64,000 nt of DNA from Sialis fuliginosa (taxonomy: Eukaryota; Arthropoda; Insecta; Megaloptera; Sialidae). Location: the NCBI GenBank assembly GCA_961205875.1, contig OY540810.1, forward strand, positions 1,984,001-2,048,000, written 5' to 3'. The position numbers and the translations under genes were made by a program. Below the pieces are notes generated by a model. That model saw nothing but the letters and a program-made list of their open reading frames with translations. It made no database searches and was not told where the DNA came from. Shown in pieces: positions 1 through 64,000 of the stretch; position 1 is the stretch's first letter; every line of letters starts with the position of its first letter.

Positions 1-153
1 GGGCTAGTTTGAAGCAACGTGCAATTATAAAAATACGTTTTCTGTAATTTTTTTACTCTTAAAAATTTTTGTAAACTGATGTTAAAGCTCACAAAATTTT
101 TTTAAATGTAATCACGAATCTAGTCAGAGACAAAAAAAAATAAAAAGTGAGTT

Positions 154-276
154 CAGTGAAACCTCGTTAGTACATTTTGCTTTAGTGCATTTTTTTTTTT
201 TTTAGGTTTCGACGTTTTTTTCATTTGTACGTGTTCCCCCCAGCCCCTTTAAAAACGTACTAACGAGGTTCCACTG
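154..276. mobile_element. Pogo/Tigger-like MITE, 123 bp
   Basis: The ends are inverted copies, CAGTGAAACCTCGTTAGTAC on the left and its near complement at 257-276. The CAGTG-ACCTCG start resembles pogo/Tigger terminal repeats (family knowledge). The interior is T-rich and has no coding capacity. The flanks do not give a clean TA duplication. Confidence 0.6.
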
Positions 277-281
277 TATTT

Positions 282-1339
282 CTATTTATTTTTTAACAAA
301 TAATACGATATTAATCAAGCTTAAATTATGTCAGCTTAATTTTTGAGGTTTATACTACCTCCTCCCCCTGGAAAAATGTAGTTCCGACGCTATTGAACAA
401 CTTTTAATAATGTGCTCTATGGCAAAATGTTGGGAACCCCTGTTCTAATATACATTATTAGTTTTAAAATTATGTAAATTACCATTAATAATAAAATTAT
501 GTAATTATAAACAAAAAAATTGTATGACTGTTTCATTTAATAGGGTAGGTAGCAAAATAGTCACTTTTTTTAGATACATTTATAACTGGAAAACTGTAAG
601 ACCCAAAATAATGATAAAAAATACCACATATTAGGAGAAAAACATCATTTTCATAAAAATTTCCAAAAAAATTATTTTTTGACTTTGATGAGCAATAACT
701 CTGAACTGGAAATACGGCTAGCAATAACGCTAATACTGAAAAATACGTTAGTTAATTACCTGTGAAACTAACTCATTGTAACTGCTCTAGTTACGTTACT
801 TTAGAAGTTACGAGATAATCTTTGTTTTTAAATATTATTCTGAAGGAAGTTTTTAAACACCCTGTAGCTCAGAGTGTGTTGAAGATAGACCCCACCTTCC
901 CGTACAATTTTTTACTCACAATGAGCCAAGGAATCAGCTCTTAAAATATCTGTATCCCAAACCGGACCACCCTGTATATAATTGTACAAATGATATGCGC
1001 GACACCAGAATGAGTTAATACACAATGTCGACAGTAGATGGCACTGTTGTAACACTTTCGTCTAGTGCCGCTGTAGGTGACAGCAGCCAGTGGGTGGCAA
1101 ACGGGCAGGGGCGGCGGCCGCATGTCCACAACTCACATGTGTACTTGTTGTAATCATCACAACGATCCTCGACCTTTGCCGGCGCCGCTCTACATGTTGT
1201 TGTTTGTGTGTGGGAGGTATTCGGTTCTGGTTTAACTTTTCCAACATATTTAGACCCCTTTTACACCTAGTTGGTACACACCTCACTTTTAACTGAGGGC
1301 CGGATTAAATATTATTATTTATTTAATAGATGGTATACT
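282..1339. other. Gene-free stretch with one GC-rich islet
   Basis: No gene was recognised. Most of it is AT-rich. From about 1035 to 1220 the sequence becomes GC-rich, with CpG-containing words such as GGCGGCGGCCGC, and carries overlapping short ORFs on both strands. These have no recognisable domain and are probably chance. Confidence 0.5.
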
Positions 1340-1642
1340 CTCCCTATAGGGTCGAGCGTGGTAAATATGAAACAAATGGCGTAAAAGTGAAACAACTAAA
1401 AAACTAATTTATAGGAGAATTATAAAAACTGACATCATCATTAAAGGTTTGTTAAAGCGACCTGAAATATGAAAGTGATGTGTCACCCCTACAGATTTCC
1501 CTGTTAGTCGATGTCAAAACGTGTGAATTAAATTTCAATTCTTTGCACATAACTTTCTGTATAGCTCAGATATTAATTAAAGTTACAATTTCACATTGAT
1601 ATGCCACAAAGAAGATAAATCAAAGTTGCCTTTATAGCTTTT
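1340..1642 (+). repeat. Dispersed repeat B, copy 1
   Basis: About 300 bp containing GGGTCGAGCG and a long segment on bacterium-unlike AT-rich sequence that recurs in inverted orientation at 22,494-22,815. The two copies differ by scattered substitutions and small indels, so they are old. No ORF; the class is unknown. Confidence 0.7.
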
Positions 1643-2267
1643 CTTGATATTAGAACTGTTAGCACGCATCAAAACCATCTACAAAATCAAGTATCGTGTG
1701 AAGCCAATACACATTGAAACCATGACAACAATCCAGCGCCAAAACACGCTTGAAAACCAAAATTGAATCTAGCAATCAAACCAGCAGCCCCTTAGGGGTT
1801 GTTTTTTCGGAATTGGAAGTAGCCTATGTCCTTTTTCAGAGTGCATGCTATCTCCCTATCAAATTTAATCAAGATCGGTTTAGCGGTTTAGCCGTGAAAA
1901 GGTAACAAACAGACAGACAAACAAACACACTTTCGCATCCATACTTACTAATATTATAAATGCGAAAGTGTGTTTGTCTGTCTCTCTGTCTGTCTGTCTG
2001 TTTGTTACCTTTTCACGGCTAAACCGCTAAACCGATCTTGATTAAATTTGATAGGGAGATAGCATGCACTCTGAGAAAGGACATAGGCTACTTCGAATCC
2101 CGAAAAAACAACCCCTAAGGGGCTGCTGGTTTGTTTGCTCGATTCAATGCTGGTTTTCAAGCGTGTTTTGGCGCTGGATTGTTGTCATGGTTTCAATGTG
2201 TGTTGGTTTCACACGATACTTGATTTTGTAGATGGTTTTGATGCGTGCTAACAGTTCTAATATCAAC
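1643..2267. repeat. Large palindrome 1 (about 300-bp arms, 21-bp centre)
   Basis: The left arm (1643-1938) and right arm (1960-2267) are almost exact reverse complements. The 21-bp spacer contains the element end AATATTA. Each arm is a copy of dispersed family A, here joined tail to tail. Read as RNA from either strand this would fold into a hairpin of about 300 bp. Confidence 0.9.
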
Positions 2268-2475
2268 AAAATATTATAGTGGATATGGATTATGAAAATA
2301 AAAAAATCCTTTGGGTGAACAATATATAATTAACTGAATCGATCTTATGAGGTATGTTTAATAAAACTATGAATGGTTGTAATTGGTTTCATTCGATCCG
2401 GCGGAATAAATATCATGGGGATGGAGGTTTCGAAATCCACTCGAGCGAAGCCGCGGGTAGCAGCTAGTTTATAAT
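2268..2475 (-). repeat. Family A dispersed element, remainder of the minus-strand copy
   Basis: Continues the right palindrome arm to the element's other end, which reads CTAGCTGCTACCCGCGG on the minus strand. Other family A copies start with CTAGCTGTTACCCGCG and end with CACTTTCGCATTTATAATAT. This makes 1960-2475 the longest copy here. No coding capacity is visible. The family is common in Lepidoptera in my recollection; its class is not settled from this sequence. Confidence 0.7.
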
Positions 2476-3373
2476 ATTAGTACGAATTACTTAGTCATTT
2501 TTATATCCATGACAATATTCAACTGTCACTGAACTCAATCAACGCCGGCCCTGTTTGAGGTCGCAATAATGTTACACACACACACACACACAATGGGTAA
2601 CGTGTGACCTCACCCCCCCCCCCTCTAACCGCCCACACCCGCCGATCAAACCGCAATCACGTGCACAAATATTCATACATTTGTCAAAGCACTGCTAGAA
2701 ACATCCGTGATTCGGTTGTACTTGTACCTCGTCAAATGTACCCACTATCTGAACTTGTTATTGCAATTGTTGAATGATAACTGATGGTTTTTCATAGTCT
2801 ATGGATGTGTAATAAATATTGTTAATTAATTAATTATTTGGTAAATACGGAAAGTCTGGGAGTCCTCTGTCAAAAACTCTGAAAATCACGTGTAGATGTA
2901 TTAGAATAGAGTAGAGTATGCTGTATCTATGTTAATATGTATATTATTTAGTGCATAGACAGAAATTCTTAAACCTAACCTAACCCTACCTGAAAACGAA
3001 CCAATCTATTTGAACTACTCTAACTTAAACTAAATTATTAAATATAACACAGCTAAACGTGGCCAGTCGTTTTATAAAATGCGTGATTTATAAAAGTTGT
3101 TAACACTGATCTAGTCAAGCATGCGCGTCAACCCTATTCTGAATAACTATATACGGGATTTTTCACAAATCTGACAGAGGACCCCCAGACTCTCCGTATT
3201 AGCCAATTATTTTGTATCTATGCATCAGAAATTTTCATTGCAATATTTCGTATTTATTTAGGGCTAAACGTAATGAGAAAATTCTGAGTCTCGAAACGAG
3301 ATCGAGATTAAGACGAGAGTGCCTTGAATTTGGACGAGACTGAGACGATAATTTTTTAGCTTATTTTCTTGTT
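2476..3373. other. Gene-free stretch; AC microsatellite and C-tract
   Basis: Contains an (AC)n microsatellite near 2574-2592, a C-run near 2612-2622 and GC-balanced sequence to about 2660. The rest is AT-rich. The words CCTAACCTAACC near 2972 are too short to be telomeric DNA. No gene seen. Confidence 0.5.
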
Positions 3374-4060
3374 TTTTAGTCGATATTTGTATGACGAGTT
3401 GAAGGAAATTTCACTAAAAAATTTCGAATTTTTGATTTCGTTAAAAGTATGTTTATTTTATAGAAAATGACGTGAAAAGTTGTTTGTTTCAAACCGCAGG
3501 TCTGTATCTCAAACCGTTCTCGAGATATAGCCTCTCAAAGTTTTAGTTTTTTCAAATTTTTGGAGAAAAAAGGCCATAACTTTTGAACGCGTGGTCGGAA
3601 TTGATTTTAGTTGACGGATTTGGAATCAGCGTGTCGAAATCTATATAATGACATGTATAATACCTTAAAACTCGGAAAAAAAAATTTCGTGAAAAATCGA
3701 AAAAATTCAAAGGGGTATACCTTAAAAAAATGTCGATTTTTGACCAAAATTTTTTTGTCGGATTTTAAAGTATTATACATGTCATTATAAAGATTTTGAC
3801 ACGCTGATTTCAAATCCGTCAACTAAAATGAATTCCGACCACGCGTTCAAAAGTTATGGCTTTTTTTCTCCAAAAATTTGAAAAAAATTAAACTTTGAGA
3901 GGCTATATCTCGAGAACGGTTTGAGATACAGACCTGCGGTTTGAAACAAACAACTTTTCACGTCATTTTCTATACAATAAACATACTTTTAACGAAATCA
4001 AAAATTCGAAATTTTTTAGTGATATTTCCTTCAACTCGTCATACAAATATCGACTAAAAT
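3374..4060. repeat. Large palindrome 2 (about 335-bp arms)
   Basis: The left arm runs from 3374 to about 3707 and the right arm from about 3728 to 4060. They are near-perfect reverse complements, for example ACGAGTTGAAGGAAATTTCA on the left against its complement near 4020-4040. Only small mismatches and indels separate them. Short ORFs inside are by-products of the symmetry. Unrelated to palindrome 1. Confidence 0.9.
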
Positions 4061-4377
4061 ACAAGAGAATAAGACGTAGAATCATTTAGTCACTATATAA
4101 ATATATAAGAATTTATTTAAAAAATTAAATGCTTGAACTTAAAGTGTTTCATAACTAGTTTCTTTTGTTAATAGGAGGGGGAAGATTGACAAAATATGCT
4201 ACCCTTATAAAAAATTTCACGCCTCGCCACTGGTGTACATACTTGCTTAAATTATGATTACATGAAATTTTGTTAAAATGCTGAAATGTTAAAATGATTA
4301 TATTTTTACTGTTTTAAACTTTTTTAAACTGTTGGCGAGAATCCTAAATACTTCCTTTACGGCTAGATAGCACTACA

Positions 4378-4718
4378 GTTGTACAGGAGTGAACATTAAA
4401 CAAAGAAATTTTTTTAATCAACTTGGGTTCCAAAAAAGGAGGCCGTGGATTATCAATTTGAGTTGCAGGGGAGCCGCGACATCAAAAAGTTTAAGAAGCA
4501 CTTTCACTGCCTTATAAGACGGTAAAAATCAAAATAAAACAAGAAAAAGTTGTACAGGAGTGAACATTAAACAATGAAATTTTTTTAATCAACTTGGGTT
4601 CCAAAAAAAAAAATAGGGGGGCCGTGGGTTATCAATTTGAGTTGCAGGGCAGCCGCGACATCAAAAAGTTTAAGAAGCACTGCCTTATAAGACGGTAAAA
4701 ATCAAAATAAAATATGAA
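4378..4718 (+). repeat. Tandem duplication, 2 x about 171 bp
   Basis: Both units start GTTGTACAGGAGTGAACATT (near 4378 and near 4549) and end in a run containing GACGGTAAAAATCAAAATAA. They differ by poly-A length and a small deletion of CTTTCA. No ORF. Confidence 0.85.
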
Positions 4719-4962
4719 AATCGTAGCTGATGAATCCAAGACACGATAAATAATCGCAGTTGTATAATAAAAGCAGCGATGCAGGGCCGCAGATGCTGTG
4801 CTCCAGTTGTGATTACTCTACGCTCATTGTTTTATTGTTCTTCGGGAATTTTATACGCGGGAGAAACGAGCCGAAGATTATTATAATATGTGGGATTAAC
4901 CCAAAGACGTAAGACAGTATGTTTATGTACAATAACAACAAACTTTTGCGCCTGTGTATATA

Positions 4963-5355
4963 TACAGTGTATTCCAAGTTGATTAAGCCATAGGAAATTT
5001 AACATGGGGACAATTAGAAATGTTGTAGTAACCTTTGATCGAATTTAACGATGTGTGATTGGTGCATTTTGAAATGCCGCCACAAAATTTAGTAAAATTG
5101 TCATTAGTATTTTGTTTTCAATTTTATATCTGTCAAAAAATATTATTATAATTTTATCTAGGATGCTTAAATTAATGAAATTAAAATTGAAAACAAAATA
5201 CTGTTGATTAATTTAAAATTTATCAGTTAGTTTCGAGGCGGCATTTCAAAATGCACCAATGACACATTGTTAAATTTGACCAAAGGCTACTACAACATTT
5301 CTAATTGTCCCCATGTTAAATTTCTTATGTCTTAAGCAACTTAGAATACACTGTA
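4963..5355. mobile_element. Fold-back MITE family G, full copy (393 bp)
   Basis: The ends are inverted: TACAGTGTATTCCAAGTTG on the left and its imperfect complement on the right. Pairing extends far inward, including the inner words GCATTTTGAAATGCCGCC and GGCGGCATTTCAAAATGC. A second, end-truncated copy lies at 58,531-58,880 and a terminal fragment at about 19,157-19,185. Confidence 0.85.
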
Positions 5356-5902
5356 TATATGAGTACAATGGGAGGCGCCTATTAAGCGAATTTGAATGAA
5401 AACTGGTCGACCACTTCTGCATGCGATCACCTAAATTAACCTATATAAAAACAGTGAACAACGAGCTTTGATTTGTTGATTCATGGAATTTCTGGTGGAA
5501 TGTACCACAAATTTACAGAATGTAATTTTTTAAACGTGTAAGGAAGTGAGAAAGAAGTAACCTGAAAGAGATAGAAACTAGTGTTCTGGCAGAAACGCTC
5601 AACATGAAGTGAACATAAAAGTTATTTGGTTAGCCTGGTCATTTAATTAATTACCAATCGTTTCGTATTTTTATTTTTATGTCTAAAATTTTATATTTTT
5701 CGGTCTACCCCGTTCCACCACCACTGATAGAAGCGTACTTTTTCTTTGAAATATAAACAAAATATAAAATAAGTATAACAATAACAATATAAAGTAAAAT
5801 GTAAAGATAATTTTAAATAAAACCAATGTAATAACATTTTATAAACATTTTAAGTTGTACTCATTCATATTGTAACTACCTACATCTGGTATATAAAATT
5901 AA
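5356..5902. other. Gene-free stretch
   Basis: AT-rich sequence with no recognised gene, RNA or repeat family. Confidence 0.4.
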
Positions 5903-6125
5903 GTACCACCAGTCTTGGCCGCTTTAAGAGCAAGGTACCTATATGTTGTTTGGAATTGTACGGGCTTCTTTTTTGTAACCCTCATGAACTCATGTTACTA
6001 ATAAAACAAGTACCTCTAAAGATATTAAATCAATTTAATTACCAAAATCCACAAATATAGTTTGTTTTTTAAATTAAAGCCTTTTATTTTTTTCAGTATT
6101 GGACACTTGCTAATGATAATTACTT

Positions 6126-6360
6126 AGGGTTGCCAGTTGTTCACTATTTGAGCGGACAGTCCGCTTTTTTCACATTTTTTTTCACAAAATAGTGAACATT
6201 TTTTTTTATTTAAAAGCTTTTTAATGAAATTTCAATTCCTAATTTTGTAAATACTATTTTACTGTGTTTTAATTAAATCAAAAAAATGTATTTTATTTTT
6301 TTTACTACTTAACCCCCACCCCGTTTTTCCGCTATTTTTTGGAAACAGACCTGGCAACCC
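6126..6360. mobile_element. Nested TIR element N1
   Basis: Ends GGGTTGCCAG and CTGGCAACCC are perfect inverted repeats flanked by TA. The uninterrupted family D copies run straight across this point (for example 59,675-59,700), which confirms an insertion. Too short to code for a transposase. Confidence 0.75.
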
Positions 6361-6644
6361 TATAATTACTACGATACAAAAGTTATAAAATAAAAAATCG
6401 TAAAATTTTAAACAATGTAAAGATAATATATATAATAATTAATAAATAAATTACACTAATAATTAGTTTAAATGTCCACCATTTTGACACCTATTGGCCA
6501 ATTGTCATCAAATTTAGCTATTTTACAGTTAAGTGTCCATAGATTATGATTCAGTAATTGCAGTATGTATGTAATCAAATATCAACAAATATTTTTAATT
6601 TAGTACATTTAATTAAACAAGTGTCCAACACTGGGGTATTGGAT

Positions 6645-6943
6645 AAAGTGACCAGAATTCTAAAACCCTGATGCGGGACACCCCTACATACACATACAAT
6701 AATTTTAACAAAAATAAAATTTGACTACAGAAAATCTGAAGACCTTTTTTTTTTAGTCATGAAATTCGTAATTACTTTATGAGTAAACATAATACTAAAA
6801 AAAAAAAAGCTAATTAAAATGTACAATAATGTACATAATCTTATAAATATCTAATGAGGGACATTTCCCGGGACAATTTGTGATGCGGGACAGACTACTT
6901 AAATGCGGGACTGTCCTGCACAATCCGGGACGTCTGGTCACTT
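6645..6943. mobile_element. Nested TIR element N2
   Basis: Ends AAGTGACCAG and CTGGTCACTT are inverted and flanked by TA. The interior has the words GATGCGGGAC and GCGGGACTGTCC near the two ends. The parallel sequence at 7130 lacks this insert, which gives an empty-site comparison inside the window. Confidence 0.7.
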
Positions 6944-7240
6944 TAGAATTGGAGCAAATATTATTCTTCACTATATTAATTAACAAATATTAACAAACAA
7001 CAAAAAACATCCAAAATTCAACATTCTTGCATAGTCTTAGGAGAGTGGAGGGGGGGTGTAGCGACATCAAATATTAACAAATATTTTTAATTTAGTACAT
7101 TTAATTAAACAAGTGTCCAACACTGGGGTATTGGCCAAGACTGGAGCAAGTATTAATTAACAAATATTAACAATCAACAAAAAATATCCAGTACCAACAT
7201 CCAAATAGAAATTCAACATTCTTGTTCGCGTAGTTTTGTG

Positions 7241-7285
7241 TGGAGGAGGGGGAGGGGGGGCGGGGAGGGGGGGCAGGGGGGTAGT
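7241..7285 (+). other. G-run cluster with G-quadruplex potential
   Basis: At least six runs of four or more G, separated by one or two bases, lie within about 45 bp. This exceeds the classical four-run quadruplex pattern. The complement is C-rich. Confidence 0.7.
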
Positions 7286-7637
7286 GTAGCGTCCCCGCGC
7301 TTTTGCATCGCCGATATACCGAGGCTCTATAAACTTTAGAAATGGCCACTTAAAGTGTATCGGATTTCTTGTGACTGTTTGAGATAAATTGCCGGCTTAT
7401 GAAATCAATACCGGGAGAACGCACTCGCTTGTGTGAGAATCTCCCGTATTACATACACAGTACACACCCGTACTGTTTTCCCTTATTACGTATGAGCCAT
7501 TTTTATATCAACTCATTGCCAGCAGTATAAAAAAAAACATCTGCAAAGTAAGGGATATAAGCAAGAAAACGGACATTTGAGATTGGTGCAATTTTTTATT
7601 AAAACTACAATCATTATGAAAAAAATCAACTACGTTA

Positions 7638-8147
7638 TAAGGTACTGGCACTAGTCTAGGATATGCCCCCAGTAATGGCTACATTTTAATTAAATGTACT
7701 GAATTAGAAATATGTGTTGATATTTGATTACTACCATTTCTGAATATTAATCTATATACATTTAACTGTCTTACAGCGTAATTTGATGACAATCGGCCAA
7801 TAGGTGTTAAAATGGTGGACATTTAAACTAATTATTAGTATAATTTATTTATTAATTATTATATTATCATAGCAACTGCTTTACATTGTTTCAAATTTGA
7901 CGATAATTTTTTTTATATCTTTTGTGTCGTAGTATTTATCATTTTGTAATCATTAGCAAACATGAACAAAATAAAATGTTATAATTTAAAACAACAAATT
8001 ATATTTGCAGACTTTGGTAATTAAATTGATTAAATAAAGAGTTACTTGTTTTATTAGTAACATAAGTTCATGAGAATTACAAAAAACAAGCCCATTAATC
8101 AAAAAAACCGAAAACTTGCTCTTATAGCGGCCATAACTGATACCTTT
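7638..8147. mobile_element. MITE family D, full-length copy
   Basis: Starts AAGGTACTGGCACTAGTC and ends with the diverged complement near 8132-8147. The interior matches the copies at 13,173 and 21,024, including the words AATTATTAGTATAATTTATT and TTACATTGTTTCAAATTTGA. Confidence 0.75.
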
Positions 8148-9600
8148 ACCTTACATATCTCTAGCTGAGTTTCTTAAATTAAATCTTTTTTACCTCAAAA
8201 ATAATAGAAAATATTTAAATAACATGTTTTTTAAGTCATTTTTGTCTGTTTCATGGCACCATTCGAATTGAAAAATTGTTTGATTTTAACCCTTCACTCA
8301 CGATATATTTACTTTCGAAGTCATTATCAGAGTGCCCCTAAATTATCGATGCTAAAAATCTATAAAAAAATCTGAATTGTAGCTTTCAGTTAGTACTTTC
8401 AATGAAAATTATAACGAACACTATAACAAAAATAGTTTATGAAAAGTTTTGAAATAACTCTTTGTATAAATCGTAGTGAGAATGGCTACGGAACCCTATC
8501 ATGTGCGTGCCTATTTTATTTATTAATAAATATAATAACTAAAAAAATATTGATATTTCATTTCCTTAGTCTGTTAGACTAATATTTAATAACACTGTAA
8601 CTTAAAAATATATTTAGTAACCTAGGGTTAAGAATTGGCAGCTCTAATTAGATAATACATAAATTAATTTTTACTCGTTGTCAAAATACAATGTATTATA
8701 ATAATATACTTACCCTCTATATAGATTCTTACTGTGTCTTTTGAAGTATATATAAATACACTCCTTCAATACTTGCATGTGTAGTATATTTTCCAAGGGT
8801 GTTTTTTTATGACTGTATTACTACTGTGAGATTCTGCTCTCCTGATACTCCTTGTGCCAATGCTGATGGGCCAAACACGCCGAAACATAAAATTACAATG
8901 TATTTCGCGTACATGTATCATACATACATATTTACATACTGTGTATGTGTATGTGTGTGTGTGTGTGTGCGTGTGTGTCAGATGATATTCCACAAAATCC
9001 GATTTTCCGATATTATTCATGAATTGAACAGTAAGTAAATATATTTATTTTCTTATATTTTTCTTCGGTTGTGGATAGGTGTAATATGATATTTTTTTAC
9101 TTCAAATGTAATGTATAGTTTACTATCGCATTGGACGTATTCGGAGATATCAATTTAATCTGTAATAAACCTATTAAACATTATTTTCACTTATTACACG
9201 ACATTTATTTTTTTCTGACTTCGTGAAATTTATACAAATTATATATATAAATCTTCCTCGTGAAACACTTTAACCATTAGTGAAAACCGGAATAAAATCT
9301 GTACAGTAGTTACTGAGAAAAATGTGCACAGACAGACAGACTCGATTTTAATTGTTTCAATTTTTGAAAGTATTATATTACTTATAATAAAAAAATTCAA
9401 AAAAAGATTTTTAAAATTCAAAGATTGACAAGAGTAATTATCCGTTTCCGGTTTAGTGGTGTTTTTCAATAAATACTGTATACAAGATAAAAACTAAAAA
9501 TCATTTTGGCTGTAGAGCGTTTACCGACAGACAGACTGACAGAAACTCAGACGTCATTGAGATAATTCTAAATATCGAATTGAATTTTTTATGCTGTTCC
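8148..9600. other. Gene-free stretch with TG microsatellite
   Basis: AT-rich, no gene recognised. A (TG)n tract lies near 8941-8970 and produces low-complexity ORFs on both strands that I did not accept. Words with GACAGACAGAC near 9335 and 9530 resemble fragments of dispersed elements. Confidence 0.45.
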
Positions 9601-9910
9601 CCGTGACTTCGTTCGCGTATAATTTAGGTTAGTGCAAACAAGTTAGGTTAGATAAATAATACAGATATCTGTTATGATAGTCGATAAAACAGGTATTTAG
9701 TTTCGCATTTGCACACTAGATGTCACTAAACTAACCTAACCTATCGCGCCTGCAAATGCCACATCCATTTTTTATCTAATACATTTTTCGGGATACAAAG
9801 TAGTCTATGTTTTTTCTCAGGATGAAAGCTATGTCCTTGCAAAATTTCATCAAGATCGGTTCAGCGGTTTAACCGTGAAAAGGTAACAAACAAACAGACA
9901 GATAGACATT
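9601..9910 (+). repeat. Family A dispersed element (plus orientation)
   Basis: Carries the family words ACAGATATCTGTTATGATAG, TCGATAAAACAGG and ATCAAGATCGGTTCAGCGGT. Both ends are eroded. A short segment with CCTAACCT words is inserted or duplicated in the middle. Confidence 0.7.
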
Positions 9911-10514
9911 GTACAAAAAGTTAATTAACACAGTTTTTACTAATTTTCAAAAATCGAACCGCCAATTAATAAATATTTTACGATTCTGAAAAAATTCATA
10001 TAAATAATAATACAACAACAATGATATTCCCGCGTCATAATTCTAAATTGAATTTTTATATTGGAATTTTTTAAATTCCTATACGAGAGTGACAATTTGA
10101 GATGAAATGCTTGAAAGTAATAAATGATATGAGATTTTGCCTTCATTTTGCTTTTATTCTTCCGACACCGCAAGATATTAATTTTACGCAAGGTTTCAGC
10201 GCATCGTAAAGTGTTAGAAGGTTGCAATAAGAGGGTGTGTATACTCACGAATACGTTTGACCAGTGCCAGAGATAAGGGGTGGACAACGGAAGATCATGA
10301 GCGTATCCATGGGGAGGTAAAGGGCTCACTTTTTCTCCAAATTACAGCTACTATCGCGAGATTTGTATACTCATTATAAGATGTGTAATAAGACAGAAGT
10401 TACACGATCAATCTGGCATCAGTTCAGTACGTGACTTTACACCCCTTTTTACCCCCTTAATGGTTGATTTTCGAAAAATCCTTTGGATTTTTTAATTATT
10501 TTTGAAATAAGAAA

Positions 10515-11060
10515 AAAATGTTTCCAACATTTATGATTTAGCCAGAAAGAATTTTTTAATGTAATTATTTAGATTCACCTATCACTCTCAGTATTACGTA
10601 TAAGAAAGTCCCATGGTACCTACGGCAAACACACACACTGTTCAATCTCTGTAATACGTATAAGAAAGTCCCATGACACTCATGGCAGATATTTCTCCTC
10701 TATTATGAACCATTTGAATTATAATAATTTTTTTTCAAAATTTCGTTTTTATGAAAAAATGAATAGAACATAAATTATAGATATAGATATTACCTACATT
10801 TTTTAACTTGACCATTTTTCTCTATTTTGCACTGTTTCAGAGTAATTCGATAAATTCAAAAATCGACCGTATTCGATTGAAAGATCGTTTTCAAAAATAG
10901 GACGTTTTCTTCCCAGCCAAAAATTAATCTTAAATATAAAAATCACCCTTCTACGATTTGTCGTATTTGAGTTACAGCGCTTACAGACTGACAGACACAC
11001 AGATATCATGGCGAAAATAGTCAGAATAAATTCAGGGAAGGTAATTCCGTCAAAATCCGA
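10515..11060 (+). repeat. Dispersed repeat H, copy 1
   Basis: Recurs at 13,950-14,350 in the same orientation. Both copies carry ACGTATAAGAAAGTCCCATG twice about 67 bp apart, then GAAAGATCGTTTTCAAAAAT and GCGAAAATAGTCAGAAT. This copy is longer by some 130 bp. No coding capacity; class unknown. Confidence 0.75.
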
Positions 11061-12343
11061 GGTTCGAAAAAAATCGGCTTCACTATACTTACTTATACTA
11101 TATGTATATTTCATAAACATGGTATAAGAAAGTAAAAAATTGGTACGTATAAAAGTTGAATCTACGGCAATGGTATATGACCGTAAAACAGCCGAATCAA
11201 GAAAATCACAAACGTGAAGTTGTCGCGGCCATTGTAATATTTTATCGCTGGCTCGGGCCATGTATTTACTCAAGAAGTGAACAAAAACTACAGACTTGTT
11301 GGAAACTCAGCAAATTCCGGCAAACTCGCCATATAATTTATTTATCGATCATTATTCTCGGTACAAGTAGTGTCTCTTTTTTTATTAATGACTTTGAACA
11401 TGAACAAAAGAAAATAATTATCCGATAGAAAATTTTATTTATTAAAGTATTTTGCTTCCTCGCAATATCGAAGATACGATCACAAGTTTCAGATTGTTCT
11501 CCGATTTCAAAATTTTAAATTGATTTATCCGTTTCACGTCAAGGCTGTCTGTGTGTCCGTCCGTCCGTCTGTCTGTCCCCTGAATCCTTGTCACACGCAT
11601 AACTCATGAACCACTGAACCGATATTATTGAAATTTGGTCGGATGGTTGGGTCTGACTTGAGGACGGTCCCATTTCAAAATCATCGAAATCGTGTGTAAG
11701 GGGGAGGAGTGATACCCTAAAAAAAATTTTTCAAGATATCTCAAGAACGACACATGTTACGTGAAAATTTTATAGAATATTTTTTGTAGAGCATTAAATT
11801 TCCTATAATATGGGTTTACAACGTTTGTTGTAAAATATTCCCTTACAAATATTTATCTCGATTTATTTTAAAAATTCGTGTTTTGTTTTTCTAAATTGAT
11901 ATTTGCTTGGATATATTAAATGTCATTTTGACATTTGTCAAAAAATTAAAAATATACGAAAAATAATCAGGTGTGTCTTGAGAAAAATTTCGAACTAATA
12001 CTTTTTAGTAAAATTGTATAAAAATTAAATGGTTAACCAATTCCAGACAATTTATATAAACACTATCGGTTTTTATTTAAATTATTGAATAATTAACTAC
12101 CTTTGGTGAATTTAGCACGTGGAAGCACTGTGTATTTACTTGGCAGATGTTTTTTTTTAGTACCTATCTGATAAACATAAAAAAAATGTTTGTCTTTTTT
12201 ATTAATGACCTTGAAAATGAACAAAAGAAAAGAATTATCCGTTAAAAAAATTTATTTATTAAAAATAAAAAATAAATTTTTTTCGCTGCAATCTTAAATG
12301 AAGCATACTATATGTATAGATTGAAAATTGGAAAGATACAGTT
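11061..12343. other. Gene-free stretch, possibly repeat-derived
   Basis: AT-rich. Near 11,545-11,580 is a low-complexity TCCGTCCGTCCG/TCTGTCTGTC tract followed by GAACCACTGAACCGATATTA, wording typical of eroded interspersed repeats. No gene recognised. Confidence 0.4.
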
Positions 12344-12345
12344 GT

Positions 12346-12737
12346 ACAGTCACCTGCATAAATGGTCTTGCAGTTTGTATTCATTTTCGTTTATCACAAA
12401 CTTAGTAGGTTCTTCCCATTTGATTATTATAATATTTAAATCATTTCTCCATGTACCAAACAAAGACAGATATTTTGAAATACATTTGCTAGATAAAGAA
12501 CTACTCTTCGTTTATAATAGGTACTCATATATATTTGTGCAATTAAATTATTATGTAATCTATTGAAAATTGTATACGTAAATTTTGTGGCAACAAATAT
12601 TTAATATTCCGAATTTTAGTATTTAAATATATTAAACTTGATAGAAAAAGATAACCGATGATGTTTGTCTTTAAATTTGGAATCTGTTGTAAGCGATTCT
12701 AGCCTTTAGTGTGCCAGACGAGTTCTGCAGGCGACTG
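12346..12737 (+). mobile_element. MITE family C, copy 1 (392 bp, TA duplication)
   Basis: Starts CAGTCACCTGCATAAATGG and ends in GTTCTGCAGGCGACTG, flanked by TA on both sides. The CAGTC start and TA target suit the Tc1/mariner/pogo superfamily. A full copy in the opposite orientation lies at 18,728-19,115. Confidence 0.85.
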
Positions 12738-13172
12738 TACATGATGAAATTTTCCATGCTAAATATTAAATTCGGTATAATTTAATATCAAAATCATTTT
12801 GAATCTGACATCAATGGGCAATTTCCTGAAACAAGGGTGGGGGAGGGGGGGTACTGTTTCCGTGTAAACCACTAAATTATGAAAATTAGAAAATCGTGAG
12901 AATATGTGGTTACTCAGTTTAACATCTGAACTTTAACAATTTCACTTTCACTGTGTATACATCAAGTAATTAGTATTGGTAATCAATAATAATTTTAATT
13001 GTCACGAGTCGCGTAAATGGTTTAATTATAATATATCGGTGAGATATTCGCGATGTGTCGGAATCACAATACGCAAGGAACAGCCGAGAGTGACATTGAC
13101 AGAACCAATCAAAATTCTATTTGAATGTGATTAGAGATCAGGGCTGTATTAAAGCACAATCTGTATCTCTAT
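12738..13172. other. Gene-free stretch
   Basis: AT-rich with a G-run near 12,838-12,850. From about 13,000 to 13,130 it is less AT-rich. No gene recognised. Confidence 0.4.
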
Positions 13173-13635
13173 AAGGTAAAGGTACCAGTTATGACCGCTA
13201 TAAGAGCAAGTTTTCATTTTTTATTTATTAGATTAATTTTCTTGTAATTCTCATGAACTCCTGTTACTAATAAAAAAAGAAACTCTTTATTTAATCAATT
13301 TAATTTATTTTTTTATGTTTTTCCTCCAATGGATAAAGTAAAACCAGTAATAAGCACGCAGTGATGGACACTTGCTAATATAAAAAAAATATAAAAGAAA
13401 GAATCGTCAAATTTTAAACAATGTAAATAAGTTGTTATATTAATAATTAGTTTAAATGTCCACCATTTTGACACCTATTGTCCGATTGTCATCAAATTAC
13501 GCTGTAAGAGAGTTAAATGTATATAGATTAATATTCAGAAATGGCAGTAATCAAATATCAACACATATTTCTAATTCAGTACATTTAGTTAAAAAATTTC
13601 AATTGGTTCTTTTCAAGACTGGTGCCACTACCTTA
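13173..13635 (-). mobile_element. MITE family D, full-length copy (inverted)
   Basis: Begins AAGGTAAAGGTACCAGTTAT and ends GACTGGTGCCACTACCTT. The interior matches the other D copies in the opposite orientation to 21,024. Confidence 0.75.
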
Positions 13636-13642
13636 TATAAAT

Positions 13643-14350
13643 ATCTGCCACGTGAGTCACCGGACTTTCTTATACGTAATACTGGGAGTAAACAGTGTAC
13701 GTGATTCTAATTTTTTTTTTTTAATTCTGACAAACTAATAAAATATTTAAAATAAATTAAAAATAATAATAATATTATCTACAACATGTATCAACTGAAT
13801 TTTTTTAAGTAATTACTTAACCGGAAACGGATGTTTACTCTTGTCTATTTTGAATTTTCGAATTATTTTTAAAATGGTCAAATAAGAAATCTTTTAGATA
13901 AAAACTGTCGAGTATGTTATTATCTATAATTTATTCCCCATACTTTTTTTCCCAACATTTATGATTTAGCCAAAAAGATGTTTTTAAATAATTAATTAGA
14001 ATCACCCACACTGTTCACTCATATTACGTATAAGAAAGTCCCATGGTACCTATGGCAAACACACACACTGTTCAATTTCTGTAATACGTATAAGAAAGTC
14101 CCATGACATTCATGGCAGATATTTCTTCTGTTATTTTTTTTTTCAAAATAAATTATAGATAATATTACCTACAATTTTTAACTCTAATTTGCACTGTTAC
14201 AAAAATAATTCAAAAATTGACATCAGTAAACATCTGTTTCCAGTTGAAAGATCGTTTTCAAAAATATGAGGTTTTCTTCCCAGACAAAAATTAATCTTAA
14301 ATATAAAATTTCACACTTATAGCGAAAATAGTCAGAATGGATTCAGGGCA
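13643..14350 (+). repeat. Dispersed repeat H, copy 2, with inverted ends
   Basis: The left part (13,643-13,712) reads GACTTTCTTATACGTAAT and is the inverse of words at 14,026-14,105, so the element is fold-back at its start. From 13,950 it matches 10,515-11,060. A fragment of the same end lies at 22,838-22,905. Confidence 0.65.
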
Positions 14351-14643
14351 GGTCAAAATGAAGCTAATAGCTTTGGCTTCTGAACCACTTACATAAGAAA
14401 GAAACCCCGAATTGGGTTAATGTTAAAATAATACACTTACAAGTACAAAAGTTTTCTAATTTCCATGGAGTATTTCAAAAACAAATTATATTAAAACTTA
14501 TTTATGGTATTTTAAAATCAATAACGTACAGAATACATTATATCTAATTTCAATCATTTTCTAATTATGAGTCTCGTTGTATTTAAATTTACGTTTAAAA
14601 AAACTCTTTGCGTCTTATTTATAAGACTCGCAACCAAGACATA

Positions 14644-15322
14644 GGAGGGTTGCTATTTATATTTCTGGCCTTGGCAACATTGAGTGTTGCCAGGTGCCAT
14701 CTGTCGTTTTCATTGTAAACTAGACATTACTGAATATAACCTTCTCCAGAACATTTTTTGTTTACAGTTACTTGAAAAAGTCATCTCGGCAAAGAATGTA
14801 ATTAACCCGTGAACATTTTCGTGCGATTATTTTTCATAGCTTTCGACGTGGATTATCAGGACAAGAGTGTATCGATGAACTTAATTCTTTATACGGTGAT
14901 AAAGCACCATCCTACAGCACTGTAAAAAACTGGTATAACGAATTCAATCGTGGCCGATGTTCGCTCCAGGACGAATTCCGTGAAGGTTGTTCAAAATCGG
15001 TTGTTGTGCCAGAAAATATCGATGCTGTGCGTGAACTGATAAAGCGAGATCGTCATGTGACATACCGTGAGATTGAGTCATTTTTGGACATTAGTATGAC
15101 AAGCATCAATAAGATCATTTGGCCGTAAAAAAGATTTGTTCGCGTTGGATCCCGCATAATCTGACAAATGCTCATAAGAAGGCTTACCTCAATCGGAGTG
15201 GAAAAAGTGCTTCGAAAATTGGTTTAAACGCATGCAAAAGTGTATTGATCTTCATAGAGAATATTTTGAAAAACAATACAATTTCGTTTTTTCATTATTA
15301 GGCCAGAAATATAAATAGTATG
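14644..15322 (+). pseudogene. Mariner-like element with internally deleted transposase
   Basis: Between imperfect inverted ends (CTATTTATATTTCTGGCCT on the left, its complement near 15,302-15,320) sits a mariner transposase remnant. The N-terminal helix-turn-helix part is readable (words GLSGQECIDEL, YSTVKNWYNEFNRGR, THREIES-like), followed by the mariner motif SRWIPHNLT. It then jumps to the C-terminal end, WFKRMQKCIDLH, in another frame. The catalytic DDD region is missing. There are stops and frameshifts, so this copy cannot mobilise itself. Confidence 0.85.
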
Positions 15323-15804
15323 TATTCAAATGCTATAAATGTAAGTATAATAAAATATCAATTACAAAAAAAATCCTTTATTTATTCTTGTTTTCGTATT
15401 TTTTACATATGCGATTATATTCGTAATTTTTGTTAAGTTAATATACACTAAACTCCAAAATTAACGGATCACTATTTTTTTTTCGATATTTTTAGGTATT
15501 TTTGAATGGCTGTATCTCCGCGAAAAATGGACGTAGAACAGTTAAAAAAAACAGTTTTAAAGCTTAAACGCTCTAGTTTTCGAATCATTTGTTGAAAATT
15601 TTATTATCCTTAAGGATAACAACTTTTTTTGAAGATGAAGATGAAACGCCGAAAAAAAAATTTCAAAAATGTATATCAATTTTGAGACGCTCTACAAATT
15701 TTAATATTTTTGACAATGTTTCCTTCTGATAAAAAATGTATAATATAATATATATAATAATTAATAATTTTTAGAAGTCTTGAGGCTTCCGCGGTGATCT
15801 TGAT
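15323..15804. other. Gene-free stretch
   Basis: AT-rich sequence without recognised features. Confidence 0.4.
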
Positions 15805-15921
15805 ATGGGTCTTGGCTTCTGGGTGTAAGCCGCGTCGGTTTGGTCGTGTTATGGGCCAACGTTTCGTCACACATTGCAGTGGACATCTTCAGGGCTCTTA
15901 CACCCAGAAGCCAAGACCCAT
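15805..15921. mobile_element. Short fold-back element family E, copy 1 (117 bp)
   Basis: Ends GGGTCTTGGCTTCTGGGTGT and its complement are inverted and nearly exact. The centre has CAACGTTTCGTCACACATTG. A second copy lies at 22,910-23,027 and a half-copy at 38,868-38,929. Confidence 0.8.
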
Positions 15922-16892
15922 TAATAGTTTTTGTTTTTGTTAAGTTAATATATAATTTAGGTAGGTACTTGATTTTTATCTATATTGTCCAGTGGTGTCA
16001 AATTTATAAATCCAGCTCTGTCAAAACCCAAAACAGACACATACAGAAATAGAGATTGTAGAACAACAGCACAATGAACCGAAGATAATAACAATAAACA
16101 TTAATGGAAGAGAAGATAGCTGGATAAAGCGTAATTGTAATTGAAAAGTAAACCGCTAGTATTGTTGGGGTAAAAGGGGTGACTGTTTTATTTAACTCTC
16201 TCGGCTCACTTCACGTGCGTTCACTTCAAGACAGGCGCGTACAACTTACTTTTAACCGCCCACTGGCGTAAAACTTACTTGACCATCGAAGTTGTACTTC
16301 TTTAAACGCGTTCAGGGTGAAATTTTAGTAATGCAACGGAAATTAAATGTACGAAACTTAGACAAGGAAAGATAAAGGACAAATAACACGTTACCTAGCG
16401 TTGTTTGTTACCATATCGCTCCACGAGTCATTGGCGTATCATTCAGATTTTAAAATAAATATCAATTGTTTTTAATTATAAAATTAATTAGTAATAAATG
16501 TTTTATATTGTCTTTAAATTTTCAGTGCATTTTTTAAATAAAAGTTTATTTTTAAAAAAACATTTTTTATTAATTTTTATTTTCAAATTTTTAGTTTCTG
16601 ACTAACTAACTAGCACACTAACAAGTAAACTCGTCAAACCCTTTCATTTGATACCAATATCAAGGTAGTTGTGAAGAAAAAGGTAATCCGCCATCTTGGG
16701 GTATCCGTCATATTGAATTTAGAATATCGTCACATAGTTAATCGTATTCTAAACGTCAAACCCTTTCATTTGATACCCATATCAAGGTGGTTGTGAAAAA
16801 AAAGGTAATCCGCCATATTGGATTTAGAACAATATAAGATATACTAAATTGCATTTCCATCGGACTTATATACAAAATTTCAAAGCTCTAGC
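15922..16892. other. Gene-free stretch
   Basis: AT-rich. Around 16,620-16,870 a roughly 100-bp segment with CGTCAAACCCTTTCATTTGA occurs twice in tandem (near 16,634 and 16,754). A 40-bp segment at 16,308-16,350 is repeated inverted at 58,087-58,132. No gene recognised. Confidence 0.45.
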
Positions 16893-16895
16893 TTA

Positions 16896-17382
16896 GGCGG
16901 CTATTACACTATCAAATAAATATGATAAAATATATTTGATCAAAGAAATATGACAGTGTAATAATAATAAGTCAACTTTTATAATATTTACCTTCATAAT
17001 ATTTCTATGATCATAGTTAATGACAGTCTCTTATATTTGATCAAAGTTTTTTGACGTCAAAAACAAAATGGCGACTACCAAGTTATCACTGACAGTTACA
17101 GTTACATTATTATTAATATATGAATATCAACAAAATCCAGCTAGTATTATATGATAATCTTCTTATTGATTATAAAAACCACAATAAATGTTGACGAACA
17201 TCCACGCACTGATAATCAAAATGCACCAAAAAAGGAAAAAATATCCCTAGATAATATTGAGAAAATATTATCAAATATTTTATGTAGTGTAATAGAACAA
17301 AATATCATATTTTATCAAAGAAATATGATCAAATCTTTGTCAAAGATCTTTGACATATTTATTTGATAGTGTAATAGCCGCC
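16896..17382. mobile_element. PIF/Harbinger-type MITE (487 bp, TTA duplication)
   Basis: Ends GGCGGCTATTACACTATCAA and its complement are near-perfect inverted repeats of about 30 bp. TTA is present on both sides (16,893-16,895 and 17,383-17,385). A 3-bp TWA duplication with G-rich ends fits PIF/Harbinger (family knowledge). The short internal ORF is not transposase-like. Confidence 0.8.
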
Positions 17383-17741
17383 TTAACTAGAACTAGTCAA
17401 AATTTTAATTGCAATATTTGACCTTAACATACTAACAAGTGAAATTAAATATAAACTTGTAAAAAAAATATATTCCACGCAAACGAAGTCACGGGTAACA
17501 GCTAGTTCAGTGTAAAATTTATCGATAAAAAGTTGAGTCTGTTTCAGAACAGCTATAAATCGTAATTTATATTAACTGTTACTATATATTGCACCTGTGT
17601 CTAAACTCTAAATGCACTTTTCGATATAACTCATATTGCGTTTTGGGTAGCCTTGGGGTTTGTTTCAGGTCCCCCAATAATGGAACCGACCATATACATC
17701 GCTATAATCCTTGTTTAAAATATATATGAACATACGTTATA
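17383..17741. other. Gene-free stretch
   Basis: AT-rich. The end of a family A element (ACGGGTAACAGCTAGTT) lies near 17,490-17,507. Otherwise nothing recognised. Confidence 0.4.
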
Positions 17742-18469
17742 CAGTCGGGACTCGTTTATTCGAAGCCTTCTGAATCGTTTTGAATCGAGGAAGTCGCGTT
17801 TATTCGAAGTCGAGAGGGACTCCCACCAAGTTATGTATAGATCCTTGACCAATCAGCGTTGGCGCGGGAATTGAAGATGTATTTAAATGTTATAAATGTA
17901 TAATAGAATATCAATTACAAGAAATTATTTATTTATTCTTGTCTTCGTATTTTTTGATATTTTAACAAGATATACAATCAAAGAAGTACAAATTCGACAT
18001 TGCAAAATCGTGAAACAGCTATCACAGACAATTTTGTCTATTCGGGAAGTGTCATTTTTACTATTCTTAAGTTGGCAATACGTTCTGTGGTTTTGAAAAC
18101 TTTATATACCTTGGTATTTAATATTTATCGTTAATAGTTAATCGTGATAGTGAAATAATTTTACTTTACGACGGTGATAAGTGTAAATTATAATATGTAT
18201 GTATTCTATCTGACCTAACCTCAAATCTATAGATATGATTTTCGTTGCGTTCGTAGCATGCAATGAATATCAAAAAAAATCTTTTGAAAAATATTGTACA
18301 GTCAATGAGATGAATACAAATGCTCTAATTCATTCTACAAAAAATTCCAAAAATATGTTCGTTTACGCCATGACTCGAGAATGGTGGGAGGTGAAGGAGG
18401 AGAAAAAATTACGAATAAACAAAACTCGGCATTTCAGATAAACGAGACAAAATAAACGAGTTCTGACTG
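17742..18469 (+). mobile_element. Pogo-like element P (728 bp, TA duplication)
   Basis: Starts CAGTCGGGACTCGTTTATTC and ends with ATAAACGAGTTCTGACTG, flanked by TA. The interior has one short ORF without a recognisable transposase. The first 345 bp are repeated in inverse orientation at 19,748-20,091. Confidence 0.75.
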
Positions 18470-18727
18470 TAATTCTATTTAAATCTAGAGATTATTAGTG
18501 TAGAAAATTTTTCAAAATAATTTAAAATTATGAAAAATATAATTATAGCCCATTAATGTTAAAATATTTATAAATAGAGTTGTAGAAAATTAAATCATCT
18601 GTCGAAAATGCAGAAGATGGATTTGATCGGACGTTCCATTCATTAGATACAGTCTGTTTACAAAATCCCTGTATAACAAAAATGGATCCGAGTATTGTAT
18701 TTTTTAAGTTCTTTGAGGTCTCATGTA

Positions 18728-19115
18728 CAGTCGCCTGCAGAACTCGTCTGGCACCCTAAAGGCTAGAATCGCTTACAACAGATTCCAAATTTAAAGACAC
18801 ACATCATCGGTTATCTTTTTCTATCAAGTTTAATATATTTAAATACTAAAATTCGGAATATCAAATATTTATTGCCACAAAATTTACGTATACAATTTTC
18901 AATAGATTACATAATAATTTAATTGTACAAATATATATGAGTACTATAAACGAAGAGTAGTTATGTATCTAGCAAATGAATTTCAAAATATCTTTCTTTG
19001 TTTGATACATGGAGAAATGATTTAAATATTATAATTGCACAAATGGGAGGAGCCTACTAAGTTTGTGATAAACGAAAATGAATACAAACTGCAAGACCAT
19101 TAATGCAGGTGACTG
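18728..19115 (-). mobile_element. MITE family C, copy 2 (388 bp, TA duplication)
   Basis: Inverse copy of 12,346-12,737 with TA on both sides. The two copies align end to end with scattered changes, including a short G-rich insertion near 19,043. Confidence 0.85.
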
Positions 19116-19747
19116 TACATGAATCTGTTGTCATATTATGTCAACTCACTTCCTTCTAGCTAACTTGGAATACACTGTATATATACAAATCATTACCTCC
19201 CCCCCCACTTCTACGCATAGATATAAAATCTACCTGGTAAACCCCATCCCCCGTGAAGCACTACTAATCTGCGTTGTCCATCCGCGACCATTGCAGCTGA
19301 GTCCCGGCTGCTGCAACGGGGCCACTGTGAGAGTAATCCCCCCCCGACCGGCGACGCGCCTGCACGATGTGTAATTAATTCTTGTAATCCTGCGGGATAA
19401 TCCGGGTGCCGGTCCGCGCGCCACTCATTCGCGCCGCCATGTTTTATGATTAGCACTGTCGTGACTTGTACCGCGCTCCCTGATTTATAATATGTGGCAG
19501 ATTAGGGATGCTTTAACCTAACCTAAACACCAGATTAAAAAAAATATAAGTAAATGGAAAAATAGATATAAATTATTGTAGTTAGGATTATACCTAATTA
19601 ATTCACAGAATATATGGAATGATATAAAACGATATAACCAATACAAGACTTTCTTATACAAATCTAAATAATATTGATACGTGAACATCGAAAATTGTCG
19701 TACTTTTTTTGTATCCTTACTATATATAAAGCTCAATGTCTGTCTGA
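19116..19747. other. GC-rich islet in gene-free DNA
   Basis: From about 19,230 to 19,480 the sequence is markedly GC-rich with many CpG (for example CCGGTCCGCGCGCC), then returns to AT-rich. It does not match any repeat in the window. Overlapping ORFs on both strands have no recognisable domain. A family G end fragment precedes it. Confidence 0.45.
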
Positions 19748-20091
19748 ACGTATTGCCAACTTAAGAATAGTAAAAAATGACACTTCCTGAATAGACAAAA
19801 TTGCCTGTGATAGCTTTTTCATGATTTTGCAATGTCTTCTTTGATTGTATATGTTGTTAAAATATCAAAAAATACGCAGACAAGAATAAATAAAGGATTT
19901 CTTGTAATTGATATTCTATTATACATTTATAACATTTAAATACATCTTCGTGGTGACGTCAATTCCCGCGCCAACGCTGATTGGTCAAGGATCTATACAT
20001 AACTTGGTGGGAGCCCCTCTTGACTTCGAATAAACGCGACTTCCTCGATTCAAAACGATTCAGAAGGCTTAGAATAAACGAGTCCCGCCTG
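19748..20091 (-). mobile_element. Pogo-like element P, inverted partial copy
   Basis: Reverse complement of 17,742-18,088, ending at the terminal word CGAGTCCCGCCTG. It breaks off inside the element at 19,748, so only one end survives. Confidence 0.75.
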
Positions 20092-20164
20092 TAATATTTT
20101 TGCGTTATTGTTATACAAGTTAAGATAAGTTTGCTAGATGTTTATACATTATATACCCACTTAA

Positions 20165-20246
20165 ACTAAAAATATACACCTTAACCACAATAAAACAATG
20201 TCACTCTACACGTGTTTCGACTTCACAAGAAGTCCTCGTCAGAGTT
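20165..20246 (-). repeat. Dispersed repeat F, copy 1
   Basis: Contains CACCTTAACCACAATAAAAC and TTTCGACTTCACAAGAAGTC. The same block is inverted at 53,055-53,134. The class is unknown. Confidence 0.65.
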
Positions 20247-21023
20247 TGGAACTGTTTCTCCGTTTTTCCAGTAGTTGACATTATATACTGTTATACTATG
20301 TACAACAGATGTAGTGGTGCTGTGATCAATATAAAAAACATTATTTTAATCGTTTTAAATTATCAAATTGCTCTGTTTTGTGTTACCAAAAGTAAAACCG
20401 AGAAACGTTAGTGATGGAACAAGGATTTATTATTGTTGACAAGGAGTGTTTATATAGGCGTGACGTCAAAATGCGCCATGACACTTGCGAGCGTTTTGGC
20501 GTCAAATTCAAAATTTGTTTTAAAAGAGTCAATTTTTGTGATTAAACCTTTATTTTCTGCAGAAATAAGTATTTTTTTTGGAAATAAGAGACGCGTAAGA
20601 TCATCATAAAATAGTTATTAAAAATTATAGTTAGGATTATACTTAATTAATTCCCAGAATATATGAATTAAAATAAAACTATGTAATAAAAATATATGTA
20701 TAAAAAAACATTATTTTAATCGTTTTAAGTTTAAATGACGTACTGGCTTTTAAAAAATTAAACGAACCTATAGCAAGTATTAATTTTTAATATTCATCAC
20801 AGCTGAATGCGGAAAATTGGAAAACTAGGTTGCTCATTAAAAATTTCCTCGGGGTTTTTCCGCTAACTACATTATATGAATGATAATACAGTTTCCTAGC
20901 TATAAGGATATAATACTGTATATTCTGCAAGTAGTTTTTTATAACAGTTTTTATTTAGAATAATTGAAATTTGCTTAATAAAATAATTGGATTCGTTTGT
21001 AATTGATTAAGTACAACAGTATT
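20247..21023. other. Gene-free stretch
   Basis: AT-rich, with one GC-balanced piece near 20,455-20,515. No gene recognised. Confidence 0.4.
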
Positions 21024-21521
21024 AAGGTACTGGCACCAGTCTTGGATAATATCCCAGTGTTGGACACTTGTTTAGTTAAATTTACTAAATTAGAAATATT
21101 TGTTGATATTTGATTACATACATACTGCCATTACTGAATCATAATCTATAGACAGTTAACTGTTAAACAGTGGGTGTCAAAATGTTGGACATTTAAACTA
21201 ATTAATAGTGTAATCTATTTATTAATTATTATATTATCATAGCAACTGCTTTACATTGTTTCAAATTTTTATATATTTTGTATCGTAGTACTTATTATTT
21301 CGTAAAAATTAGCAAGTGTCCATTACTGGGTACCCATTACTGAAGAAAAAACATTAACAAAATAAATGGCTATAATTTAAAAAAAACTATATTTGCGGAC
21401 TTCGGTAATTAAATTGATTTAATAGTAACATAACTTCATGAAAATTACAAAAAAAATCCCATCTATCCCAAAAAACAATATACCTTGCTCTTAAAGCGGC
21501 CAAGACTGGTGCCAGTACCTT
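21024..21521 (+). mobile_element. MITE family D, best-preserved copy (498 bp)
   Basis: The ends are the exact inverted repeat AGGTACTGGCACCAGTCTTG and its complement at 21,500-21,521. This is the reference copy for the family in this window. Others are at 5903, 7638, 13,173 and 59,436. Confidence 0.85.
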
Positions 21522-22493
21522 ACATTGAAAACAATCGAACACTAGAGGTGAAAAAAAGAAAAATACCGTATAAAAAACGTAATTTTCTCGATTCTTAAGT
21601 GCAGTTAATTGTTTCATATATCGAACAATTAAGTCAAGAGTCTTTCTCATTATACTTAACAGCTTTTGAAGGGATAAAACAACGCTAGGGTTGCGAATAA
21701 AGTAATAGGCAAAAGTAAAAATGTGAGTCAAGTGCACGAGTGGGCAAATCCGATACGGGTCGATTAAACAGTTGTTTTAGCCCGCTCTCCGGCAAGTAAT
21801 TAAAAGAATGTTCATTATTCAAGCAGGCCGTGACAGCTTGGCCATCCATCTTGTCTTGTCTGCTCGCGTCCATCTTGTTTGCCAAACACACAACCTACTG
21901 TATATATGTAGGTGTGTATCAACTACTTGTATTTCTTCTTTAACTCGTATGTTGTCTGCTAACATATGTGTATCCAGGGACGGCTTTGATGCAAATTCTA
22001 ACTTAAGGGGGCAGACCCAGTTAGAATTTTGAAAAAAATCATTTTTTTTTTGCATTTTCTCAAAGTAGAATGTTTCAAAAGTATTCTCTGAAAATTTCAG
22101 ACAAATGTCCTGTCCATAGACGATTCAGTGTTAGTTCCAAAATAATTTTTTTATCTGCATGCAAATCGCGTTTTTCTCGAAACCATGTTTGTGATCACTG
22201 TAACTTGAGAACGGCTTTGCCGATCGGTTTGAAATTTTTCTCACTTATTCTATACATAATCGTTCTCCGGAACGAAGGATTTTTTTGACGATTATTATTT
22301 TTTTATAGCCGAAAATGCGAGTGAAATTTTAGTCGAATAAAGAACTTTGTTATGAGTAACCATTTTAAATACTTGAACTGTACGATACAACACGGACTTT
22401 AAAAATGAAAAAAGTGTGTTTCATTTTTAACCTCTAATTTGGGAAAAAGTGAAATAGGCCTCTAATGGAAAATATTTATCGAAAAATTAAAAG
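21522..22493. other. Gene-free stretch with one non-repetitive islet
   Basis: At 21,745-21,895 the sequence is GC-balanced, unlike the repeats around it, and includes a TAATTA word. The rest is AT-rich. Short ORFs on both strands overlap and show no domain. Confidence 0.4.
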
Positions 22494-22815
22494 AAAAGCT
22501 ACAAAGGCAACTTTGATTTATCTTCTTTGTGGCATATCAATGTGAAATTGTAACTTTAATTAATATCTGAGCTATACAGAAAGTTATGTGCAAAGAATTA
22601 AAATTTAATTTACACATTTTGACATCGACTAACAGACATTGACAAAGGGAGGGGTGACACATCACTTATTAGGCGATTCATATTTTCAGGTCGCTTTAAC
22701 AAACCTTTAATGATGATATTAGTTTTTCCTATAAACAAATTAGTTTTTTTAGTTGCAAGCTTGTTTCACTTTTACCCCATTTTTTTGTGTTTCATATTTA
22801 CCCCGCTCGACCCTA
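22494..22815 (-). repeat. Dispersed repeat B, copy 2
   Basis: Reverse complement of 1340-1642, ending in CTCGACCCTATAG. It is slightly longer because of small insertions. No ORF. Confidence 0.7.
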
Positions 22816-22909
22816 TAGTATAAGTATTCAAAAATATCTGCCATGGGAGTCACGGGACTTTCTTATACGTAATCCTGACAGTGTACGTGATTCTTATTTT
22901 ATTAAAACA

Positions 22910-23027
22910 TGGATCTTGGCTTCTGGGTGTAAGCCAACGTTTCGTCACATATTGCAGTGAAAATCTTCAGGGCTCTTCTAAAAGTGCGACCAAATTGACG
23001 CGGCTTACACCCAGAAGCCAAGATCCA
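22910..23027. mobile_element. Short fold-back element family E, copy 2 (118 bp)
   Basis: Ends GGATCTTGGCTTCTGGGTGT and the exact complement. It shares the core word CAACGTTTCGTCACA with copy 1. A repeat H end lies immediately before it. Confidence 0.8.
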
Positions 23028-23874
23028 AAAGTAAATCGTAAAAAAAAGGAATACAAAAAATTACTCTGTTTATCAAAACGATTTTTCTACATCTTGTAAA
23101 AATTCTCTGACGATTTCGTTTGCCCTCATTTTTCAAATATCCTATCTATCAATTGAACTACTGATTTCGAATTAGCGCGCGATTTTCGTTCTGAACGAGC
23201 TGATCAACGTGCTGCCATCTGTGTACCAACTCATTAACTACATCCGCCCATATTTGTTTACTTCAACAATCGCATATTTTAAATATGTGATTGTTGAAGA
23301 AAATAGGTTATATTTTCCCTTGGTAGAGGGGCGGTATAATAATTGGGATGAAAGGGGTGAAATAGTGTTTTCCCCGAATAACTTAAAAATAGATAATTTT
23401 ATTGTAAAATGTTTCGATTGTTTTTTGTAGCTCTATTTTAGACTTTTAATTTGTAAAATTGTAAACATTAATAAAACATAATTATTATTCAAATTGTGAA
23501 CAATCAAAGATGTACATAATATGTACATCTATCTGTCCACGCAGATAAAAAAAATGTTACATATTATCTTAAGCAGGGGTTATTTTAGTGTACACCTGTT
23601 ACAATTTTGTGCGGCTCTAAAATTGAAATTTGCAGTTGTAAAAGCTAATTTGCGCAGTACAACAAATTGTAAAAAAATGTAGAGCAAAAAAAAGGTAAAA
23701 ACTTTGATCTAAACTGTGATTATATCACTGCTCTTTATTTAACTAAAATTCGCTATAAAAAAAACCTAAAATCTGAAAAATAAAACAAACCATAAATAAA
23801 TGACAACAATCAAAAATCCAATCAAGTATAAAATATATTTATTTACAACAATGTACACAAAAACCACAAATCAT
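23028..23874. other. Gene-free stretch; 3' flank of SUPT3H
   Basis: A perfect-looking hairpin (arms CTTCAACAATC and GATTGTTGAAG) lies at about 23,260-23,297. Near 23,170-23,255 the sequence is GC-balanced and non-repetitive. A polyadenylation word for the minus-strand SUPT3H gene (TTTATT on plus) lies near 23,838. Confidence 0.5.
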
Positions 23875-24744
23875 TCAGCATGCTAAATATTTATTTTTAT
23901 ATCTTCCCGAACACATCATCTTTCCCACATTAGACATTTCAAACCTCCTCATCGCCTCACGCACTTCTCCAGGCGTCAAAGCACTCTGTCCTTCCTGAAT
24001 AGGTGGACTCACTTCAAACAACACTGGATTACAATAACTATTAACCGAAACAGCTGTAAGTGGATCATTTTCCATCTTGCACATATCGTTCCTGACAACT
24101 AGAGCCAAATCTACAATCTGCGCTAGTGTTTCGTGTGCTAGATATGCTATTATATCCAAACAAGTCGTAGACATTTTAATATCTGCACTCTGGATGATCC
24201 AATCTCTTAAAGAATTCGCCATCGCTGCATCTTTTGCTACAAAAGATGTACACCGTGCTCTGAAATATTCCTTGTACTTATTCTCTTTGAGAGTCAAAGA
24301 AAGCCTATCGGCTCTCACTTCTCTTGCATATTTAACTGGATCGAATGCATCCGTATTCGAAAGTTCACCTGTTTCATCTATGCTTTCGATGAATTCAATT
24401 ATAGGGTTTTTCTTATGACGGACCACCTCAGTTGCTTCTAATAATGCTTTAGATACATCGTTTTTTAATTCCATAGCGTAATACTTTTTATTGTCTTTGC
24501 TCTTTAGGTACCTCAACAGTCGTTGCATTGCGCTTGGGTTGTGCCGCATCACAAATACCAAATCTTCATGGCTTACTACTTTAGCGTCTCTTCTATCTGC
24601 GTAAACTGTCGCTTCATAAAGGATACCTTGTAGTTGTTTTAGAAGTATAGCTTCGACCAGTCGAACTGTGTCAGTTCGAGGTTCAGAACTGTCACCAAAT
24701 CCGTGCATCATTAGTGATATTTCTTTGAAGTATGAAGTCTGCAT
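23875..24744 (-). CDS. SUPT3H: SPT3 homologue, SAGA/TFIID-like histone-fold subunit
   Basis: An intact single-exon gene of 289 residues. SPT3 is a subunit of the SAGA transcription coactivator and helps place TBP at promoters in the nucleus (established). The first 75 residues form the N-terminal histone fold (words TVRLVEAILLKQL and VVSHEDLVFVMRHN). A linker with IDETGEL follows, then a second conserved part (RDWIIQSADIKMS, IAYLAHETLAQIVDLALVVR), the second histone-fold half. Length suits the family core, without the long C-terminal tail of vertebrate forms. The first ATG is used and no upstream in-frame start is closer to family length. It diverges from WDR92, with 559 bp between the starts. 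Identity rests on recognisable sequence along the whole length. Confidence 0.93.
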   Translation of the reverse strand: MQTSYFKEISLMMHGFGDSSEPRTDTVRLVEAILLKQLQGILYEATVYADRRDAKVVSHEDLVFVMRHNPSAMQRLLRYLKSKDNKKYYAMELKNDVSKALLEATEVVRHKKNPIIEFIESIDETGELSNTDAFDPVKYAREVRADRLSLTLKENKYKEYFRARCTSFVAKDAAMANSLRDWIIQSADIKMSTTCLDIIAYLAHETLAQIVDLALVVRNDMCKMENDPLTAVSVNSYCNPVLFEVSPPIQEGQSALTPGEVREAMRRFEMSNVGKMMCSGRYKNKYLAC

Positions 24745-25303
24745 ATTGTTGGTTGGTTAAATATAACCTAAATGAATTTATAAAACATAACCTCCTTTTA
24801 TATTAGTTTGTAGTAGTTAATCAATGTTTCCAATACGATATGTCTTGATTTTTGATATTGTGTACTTTGAATTCATAAAATAATAACGTTCAAAATGAAT
24901 TATGTTTGATAGAAACTGCACAAAAATATGGTTATTAATAAATATGTTAAAGTAAACGTCAAAATGTACATTAGACCTAATATATTTTGGTCATATAGAT
25001 AACCCAGCGTTCCTCGATGATATGTTCTCGTTTTCAATTAATTATTTAAATTAAAAAAACATTAACCATGACAAATTAGATATAAAATTTCGGTAATGTA
25101 AATAATATGAAATATATTATTAGTTATTTATTAGAGAATCTTTATTTTGTGGGAAAATATAAATGTAAAATCCATTGAAAAATTAAATATCAAAGATATT
25201 TTTAAATGACATACTCTAATCAATGGATTTTGCTATGGCAACGTGATCTTGTTTAATCTATAAATTTCAATATTCAAAACAAGATGGAATATTTTTCCAA
25301 AAA
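24745..25303. promoter_or_regulatory. Divergent intergenic region SUPT3H / WDR92
   Basis: A 559-bp AT-rich gap between two oppositely oriented start codons. It must hold both promoters and 5' leaders. No TATA box or other element can be assigned with confidence. Confidence 0.45.
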
Positions 25304-26568
25304 ATGGACAATTTAAATAAACCACAAATAATCTGCACGATAGAAAAGTCTGTGAATTACACGCTACACGATTGCAAATGGGTGCCATGTTCGGCAAAAT
25401 TTATTGTGCTTGGAAACCGACCAAATTACACTGGAATCATACAGATATATGAAATCTGCAAGGGGGAATTAAAACTAGTATCAGAAATAACTAAAGAACA
25501 AGGATTTAAATGTGGAACATTCGGTGCATCCAGTTTACGAGAGAGACATTTAGCCACAGGCGGATGGAAAGGAAACCTAAGTGTTTGGTTAGGATTATGT
25601 TTTTATATATTTCTCCTATAACAGATTGTATAACGTGGTGTTTTTCAGGAATTTAGAAAAGCCACAGAAACCAGTATACAATGCACAGAAACATACAAAC
25701 ATAATAAACTGTATTGACGGTATCGGAGGGATTGGTATTGGCTGCGGAGCTCCAGAAATTGTAACAGGCTCGGCAGATGGTAGCGTAATGGTTTGGGATG
25801 TTCGACAGAAAGATGAACCTGTCGCACACATGCAAGTCAGGGACGGGGAGAATAAACGTGACTGTTGGGCTGTCGCAGCTGGTAACAGTTATAACGCAGA
25901 AGAACGGACTGTCGTAGCCGGCTATGATAACGGTGATATTAAAATGTTTGATTTAAGAAAAATGGCTGTACAATGGGAGACAAATGTTCGAAATGGAGTA
26001 AGTCTAATAAATAATAAACATTTTTACATATTTTGATACGATAATTTGCAGGTATGTGGCTTAGAGTTTGACAGAAAAGACATAGAAATGAACAAGCTGG
26101 TCGCAGCGACACTAGAGAACAAAGTTCACGTATGGGATATGAGAACGCAGCATCCGCAACACGGCTACGCAAGTCTGTCCGAGAGATGTGGTGTTTCCAG
26201 CAAACCTGCCAACAGCACTGTCTGGATGTGCCGACACCTACCACAGAACAGAGACCTATTTGTCACAGGTGGAGGTGCTGGATCTCTGTGTCTCTGGAAA
26301 TAGTTAGTAAACATTCCTACTTAACGTTTACAATTTTTAATTTTCATCTATCTATTTTAGTAACTATCCAGATAAACGGACGACCGAAGATAGCGAAGGT
26401 GTGTCACAGGGGGTAATAGGAAGTTTGTCTCTTCTTCAGAATATTAGCGTATCGACTCAACCAGTCACTTCACTGGATTGGTCTCCGGATAAACTAGGAC
26501 TAGCTGTGTGCACATCTTACGATCAAACCCTGAGGGTTATTATAACAACAAAATTGAATTTGCACTGA
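25304..26568 (+). CDS. WDR92: WD repeat protein 92 / Monad (DNAAF10)
   Basis: Four exons: 25,304-25,587; 25,649-25,997; 26,052-26,302; 26,361-26,568, giving 363 residues (human form 357). It is a WD40 beta-propeller that works with the R2TP/prefoldin-like complex and with axonemal dynein preassembly in the cytoplasm (established). Family signatures run the full length: [67 protein letters not shown] and LDWSPDK. Splice joins restore family words across borders, for example Val-Trp-Asn-Leu over intron 1 and Trp-Lys-Tyr over intron 3. AATAAA follows the stop at 26,613. A continuous ORF of the first exon runs past the donor but loses similarity there. Confidence 0.95.
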
Positions 26569-26612
26569 ATCATTTATGTTAATGTTAATTTATTTTAATG
26601 TTTATTAATGTT

Positions 26613-26618
26613 AATAAA
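26613..26618 (+). terminator. Polyadenylation signal of WDR92
   Basis: Canonical AATAAA 45 bp after the stop codon. Confidence 0.7.
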
Positions 26619-27463
26619 GACCTATTTGTAATATATTATAGTCTCATAAATAAATTGAAATATATTTTATAACTGTTTTTATTTTTATTTATAAGATTGA
26701 ATCTAAACTAAATCTAAAAAAGGAACTATTCCCATCAGGTTAGCTGTCAATTGTTAGTTTTAAAAACATGTTTAATTAAAATGGGAAATTGTTTTGAAGA
26801 ATTAGACTTATTTTCTTTATAAATGAAAATAAATATTCTAATTGTTAAACGTATGTATTATAATCACTGATTTAATTGTTAAAGTTAGGTTGTATTAGTT
26901 CCGATTTTTACCACTGAAGGTGTCGCTACCATCGACGACAACAATAAAGAGGAAAAATTTGTGAGTTTGTTTGTTTCGTTTGTTTATTAACGTTAATCTC
27001 ATTAAGTACTGAACCGATTTGCACGAAATTTTCACCAACATCTTCCTTATTATCTTCCGAGTAACAGAGTATGTAACATCACGCTATTGTGACAGTAAAA
27101 ACCAGAGATATATAAAAATTATGCGTGGAGGAAATGACAAAACATGTACCTAGAATGTTAATAGTACATACTGAAGTTTATTTTCGTTGGTGAAAGGGTT
27201 AAATATATCATAGATTTTTAAACACCAAAATTTTTAAGAAACTATGTATAATGTAATGCAAAATAAGCATTTTGTGAATTTTTAACAAAATTTGAAATAT
27301 TTGACCCTCCACGACTCACAGAGTATAATCTGTGAACCACTGTTTAAGAACCACTGAAATAGATGATGCAACATTTTTGCTATGGCTATAGATACTTCAG
27401 CATGTCATATGGTTGTCAAAGTTAACCTAAAATTCGAAAAATAAACTATTTTAAGGTTTAAAA
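26619..27463. other. Intergenic region WDR92 to eIF2B-epsilon
   Basis: AT-rich. Around 26,960-27,100 the wording TTAAGTACTGAACCGATTTG resembles an eroded interspersed repeat. The 5' leader and promoter of eIF2B-epsilon must lie at the right end. No gene seen. Confidence 0.45.
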
Positions 27464-30400
27464 ATGTCTAGAAAAAAGAGTATGGTCGAGAAAGACGATG
27501 TCGTCCAAGCAGTTATTGTTGCTGATAATTTCAGCAAAATATTTGCACCTGTATCAGAAGACATGCCAATTGTAAGACAGAATTTACGCAATTTATATAA
27601 CTTGATACAATACTAGATTTATGTTTTAGTGTCTATTACCCCTGGTGAACGTACCAATTATAGATTATATGTTGGAATCTTTAGCTTTAGGTGGTATAAA
27701 TGAAGTTTTCCTATTTTGTTGTACGCATGTCGACCTGATAAAAGAACACATAAGGTTAGTTACTGACAGCTGAAAATTTGATTGTTAAGTAATTTAATTG
27801 TTTTTTTAAGAAAGAGTAAAGAAAATTCTGTAGGATGGGCTATTACGATGTCTATAAATATAATAGTATCAGAAAGCTGCCGTTCTTTCGGTGACGTCAT
27901 GAGAGATTTAGACGCAAAAGGTCTTCTTCGGAGTGATTTTATTCTTTTTGGTTCAAATATCATAACGAATATAAATTTCTTGCCTATCCTTGAAAAACAT
28001 AAGTACGTAAAATATACATATATACTTATTATTCATTAATTGCATTTAAATATAATTACATAGGCAATTTTCTAAGAAAGATAAAGGTGCAGCGATGACT
28101 TTAGTTTATAAAGAGGCAGCTCCTGGCCAACGAGGAAGATGTTCACAGCAAGAGTTTGTACTCGTTTCCGATAAATTGACAAACAGAATTCTATGTCAAC
28201 ATAAACTAGCCAAACTACCTCACTCTTCGAAAATTAACATACCGCTTGTAAGTCAAATTTAAAAATAATCTCTTTAAAAAATAATTTCATCCACAATTTG
28301 CTCGATAGGAAATTTTACTTGAACATTCTAAAGTAGAAATCCATCACGACTTGCAAGAAACCAACATCGCTATTTGTTCTCCGACAGCTCTTTCTTTATT
28401 TTCCGATAACTTTGATTTCCAAACGCGTGATGATTTTGTCAGGGGCTTGTTGGTTGACGAAGAAATCACAAGCAATACAATTTACTGGTACAAAACAACA
28501 GACTATGCCGCTTCTGTCACCAATTGGTACATGTACCACGCTGTCAGGTGATTATAAAGAAACCATGTGTACCAACTACATGTACTTATTACTAGAATAT
28601 TTTTAAACTCATTGTTGAATTTGGTAAAACTTTAGTTTAGCATGTACACACAGATTTCATAGTTTTGTTTGTTGGTACTAGATTATTTTGGTGTTAAACC
28701 TTGAAATTTATTCCAGTCATGATGTTATCCATCGATGGGTTTACCCGTTAGTTATTGAAATGGGAATATCAGCTCAAGAATACACATACATGCACTTAAG
28801 GAATAATATATACCGTTGTAAAAACGTCAAATTAGCATTGTAAGTTTGTATGATTCAAACAAAATGTATCTTTAAATCATTCGTAATATTTCTATGATTA
28901 TTTCAGAGGTAGCAATCTCGAAGAAGACGTAGTAATTGGCACCGACAGTGCAATCGCCGAAAAAACAAAAATATCACGTTCTGTAATAGGCAGCCGATGT
29001 CACATAGGACAAAACGTATCAATCATAGATTCGTACATACTAGACGGAGTAACCGTTGGTGATAACTGTAAAATTAGCTTCAGTATCGTGGGACCACAAT
29101 CTAGCCTAGGTGCAGGGGTTCAACTATCGGAGAGCTGTGTTTTGGGGACATCTGTATTCCTACCTGATAACGTCAAAGTCAATAGTGCAATGATACAGTC
29201 TACTAAACCAGCGAAAGGTAACCACTTAATAATAGGTTATCGCATGCAAAGTTAACTGACTGTATTTTCAGTTAAACAAGAAGACGTATTTGGGAACAAA
29301 GCGTACCGAGTACACAAGTTCCTAGACGAAGGGGACGAAGGCGAATCAGATGAAGAAATTAAAGCCATGATACCACGACTGTACATAGAATCGGACAAGT
29401 CTGACATCGAGTCAGAGAGTGAAGAATCAACTATAAGCGATGATGAAATGTCTCACATGGCTTCCCCTGCTCCGGACGACACAAAAAGTCAATGTTTAAT
29501 TCTGATAGTATTTGTTAATTGTATTAAAATGAATTATTCTTATTTTAGTGTTCTACAGCGAAGTTATTGATAGTTTGGCTCGTGGATATGATGATAAACT
29601 TCCTTGTGATAATTTAATATTAGAAATAAACTCTTCCAGATATGCTTACAATGTTACATTGCAAGAGGTTAGTGCAATAATTATATTATAAATTAAAAAC
29701 ATATTTCCTGTTTTACAGTTAGTACTTTGGAACTATAAATGTCAAAAATTCAAGGGGTAATTTCATCCCCTTAGAGTAAATCTCTGCAACAAAAAATCGT
29801 CTTTATTAAAATAATTCTGTAAGAAATTGACTCACTTCAAAAGCACAATAAATTTTAGAGGTTATATAATATAATTTATTATTTATTTCTCAAATATTAT
29901 ATTAATACTAATATAATGGAAGGCATTCCATTATCCCCTGTCTCTAGGAATATTAAATTAAAGGTTAGTTCATTTAAAATTGATTGTTATATTTCAAAAT
30001 TTTTAAAGTTCATTGTTGAATTTTCAAATCATTAATGTCGGTTTGGGTGGTTTTATTAATTATGTAAAATTATGTGTATGTATATAATAGATACTTCTTT
30101 CGTATTTTTTTCCAAAATAATGTCGAAAAAACGCTGAAAATAATCCTCTATTCAAATGAGAAATTCCCCGCAAAAACGTGCACTCAAAGTCACGTGGTAT
30201 GCGTGACATCAGCTACTTAACAAACTGAAACCAACCAATAGGGATTAAGTATTTTGACGTTTAACATATTTTCTGCCGTCACACCAGTGACAGATGTGCC
30301 AGACGCGTTTGTGATCACATGACAAACAGGCTAAAAATTATAATTTTAAATTAGGTTATAGTGTTATACATAGTACATTTTAGAATTTATTATCAATAGT

Positions 30401-31340
30401 GTCAAATACCCTATTGTATGCAGAATACTTCACCTTAGTAAAAATAAGTTGTGAGAGTGTAACAATGTGTAAATTGATATCGTTCTAAACGTGAATACAA
30501 TACTATATAGCTACCAAATTATTTGAGATTTTAAAACGCAAATGAAGTTTATAAGTTTTATAGTTCCAAAATGCTATATCAATAGGGTCATTTTTATATA
30601 TTTTATAAATAAATATAATATTTTAGGTAAATTATAACGTAATGAAAGCTATTTTATGTCTTCCGGTCCAAGTTTTTAAAGAAGGTCAATATCTTAGTAC
30701 GTTAGTGAGTCTACTTAAATATTTCTTACCTATCATTAAGAATTATATAAAAAACGCAGAGTCAATGATGGACTGTCTGCATGCTACGGAGGTAAATTCA
30801 AAATAAACGTAAAAAATAAATAAAAGGATTTTTTTATATAAATTCAAATTGTCACATAATCTATTTAAGCTCAATCCATTTTCCAAAAAACTGGAAAACA
30901 ATAATTTCTGCTTGAAAATTAAAATTTTTGTTCTGATTTTTTTGAATTCAAATCGAAACAAAAAATCAAAAAGTATATATTACAAATTACAAACTTCATA
31001 ATGCTTTTTAAACGATCCTTCTACGATTATTTTTATTGACGATGATATGACAATTTTAATTTAATAGAAAAAATTATTTTGTTTTAATTTTTTTGACGAG
31101 ATTAAAATTTATTATTATTATTATTATATTACTTAGGATGCAGCAGAAACATATGACGAACTGTTACAATGCTCAACAAAGGTTATACATTGGTTCTACG
31201 ATAACGATATTCTATCAGAAGAAATCATTATCAACTGGCACGGGAAAATAGGCTCCGAAATGGAAATCAAGGAACTGCTACTACCGTTCATTAAGTGGCT
31301 GAAAGAAGCAGAAGAAGAAACGGATTCCGATGATGAGTAA
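27464..31340 (+). CDS. EIF2B5: Translation initiation factor eIF2B subunit epsilon
   Basis: Eleven exons: 27,464-27,571; 27,630-27,754; 27,811-28,002; 28,064-28,247; 28,309-28,547; 28,717-28,839; 28,907-29,217; 29,272-29,487; 29,549-29,667; 30,627-30,791; 31,137-31,340. All junctions are in phase, giving 661 residues (fly about 670). This is the catalytic subunit of the cytoplasmic eIF2 guanine-nucleotide exchange factor. The N-terminal nucleotidyltransferase-like domain has [10 protein letters not shown] and [15 protein letters not shown]. The left-handed beta-helix has the hexapeptide-type run around [11 protein letters not shown] to [10 protein letters not shown]. An acidic linker (exon 8) precedes the C-terminal W2/HEAT domain, which begins near [14 protein letters not shown] and ends in the acidic EEETDSDDE. 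Intron 9 is the longest (959 bp). The gene converges with ZAD-ZNF 1. Confidence 0.95.
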
Positions 31341-31655
31341 TTTTATATTTTTATAAAACAACTGTTAAAAATACAAAATCGTTATTTACGCGAAATGTAC
31401 TTTTTATTTACCACTTTTACAATACAAACAATATATTTTACTAAACGATGTTTGCTTCATCGCCATATCCAAAGGATGGGGGAAGCTATGTGCTCATTTC
31501 TCAAAACACAAAAATTCTGATTACAAAATTTACACTTACTTCAACCTATTTTCATCTGAAATGTCTGTGTGTCTGTATACAAACAATTGAATAATAAATA
31601 CATACATAAATATCACTGGGTGTATATTACAAATTATAAATACATTTTATTATTA

Positions 31656-34296
31656 TCACGTAACTTTGTCGTCGTGTTTGAGACGATGCAACGCAAGGTT
31701 CCTCTGCATTGCGAATGCCTTCCCGCAGACCGTGCACTGGTACGGCCTTTCATTGCTGTGTATTCGTAGATGATACTTGAGATGTCCTGCCTGGTTGAAT
31801 CGTTTGTCACACACAGCGCAAACGTGAGGTTTACTACCTGTAGAACATTGATAGAGTCGATTACATGGCGAAAAATAAATCTATTTTTACCGACTTCAAT
31901 TTTTTTATGTATTTTCGGGCATAACTCTGATGAATATGCACTGATTTGGACGATTTTTTGTTTGTTTGAAAGAGAATTCTCCCGAGGTGGTATCATATAA
32001 ATTTTATCAGAATCTGACCATGGACTTAAAAAAGGAGGGGTTTTTTAATTCCGCTGTTTATATTTTTTATTCTAATCCCATTGAACAATGAGAAATTTTT
32101 ATTTAAAACTAGCTGTTACCCGCGAATTTCGTTCGTGTGGAATTTAGGTTAGGTAAAACTGTCACTCATCAAGAAAAAGAAGTAGAAGTTAGGTAATACA
32201 GATTTCTATTATAATAGTCGATAAAACAGGTCACACGTACAAATATCACACATATTTTTTTATCTAATAAATTTTTCGGAATAAAAAGTAGCCTATGTTC
32301 TTCCTCAGAATGCAAGCTATCCTCCTGCCAAATTTCATCACAATCGGTTCAGCAGTTTAACCATAAAAATGTGACAAACAGACAGACAGAAATTTATAAT
32401 ATTAGTACGAATATATCTTTGTACAAGCAGGGGGGGGTTAATAATTTTAGTGCCCTTAATCGTATAATTAATTATTTAGTTGATTTTTGTAAATTTAATC
32501 CCCCAATAAATGCAGTTTGTACAAAACGTTGCTGCCTTTAATTTTAATAGACAAATGATACAATACCTGTATGAACGTAGCTATGAGTCTGGAGTCCTAG
32601 TTTTCGTTTAAACGATTTAGAGCACACATTACAGCTGTATTTCTTCTCGTCTGTATGGATCAGGGAATGTGTTTTAAGGGCCCCTTGCTGAGTGAAAGAC
32701 TTGTTACAAACTTCACACCTGAATTATTATTTTATACATTAATTATTAACACTAATAAATAAACTGTTATAAATCGATTTAATTGTATAAGTTTGAAGTT
32801 TATATTTGGCTACATTTTTTATGGTTTCTTCAGGTATTTCTAGAATTGCCAATTTTTCCGAAACTAAATTCTACGAGATGTTGTCATATACACTAGTGTA
32901 GCCCTGAAGGGGAAGGCAAAAGAAAAGAATAAGACATATATGTTATGATTGTTATAATATTGTTATCTTACTTCTGTCAACAATCCGAATTTACAGTTAA
33001 ACATTTGTAGAATCTATTTATTATTTACTGCTTCATATTTGCCACTGTCCAAATACGTACCTATAAGGTCTAATGCCTGAATGAACTCTACCATGTATCA
33101 CAAGGAACGCCTTTGTACTGAAAGTTTTGCCACACTCGCTACACAGGAACTCTTTGACTGCCTGACTTGCCTTTCTGCTGCTTTTAACACCTCCATCATC
33201 GTCATTTTGGTCGTGTCTCTTCCTGTGCATTCTCAACTGTCCGAGCTGTTTGAAGCTCTTACCTAAAGTGACCACCAGATTTTAAATTTGCAATAGGTTA
33301 CGCTATAAACTTTTTAAATTAATTATATATATTTTTGTAATAATTTACAATCACTGTTTACTAATTGATGTTAAATATTGCTACTGCATGCTGGTATTAT
33401 TGAAAACAATTGGCTTTAGACCCTCACCACAGACGTCGCAAGAGAACATCGCGACGTCAGCGTGCGTGCGAAGGTGCTCTGTCAGTGTAGGAGCCTGGAT
33501 GAAGCCACGGCCACACACAGGGCACACATGGGGCCTCTGCCCCGTGTGGATCATCGTATGACGACGTAGGTTACCTCGACTGGAAGGAAGAACATTTAGT
33601 TTTGATTAAACTAAGTTACAGAATAAACTTACCTGAGAAATCTCAAATCACAAAGTTCACATTTAAATGGTTTTTCTCTTGTATGAGACCTTATGTGTGT
33701 CTCAAGTTTAGATCCGCTAACAAAACTCTTAGGGCACAAACTACACGAGTATTTCAAGTTTTTATGCAGTTGTTTATAATGCTTAGACAACTCGCTAGAT
33801 GTTAAAAATTGTTCATCACACTTTCGACACTTAAACAACGAACTATCACGTTTTTTTTCACTTTTCTCCACTTTACTTTCAACATCTGTATCCGTTTTAT
33901 CGTCGTAATCATGAAATCCGTCAAATAAAGTTTCTTCTTTAATAGGATACACGTTTTTATTTTCATAAACCGAATGTAGAAACTTATCGGAGTTTTCACA
34001 TCTTTTCTTGAAGTTGTAAGCTTCGTTCATCGATTTTATGCATTCGGTGCATATCAACGATGGTAATCCATCGTTATTTGATATCTATTTGACGAAAATA
34101 AAAGAGAAATCAGTACGTTTTGATTAAATTTAAAAAATATTGCATTTACCTGTACAGAAGAGCATGCCATTAACATATCGGCAATAGAAATGTTGAAATT
34201 ATTTGAGTACGGTTCGAATATAGACTTTAAATCTCCTTCAGATAAACATGTTCTACATACTGTTTTATAGTATAACTTGTTTTGATCGTTATCCAT
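31656..34296 (-). CDS. ZAD-C2H2 zinc-finger protein 1
   Basis: Six exons on the minus strand: 34,150-34,296; 33,633-34,084; 33,428-33,579; 33,061-33,262; 32,567-32,718; 31,656-31,837; 428 residues. The ZAD zinc-binding dimerisation domain has Cys14, Cys17, Cys61 and Cys64, the pairs being split by the phase-0 intron 1 after Val-Gln. An acidic linker follows (residues 95-130), then ten C2H2 fingers from about residue 134 to the end. Fingers 5 and 6 are separated by a 20-residue spacer rich in Asp and Ser. Several introns cut fingers between the Cys pair and the helix. Likely a nuclear DNA-binding regulator; targets unknown. A family A element sits in intron 5. The start codon is 345 bp from that of ZAD-ZNF 2, head to head. 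Confidence 0.9.
32107..32413 (+). repeat. Family A element in ZAD-ZNF 1 intron 5
   Basis: Starts CTAGCTGTTACCCGCG and ends in the GACAGACAGAC tail with TTTATAATATTAGTACG. It lies antisense to the host gene and is nearly complete. Confidence 0.8.
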
Positions 34297-34640
34297 TTTT
34301 TAAATGCGTAAATAATAACTGTTATTACTAGAAGACATTATTTGACAAGACAATATGACAACAAATAAACATAGATGAAAGGCATTGGCCTTATTTATGC
34401 CTGTAACGAAACGGAGAACGAAGTTCTACTGTAACATTTATCAGGAAGGTATAATTCGGTATATTTTGTGACATCTATTGAAAATCAACCCGTTAATTAA
34501 AACAATATGTATTTTATCATAAAATTATCACCATTTAATTAAAATAAAAAGTAATCATAATGCATCAAAAAAATTCATGTAAATACGATTCAGTTCCCAT
34601 TCCTTATATTATTATTGACCTTAGTTTTTTTATTTAAAAA
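34297..34640. promoter_or_regulatory. Divergent intergenic region, ZAD-ZNF 1 / ZAD-ZNF 2
   Basis: A 344-bp gap between two divergent start codons of related genes, so it holds both promoters. AT-rich; no motif assignable by eye. Confidence 0.5.
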
Positions 34641-36786
34641 ATGGAAAATAACATCACCATTAATACAGAAATATCTTCTTTAGATATTGATAAAGCGTGC
34701 AGGTGTTGTTTAAATAATAGTGGAACGTTGAGAAGCATATTTATCACAAAGAAATTCACGGACACAGAAATACGGTTGATTGACATGTTAATGGAGTGTG
34801 CCAATGTACAGGTAAATTGTAAATAAAGTTAAATTTATGTAAAAGAGTAACTTTATATATGGTATGGTTTTAGATTTCAGAAAACGAATCTCTACCTTTA
34901 AAACTGTGCGAAACATGTACAGAAAAATTACAAAATTCATATACATTTAAAAAGAAATGCGAAGCTACAGATACAATTTTACGTAACTATTATGATAAAA
35001 TTAAAGAAGAAGAAGTAGATTCAGACAGTGATTATGAACCGAAGCCTCTAGATGTTTTAATAAGTGAAGAGAAAATCAGTACAAGGAGAAAATATGTCCG
35101 GCGAAAAAAAATACAATCGAAAGAAACTGTTAAACCTTTGAAAAGAAGAAAAAGAAGTAATAAAACAGCACAGATAAAAACAGAAAATGTAGATTTATCA
35201 ATAAAAAATGAAGATGATAAAAATAACCTCAAAACAGAAAATTGTGAAAACAATGAAATTAAAACTGAAACAGATACAGACGCAATAAAAACAGAAGAGC
35301 CAGACAAGAAACCACTGTCAGATGTTGAGAAAGCTTCACGTAACAGAAACCGTAGCCGTATGAAAAACGGTATACATCGCACGATTCTGTCATGTCCCCA
35401 TTGCGACTATAAGAGCCCCAGGTCCAGTTTGAACATTCATATGCGAGTACACACAAAAGAACAGCCCTACTCATGTGAATTCTGTGGCAGGAGATTCAGT
35501 TTTAATGGTGAGTTGAAAAAAAGTTAGATTCACAGGTTTTGTATTGTCAAGCTTCTTAAAATAAAATAAAATATGTTTTTTGTCTAGGTAACCTTCAGAG
35601 GCACCTGAAGATACACACGGGTGATAGGCCTCATAAATGTACAGAGTGTGACAAAGCGTTCATACAGCACGCATCTTTGCTGGACCATGCGCGAGTCCAT
35701 AGCGGTGAGAAGATTTATAAATGCGACCTATGTGATAGGAGCTTCACTCAAGCGGGCCAGCTCAGAAAACATGTCCGCTTACACGTTGATCCGAGGTAGG
35801 ACACTATTTGAAATTTGAATATATATTGAATAACGCTTCTATCGGTTTGGAAAAATATATAAAACATACTTCTTAATAAATATTTATTTGGTCTTTTCGT
35901 GGATATTATAATTGACAGTCTTGTTCAAAAAATATTTTAGCTAGTCTTGTATGAAAGGAGTAGAATATATTATTTTTAAGGTTATTAAAAACAGATATAT
36001 TCTAAAATATTAACCAAAATCTTTTAAAAGTCTTGTAATTTTTCCCCTGGATATTTGTAGCCACTTTAAAAAAGTAAAAAGCATATGCGCGTCATTCAGT
36101 TACAGAAAGACGCACGCCGCCACAACCGCCAATAAACCATCGTCAAATGCATGTCACACATGCCCCATCTGCCACAAATCGTTCAACACGCGCAGCATCC
36201 TCAAGGTGCACTCTCTGATCCACGGACCGAAGGACTTCCTGTGCTCAGATTGCGGCCGCGGGTTCGTGTCCAAGGCCGGGCTTGCGTCGCACTACCGCAC
36301 TCACTCAGGCGCACGTCCGTACGCGTGTGAAACTTGCGGCAAGGCGTTCTCGCAAACCGGCTCGCTCAAAGCACACTTGCTCATACACACGGGCGTCAAG
36401 CCGTACGTCTGCAGTGTGTGCGGGAAGGCGTTCACGCAGAGGAACCACCTCAGGTACGTGGAAATAAACATACATATTTACAGCGGCACACTCCGTTGAA
36501 ACATCGTTTTACATGTACGGAAGCACGCTCCATTAAAACATCGCTTTGCGTGTACAGCAGCGTAAACCATACATTTTTTTTTTTTTTCGAAAGGTACCAT
36601 CTTCGTATACACACGGGAGAAAGGCCGTATGTGTGCAATATCTGCAACAAGAGCTTCACAGTCAATGGCACGCTGACAGTTCACATGCGCCTCCATACGG
36701 GTGAAACCCCGTTCATTTGCGACCATTGCGGTAAGGGGTTCTACGATTCGAGCAGTCTCAAGAAGCATACAAAAAGCCACACATGA
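34641..36786 (+). CDS. ZAD-C2H2 zinc-finger protein 2
   Basis: Five exons: 34,641-34,811; 34,874-35,507; 35,588-35,795; 36,106-36,453; 36,594-36,786; 517 residues. ZAD Cys are at 20, 23, 69 and 72, with the same phase-0 intron after Val-Gln as the other four family members. The long linker is basic then acidic and carries repeated Ile/Leu-Lys-Thr-Glu words that fit the SUMO acceptor consensus. Ten C2H2 fingers follow, with TGERP/TGEKP-like linkers, ending in CGKGFYDSSSLKKH, closely like the end of ZAD-ZNF 5. Exon 4 is GC-rich in third positions, unlike exons 1-3. Probable nuclear transcription regulator. The 3' end is 640 bp before CSN2. Confidence 0.9.
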
Positions 36787-37426
36787 ACATAATTGTAAAT
36801 AGATTGAAAATGTACGTTGTGTGTTTTTATATGTATTTATTATAGTATAGTCGAATAAGTTATGGTTATTTTAGAATACGATAGTTGTGTTTTATTTATA
36901 GAGTGCGCTAGAGTCACTCACTTTACCCTTAACTACACCAGTGGTTGAATACAATTCTTTTCCGCATTTTCCGAATTCTTTCATAAAACAATTATAAAAT
37001 TAATTGTAATTTATTTTAGGTAGTTAAAATATTTTTTTTAAATGAAGAACGTCAGCATAGGCAATCAGCTAGACATACGTGTTATTACATTGTATATACA
37101 CGTGGTAGGTAAGTAGGTACCTGTAACTTCCTGATTATGTACTATGAATTATCTCCAAGAGATTTCCATAAGTACTCTCGAGGAAAAATGGCGTCTACAT
37201 TATCTGTCATATTTAAATTTGTCAATAAGACTACAACTTATTTTTAAATATATCACAAATTTTATGTCGAAACTGCACACAAACGCGCATCTATATTGAG
37301 TATAATACACACGAGATACTTTCTTATCGTGCGAGAACTCAAAATAACTTAAAAGAAATCAAAGTACGTACTTATTGCTTATAACCTATAAACTACTTTC
37401 CGATCTGAAAAATTATATACAAAATC
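36787..37426. other. Intergenic region ZAD-ZNF 2 to CSN2
   Basis: AT-rich, no gene. It must contain the 3' end of ZAD-ZNF 2 and the promoter and leader of CSN2. No repeat family recognised. Confidence 0.45.
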
Positions 37427-38761
37427 ATGTCGGATAATGATGAAGATTTCATGTGCGACGAAGAAGAAGATTACGGACTTGAATATTCTGAAGACAGTAA
37501 TTCAGAACCGGACGTTGATCTTGAAAATCAATACTATAATAGCAAAGCCCTCAAAGAAGATGATCCTAAAGCTGCGTTAATTTCTTTCCAAAAAGTTCTC
37601 GATCTCGAAGGCGGAGAAAAAGGTGAATGGGGCTTCAAGGCTCTCAAACAGATGATCAAAATCAACTTCAAACTCTCCAACTACAACGAAATGATGTCCC
37701 GTTACAAACAGCTTTTAACCTATATCAAAAGTGCAGTTACAAGAAATCATAGTGAAAAAAGCATAAACTCAATCCTTGATTACATTTCTACATCAAAAAA
37801 CATGGAATTGCTGCAGGATTTCTACGAGACAACTCTTGATGCATTAAAAGATGCTAAAAATGATCGCCTTTGGTTCAAAACAAACACAAAACTCGGGAAG
37901 TTATATTTTGATCGTGCTGATTACAATAAGCTTGCGAAAATATTAAAACAGTTGCATCAATCGTGTCAGACAGATGAAGGTGAAGACGATCTTAAAAAAG
38001 GGACCCAACTCTTGGAAATTTACGCACTTGAAATACAAATGTACACAGCCCAAAAGAACAACAAGAAACTGAAGACTTTATATGAACAATCACTCCATAT
38101 AAAATCTGCAATACCCCATCCGCTGATTATGGGGGTTATCAGAGAATGCGGAGGAAAGATGCATCTTCGAGAAGGAGAATTTGAAAAAGCTCATACAGAT
38201 TTCTTCGAAGCTTTCAAAAACTATGACGAATCTGGAAGTCCAAGGCGTACGACTTGTCTCAAGTACCTCGTACTTGCAAATATGCTAATGAAGTCAGGGA
38301 TCAACCCTTTCGATAGTCAGGAAGCAAAACCTTACAAAAATGATCCAGAAATTCTCGCAATGACAAATTTAGTCATGTCGTATCAAAATAACGATATTGG
38401 CGAGTTTGAAAAGATCCTCAAGCAAAATAGAAAGAATATAATGGATGATCCGTTCATCAGAGAGCACATAGAAGACCTCTTGCGTAACATTAGGACGCAA
38501 GTTTTGATAAAATTAATCAAACCGTATACCCGTATTCATATCCCGTTCATTTCTAAGGAGTTAAATATTGATGCAGGAGAAGTAGAGGGATTGCTTGTAT
38601 CATGTATCTTAGATAACACTATCAGAGGACGAATCGATCAGGTAAATCAGCTGTTGGAGTTAGATAGGAAATCTACGTGCGCTGCGAGATACGTGGCGCT
38701 CGATAAGTGGACGAACCAGCTCAGTTCGTTGCATTTGGCTGTAACTAATAAGATGGCTTGA
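37427..38761 (+). CDS. CSN2: COP9 signalosome subunit 2 (Alien)
   Basis: A single uninterrupted exon of 444 residues, one longer than human CSN2 and colinear with it. The COP9 signalosome removes NEDD8 from cullins and so controls SCF-type ubiquitin ligases in nucleus and cytoplasm; CSN2 docks the cullin-RBX1 substrate (established). The acidic N-terminus holds [20 protein letters not shown]. The helical repeat region has [19 protein letters not shown] and [20 protein letters not shown]. The PCI domain occupies about residues 255-415, with [20 protein letters not shown] and [24 protein letters not shown] lies 22 bp after the stop. The lack of introns could mean an old retrocopy or simply intron loss. 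No A-tail or flanking duplication is visible. Confidence 0.96.
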
Positions 38762-38782
38762 AGTTTTATATCTAATTATTAA

Positions 38783-38788
38783 AATAAA
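38783..38788 (+). terminator. Polyadenylation signal of CSN2
   Basis: AATAAA 22 bp after the stop, followed by a T-rich downstream element. Confidence 0.7.
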
Positions 38789-38867
38789 GTGTTTTTTTCT
38801 GATTAAATTTGTTTTTATTTTCGTTGTTTTAAATGTAGGATTTTCAAAAAAGGTATTCTACAAATCT

Positions 38868-38929
38868 TGCCACATTGCAGTGAACATTTTCGGGCCCCGA
38901 TGTCCACTGCAAAAGCCAAGATCCATACA
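38868..38929. mobile_element. Family E fold-back element, degenerate copy
   Basis: Between the converging CSN2 and eIF3g genes. It holds CCACATTGCAGTGAACATTT and ends in AAAGCCAAGATCCAT, matching family E. Part of the outer inverted repeat is lost. Confidence 0.55.
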
Positions 38930-39123
38930 AAGATATTCTTCATTTTTTAAATCTCTTAAGTTTTGTATTCAATCAGTTATTGTAATATTTTTACCTACTT
39001 TTATACCAATTTATAATAATACAACAAACCTAAAACAGCCTGGAATACAAAATAAATAAATAAAAACAAGCACGTATCTAAATTACTTTATTCATCGCGA
39101 AAACGTACAAAATATATAACAAA

Positions 39124-40094
39124 TCATTGATTAGAATGACTCGGAGGCTTTGACCAATCGACTCCCAGAATCAAATGATCATATCCATGTCCGTTCAGCG
39201 TCTGTATAGCATTCGCTGCATCCTGCCTAAACTTGAAGTGAACATAAGCGAATCCTTTACATTTATTAGTGGCCTTATCTTTTGCTAAGAACAGTTTGTG
39301 CACCGGCCCGAACTGTTTAACTAAATCTTCAAGATCTCCTTCAGTTGTTGAGTCACTCAGGTTGGAAATACGTATTGCAGTTGCATCGTCTCTCCTTGGC
39401 ATGTTTGGATTATCTCCACGTTTCACTGCGCCTTCTCTCAAGGAAGGTGCAATATACTTATTTGTGCTCTGTTTCACCTGCTCTTGCACACCTAAGAAAC
39501 AAATAAAAATGTTTAAACACTTACCGTTAAGTGTATGTATTTATAACTAACCTGGGAAAGTGACTTTTTTCTCTTCTTGCAACTTAGCTGGCAACCCGGT
39601 ATCTTTCCATGGACACTTTGTGGTCCAATGGTCTCCACTACAGATACGGCACTTGACTACACCTTTATCTCCGAGACCTGCAAATAAAACAAACCCAATT
39701 ACGTTACTTCAAAATGCACATGCACATTAGTTAACATACCTTTAAGTTTATCGATAGCACTCTCTTCTTCGACTTTATTGTCCTCTTCTTTATTCGTAAT
39801 AAACTGCATGTAAACATCTTCAGCTACAACTGTTGTGGAAGGATTAGGACCAGGTTTATCATCGGATGATTCGCCAAACTTGGGCCAGGTTTTTCTTACA
39901 GCAATGCTTTTCGATACGATACGCTTTTCTATTTTATAAGTGCGCACAATCTTCACCTTATGGTTATTGTCGACTTTATACTCTGTGCAAATCTTGTAGC
40001 CATTTTCATATACTTCTGTTGCAGGAGGCAAAGTTCCACCCTCTAGCTCGACCTCATCTGCCCAACTGGTCTTAACGTCGTCTGCTACAGGCAT
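39124..40094 (-). CDS. EIF3G: Translation initiation factor eIF3 subunit G
   Basis: Three exons: 39,740-40,094; 39,552-39,677; 39,124-39,491; 282 residues. eIF3g binds mRNA and 40S near the entry channel during scanning in the cytoplasm (established). The N-terminal half has [30 protein letters not shown] and [15 protein letters not shown] zinc-knuckle-like [13 protein letters not shown] follows in exon 2. The C-terminal RRM (about residues 200-280) carries RNP2 IRISNL and RNP1 KGFAYVHF and ends [11 protein letters not shown]. Junctions are all G|GT across codons and in phase. The upstream leader may contain a further intron, since donor-like sequence lies just 5' of the ATG. Divergent from ZAD-ZNF 3, with 447 bp between the starts. 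Confidence 0.95.
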
Positions 40095-40541
40095 TTTCTA
40101 AAGAAATCTGTAACAAAAAACATGTTAATGTACAACAATAAAAAAAAACGATTATTAGAAAAGTTAAGAATGCACATACCTTTATTTGTTTGTAATGAAT
40201 ATATTCTTAAAGATGGAATCTGTAGAAATATATATGAATCGCTTAATTCATAAAAATAATAAATATTTTAACAATTTGTCAAATTACAAAATGTCGAAAT
40301 AGCACATGTCAAATACATAGATAAAAGAAACGCGAGGAAAATAATGTCAGTAATGCCAATATCAAGTAAATTTAAATTTATTTATATTTTTTTGAATACG
40401 AAAAATTCACAGAAAAATTCATCCCAGGAAGAATTATTAATAACAAATAAAATTAATTTAATAGTAAATTACATAACTAAACAATATGCATTTATAAAAT
40501 AAAAGTCAAAACAACAAAACATATTTTGCTTACTTATAAAA
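40095..40541. promoter_or_regulatory. Divergent intergenic region, eIF3g / ZAD-ZNF 3
   Basis: The 447-bp gap holds the eIF3g leader and the start of a duplicated block (from about 40,325). The part just before the ZAD-ZNF 3 ATG, including AATATGCATTTATAAAAT, is conserved before ZAD-ZNF 4 and may carry the shared promoter. Confidence 0.5.
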
Positions 40542-42147
40542 ATGTCGAATTGCGGAGTGACGTCTTTATATATTAAAACGGAACAATTAGACAAAATCGA
40601 CTATAATAATGTATGTCGTTCTTGCCTTACAAACACCAATTTGGAACCTTTATTCGAAAACGTATCTCATTTACAACAATTTCCACTACAAACAATTATA
40701 ATGGAGTGTGCTTCCGTACAGGTAAATTAATTATTACCAAATTTCGCTTAAATATTAATAAATAAATTTATTTCAGTTGGCTGAAAACGACGATTTGCCT
40801 CAAAAGATATGTACTCAGTGCATTAACCTGTTCAATCAATACTATGCCTTCAAAAAACAGTGCGAGAATAATGATAAATTACTACATGCACATAAAGAAA
40901 ATATTAAAGATGAAGATACAGACTGTTCAAACATTGAAACCAACTTTTATGACGAAGAAATATGTGATACAAGAAGTATACAGTGTGAGAATAATGATAA
41001 AGTACTACGACCACATAAAAATAATATTAAAGATGAAGATACAAACTATTCAAACATCAAAACTAATATGTACGACGAAGAAATATGTGATAGAAGTATA
41101 GAAGAATATAAAACAAATGGAAAATTTAAATGTGACAAATGTAGCATAATGTTTCCATCTCGTCTTGAATGTGATTTGCACATCAAGCAAACTAATCACA
41201 GAAAGTATATACGTTTGAGATGTCAACTGTGCGACAAATACATCCTATCAAGACACATGAGTACACATAGGCGGACACATATGACTGATAAACAAAAAAG
41301 AAAATATCCGTGCACTTTATGCAATGCAAAATTCACCATGAAAGGTAACTTACAGAGACATGTATTGCAGCATACAGGTGAAAGAAAGTACAAATGCTCT
41401 AAATGTGATAAGGCTTTTACACAAAAGACAACTTTAAATGATCATCTAATAGTTCATTCAGATTCTAAACCTTTTATCTGCTACTGTGGCCAAACTTATA
41501 AGCGACGTATATCGCTTAAAAATCATTTAAAACTGCATACAGGTTATAAAGCAGAGAATACGGATATAAAAAAACAGGGACAACACAAAAAACCAATAGA
41601 ATCCGATTCAAAATATTCGTGTGGTGTTTGTTTTAAAGAATTTAGAAATAAGTACGTTTTCAAGACCCATACACAAACACATGTAAAACAATATTTATGC
41701 AGTGATTGCGGAAAGTGTTTCTCAACTAAATGCATCCTCGATAAGCATTTATTAGTACACACAGGTTTAAAATCGTTTAAGTGTGATTTTTGTGATAAAA
41801 CTTTTGCGTATCAAGGATCTCTGAAGAATCACTTATACACGCACTCCGGAGAACGTAATTACAAGTGTGAAGTCTGCAGTAAGACGTTTATTCAGAGCAG
41901 TCACCTTAACACGCATAAAAAACTGCATGTAGGGTTGAAACCACATATTTGTTCGATTTGTAGTAAGGAGTTTGCCCTGAAAGGGAATTTGACAGCGCAC
42001 ATAAGAATACATGCTGGAGAGAAAAGTGTTGTTTGTGAAGTTTGTGATAAACGCTTCTACGATGCAACCAATCTAAGAAAACACCAAAAAAGAGTTCACA
42101 CGATGATAGCAAATGCAACGAGACCATCTTGTGAAATATTTGAATAA
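40542..42147 (+). CDS. ZAD-C2H2 zinc-finger protein 3 (tandem duplicate a)
   Basis: Two exons: 40,542-40,721 and 40,777-42,147; 516 residues. ZAD Cys are at 25, 28, 72 and 75, with the family's phase-0 intron between the pairs. The linker is a 41-residue block present twice in tandem (DNA 40,858-40,980 and 40,981-41,100), with words QCENNDK, IKDEDT and DEEICD. Eleven C2H2-type fingers follow in one exon. Finger 5 has only one residue between its Cys (FICYCGQTY), so it may bind zinc poorly. The last finger is VCEVCDKRFYDATNLRKH. N-terminal IKTE fits a SUMO acceptor. AATAAA overlaps the stop codon. Likely nuclear; targets unknown. Confidence 0.9.
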
Positions 42148-42152
42148 ATAAA
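42143..42152 (+). terminator. Polyadenylation signals overlapping the ZAD-ZNF 3 stop
   Basis: Two overlapping AATAAA words share bases with the TAA stop codon. The duplicate gene has the same arrangement at 44,725-44,730, so the arrangement predates the duplication. Confidence 0.55.
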
Positions 42153-42423
42153 ATCAAGTCATTTTTTATTAAACTTTTTATTTTTTACACTATATCTACA
42201 TCAAAAAAAATTCTTATCTTTTATACTAGGTGGATAAAAGAAAAAACTTTTCCTGCTTGGAGTCAAATTTGTGACAGGAAAACAGAGACCATATTGATAC
42301 TCATCAACATTAAGGTGTTCCTGATTTTCAGGAAGTTTTAGAAATGTTTTGTTTTTTCCAATTTTTTAGTAAAATAAGTCCACTTGCTCTTTGTACCTAC
42401 TAAATGATTCTTCAAAATGAATT

Positions 42424-42961
42424 GATACCATTTAGAACCATTCATCTGTGATAGGGGGCGAGTTGTGAATTTATTAATTTAATACAAGGGACTCAAATAT
42501 CACTCAATACGGATCTGTACAATTTTTTTAATTGATTAAATTACAAACAAGGTTTCTATATAAGTATGTAGTGTATGTGGATTTGCTATTTTAACAATAC
42601 GGGCCTAAAACATTACTTAATACGTGTCTGAACTTTTTTTTAAATGTTACTACGTTAAAGTACAGGTAGGTAAAAGTTTAATTTAATTTTTTTTGTTTTA
42701 ATTAAATCTGAAATTAACAATTGATTAATTGCAAGATTTTTCAGTCAACAATTAATCAATTGTTAATTGTGATAACTCGCAATTACAAGTAACTGTATTA
42801 TTAATCGTTAGTTAAAAATAAGAAATGCAATTTATTTGTTAATTTTTATTTGCTTTTACGATTGAATTTTGCCCAACTGTTGTAGTCGATTATGCATATC
42901 TGTGCATGTTACTACTGTTTGAGAGCCACATGAGTATTGTCAACTAAACGATGCGCGCGCA
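42424..42961. other. Spacer between the two tandem ZAD-ZNF units
   Basis: AT-rich, with no recognisable gene or repeat family. A local inverted word (TTAACAATTGATTAAT and its complement) lies near 42,715-42,770. Confidence 0.45.
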
Positions 42962-44944
42962 AAAGATGAAACGCGAAGAAAATAATGTCAGTAATGCCAA
43001 TATCAAGTAAAATGACATTTATTTATATATTTATTTTTGAATACGAAGAATTCATCCCAGAAAGATTAATTAATAATAAATAGATTTAATTTAATAGTAA
43101 ATTACATAACTAAACAATATGCATTTATAAAATGAAAGTCAAAGCAACAAAACATATTTTGCTTACAAAAATGTCGAATTTCCGAGTGTCGTCTTTAAAT
43201 ATTAAAACGGAACAATTAGACAAAATTGATTATAATAATGTATGTCGTTCTTGCCTTACAAATACAAATTTGGAACCTTTATTCGAAAACGTATCACATT
43301 TACAACAATTTTCACTACAAACAATTATAATGGAGTGTGTTTCTGTTCAGGTAAATTAATTATACATTGTCACCAAATTTCGTTTAAATATTAACAAATA
43401 AATTTATTTCAGTTGGCTGAAAACGACGATCTGCCTCAAAAGATATGTACTCAGTGCATTAACCTGTTCAATCAATACTATGCCTTCAAAAAACAGTGTG
43501 AGAATAATGATAAATTACTACGTGCACATAAAGAGAATATTAAAGATGAAGATACAAACTGTTCAAACATCAAAACTAACATTTATGACGAAGAAATATG
43601 TGATACAAGAAGTATACAGTGTGAGAATAATGATAAATTACTACTGGCGCATAAAGATAAAATTAAAGATGAAGATACAAACAGTTCAAATATCGAAACC
43701 AAAATTTACAATGAAGAAATATGTGATACAAGTATAGAAGAGTACAAAACAAATGGAAAATTTAAATGTAACAAATGTAGCATAATGTTTCCATCTCGTC
43801 TTGAATGTGATTTGCACATCAAGCAAACTAATCACAGAAAGTATATACGTTTGAGATGTCATTTGTGCGACAAATACATCGTATCAGGAAACATGAGTAC
43901 ACATAGGCGGACACATATGACTGATAAACAAAAAAGAAAATATCAATGCACATTATGCAATGCAAAATTCACCATGAAAGGTAACTTACAGAGGCATGTA
44001 TTACAGCATACAGGTGAAAGAAAGTACAAATGCTCTAAATGTGATAAGGCTTTTACACAAAAGACAACTTTAAACGATCATCTAATAGCTCATTCAGATT
44101 CTAGACCTTTTATCTGCTACTGTGGCCAAACTTATAAGCGACGTATATCACTTAAAAATCATTTAAAACTGCATACGGGTTATAAAACAGAGAATACGGA
44201 TATAAAAAAGGTGTGTGATGTTTGTTTTAAAGAATTTACAAATGAGTATGTTTTCAAGAAACATACAAAAACGCATGTCAAACCATATTTATGCAGTGAT
44301 TGTGGGAAGTCTTTTTCAAGGAAATGCTACCTCGATACGCATTTATTAGTACACACAGGTTTAAAATCGTTTAAGTGTGATTTTTGTGATAAAACTTTCG
44401 CGTATCAAGGATCTCTGAAGAATCACTTATACACGCACTCCGGAGAACGTAATTATAAGTGTGAAGAATGCAATAAGACGTTTATTCAGAGTAGTCACCT
44501 TACCACGCATAAAAAACTACATGTAGGGTTGAAACCATATATTTGTTCGATTTGTAGTAAGGAGTTTGCCCAGAAAGGAAATTTGACAGCACATATGAGA
44601 ATACATGCTGGGGAGAAAAATGTTGTTTGTGAAGTTTGTGATAAACGCTTCTACGATACAACCAATCTAAGAAAACATCAAAAAAGAGTTCACACAAAGA
44701 TAGTAAATGCAACAATATCATCTGAATAAATAAAATCAACTTTTTTTTATTAAAATTTTTATTTTTTATACTATCCACATAAAAATAATTCTTATCTTCT
44801 TACTAGGTGGATAAAAGAAAAAAAATTCTCCTGTTTGGGGAATCGAAAAAACAGAGACCATACTCTACAACGTTAAGGTTTTCCTGATTTTCAAGAAGTT
44901 TTAGAAATGTTTGTACGTACTAAATGATTCTTCGAAATGAATTG
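42962..44944 (+). repeat. Tandem gene duplication, unit 2
   Basis: Second copy of 40,325-42,423, same orientation, about 2.6 kb downstream start to start. Exons are highly similar; the flanks carry indels. Confidence 0.85.
43171..44729 (+). CDS. ZAD-C2H2 zinc-finger protein 4 (tandem duplicate b)
   Basis: Two exons: 43,171-43,350 and 43,413-44,729; 498 residues. The start was chosen to match ZAD-ZNF 3; an in-frame ATG 39 bp upstream (43,132) would add 13 residues. The layout equals duplicate a: ZAD, doubled 41-residue linker (43,494 and 43,617), eleven fingers. It has lost about 14 residues before finger 6, where the spacer is reduced to IKKVCD, and has a C-terminus four residues shorter. 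Differences occur inside finger helices as well (for example finger 2 SGNMSTH against SRHMSTH), so binding preference may have drifted. Both copies are intact. Confidence 0.9.
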
Positions 44945-45408
44945 TAATTTTAATACATAAAACTAGACTATTGAGTTTTGGAGTTCTATGTTGTCAAACA
45001 GGTGATTTTTTTTCTATATCCACCAAAATAATACTTTAGATTAAGTACAAAATACATATATACAATTTTAGTAGTAGATTAACCACACACAGATCTGTAT
45101 TACTCCTTATCTCATTGAAAGCCACTTAAGTACTGTTTAATTTAAAGTTAAACTCATTTTTTTAATATCCGTTTGGCTCATCTACGTATACAATAATAAT
45201 ACTTATCCTTTGGTAATTTAAAAGTTGATAATACTGATATTTATTACCAAAGATCGACATTTATATACAGAGTATTTCAACTTTGAAGTACTAGTACCAA
45301 GTACTCAGTGAAAATACTTGAAGTATTCAGTATTATACTCTTCCAAATACATAAATATAGCGCTCACAACAAGGTTTGTAATATGAATGGAGTGCGCCGC
45401 TGTACATC
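44945..45408. other. Convergent intergenic region, ZAD-ZNF 4 / ZAD-ZNF 5
   Basis: AT-rich, with no gene. A local repeat of CTTGAAGTATTCAGTATTA-type words occurs near 45,280-45,340. Confidence 0.4.
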
Positions 45409-47152
45409 TCACTTGTCCGCATGAGCTTTGCAGTGTTTCCTGAGACTGCTCGAGTCGTAGAACCCCTTACCACACACGGCACATATGAACGGTGTCTCGC
45501 CGGTATGCGTGCGCGTGTGCACGGTCAGGTTACCGCGCTGCGAGAACCGCTTGCCGCAGATGTCGCACGCGTACGGCTTGATGCCCGAGTGCACGAGCAG
45601 GTGGGCGCGCATGTGGGTGCTTTGCGTGAACATCTTCGCGCACAGCGGGCACGAGTGCGGCCGCTCGCCCGTGTGACGCAGCGCGTGCACCTTCAGCGAG
45701 CTGCTGTAAGTGAAGCGCTTGCCGCACAACTCACATGCATGGCGCTTCTCTCCTGTGTGGATCAACCTGCACAAATAATGTCGCAAAATTGAACATGATT
45801 TCTTGCTTGGAATTTCAAATTAAATAGAAATTTACATGATAGTAAGTAGGAGCTGACAGACATGACAGAAGAGGGTTAGGTAATACAGATTTCTGTTATG
45901 ATAGTCAATAAAACAGGTTGTGCATATAAATGTCATAAAAAAAGTAACCTATGTCCTTCCTCAGGATGCAAGCTATTTCCCTGACAAATTTCATCAAGAA
46001 AAGGTAACAGACACACTTTCGCATTTATAATATTAGTATGAATAACTAACCTGTGACTATTGAAGCCAACTTTTGTCGCAAAATCTTTCCCACACTCGGC
46101 GCACAGGTACCTCTTCTCCCCGTGCCTTTTGCGGTGTGCATCCACGCCCGCCTTGGTCGCAAACCTTTTACCACATGTCCCACACGCATGCTCCTCGCCG
46201 TCGACACGAGACTCTGCGGTCGGTCTCCTGCGGCGCGCTACTGTACCACCGCCACTGTTGCTGTCTGTGTGTCTGTTGGCCACGTGTGTCTGCCACTGTT
46301 TGGACTGCTTGAACGCCTTGCCGCAGTGTTCACACACGTACGGTGCTTCGCCTGTGTGCACGCGCATGTGTATCTCCAGAGTCACCGCCTGGATGAAGCT
46401 TTTACCACATATCGTGCACTGGTGCGGACGTTCGCCTGTAAATTACAATTTTTGGATACATAAAATTCCTTCTTTATTACATTTATACATACCTGTATGT
46501 GTCATAATGTGTCTCTTTAAATTCCCACCCATGCTGAATCGTTTCTTACAAAAATTACACTCATATGGCCTTTCTTTTGTGTGTATCCTCATATGTGAGT
46601 CTATGTGTCGAAAACTCAACATTTTACTGCAAATCTTACACGGAATCTTTTTATATGGATGATTCTTCATTTTCATGTGTTCACTTAATTCAACCTTATT
46701 TTCAAACACCAAATCACACTTTTTACACTTAAATTCGCTAATAACATTCCTCTGCTGTCTCGGTTTCGCTTTTTTTGGTTTATTTATACTTTTTATTGGT
46801 TCTGATTTAATTAAAACCATTTCAAACTGTTCCTCTTCATCTTTTTGGTAAGACCGCAATAGTTGATCTACTTCTTCGCACTTTTTCTTGAACACAAATG
46901 CCGCGTTTATCTTTTCCATGCATTCTGAACATATATTCAACGGCAAGCCGTCGTCTTGTAATATCTGAAACAAACGATAGCAGTTACGAGAGTTAAAAAT
47001 TGATATTGAGTTATATTTACCTGTAGAGAAGTGCATGCCATTATCATTTCATCGACACGGCCGGTTGATACTTCGCTGAATATCGATTTCAAATCTACCT
47101 CAGACATACAGGTGCGGCATATTCGATCGAAATCGTATTTTAAACAAGTCAT
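45409..47152 (-). CDS. ZAD-C2H2 zinc-finger protein 5
   Basis: Four exons: 47,021-47,152; 46,493-46,964; 46,051-46,435; 45,409-45,766; 448 residues. I chose the ATG at 47,152 because it puts the first ZAD Cys pair (Cys12, Cys15) at the usual distance; an in-frame ATG at 47,206 would add 18 residues. The second pair is Cys56 and Cys59, with the shared phase-0 intron between. Eleven C2H2 fingers follow. Between fingers 5 and 6 is a Gly/Arg-rich spacer (SGGGTVARRRR). LIKSEP fits a SUMO acceptor. Exons 3 and 4 are strongly GC-rich, unlike exons 1 and 2. The last finger CGKGFYDSSSLRKH is nearly that of ZAD-ZNF 2. Intron 3 carries a family A fragment. Confidence 0.9.
45868..46048 (+). repeat. Family A fragment in ZAD-ZNF 5 intron 3
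   Basis: Has ACAGATTTCTGTTATGATAG, the GCAAGCTATTTCCCTG word and the 3' end TTTATAATATTAGTATGAAT. It lies antisense to the host gene; the 5' end is missing. Confidence 0.75.
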
Positions 47153-47546
47153 TGTATAAAAAAAATCATAACAGCACATACAATTAATAATGACAGGAGA
47201 ACACATATAAGGATACGTAGCGCAGTTTGTTTACCTCTTATATTTTCGGTATCTATGGGATAAAAAATATAATATTACATGCTTTTTATAGTTAAAAATT
47301 AAAATTCCAAATGACAGAATGTTTGCATATCACTTAATAATGTGTATTAATCAATCTTATCAATCTAATGGTCATATTTATAAAAATATTAACATCGACG
47401 GAAAATATATAAGTATGACGTGTTGCATATCCTTATTATTTACAAAATATTTACATATGTATTGTAAATTCATAATCTATGGCAAATAAACATAACCTTA
47501 CTTTTTAAATTCACATGCTGCTTAATTTTGTAATTGAAGAACGAAA
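47153..47546. promoter_or_regulatory. Divergent intergenic region, ZAD-ZNF 5 / NOP56
   Basis: A 394-bp AT-rich gap between opposite start codons, presumed to hold both promoters. No element assignable. Confidence 0.45.
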
Positions 47547-49343
47547 ATGGTAAGTAAATAATAATATTTTGAAATGATTTAACCCTTATAATACCTTATT
47601 GGCAATTAATAATATCACGTCTTGTTATTAAATAAATATTTCTATGTGTAATTTGTAAATTTTAATTGAATTATAAAAATTTCAGTCAAAACTCTACATT
47701 TTATTCGAACATGCAACGGGATATGCGATATTTCGTGTATCCCAATTCGAAGAAATAAGTATGCTTCTACCACAAGTTGAAGAATCAGTCACAGACATAA
47801 CCCGCTTCAATTCTATCGTAAAATTGGTAGGCTTTAACCCATTCAAATCGGCCTTGATTGCGTTAAACAACATAAATGCCATATCAGAAGGAATCTTACC
47901 TGAAGAACTACAACTGTTCCTAGATTCAATGTTACCAAAGCCAGGCAAGAAGGAGAAGTTGACTTTGGGCGTTAGTGAGCCTAAATTGGGTGCAAGCATA
48001 ACAGAGGCATTAGGAATAGCATGCAATCATGTGGGGCCTGTTCCCGAAATTATGCGTGGTTTAAGGTAAGCGATGATTTTACGTTAATATATTTAAAACT
48101 AACCTAACCGTCTATTCGCAGGTACCATTTCCACAACCTTGTCAAAGGTTTTACACTTAAAACTTCTGGTGTAGCTCAATTAGGTTTAGGGCACTCTTAT
48201 TCCCGAGCCAAGGTTAAATTCAATGTCCACCGTGTTGACAACATGATCATACAATCGATAGCTCTCCTCGATCAACTGGATAAAGATGTGAATACGTTCT
48301 CAATGCGTATCCGTGAATGGTACTCTTACCATTTCCCAGAACTCGTTAAAATCGTACCTGAGAATTACATGTACGCAAAGGTCGCGAGGTTCATCAAGAA
48401 CCGCAAAGATCTGAGCGAGGATTCTCTAGAGGGATTAGAAGAGATTGTTATGGATAGCGCAAAGTCGCAAGCTATCTTAGACGCATCTAGATCAAGCATG
48501 GGCATGGACATAAGCGTTGTTGATCTGTTGAATATAGAAATGTTTGCCGCTAGAGTTGTAGCGCTTGCGGATTATAGGAAGCAGCTAGCGGAGTATCTCA
48601 GAGCGAAGATGCAGGCTGTCGCACCGAATTTAGCTACGTTAATTGGTGAGTTTAGGGTATTTTAGTGTCTTAAGAAGGCCCTAATCTAAACAGTTAGGTA
48701 CACATGATTTTACTATTTATTATTTTCAGGTGACCAAGTTGGGGCAAGGTTGATATCGCACGCAGGTTCACTCACAAACTTGGCCAAATATCCTGCGTCA
48801 ACTGTGCAGATCCTTGGTGCAGAGAAAGCTCTGTTCAGAGCCCTGAAAACGAAAGGAAACACTCCGAAATATGGTCTGTTGTTCCACTCAACTTTCATCG
48901 GCCGTGCTGGAGCTAAAAATAAAGGAAGGATCTCTAGATATCTCGCTAATAAGTGCTCTATTGCGTCGAGGATTGACTGTTTTACAGAAACTCCGACTAA
49001 TGTGTTTGGGGAGAAGCTGAGACAGCAGGTAAACGTTAAAAAAAATTTAATAATTTTTTTGGTGATATATTTATCAATATTTTGTTAGGTTGAAGATCGG
49101 CTGAAGTTTTACGAGACTGGCGATATCCCTAAAAAGAACATAGACGTAATGAAAGAGGCTATAGAGGAGGCTACAGCAGAACAGGCTGCTGTCGAACAGA
49201 ACGAAAAGAAAATCAAAAAGAAAAATAAGAAACGAAAGTCTGAAGTTGTTGAAGAAGCAAATGGTGAAACGGAAGAGAACGGAAATGATGATGGAGAACT
49301 GGTCGTCAAGAAGAAAAAGAAAAAGAATAAAAAACAAGAATGA
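47547..49343 (+). CDS. NOP56: Nucleolar protein 56, box C/D snoRNP core
   Basis: Five exons: 47,547-47,549; 47,686-48,065; 48,122-48,645; 48,730-49,028; 49,089-49,343; 486 residues. The first coding exon is the ATG alone, followed by GTAAGT. NOP56 is a scaffold of box C/D snoRNPs that guide 2'-O-methylation of rRNA in the nucleolus (established). The N-terminal domain starts [15 protein letters not shown]. The coiled-coil and Nop domain follow, with [52 protein letters not shown] and [13 protein letters not shown]. The tail from about residue 425 is Lys/Glu-rich and ends [10 protein letters not shown], shorter than the vertebrate tail. I saw no box C/D snoRNA in its short introns. Confidence 0.96.
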
Positions 49344-49770
49344 ATTGTTTGACTCTTTTTTACTTTTATTATTTTATAATAATTAACTAGGTACATACTT
49401 ATATAATGTATAAGATTAATGAGTAAATATATGATTTTATTATAAATGTAGTTATTTGTATTTATTATTTAAAAAAAATTTCTAGACAAAAATCTAACCT
49501 AACTTTTTCTAGATGTCAAATTGTCATGAATTTGATTTAGATCACAGAATTATAAATATAGTGTGGATTTTAGAGGTCCAAGATCTAAGCACCTCATTGC
49601 CTCATTTTATTCCATTTTCAGTAATTTCTATGTAAGTATATATGAATTATATTCTGTGAATCGAAAGCTTGCGTTTTCCTCTTTAATAAATTTTGACGTT
49701 TAAACAAACAAATTTGTTTTTATGAATTATTTATATAAGGTAAGTTATTACTACAATATATACTTTACAT
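49344..49770. other. 3' flank of NOP56
   Basis: AT-rich, with no recognised gene or repeat. The NOP56 3' end lies in its left part. Confidence 0.4.
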
Positions 49771-50222
49771 ATATCTGTGTAGATAAACAGGTAACATAAA
49801 ATTAATTAAGAGGATTTATGTACATAAATAGATATCAAATTCGTCGAAGGGTTCAAAAGTTATAACGAGTTTACTACGAAAAATTGATAAAAAACGGTGA
49901 TAGCGGTCCGAACGGAACTTTTTATCAACATATTTGGAATCACCATGCTGTTATACATACAATAGCGTGCCTAACTCGACAAAAAAAATTATCCGATGAC
50001 GTAATCAGCCAGCACCTCCACCATATAAAATGTACACAATTTTTAATTTCAATTATTTGTTCACAAGTCATTCCAATTAAGTTTTTGATAGTTCAAACTT
50101 TTCCCGATAGATGGCGCCACATATACATTTCAAATTTCAATAATACTAAAAAAAAGTTATTGAAATTTTTAACCAGCAAATGAATTTAGTTCTTTGTTAT
50201 CTGTTTATCTACACAGATATAA
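49771..50222. mobile_element. TIR element, about 450 bp
   Basis: The ends ATATCTGTGTAGATAAACAG and its complement at 50,198-50,222 are inverted over about 27 bp. One internal ORF of 99 codons has no recognisable transposase domain. Flanks TA/AT do not settle the target-site length. Confidence 0.65.
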
Positions 50223-50637
50223 AGTATTGTACTGCTGAAAATGACTTAAGTCTTGTAGAAAAGGTATTGCTGGTAGAAAAATTAGAGAATTTATGTTTTA
50301 AAATAATGCCTTTAATGAAACAAATTGTAATCATAATTTAATGCATTGATGAATTCATATTTTCTATATCACAAATTTCGACTATATTAATTTATTTACA
50401 ATATTTGTATTATTTTTATAATTATAATTATTTGTGTTATTATTTACAACATATATGATTGTACATGTATTTTTTTATTATATATAAAATTGCATAATTT
50501 ATTGTATTATAAAAATTAAAAATAATCTTAAAAAGTTCCGAAACTTACATATTATTATGTAAGAGTATAAACCAGTGGCGTAACTAGGATTTTTTTGAAG
50601 GGGGGTGGGGGCTTTTTTTTATACGTTATAGACGTTT
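50223..50637. other. 3' flank of the carboxypeptidase gene
   Basis: Very AT-rich. Near 50,572 the word CCAGTGGCGTAACTAGG starts what looks like an interspersed-repeat fragment with a G-run. No gene. Confidence 0.4.
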
Positions 50638-53600
50638 TTATAAAAATATAAAAAAAATTATAGTTATTATTATATAAAAATTTAAATTTTGAATGGGCTT
50701 ATGGTTAGATTTACCATATACAAAATCAAATTTGACTTCCAATTCGTTCAGTTCGGAAGCATTAATATGAATTGTCGTGTCTTCAATACTAGTTTCACTG
50801 TAGTTATTTCTTTGAATTATTTTTTTATTTTGAAAATTTTCAACTGTTTCAGTTCTTAGTTGACCAAGATTTTCAATTGTTCTTTTAATATAATTTAATG
50901 TGATATTTAAGAATGTAACGTTAAAAACACTTCTTTTATATTTAGGAACAATAAATGATACTTCTTTGTATTCATATCCGGTTTTGTTTATCTAAAATAT
51001 AAAATAAAATATGAAATTCTGTATACAATTAAAAAAATAAAATACTGCATAAAATATATCCTGTGGTGTTTAAAATACCGAAAACATTTAATAAGAAACT
51101 GTAACCGTTTTAAAAAAAAATCACAAAACAACAAATTTCATTAAAATCAATTTTTGAAATTTTTATTTTTATGTATATTAAATTATAATATTAATATTAT
51201 GAGACTTATAAAAGTGAAAAAATAATATAATTTTTTTTAAAATCCGGTTCGAAGGACCACAAAATATAAATATATTAATTTTATTATAATACATTTTTTG
51301 TACCTGCAAAGTGTAGTTTCCCTGAGAAAGAATTCTCCAAAATTCACCCGTCGTACTAGAGTAGAATTTAATATCACGTTGTGATATTTTTAATGTTGCT
51401 TTTTCAATTGGCTTCCCTTCTTCAGTTAGGATAATACCTTTCACACCTCGATGAACTTGACGAATAAACATTAATAACGCCTGAAATCGATTTATAAAAT
51501 ATTAGTTATTTAAAAAAGAACATATATTATACAGGGTGTCCCATTTTAAAATCTCCACACGAATATCTCCTCAAGATAAAGACGCTAGCAGAAAATTTTT
51601 CAGACAAAAGTTGTGACTTTTAAAATTATCTTATTAATTTCTTAATAGGTTGAGGATTTCAAGGTCATTTCAAGGCCAACTTTTTTAATAGAACCCATTT
51701 TTTTGCAGATTTCTATTTTACATAAAAAAAATAGGAAACTTTCGATCGAAATATTTAAAAAAATTATTTATAATCAATTTTTTACTCAGAAATTAAAACT
51801 TTTTAAAAGAAGTTGCAAGAGGTAAAAAATGCTTAGGTTTAAGCAAGAATTCTTAGAGAATGTTTATAAAAAAAAATTAATACGTAATTTTTTTTTTTTT
51901 TATATTCTTGCTTAAACTTAAGTATTTTTTGTTTAATTACGGACAATAATACAATAAGCTTGTTTTTTTATCTTTGATGAACAAAGTACCTCTTTATTAG
52001 ACGTCCAAATATGCGGTAAAGTAATTTGATGTGGAAAATAACAACAGTTTAAGCCTATTGAAAATTCCAAACAGCCAAGATTATAATTGTAGTCTTGCAT
52101 ACTACCTAAAATTAATATTATGTACAGTAATCCCTCAATCAATTTCTTTTATTCCATTTACGCGCTGTTTTCATAGAACCAATTAACCGCGTTAATCGAG
52201 GGATTACTGTAATTATTATATGTATAGATTCGAACAAATGTTTTGTATATTATTTTAAATATTGATAATCCCTACTACTCTATTTACAATTTATATACAA
52301 TAGCGCATCCAGAAAAAAAATCGGAGGGGGGGGGGGATTTTTTTGTAATTATATGTATATAATTTTAATTTTTTATCTGTCGTAATTATTATTAAATAAT
52401 GTATATTGAGAAATTCGAGGTATTTCTAGCCCTTAGCCCCCCTTGAGTGCGCCTCTGGTTATATGTAGATTTAGATATATTTATATGTCAAGTGAAGTTT
52501 GGGATAAAAAAAATTATTTTGAGGGGAGAGGGTCTATATATTACAAAAAATGTTTTGGAACCCATTTCAAGTATATTTTTTTATTAAAAATAATATTTTT
52601 AATTTTTTATAAGATCTCAAAATGTCTAAGTACGGCCCTAAGTGTATTAAAATACCATATCGTATAGGGTTTTAGCAGTATGATGTATTATTTGGCATTT
52701 TATCAAAAATATTTATAAACCTTACCTGTTTTTGAGCTAAAAATAGCCGAATTTATAGAACCATTAACAATAGGCATATGTGGGCAATTTTCATGATAAG
52801 ACTTTCTCATCGTTGGATGTTCATCTAAATAAACTTCAGATAATTCTATAAAAACGTCGTTATCTGGAGTTTCCATCGGAAGATGTGCTGATAAACGCAA
52901 CATAGATAATTAAAAAATATTAATAAATTTTACAAAAAAATTAAAGGGATATTTTTTACGAAAAATTGGTAAAAAAAAAAAAAAACACATATTTGTTCAA
53001 CAAAAAAACTGCAGATTGATAATTAAAGGAGCCTAAGTTAGTTAAGGCTCCTGATGAGGACTTCTTGTGAAGTCGAAACACGAGTCGAGTGACATTGTTT
53101 TATTGTGGTTAAGGTGTATATTTTTAGTTTAAATAAATATTACACGTACAATATAATGGTGAGTAATTATATGGATATTTTATCCCAACCATATCAGAAT
53201 GTAAACTAGCCGATAAAACGAAAGGTATTTTCTCCATCCATTGTCTGATAGCAAACGTTTCTGATTGGTTACTTCCGCTTCTTCCAGAAATATAATCAGG
53301 AAAATCATAATCCAAATCCACTTTGTTAGAGTTGAGTTTCCCTCTTTTATTTTCGCAGTTATATTGCCTTGCTATTGTGAAACCATCTGAGTTCAGCGAA
53401 GGTAATATATGAATTCGCGTATTTGACAGTAAGTTTTGCAATATATTTTGTAGGCTTTTATTTTTTATTTCGAACGGTGTTACCAGAAGCTAAAAATGAC
53501 ATTATATATTATATTTTTTTCTGAATTTAATTTTCGATTATCATGGATTTTAAAATAATACAGTCGACTCTCGATAATTTGAAACTCAAGAGACCAGAGA

Positions 53601-56600
53601 AGAAGTTCAAATAACCAAGAGGAAGTTAGGAAAAAATTCAAATAAACAAGAGTTTGACTAAAAGTATATGTCTTTATTATGAATTACAGAAGTGATTCAA
53701 AATACTTCAAATTATAGAGTGTTGGCGAGCAAGATGCCGTTACTACAACTTCAAATTACCGAGGGGCCGATGATACATGAATTTTTTTTAAATGTGTTTT
53801 TCAAAGGCTCGAAAAAAAACTTTAAATTATTGAGAGATTTAAATTATCGATTTTTCGAATATTAAAAAAAAGTGGTTGTGTGTACCATTGAGTAAAGAAT
53901 AACAAGAGAAACAACGTATATGGGAGAGTTGAAACGCAGTAGATATATGAACCATGCACTATTTGAGCCCCAGGAAGTGCTGGTATCTATTGAAAAAATT
54001 ATTAATTATTCATATGAAATATCTGGTTTTCGACTCTGCTAAATCGTCAGATTTTAAGCTCCGCCCTTCTAAAATGATTTACGAACGTCTTGTTTACATT
54101 ATTTTAAGTCGGCTGATACGTGATACAAAGGCGGCAAGAACGTTGCAAGAAATATTCGTTACTTATTATCTTTTTCTTTTAAATAAAACAAAAAAAATAT
54201 GTAATGTTAAAATTATTTGAGATAATTGCTGCTATCAATAATATAATAGATTTTTGCTTTAAAATAGGTTTTTATAAGTTGTAAGAAATTTAAATTTGTG
54301 ACGCGATGTTACATTACTGATGATATAATAAGTAAAATTAGATTGATCGTTTTATTCATTTCAAATTAATATAAAAATATATCAAAACTAAAAATATGGT
54401 TCTGCGGTTTTTTGTATCTACATTGCTTTAAACATAGAATATGGATTGTGGACCGATACATATTACATATAGTAATATATACAAAATAAGTTTTTTTATC
54501 TTCTTTAATAAAAATTAAAAATTCTTTTGTTTTTGTTTTTATTTCTCAAATATTATTTATTAAAATTACTTTTGACCAAATATCATCGAAATTTTTATTA
54601 TTTATGTACATTTTTTTTGATATTTTGAAGAAATAAAAATCCTTTTTTTAGGCCGACGCGACGGCTGGAATGTTTCTACATATAAAGAAAAACAAAAAAT
54701 AATAATTTAATATTGCATCCCCTGTCGCGTATGGTGAGTCGTAATTATTTTCATTCGATCCGGCGGGAAAAATACTATGGGGAAGTACCCTCTCTCGCAT
54801 AGGAGCCGAAATATTTACAATTTTTTAAGTTCGGTTAGGTAAATAATACATATAGATAATACAAATTTTTGTATGATAATCGATAAACAGGTCAAATTTT
54901 ACACACCCATTTTTTTATCTAATACATTTTTCGGGATACAAAGTAGCATATGTCGTTCTTCAGGATGCAAGCTATCTTCCAGCCAAATTTCATGAAGATC
55001 GGTTCATCGGCTTAGTCGTGAAAAGGTAAAAAAAAACAGACAAACACACTTTCGCATATGTAATATTAGTATGGATTTAAAGCAATGAAAAAAAATTGGA
55101 ATAAAAGATTTCACGACTTCTATTACTAAACATTACATTCTAAAAGGTAAGCTGAAACGTCGAAAACCACACGTAAAATCTCGGCTTGAAACATTGAAAG
55201 CTTGTTCAAATTGTCCAATAAGAACTAGAATATTGTGTAAGGAATGTGACGAGATTTTGCGATGTGTTTCAAAAACAAACACTAAAATAAGTCAGCTATC
55301 AGAGAGAGGCAAGGGGACTCACAATAAAAAAGCACCCCAAAATGTACACAGTAATTTGAATATGACTGAAAGATATAAAACATGTAGTTTATAATGTCTT
55401 ATCACTAAAAATTCCGAAAAAAATTATGATTTTTTAATTTTTACCCCCACCATATTGAATTAAAAACGGGGAATGAGTGAAAATATTTACTGTAATAGTG
55501 TATCTAACATAGAATTTCACTTTTATTATAAGTAGCTCATAAAAGCATGATACAAAAAAAATCTTAATTTTACAATTTTTTTTATTATTTTTAACATTTT
55601 GGTGAGTTTAAAATGGTTTAAGGTGAGAAAAAAAATGTTTTCTTAAACTCTGATACCTCCGATCACCGTTGATCATAGTTTCAATTCAATTCTGATACTC
55701 TTTCGACTCGAAAAAAAGGTGAAAATAAAAAATCTCTTATTTTTTGATACTTTTCGACTTAAAATTCGCCATATTTTTTTTTCAGAGCCATAAAAATGTA
55801 ATTTTGAACCCGGAAATAGAAAGAGCACACTCGAAAGTAGTAAAATACATTACTTTTATTTATATTACTTCCATTATTCTTAATGAGTTTGGAGCTCAAA
55901 GATTGACGAAAAAAAATGTTATTTTGGTCCTTAATGGGTTAAATAGCCGTTACCCAAAAAAGTGGTATTCCCCCCCCCCCCCCCCCACCCGATCGAATGA
56001 AACAAATTAAAACTATCCATATATGAAAGGGGGTGAAATATTAAATTTGTTTCCTTTTATTCATTATAGAAAAACGTAAATATCACGGCTCATATGCGTG
56101 ATAGGGGGTTGTTTTACCTCTAAAATCCTCAACCCCGTAGTATTTCTCCCGCCGGATCTAATAAAACTAATTAAAACTCTTCATATTTGAATAGGGGGTG
56201 AAATATTCCTTTTTTTTAATTCATTATACAAAATCGTAAATAACTCAATTCCTATGTGAGATAAGGTGTTTTTTTTCCTTCTAAAACCCCAACCCTCGTG
56301 GTATTTTTTCCGCCGGATAGAATGAAACCAATTACAACCCTGAATAAATAACAGGGGGTGAAATATTAATGACCAAACAATTTTTTTCCATACAAACTTT
56401 TCCACCCCCTTGCAATCCTTTAGGTGTTGTTTTTTCGGGAGACTATGTTGCCCATGTCCTTCTTCAGAATATAAGACACACTTTCGCATTTATAATATTA
56501 GTATAAATAAAAATAAATTCTACTAATTGTTATCTATATTTTGACACCCCACATGCCTATATATAAAAATAAAAAATTATATGACGTCCCTCCCTATTAT

Positions 56601-59300
56601 TCCAAAATTTAAAATTATATTGTTGACTTTAGTATTTGTCATAGGTAGTCTCACCACAGCCTCATTACCAATTTTTTTTCAGATTTTTTGAGCCAGTAGT
56701 TACAAAGTTAGAGGGGGGGAGGGGACAAAATAAAATATTAATTTTAGCCTCCTATAGGCGCCATTTTTGAGTTAAAAAAAAAATAAAAAATATGGTCATA
56801 TTCTACTAATTGAGATCTATATTTCGATAACCCACATGCCTAGATATGAAAATTAAAATTAAAAATTCTGACACCCGTCCCTATTATTCCAAAATTTAAA
56901 ATGATATTATTGACTTTAGTATTTGTCGTTGGTAGTCTCACTAAGGCCACGTTACCAAATTTTTGCAGATTTTTTGAACCAGTAGTTACCGAGGTAGAGG
57001 GGGGACAAAATTAAAAACTGCTTTTAGCGTCCTGCTGGCGTTATTTTTGAGTTAGAAAAATAGGGTCAAATTTTACGTATTGAAATCTACATTTTGATAC
57101 CCCACACGTCTTGATATAGAATTGTTTTTTTTTTTTTGATTTGCTTTAAAGCTGGCGCAATTTTTGATTTAAAAAAAATAAGAAAAAGCGTCAAATTCCA
57201 CTGGTTTGGTTATACATTTTAACGTGCCACATGCCTTGATATAAAAAAAATATTTTGTTTACCTAACTTCTCCTTAGCGTCAACCCTGAAAAATTATTTT
57301 TTCAACAAAGTACATATTTTACTAGAAGGCATTATTTTACATGTTCAGTAAAAATTTCAAGTTATAAGCTTATATAGTTAACGAGATATTTTGCTTTGAC
57401 TGAAAATGACGGACGGACGGACGACAAAGTGAGATTAATAGGGTTTCTTCGGAACCCTAAAAAAGAGTTTGTTCATTATTTTAATTTTAATAATACATTT
57501 ATTATACCAATAATTTTTCCAACTACTAACATAACTTTTTCAATTACATATAAATACATATTCATGTTAGAAATGTATCAAATAGATCAGTCGCGCCCGA
57601 CGAAAGGTTAAAAAGAAAATAATAGTACGAATTACAAGTCACAATGTGTAAAATAGTTAAAGCCGCCGCTTCGATGTTTACATTAACATGAACAGAAACT
57701 AGTAGTACATATATTAAACTGGTTTGGGTATAGGCGGAGCTTTAGCTTAGTGTGCTGTCAAGCGAGGGGTACGGGACGGATAATTTTGTATCTTGGATAA
57801 TAAGTTAGTTCAAGTTCCGATTGTAAGATGGCTTGAGTGCTGCCATCTAGAGCTTGGAACATCGTCCCCGTTTCATCAAAATACATTGCGTTGTTTCTCT
57901 TGTTATTCTTTACTCAATGTGTGTACTTATGTACGCGCTTTAGAAGTTATACAACTTTGGTATAGTGACATCTAGCGTGCAAATACAAAACAAAAAACCT
58001 GTTTTACCGACTGGCATAACAGAAATCTGTATTATCTACACCTAACCTAATTCATGGTGTTGAATTGTTTCCATTGCATGGTGCGCGCATTTAATTTCCA
58101 TTGCATTACTAAAATTTCACCCTGAACGCGCCTGAAGAAGTATAACTTCAAAAATTTAAAATTATGACAAATATTTATTTTTTTGTATACGGTGTATATA
58201 ATTACCTTAATCAAATGTAATAAAATTTCTCTTCCTGTTGGTTCATTTCCATGAATATTACCAATAAGTTTTACGTTTGGAATAATCGTTGACACATTAA
58301 GGGTATGGTTTATCTCTAACACCCAAATATCGTTATCTGAATATACATAATACATTAGGAAATTTATCTAATGTTATAATTAATATAAAATTTTAATTGA
58401 ATTTCTGTACATTGCATTTATTTACATATTTATATTACACAACTTAAAAAATTACTTGGAGCAAGAAATTCTCGTTTTATTAATAACGAAAACAATATTT
58501 TCTTAACCCGTTAACGCCCTACGTCCTATATACAGTGTATTCCAAGTTGATTAAGCCATAAGAAATTTAACATAGGAGCAATTAGAAATGTTATAGTAAC
58601 CTTTGGTCAAATTTAACGATGTGTGATTGGTGCATTTTGAAATGCCGCCACGAAATTTAATAAAATAGTAATTAGTATTTTGTTTTCCAATTTATATCTG
58701 CCAAAATATATTATTATAATTTTATCTAGGATGTTTATTTTCATGTATTTTATTGTTGAAAACAAAATATTGTTGATTAATTTAAAATTTATCAGTTAGT
58801 TTCGAGGCGGCATTTCAAAATGCACCAATCACACATCGTTAAATTTGACATTTCTAATTGTCTCCATGTTAAATTTCCTACACGATGTCCTGTACATAGG
58901 ACGCTGGGCGTTAACGGGTTAATATAAAAATTTGGTGGGGGTGTCACTTACGACCCCCCCCCCCCCCGGCGAGGATTATAATAATATAATATTATAATAA
59001 GTATACGTAGTTGGATTAAAAGTATATTTCTTATGTTAAGAAAATATTGTTTTCGTTATAAGGATTTCTTGGCACAAATCAACGTTTCTACCAGTTTAGT
59101 GGTGATACGTCACAGACAACATATTCATTTAATTTTTTACCTAATGATGTTTTACCGATTGAATATAATTTTGTAATATTTGAATAATTTTTGTGAATGT
59201 CTTTCAAAAATTTCTCCAAATCGTCATTGTTGTGATATTCAAACTGCTCGGAGCGTATTAAAATAAATAATAATAAAATAAATAGATTCCTGATTTCCAT
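50638..59300 (-). CDS. Carboxypeptidase M-like protein (M14 family), probably inactive
   Basis: Seven exons: 59,141-59,300; 58,206-58,336; 53,150-53,489; 52,726-52,887; 51,990-52,105; 51,304-51,480; 50,638-50,991; all in phase, 479 residues. A signal peptide (about 1-18) is followed by the M14 N/E-subfamily domain. Zinc ligands are kept: His82 and Glu85 in IHGNEPTGRE, and His194 in SLHSDM; Arg122 in TRIHILPSLN is also kept. The DLNRNFPD motif reads DLDYDFPD (157-159 changed), and the catalytic Glu position is Gly282 (LEFSIGLNCC). A transthyretin-like domain follows (about 310-385), beginning RQVHRGVKGIILTEEGKPIE. The C-terminus is hydrophobic with no polar tail (from about 465), fitting GPI attachment or a terminal anchor, as in carboxypeptidase M. 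Likely secretory or cell-surface. Known inactive relatives include CPX1/2 and CPD domain III. Confidence 0.88.
52125..52209. mobile_element. Very short pogo-like MITE (85 bp) next to a splice acceptor
   Basis: Ends CAGTAATCCCTC and GAGGGATTACTG are perfect inverted repeats, with TA on both sides. It lies in intron 4 of the carboxypeptidase gene, about 20 nt upstream of the exon 5 acceptor. Confidence 0.75.
52297..52460. mobile_element. Short element with inverted ends in intron 4
   Basis: Imperfect inverted ends AATAGCGCATCCAGA and TGAGTGCGCCTCTGGTT enclose G- and C-runs. A half-copy with GCGCCTCTGGTC lies near 59,370-59,383. Weakly supported. Confidence 0.45.
53055..53134 (+). repeat. Dispersed repeat F, copy 2
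   Basis: Inverse of 20,165-20,246. It abuts the donor side of exon 3 of the carboxypeptidase gene, starting only about 15 bp into the intron. Confidence 0.65.
53561..53860. mobile_element. Degenerate pogo-like element in intron 2
   Basis: Starts CAGTCGACTCTCGATAATTT after TA. Several internal words (TTCAAATAACCAAGAG, TTCAAATTACCGAGG) echo the end. The right end, near 53,820-53,860, is eroded. Confidence 0.5.
54735..55075 (+). repeat. Family A element in carboxypeptidase intron 2
   Basis: Has ATTCGATCCGGCGG, AAGTAGCATATGTCGTTC, AAATTTCATGAAGATCGG and ends CACTTTCGCATATGTAATAT. Antisense to the host gene. Confidence 0.75.
55150..55394 (+). pseudogene. Possible piggyBac-like transposase C-terminal remnant
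   Basis: The frame reads a basic stretch, then CSNCPIRTRILCKECDE, a C-x2-C-x7-C-x2-C arrangement like the C-terminal cysteine-rich part of piggyBac-type transposases. It runs on without further similarity to a stop. No catalytic part, no inverted ends. The match is short and the call is tentative. Confidence 0.35.
55991..56510 (+). repeat. Tandem array of about 160-bp units (family A body)
   Basis: Three units begin with a version of CGCCGGATAGAATGAAACCA at about 55,990, 56,151 and 56,311. Each contains GGGGGTGAAATATT. The array ends in the family A terminus near 56,475-56,505. A run of 16 C precedes it. Confidence 0.75.
56520..57270 (+). repeat. Tandem repeat, about 270-bp unit, 2.6 copies
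   Basis: Each unit has CCCACATGCCT or a variant, then CCTATTATTCCAAAATTTAA, TTGACTTTAGTATTTGTC, CCAGTAGTTAC and a GAGGGGGG run. Units start near 56,520, 56,805 and 57,070; the third is truncated. Near 57,408 the array ends in GACGGACGGACGG and TCTTCGGAACCCTAAAA, the end of a lepidopteran-type dispersed repeat. Confidence 0.8.
57420..58060. other. Rest of carboxypeptidase intron 2 (repeat-derived)
   Basis: Mixed sequence with GC-balanced parts near 57,655 and 57,740-57,870. Fragments such as CTGTTTTACCGACTGG and ACCTAACCTAA suggest eroded family A. No exon recognised. Confidence 0.4.
58503..58922. mobile_element. Fold-back element with family G MITE nested inside
   Basis: The outer inverted repeat is TAACCCGTTAACGCCC (58,505 on) and GGGCGTTAACGGGTTA (to about 58,921). 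The interior is a family G copy (58,531-58,880) lacking its right end. It lies in carboxypeptidase intron 1. Confidence 0.75.
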
Positions 59301-59435
59301 CGCTTATCTGAAATTAATGATAATAATTAATATGGTAATCTGCCCCCCCCCCAGAAAAAAACTTGTTCCAGCGCCTCTGGTCAAAACCTCGTAGTTAAAT
59401 ATTTAAAAAAATGATAATATATTTGTATTTAAATC

Positions 59436-59968
59436 CACAAGGCTTCAGTTATGGTCGCTATAAGAACAAATTTTCGGTTTTTTTTTTGATTAATGGGTTT
59501 GTTTTTTATAATTCTCATGAACTCATGTTACTAATAAAACAAGTAACTTTTTATTTAATCAATTTAATTACCAAAATCCGCAAATATAGTTTGTTTTTTA
59601 AATTTAAATTATGTTTTTTCTCCAGTAATGGATAAAGTAAAACCAGTAATGAGCACGTAGTGATAGACACTTGCTAATGATTACATACAAAATGATAAGT
59701 ACTGCGACGCAAAAGATATAAAAGAAAGAATCGTCAAATTTGAAACAATGTAATTAATAAATAAATTATACTAATAATTAGTTTAAATGTCAACCAATTT
59801 AACACCTATTGGCCGATTGTCATCAAATCACACTGTAAGACAGTTAAATGTATATAGATTAATATTCAGAAATGGTAGTAATCAAATATCAACACATATT
59901 TCTAATTCAGTACATTTAATTTAAAAATTGCCATTACTGGGTTCCTTACCAAGACTGGTGGTAATACG
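59436..59968 (-). mobile_element. MITE family D copy upstream of the carboxypeptidase gene
   Basis: Starts GGCTTCAGTTATGGTCGC and ends CCAAGACTGGTGG. The interior matches the other D copies. It begins 136 bp upstream of the gene's start codon, so it may lie in the promoter. Confidence 0.7.
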
Positions 59969-62302
59969 TAAATTAATATTTAATTAAAAAGATAAACGGT
60001 ACTTACATATATATCATTTAAAACAGTTTTCACATTTTATCAATATTTAAAACACAAACATAAATATTATAAGTTTTGTTTATTTGTTGCAAACAGAACA
60101 CGTTTAATAAGATTAGGTTTATTAATAGCTAAATATATTTTACCCCAAGTATATGAATGTGTAAATAAATAAATTATAAAAACATCCTGTTGTGGTTTTT
60201 AATCCGGTGAATACATATAATATATCTAACTTCCCAACTGATTAAATTTAATAAATAAATGTAAGTATTGTTCGGTTTCGTGAGGGGGGCAGGGGGGGGG
60301 GGAGGTAATTATACTACTATACTATGTATATATTTATTATAAGTAAACACTTCCATAATTAAAGCAATATAATTAATTCTTTTATCTATATATGTATATA
60401 AAGCTTAACGTGTCTGTCTGTCTATCTGTTATCACTCGAGAACCACTTATCCGATTTACGTGTTTTTTTTTTAATTCATAGGTACGTTCTCTGGCCAGGT
60501 TATAGGCTATATTTTGTTACGTTAGGTAACATAACAACTAAGTAGTGACGATAATAGTAAATCAAGTCGGATAAATTTTGCCGTCGGCGTGCTATTTTGC
60601 AATACGCTGCCTAAACCATTCAATATTGAACAAAATAATGTATTAAAGAATTGTGTAGAATCAAAAGATCTACAATCAAGTCCGCGACACCATATATCTA
60701 ACTTTTGTTTAAGTCACAATGACTGCTTTTATGAAAATTTAAAATATTTGGGTTCTGTTTATGTGGACTTATGACCTGCAAAACATTAATCCTTATCGAA
60801 ATAAATGATTTCATCGTCATAAGTACTTAATGTAGATGTAATTGGCCCTTTACAGCATCCAATTTGGTCGTATAGTTTAGAAAATATCTTGAAATATATA
60901 TAGGGGAACATTTTATTTACGCGACCCGTGTTATAAAAAAATTATAACTCGGTTAAAATTAATCTTAGAAAGAACAAAAAATAATCAAAATATTGAAAAT
61001 TTTATCAGCTTTAACTTTTATTTCAAACATTTTTCAATAAAATTCTCCATTTTAAAGTTATTCGCGAAAAAACAGTAAACAAGTTTGAAATTTTCGTCGC
61101 ACTCTTTACTGGCCTGTAATTTTTAATACCCTTCTCCCCCATTTTGAGGGCCAAGGCTGAGATTATATAAAAACTATCAATTTGTTGGTCTTTCGTTTTT
61201 TTTTCTTCAAGAATTAATAATTATTATAAAGTTAACCTTGAATAAGTACATTTTGTCGTCATCTATTAGTTAATAGATAAACTAACTTTGTCTTCCTTCT
61301 TTGTATTTGAAATGGTTTTTAACTTTGCTAGTTAATAACAAAGATTACGCCTTCGGTGGTGAAAATCGAAACTAACACAATCGGGTCGACTGTTATCTAA
61401 ACTGATCTAACCTAATTTAACCGATGTTTAGTTTTTAATTCAAACAACAATTGACAGTTGACCCGATTGGAATAGTTCCTTCTTTCACCACACCGTGGCT
61501 TACGATCAAAGACATAACAAAGTTAATTTAATTAAATGATTATTATAATGTCATAACTTTAATTAGTAATATAATATACTAATAAATCTGTAATATATTC
61601 GGTATTGGTAAGTAAAAACAGATTTCATTTTTCGTGGGTGGGTTATAAAGTTAGGTTAGGTTAATTCTGCCTCTGGCAATAATTATGTCAGTTATTTTTA
61701 AAAACAACTAGGATTTTTAATCAGCGGTAGGGAAGGCGGAAGGGGATTTTTTTAAATAGGGATAATATATTGATAATAAAAATTATAATATTTTTTATTG
61801 AAAACATTTATAATACATTATAAAAATTAGTGGTTTACAAATAGAACCCCTCTATTAAAACAATAAAATACTATATTTAAAATAATACAGTATTTTGTGT
61901 CAATACATAAAACATAACAATTGGCTCAGCCATTTGTGGTATTTAAAAACTTTGGTAAAATTATAATTTTTTAAATTATAAAATGACAAATATTTTTTTA
62001 ACTTCTATTCTAATTTTTAACAGCACATGATTATCACTTTATAAAGGCTGCTTGCAATTAGCTGCGTGTTTGGATTCCAACTTACATTTCACATGAAAAA
62101 TAAATATTACGATTTTGAAAACTGTTACAGTTTTCAAAATCACTAGAATGTCTTTGATAATAAACATATCAAGCAACGTATTTTATATAAATGGCAAAAT
62201 AGCGTGTCTTTGCACTTATTACGTAATAAAATATACTCCATTATAGAAAATACTTAAAAAATTACATTGAATGAAATATATACAACTGCGGGCCCAATAT
62301 GT
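59969..62302. other. Gene-free stretch between carboxypeptidase and SARM1 homologue
   Basis: AT-rich. A G-run cluster lies at about 60,283-60,306. A TCTGTCTGTCTATCTG tract lies near 60,412. An imperfect fold-back lies at about 61,330-61,530, with GGGTCGACTGTT and AACAATTGACAGTTGACCC in opposite arms. One 61-codon ORF (60,589-60,774) shows no domain. Confidence 0.45.
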
Positions 62303-62909
62303 CTATTTGCGTATCAACGACCACACTTTATTAACACACTTGTCCACTAAACTACGTTTACGTTTTGGAGAATCTGTCACAGGTAATGAAAGTAACGAAG
62401 CTTGTTTATTATTAGAACTTTGCAAACACTGATCTGGTTCGTTTAATTTATGTTCGTAGCTATGCGCTTTGACGAGTTGATCTTTGTGTTTAGGTTGATT
62501 TTGTTCTGATTCCGACGCTTTTCTCGAGTCCCCGTCAAACCCGGAATCATTTCCATCATCTTCGGGAACGGCTAATTTATCACAATCAAGAAATTCACAA
62601 CTCTGCGTTCCCGGTATCATTTTTTCTTCTTCAGTATTTAAACATGTGATATCTAAGTTACTGTCGTAACTTTTTGAAAGCCTTTTGTCAGCTTTAACCA
62701 TTGTTTCGTCTTTTGTTTGTTTCGACGGTGTTCCGTCTAGTAATCTGTCAAGACTTCGAGATCGGTTAGATGGAGGAGGAATCGGAGGTAAGCCTCTACG
62801 TGGTGCACGAGGCGTTACTCGTACACCTAAAGAGTTTGACAGATTTGGTGAGTGTCGATTCCATCCATTTGTCATTCGCATTTTATGCGGATGTTGGCTT
62901 TTATATAAA
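62303..62909 (-). CDS. SARM1/Ect4 homologue, putative downstream C-terminal exon
   Basis: An open stretch of 202 codons including the stop, behind a good acceptor (pyrimidine tract then CAG at 62,912-62,910). Phase requires two bases from the preceding exon. It can be fed in frame by the donor at 63,275 (after reading through TGA) or directly by the exon ending at 63,818. The product is basic and Ser-rich: PRAPRRGLPPIPPP, SRSLDRLLDG, then an acidic part with DDGNDSGFDGDSRKASE, ending SLVDKCVNKVW. No known domain. Likely a disordered regulatory tail of the SARM1-type protein. An internal ATG at 62,881 also opens this frame, so an independent gene is possible but less likely. Confidence 0.6.
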
Positions 62910-63002
62910 CTGCAAGAAAAAAAAATAATACGAATGATTACAATCCAAGAATTATTCTGACCAGTTCAATTCAAGTGATTAAATGAAAGAAATATGAATA
63001 AC

Positions 63003-63240
63003 TAGCTGTTTACCGCGACTACGCGGAAGTTAGGTTAGCTATAATACTAAAAAGAAGAAGGGTAGGTAATACAGATTTCTGTTATAATAGTCGATAAAAC
63101 AGGTCACACGTACAAATATCACAAAAAAAATTTTATCTAAAGAATTTTTTGGAATACAAAGTAGCCTATGTCTTTCCTTAAGATGCAAGCTATTTCCCTG
63201 CCAAATTTCATCAAGATCGGTTCAGCGGTTTAGCTGTGAA
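63003..63240 (+). repeat. Family A element in the SARM1 homologue intron
   Basis: Begins CTAGCTGTTTACCGCG and has ACAGATTTCTGTTATAATAG and ATCAAGATCGGTTCAGCGGT. It ends within 35 bp of the donor at 63,275. Antisense to the gene. Confidence 0.75.
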
Positions 63241-63275
63241 CTACAGAATATTAAAATTGGTTTTAAATATCTTAC

Positions 63276-63536
63276 CTTGATAATTTATTCCCCGAGGCTA
63301 GTGGACCATCTAGTCATTCTCGACCACCAGAATTCCCATTAACATCTTTATCGGAGCCTTTCCCACTGCTGCTATCATTGCTGTGCATTCGTTGATAATT
63401 GGGAGCTTGGCGTGTTAAACCGCAACTTGCCGGTGTTCCTGGAGTTGCATCACCTTTACCGCTAAGCGATACGCTTGTACCTCTACCTCCCATCAAACTA
63501 ACATCAGGACGCATGTTCAATTCTCCACGTAGAAAC
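63276..63536 (-). CDS. Sarm1: SARM1/Ect4 homologue, exon with TGA stop and in-frame continuation
   Basis: After the acceptor TTAG the exon completes an Arg codon and reads FLRGELNMRP, the end of the TIR domain. A Ser/Gly-rich tail follows (SLSGKGDATPG, NYQRMHSNDSSSGKGS) to TGA at 63,316-63,314. The stop is followed by CTAG. The frame then stays open for 13 codons to a consensus donor (AG|GTAAGA) at 63,276/63,275, in the phase needed by the next exon. No upstream GT in this exon has that phase. An AATAAA overlaps 63,284-63,289 on the minus strand, so a short transcript ending here is also possible. Confidence 0.8.
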
Positions 63537-63817
63537 CTAAAAATAAAAATGTTATACATGTACTCATTAAAAAGTTAGGTTAGGTATATCATTCGAATTT
63601 TAAAATAAACAATACAATACAATTTTATATTGCGTTTAAAAGGTATTTCAGTGATAAACATTAATGCAGAACATATTTGCATATTATAAATTTACAACTG
63701 ACATCTCAGGGATATATTCATGGAAATGACATTTGATACAAAATGGCCGCCATCAAGTTTTGGTAAGTTTCATATACGGACCAATTGTTATGTATTCAAT
63801 ATAGTTACAATATTTAC

Positions 63818-63984
63818 CTTTCGAGTTTGTCTACACAAGCATCTTGATAATCATGTATCCATCTGACTCCGTTAAAATGGCAAACGGCTCTCATATCTTC
63901 AGGTAAGTCTTCTGGTTCTGGCCATTGGAAATTGTCAATTATTGGAATAATATTACATTGTGACTGTAAAGCAGCGACAATTTC
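63818..63984 (-). CDS. Sarm1: SARM1/Ect4 homologue, C-terminal part of TIR domain (gene continues off window)
   Basis: This exon encodes [35 protein letters not shown] and [17 protein letters not shown], the end of the SARM1 TIR domain. In SARM1 the TIR domain is an NAD+ hydrolase that drives axon degeneration; fly Ect4/dSarm is the orthologue (established). The acceptor TTTTTTCAG is at the right edge, so the upstream SAM and ARM exons and the catalytic Glu lie outside the window. The donor at 63,817 leaves phase 2, matching both downstream exons. Confidence 0.9.
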
Positions 63985-64000
63985 CTGAAAAAACATATTA

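Follow-up and report, generated by a model that had tools for sequence, protein, structure and literature searches.

The SARM1/Ect4 gene and its exon layout

The window analysed here is a stretch of 64,000 nt from Sialis fuliginosa (contig OY540810.1), taken from a genome of 392 Mb in 20 contigs. At its high end the window includes the 3' portion of a minus-strand SARM1/Ect4 gene, which extends upstream beyond the window. The gene was modelled with eight exons (including exon C, below), GT-AG introns and a single open frame. The start codon and the 5'-most part of this model are provisional, and all total lengths rest on the assumed start.

A 744-residue piece of the product (from MSSQLM to the TGA) was aligned to residues 68–679 of human SARM1, ARM region included, with an E value of 7.9e-189, and to ARM structures named 'NAD(+) hydrolase sarm1', which we take to be those of Drosophila, with an E value of about 1e-174. 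Pfam analysis of the gene product gave SAM_2 in two stretches and TIR_2 above their cut-offs and Arm below its cut-off. Taken together, Pfam and the human SARM1 alignment recover the ARM-SAM-SAM-TIR architecture of the SARM1 NAD+ hydrolase family. The 129-residue piece encoded by exons A and B matched no Pfam family when searched alone. The Glu that forms the first residue of exon A was aligned to residue 642 of human SARM1 chains, and E642 is the catalytic Glu of human SARM1 (PMC9223315). Because the human alignment is joined by SAM and TIR domains over the Pfam cut-offs, which also bears out the SARM1/Ect4 homology proposed in the initial annotation, the gene can be firmly assigned, by sequence similarity, as the insect SARM1 (Ect4/dSarm) orthologue, a predicted ARM-SAM-SAM-TIR NAD+ hydrolase.

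Three exons on the minus strand are relevant here. Exon A (63818..63984, 167 nt) encodes the second part of the TIR domain, starting at the catalytic Glu (DWVHR|E) and running to KLE, and ends in phase 2. Exon B (63276..63536, 261 nt, symmetric 2-2) encodes the end of the TIR domain (RFLRG) and a low-complexity tail, followed by an in-frame TGA stop (63314..63316), the candidate readthrough site, with CTAG directly 3' of it (63310..63313). Beyond the stop, the exon continues (63276..63313, LDGPLASGNKLS) for 12 codons and 2 nt to its donor. Intron 2 (62910..63275, 366 nt, 31% GC) separates it from exon C (62303..62909, 607 nt), which encodes 201 residues and a TAG and makes up the bulk of the extension.

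Splice sites were scored with a generic matrix. The exon B donor (AAG|GTAAGA), 38 nt past the TGA, scored 6.7 and the exon C acceptor 7.7, each the best of its kind in the scanned region, so B–C joining is expected; the exon B acceptor was average (4.1). The B–C join is in phase and yields an extension of 214 residues (12, one from the split codon and 201). Up to the TGA there are 16 GT dinucleotides, one of which is the exon's own edge, while 12 are in phase 1 and three in phase 0; there is no phase-2 GT inside exon B before the TGA, and thus no donor there that fits the acceptor at 62909. Joining A directly to C (63818–62909) is likewise in frame and open, so that skipping of exon B keeps the frame. 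The following points had been made in the initial annotation and were confirmed from the sequence: the coordinates, the TGA-CTAG, the in-phase join and the 214-residue extension, the lack of a phase-compatible donor before the TGA (by the GT phase listing), and the symmetric 261-bp exon B whose omission is frame-neutral.

A stop codon too near the exon junction that follows it escapes junction-dependent decay, where such decay exists, and by this rule the TGA, 38 nt before the B–C junction, would be too near to trigger it. An AATAAA lies within the 12 post-TGA codons (63289–63284), close upstream of the donor. Acting as a terminal signal, it could end some transcripts in exon B and give the short form without exon C; it carries little weight because AATAAA also occurs twice in exon C (62410 and 62332). 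Intron 2 contains a fair acceptor-like site at 63046 (score 4.6) and, at about 63235–63190, a stretch around ACCGATCTTGATGAAATTTGGCAGGGA with a similar copy, by eye and inverted, in an intron farther upstream in the SARM1 gene (upstream stretch L009, about 7720–7670); this stretch looks like a dispersed repeat.

Downstream of the gene, at 61356–61491, is an inverted repeat with 38-nt arms that are 79% complementary and 60 nt apart. It coincides with weak strand-mirrored matches to the Rfam model MIR6440 and is possibly a miniature transposon remnant. Farther away, two tandem open frames (40762–42147 and 43395–44729, 461 and 444 residues) are very similar to each other and zinc-finger-like by eye; more zinc-finger-like frames lie nearby (33629–36786 and 45409–47048), and judged by eye the region around 33629–47048 holds a local zinc-finger cluster.

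Stop context and coding character of the extension

The in-frame UGA followed by CUAG gives this stop the sequence context of the UGA-CUAG readthrough class. TGACTAG accounts for 6 of the 3,097 TGA triplets in 90 kb, with all frames and both strands scanned and this site counted. In mammalian reporters UGA-CUAG promotes readthrough: of 23 human UGA_CUAG genes, four had conserved downstream coding sequence and efficient reporter readthrough, a fifth, MDH1, reached ~3.5%, and UGA-CUA alone gave 1.5% (PMC4132726). Abundant readthrough has been described in most insects tested; Tribolium and Apis did not display it, perhaps as a result of incomplete annotation (PMC5100048). From this abundance in most insects we infer that the motif would predict readthrough in insects no less well than in human genes.

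RNA folding was assessed around the stop. A stimulatory 3' hairpin was rejected as a candidate, since no stable fold was found 3' of the TGA in the spliced form (90 nt, z 0.14), in the 38 nt of exon B (z 0.91) or in the unspliced form (84 nt, z 1.35). A 110-nt spliced piece that includes upstream sequence gave a z of -1.61 (7 of 200 shuffles).

Exon C is open in its frame over its full length, which was matched by none of 20,000 mononucleotide shuffles; given the stop frequency of presumed noncoding DNA (0.072), a run of 201 open codons would arise by chance with a probability of about 3e-7. Its codon score in frame, 0.15 bits per codon, is higher than that of any of 5,000 samples of presumed noncoding DNA, which averaged -0.24 (s.d. 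0.09) and reached 0.01 at most. This score was trained on a small set (2,175 codons from eight open stretches) with an uncurated noncoding set, and it is only weakly frame-specific: exon C scored 0.113 off frame (12 stops) against 0.150 in frame, and for exon B before the TGA one off-frame reading, with 3 stops, reached 0.344, above the 0.204 of the true frame. Of the two lines of evidence, the open length weighs more. Judged by both its length without stops and its composition, exon C is very probably a coding exon.

The 12 codons after the TGA behave differently. They were open in 9,121 of 20,000 shuffles (46%), so that their openness is by itself no evidence; 15% of the noncoding samples scored as high as they did in frame, and the in-frame reading was surpassed by two others of the same stretch. 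This is the weak link in the argument, because within one genome it is this stretch that separates readthrough from exon skipping.

Exon C was also searched for relatives. A repeat origin was rejected, as a search of the whole genome at E values up to 1, in which three candidates were scored, gave one match. No match was found in the PDB up to an E value of 10, and the two Pfam matches, B3GALT2_N (15.8 of 27.5 bits) and ERO1 (12.9 of 27), were far below their cut-offs and were taken as chance. In pattern searches, IMG/VR yielded four stretches and the GTDB contigs 16, of which none was confirmed; these collections are viral or prokaryotic, and a negative result in them says little about insects.

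The 214-residue tail has an overall pI of 9.2. Its first third is basic, with 29% Pro and Ser, and contains two motifs that we take to be class-I SH3-like (RVTPRAP and RGLPPIP). The middle third is acidic (net charge -9) and the end is basic with a KRKR; several sites along the tail are presumably of the basophilic kinase type. Short motifs of such kinds are frequent by chance. The earlier description of the tail as basic and Pro/Ser-rich therefore holds in part: the pI is basic overall, but the middle is acidic, and an enrichment in Pro and Ser is clear in no part other than the first third. The tail is probably disordered.

Proposed readthrough and the alternatives

UGA-CUAG readthrough is the best single explanation of this arrangement, and we regard it as moderately probable. 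The anatomy, the sequence around the stop, the matching phases and the probable coding nature of exon C all speak for the readthrough reading of the initial annotation, as does the B–C splice sum of 14.4 (6.7 and 7.7); against it, the codons directly after the TGA have no coding signal of their own. Under readthrough, a good part of the mRNA or more would retain exon B and carry it joined to exon C. Termination at the UGA would be the usual outcome and would release a short form of 903 residues (in the model with the assumed start). In a minority of passes a near-cognate tRNA, aided by the CUAG downstream, would decode the UGA, and the ribosome would read on into the 12 codons and then exon C, which would extend the protein by a motif-rich tail of 214 residues. 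The long form would then have 1,118 residues, counting the residue inserted at the UGA, and its tail might alter the behaviour of the NADase, for instance by providing a segment for docking or targeting.

The strongest rival, which we hold to be fairly unlikely, treats exon B as a cassette. With the exon included, the protein would end at the TGA and exon C would be 3' UTR; with the exon skipped, the open A–C frame would give the long tail by ordinary translation, with no recoding needed. The initial annotation had objected that skipping removes the last TIR helix, and this is not borne out by the SARM1 alignments, whose ends are alignment ends and not helix ends. Crystallised human TIR constructs align to query residue 59, with 55 of these residues in exon A, and in them skipping would change only the last four residues, from RFLR to SLYK, which have a similar hydrophobic pattern. 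Because these alignments reach only residue 59, skipping appears more plausible than had been held, yet at some cost: longer SARM1 chains align to residues 63–65, and one weakly to 84, so that full-length chains reach 8–10 residues into exon B and skipping also loses this conserved stretch. Support for the cassette comes from Drosophila dSarm as well, some isoforms of which have C-terminal extensions without homology to mammalian SARM1; the 5-kb isoform D, HA-tagged at its C-terminus, was expressed and rescued mutant lethality (PMC9223315). An 'exon 21/22' is named at the end of the domain-coding exons (PMC9223396). Exon B itself looks constitutive, however, with its strong donor and average acceptor, and if skipping were the whole explanation, the TGA-CTAG, the donor in matching phase and the open frame over the 12 codons would be coincidental. 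Readthrough and exon skipping may also both operate at this locus.

Alternative splice sites that avoid the TGA were enumerated, and 277 open in-frame bypass joins were obtained, including exon skipping and other joins from 63818. Among the best 20 of these 277, the highest-scoring joins from inside exon B were 63454–62373 (3.0 and 2.3) and 63454–62826 (3.0 and 1.7); the latter joins a phase-1 donor to a phase-1 acceptor and would produce an intermediate tail. These values fall within the range of the modelled sites (donors 2.7–6.7, acceptors 0.4–7.7, with five of seven scored in each case), but both joins are far below the sum for 63276–62909 and cut into both exons, as judged with the same generic matrix. 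We consider such a bypass very improbable. Only marginally less credit is due to a separate origin of exon C, as part of an independent transcript or cistron that starts at an ATG of its own (the M of MRMTNGW): an in-frame ATG does lie close to the beginning of exon C, but the exon opens with the region's best acceptor, in a phase that matches the donors of both exon A and exon B. Decoding of the UGA as selenocysteine, or its editing to UGG, is hardly credible: the UGA is in frame and the 110-nt piece around it folds weakly, but selenocysteine was rejected because no SECIS was found in an Rfam scan of 61000–64000 at E values up to 5, in which the sole matches were two weak strand-mirrored ones to one miRNA model, and Lepidoptera, the order to which the initial annotation assigned this insect, are not known to have selenoproteins.

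Axon degeneration has SARM1 as its central executioner, and if leaky termination yielded a second, longer form, insects could control this enzyme at the level of translation. We tentatively propose, as a speculative extension of the readthrough reading, that regulated UGA-CUAG readthrough sets the two C-termini of insect SARM1, and that the translation state of the neuron tunes the amount of the long NADase form. That form would have docking and targeting motifs of its own, and its amount could then shift the threshold of axon death or of innate immune signalling. A long form of this kind would escape any annotation that ends at the first stop codon. Among the papers listed in a full-text literature search, none was seen to describe Ect4/dSarm readthrough; supplementary lists and the 2011 Drosophila list were outside this search and may include the gene.

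Comparison with known readthrough genes and Drosophila dSarm

The locus resembles the insect readthrough genes described previously (PMC5100048, PMC3840789) in that C follows the UGA and a second open frame, long and in phase with the first, lies beyond it. It differs from them in that those lists were defined by conservation or footprints, whereas the present case comes from genome sequence. The terms 'Ect4' and 'sarm' are absent from the main texts of both papers (their supplements being outside the scope of this comparison). With the mammalian genes OPRK1, OPRL1, MAPK10 and AQP4 it shares the same seven-base motif, and their readthrough needs no 3' RNA structure, just as no stable 3' hairpin was found here; unlike the extension here, which crosses a splice junction, those cases are conserved among vertebrates and were tested with reporters (PMC4132726).

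A further comparison is with Drosophila dSarm/Ect4, the same orthologue, in which some isoforms are extended past the TIR domain (PMC9223315). The origin of that extension is not stated in the excerpted text of PMC9223315, and it is likened to exon C by position, not by sequence. The catalytic Glu of dSarm is residue 893 in the 3-kb isoform E and residue 1290 in the 5-kb isoform D (PMC9223315). At 397 residues, this shift makes up roughly 1.2 kb of the 2-kb difference between the two, and the remaining 0.8 kb or so would be C-terminal, within a wide rounding error. In the gene described here the distance from the catalytic Glu to the TGA is 128 residues, and exon C ends at a distance of 343 positions, one of which is the TGA. 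With these distances the fly isoforms E and D would come to about 3.1 and 4.9 kb, an arithmetic on rounded labels and not a sequence comparison.

Tagged isoform D was less abundant than E (PMC9223315), and dSarm(D) did not fully rescue the axon-death defect, whereas dSarm(E) was fully functional (PMC9788811). A tail with a damping effect on the enzyme would be consistent with this behaviour, but D is also N-terminally extended, and the difference is no proof regarding the tail. By analogy, the comparison with dSarm suggests that a long SARM1 tail is an old insect feature, whether it is made by splicing or by readthrough.
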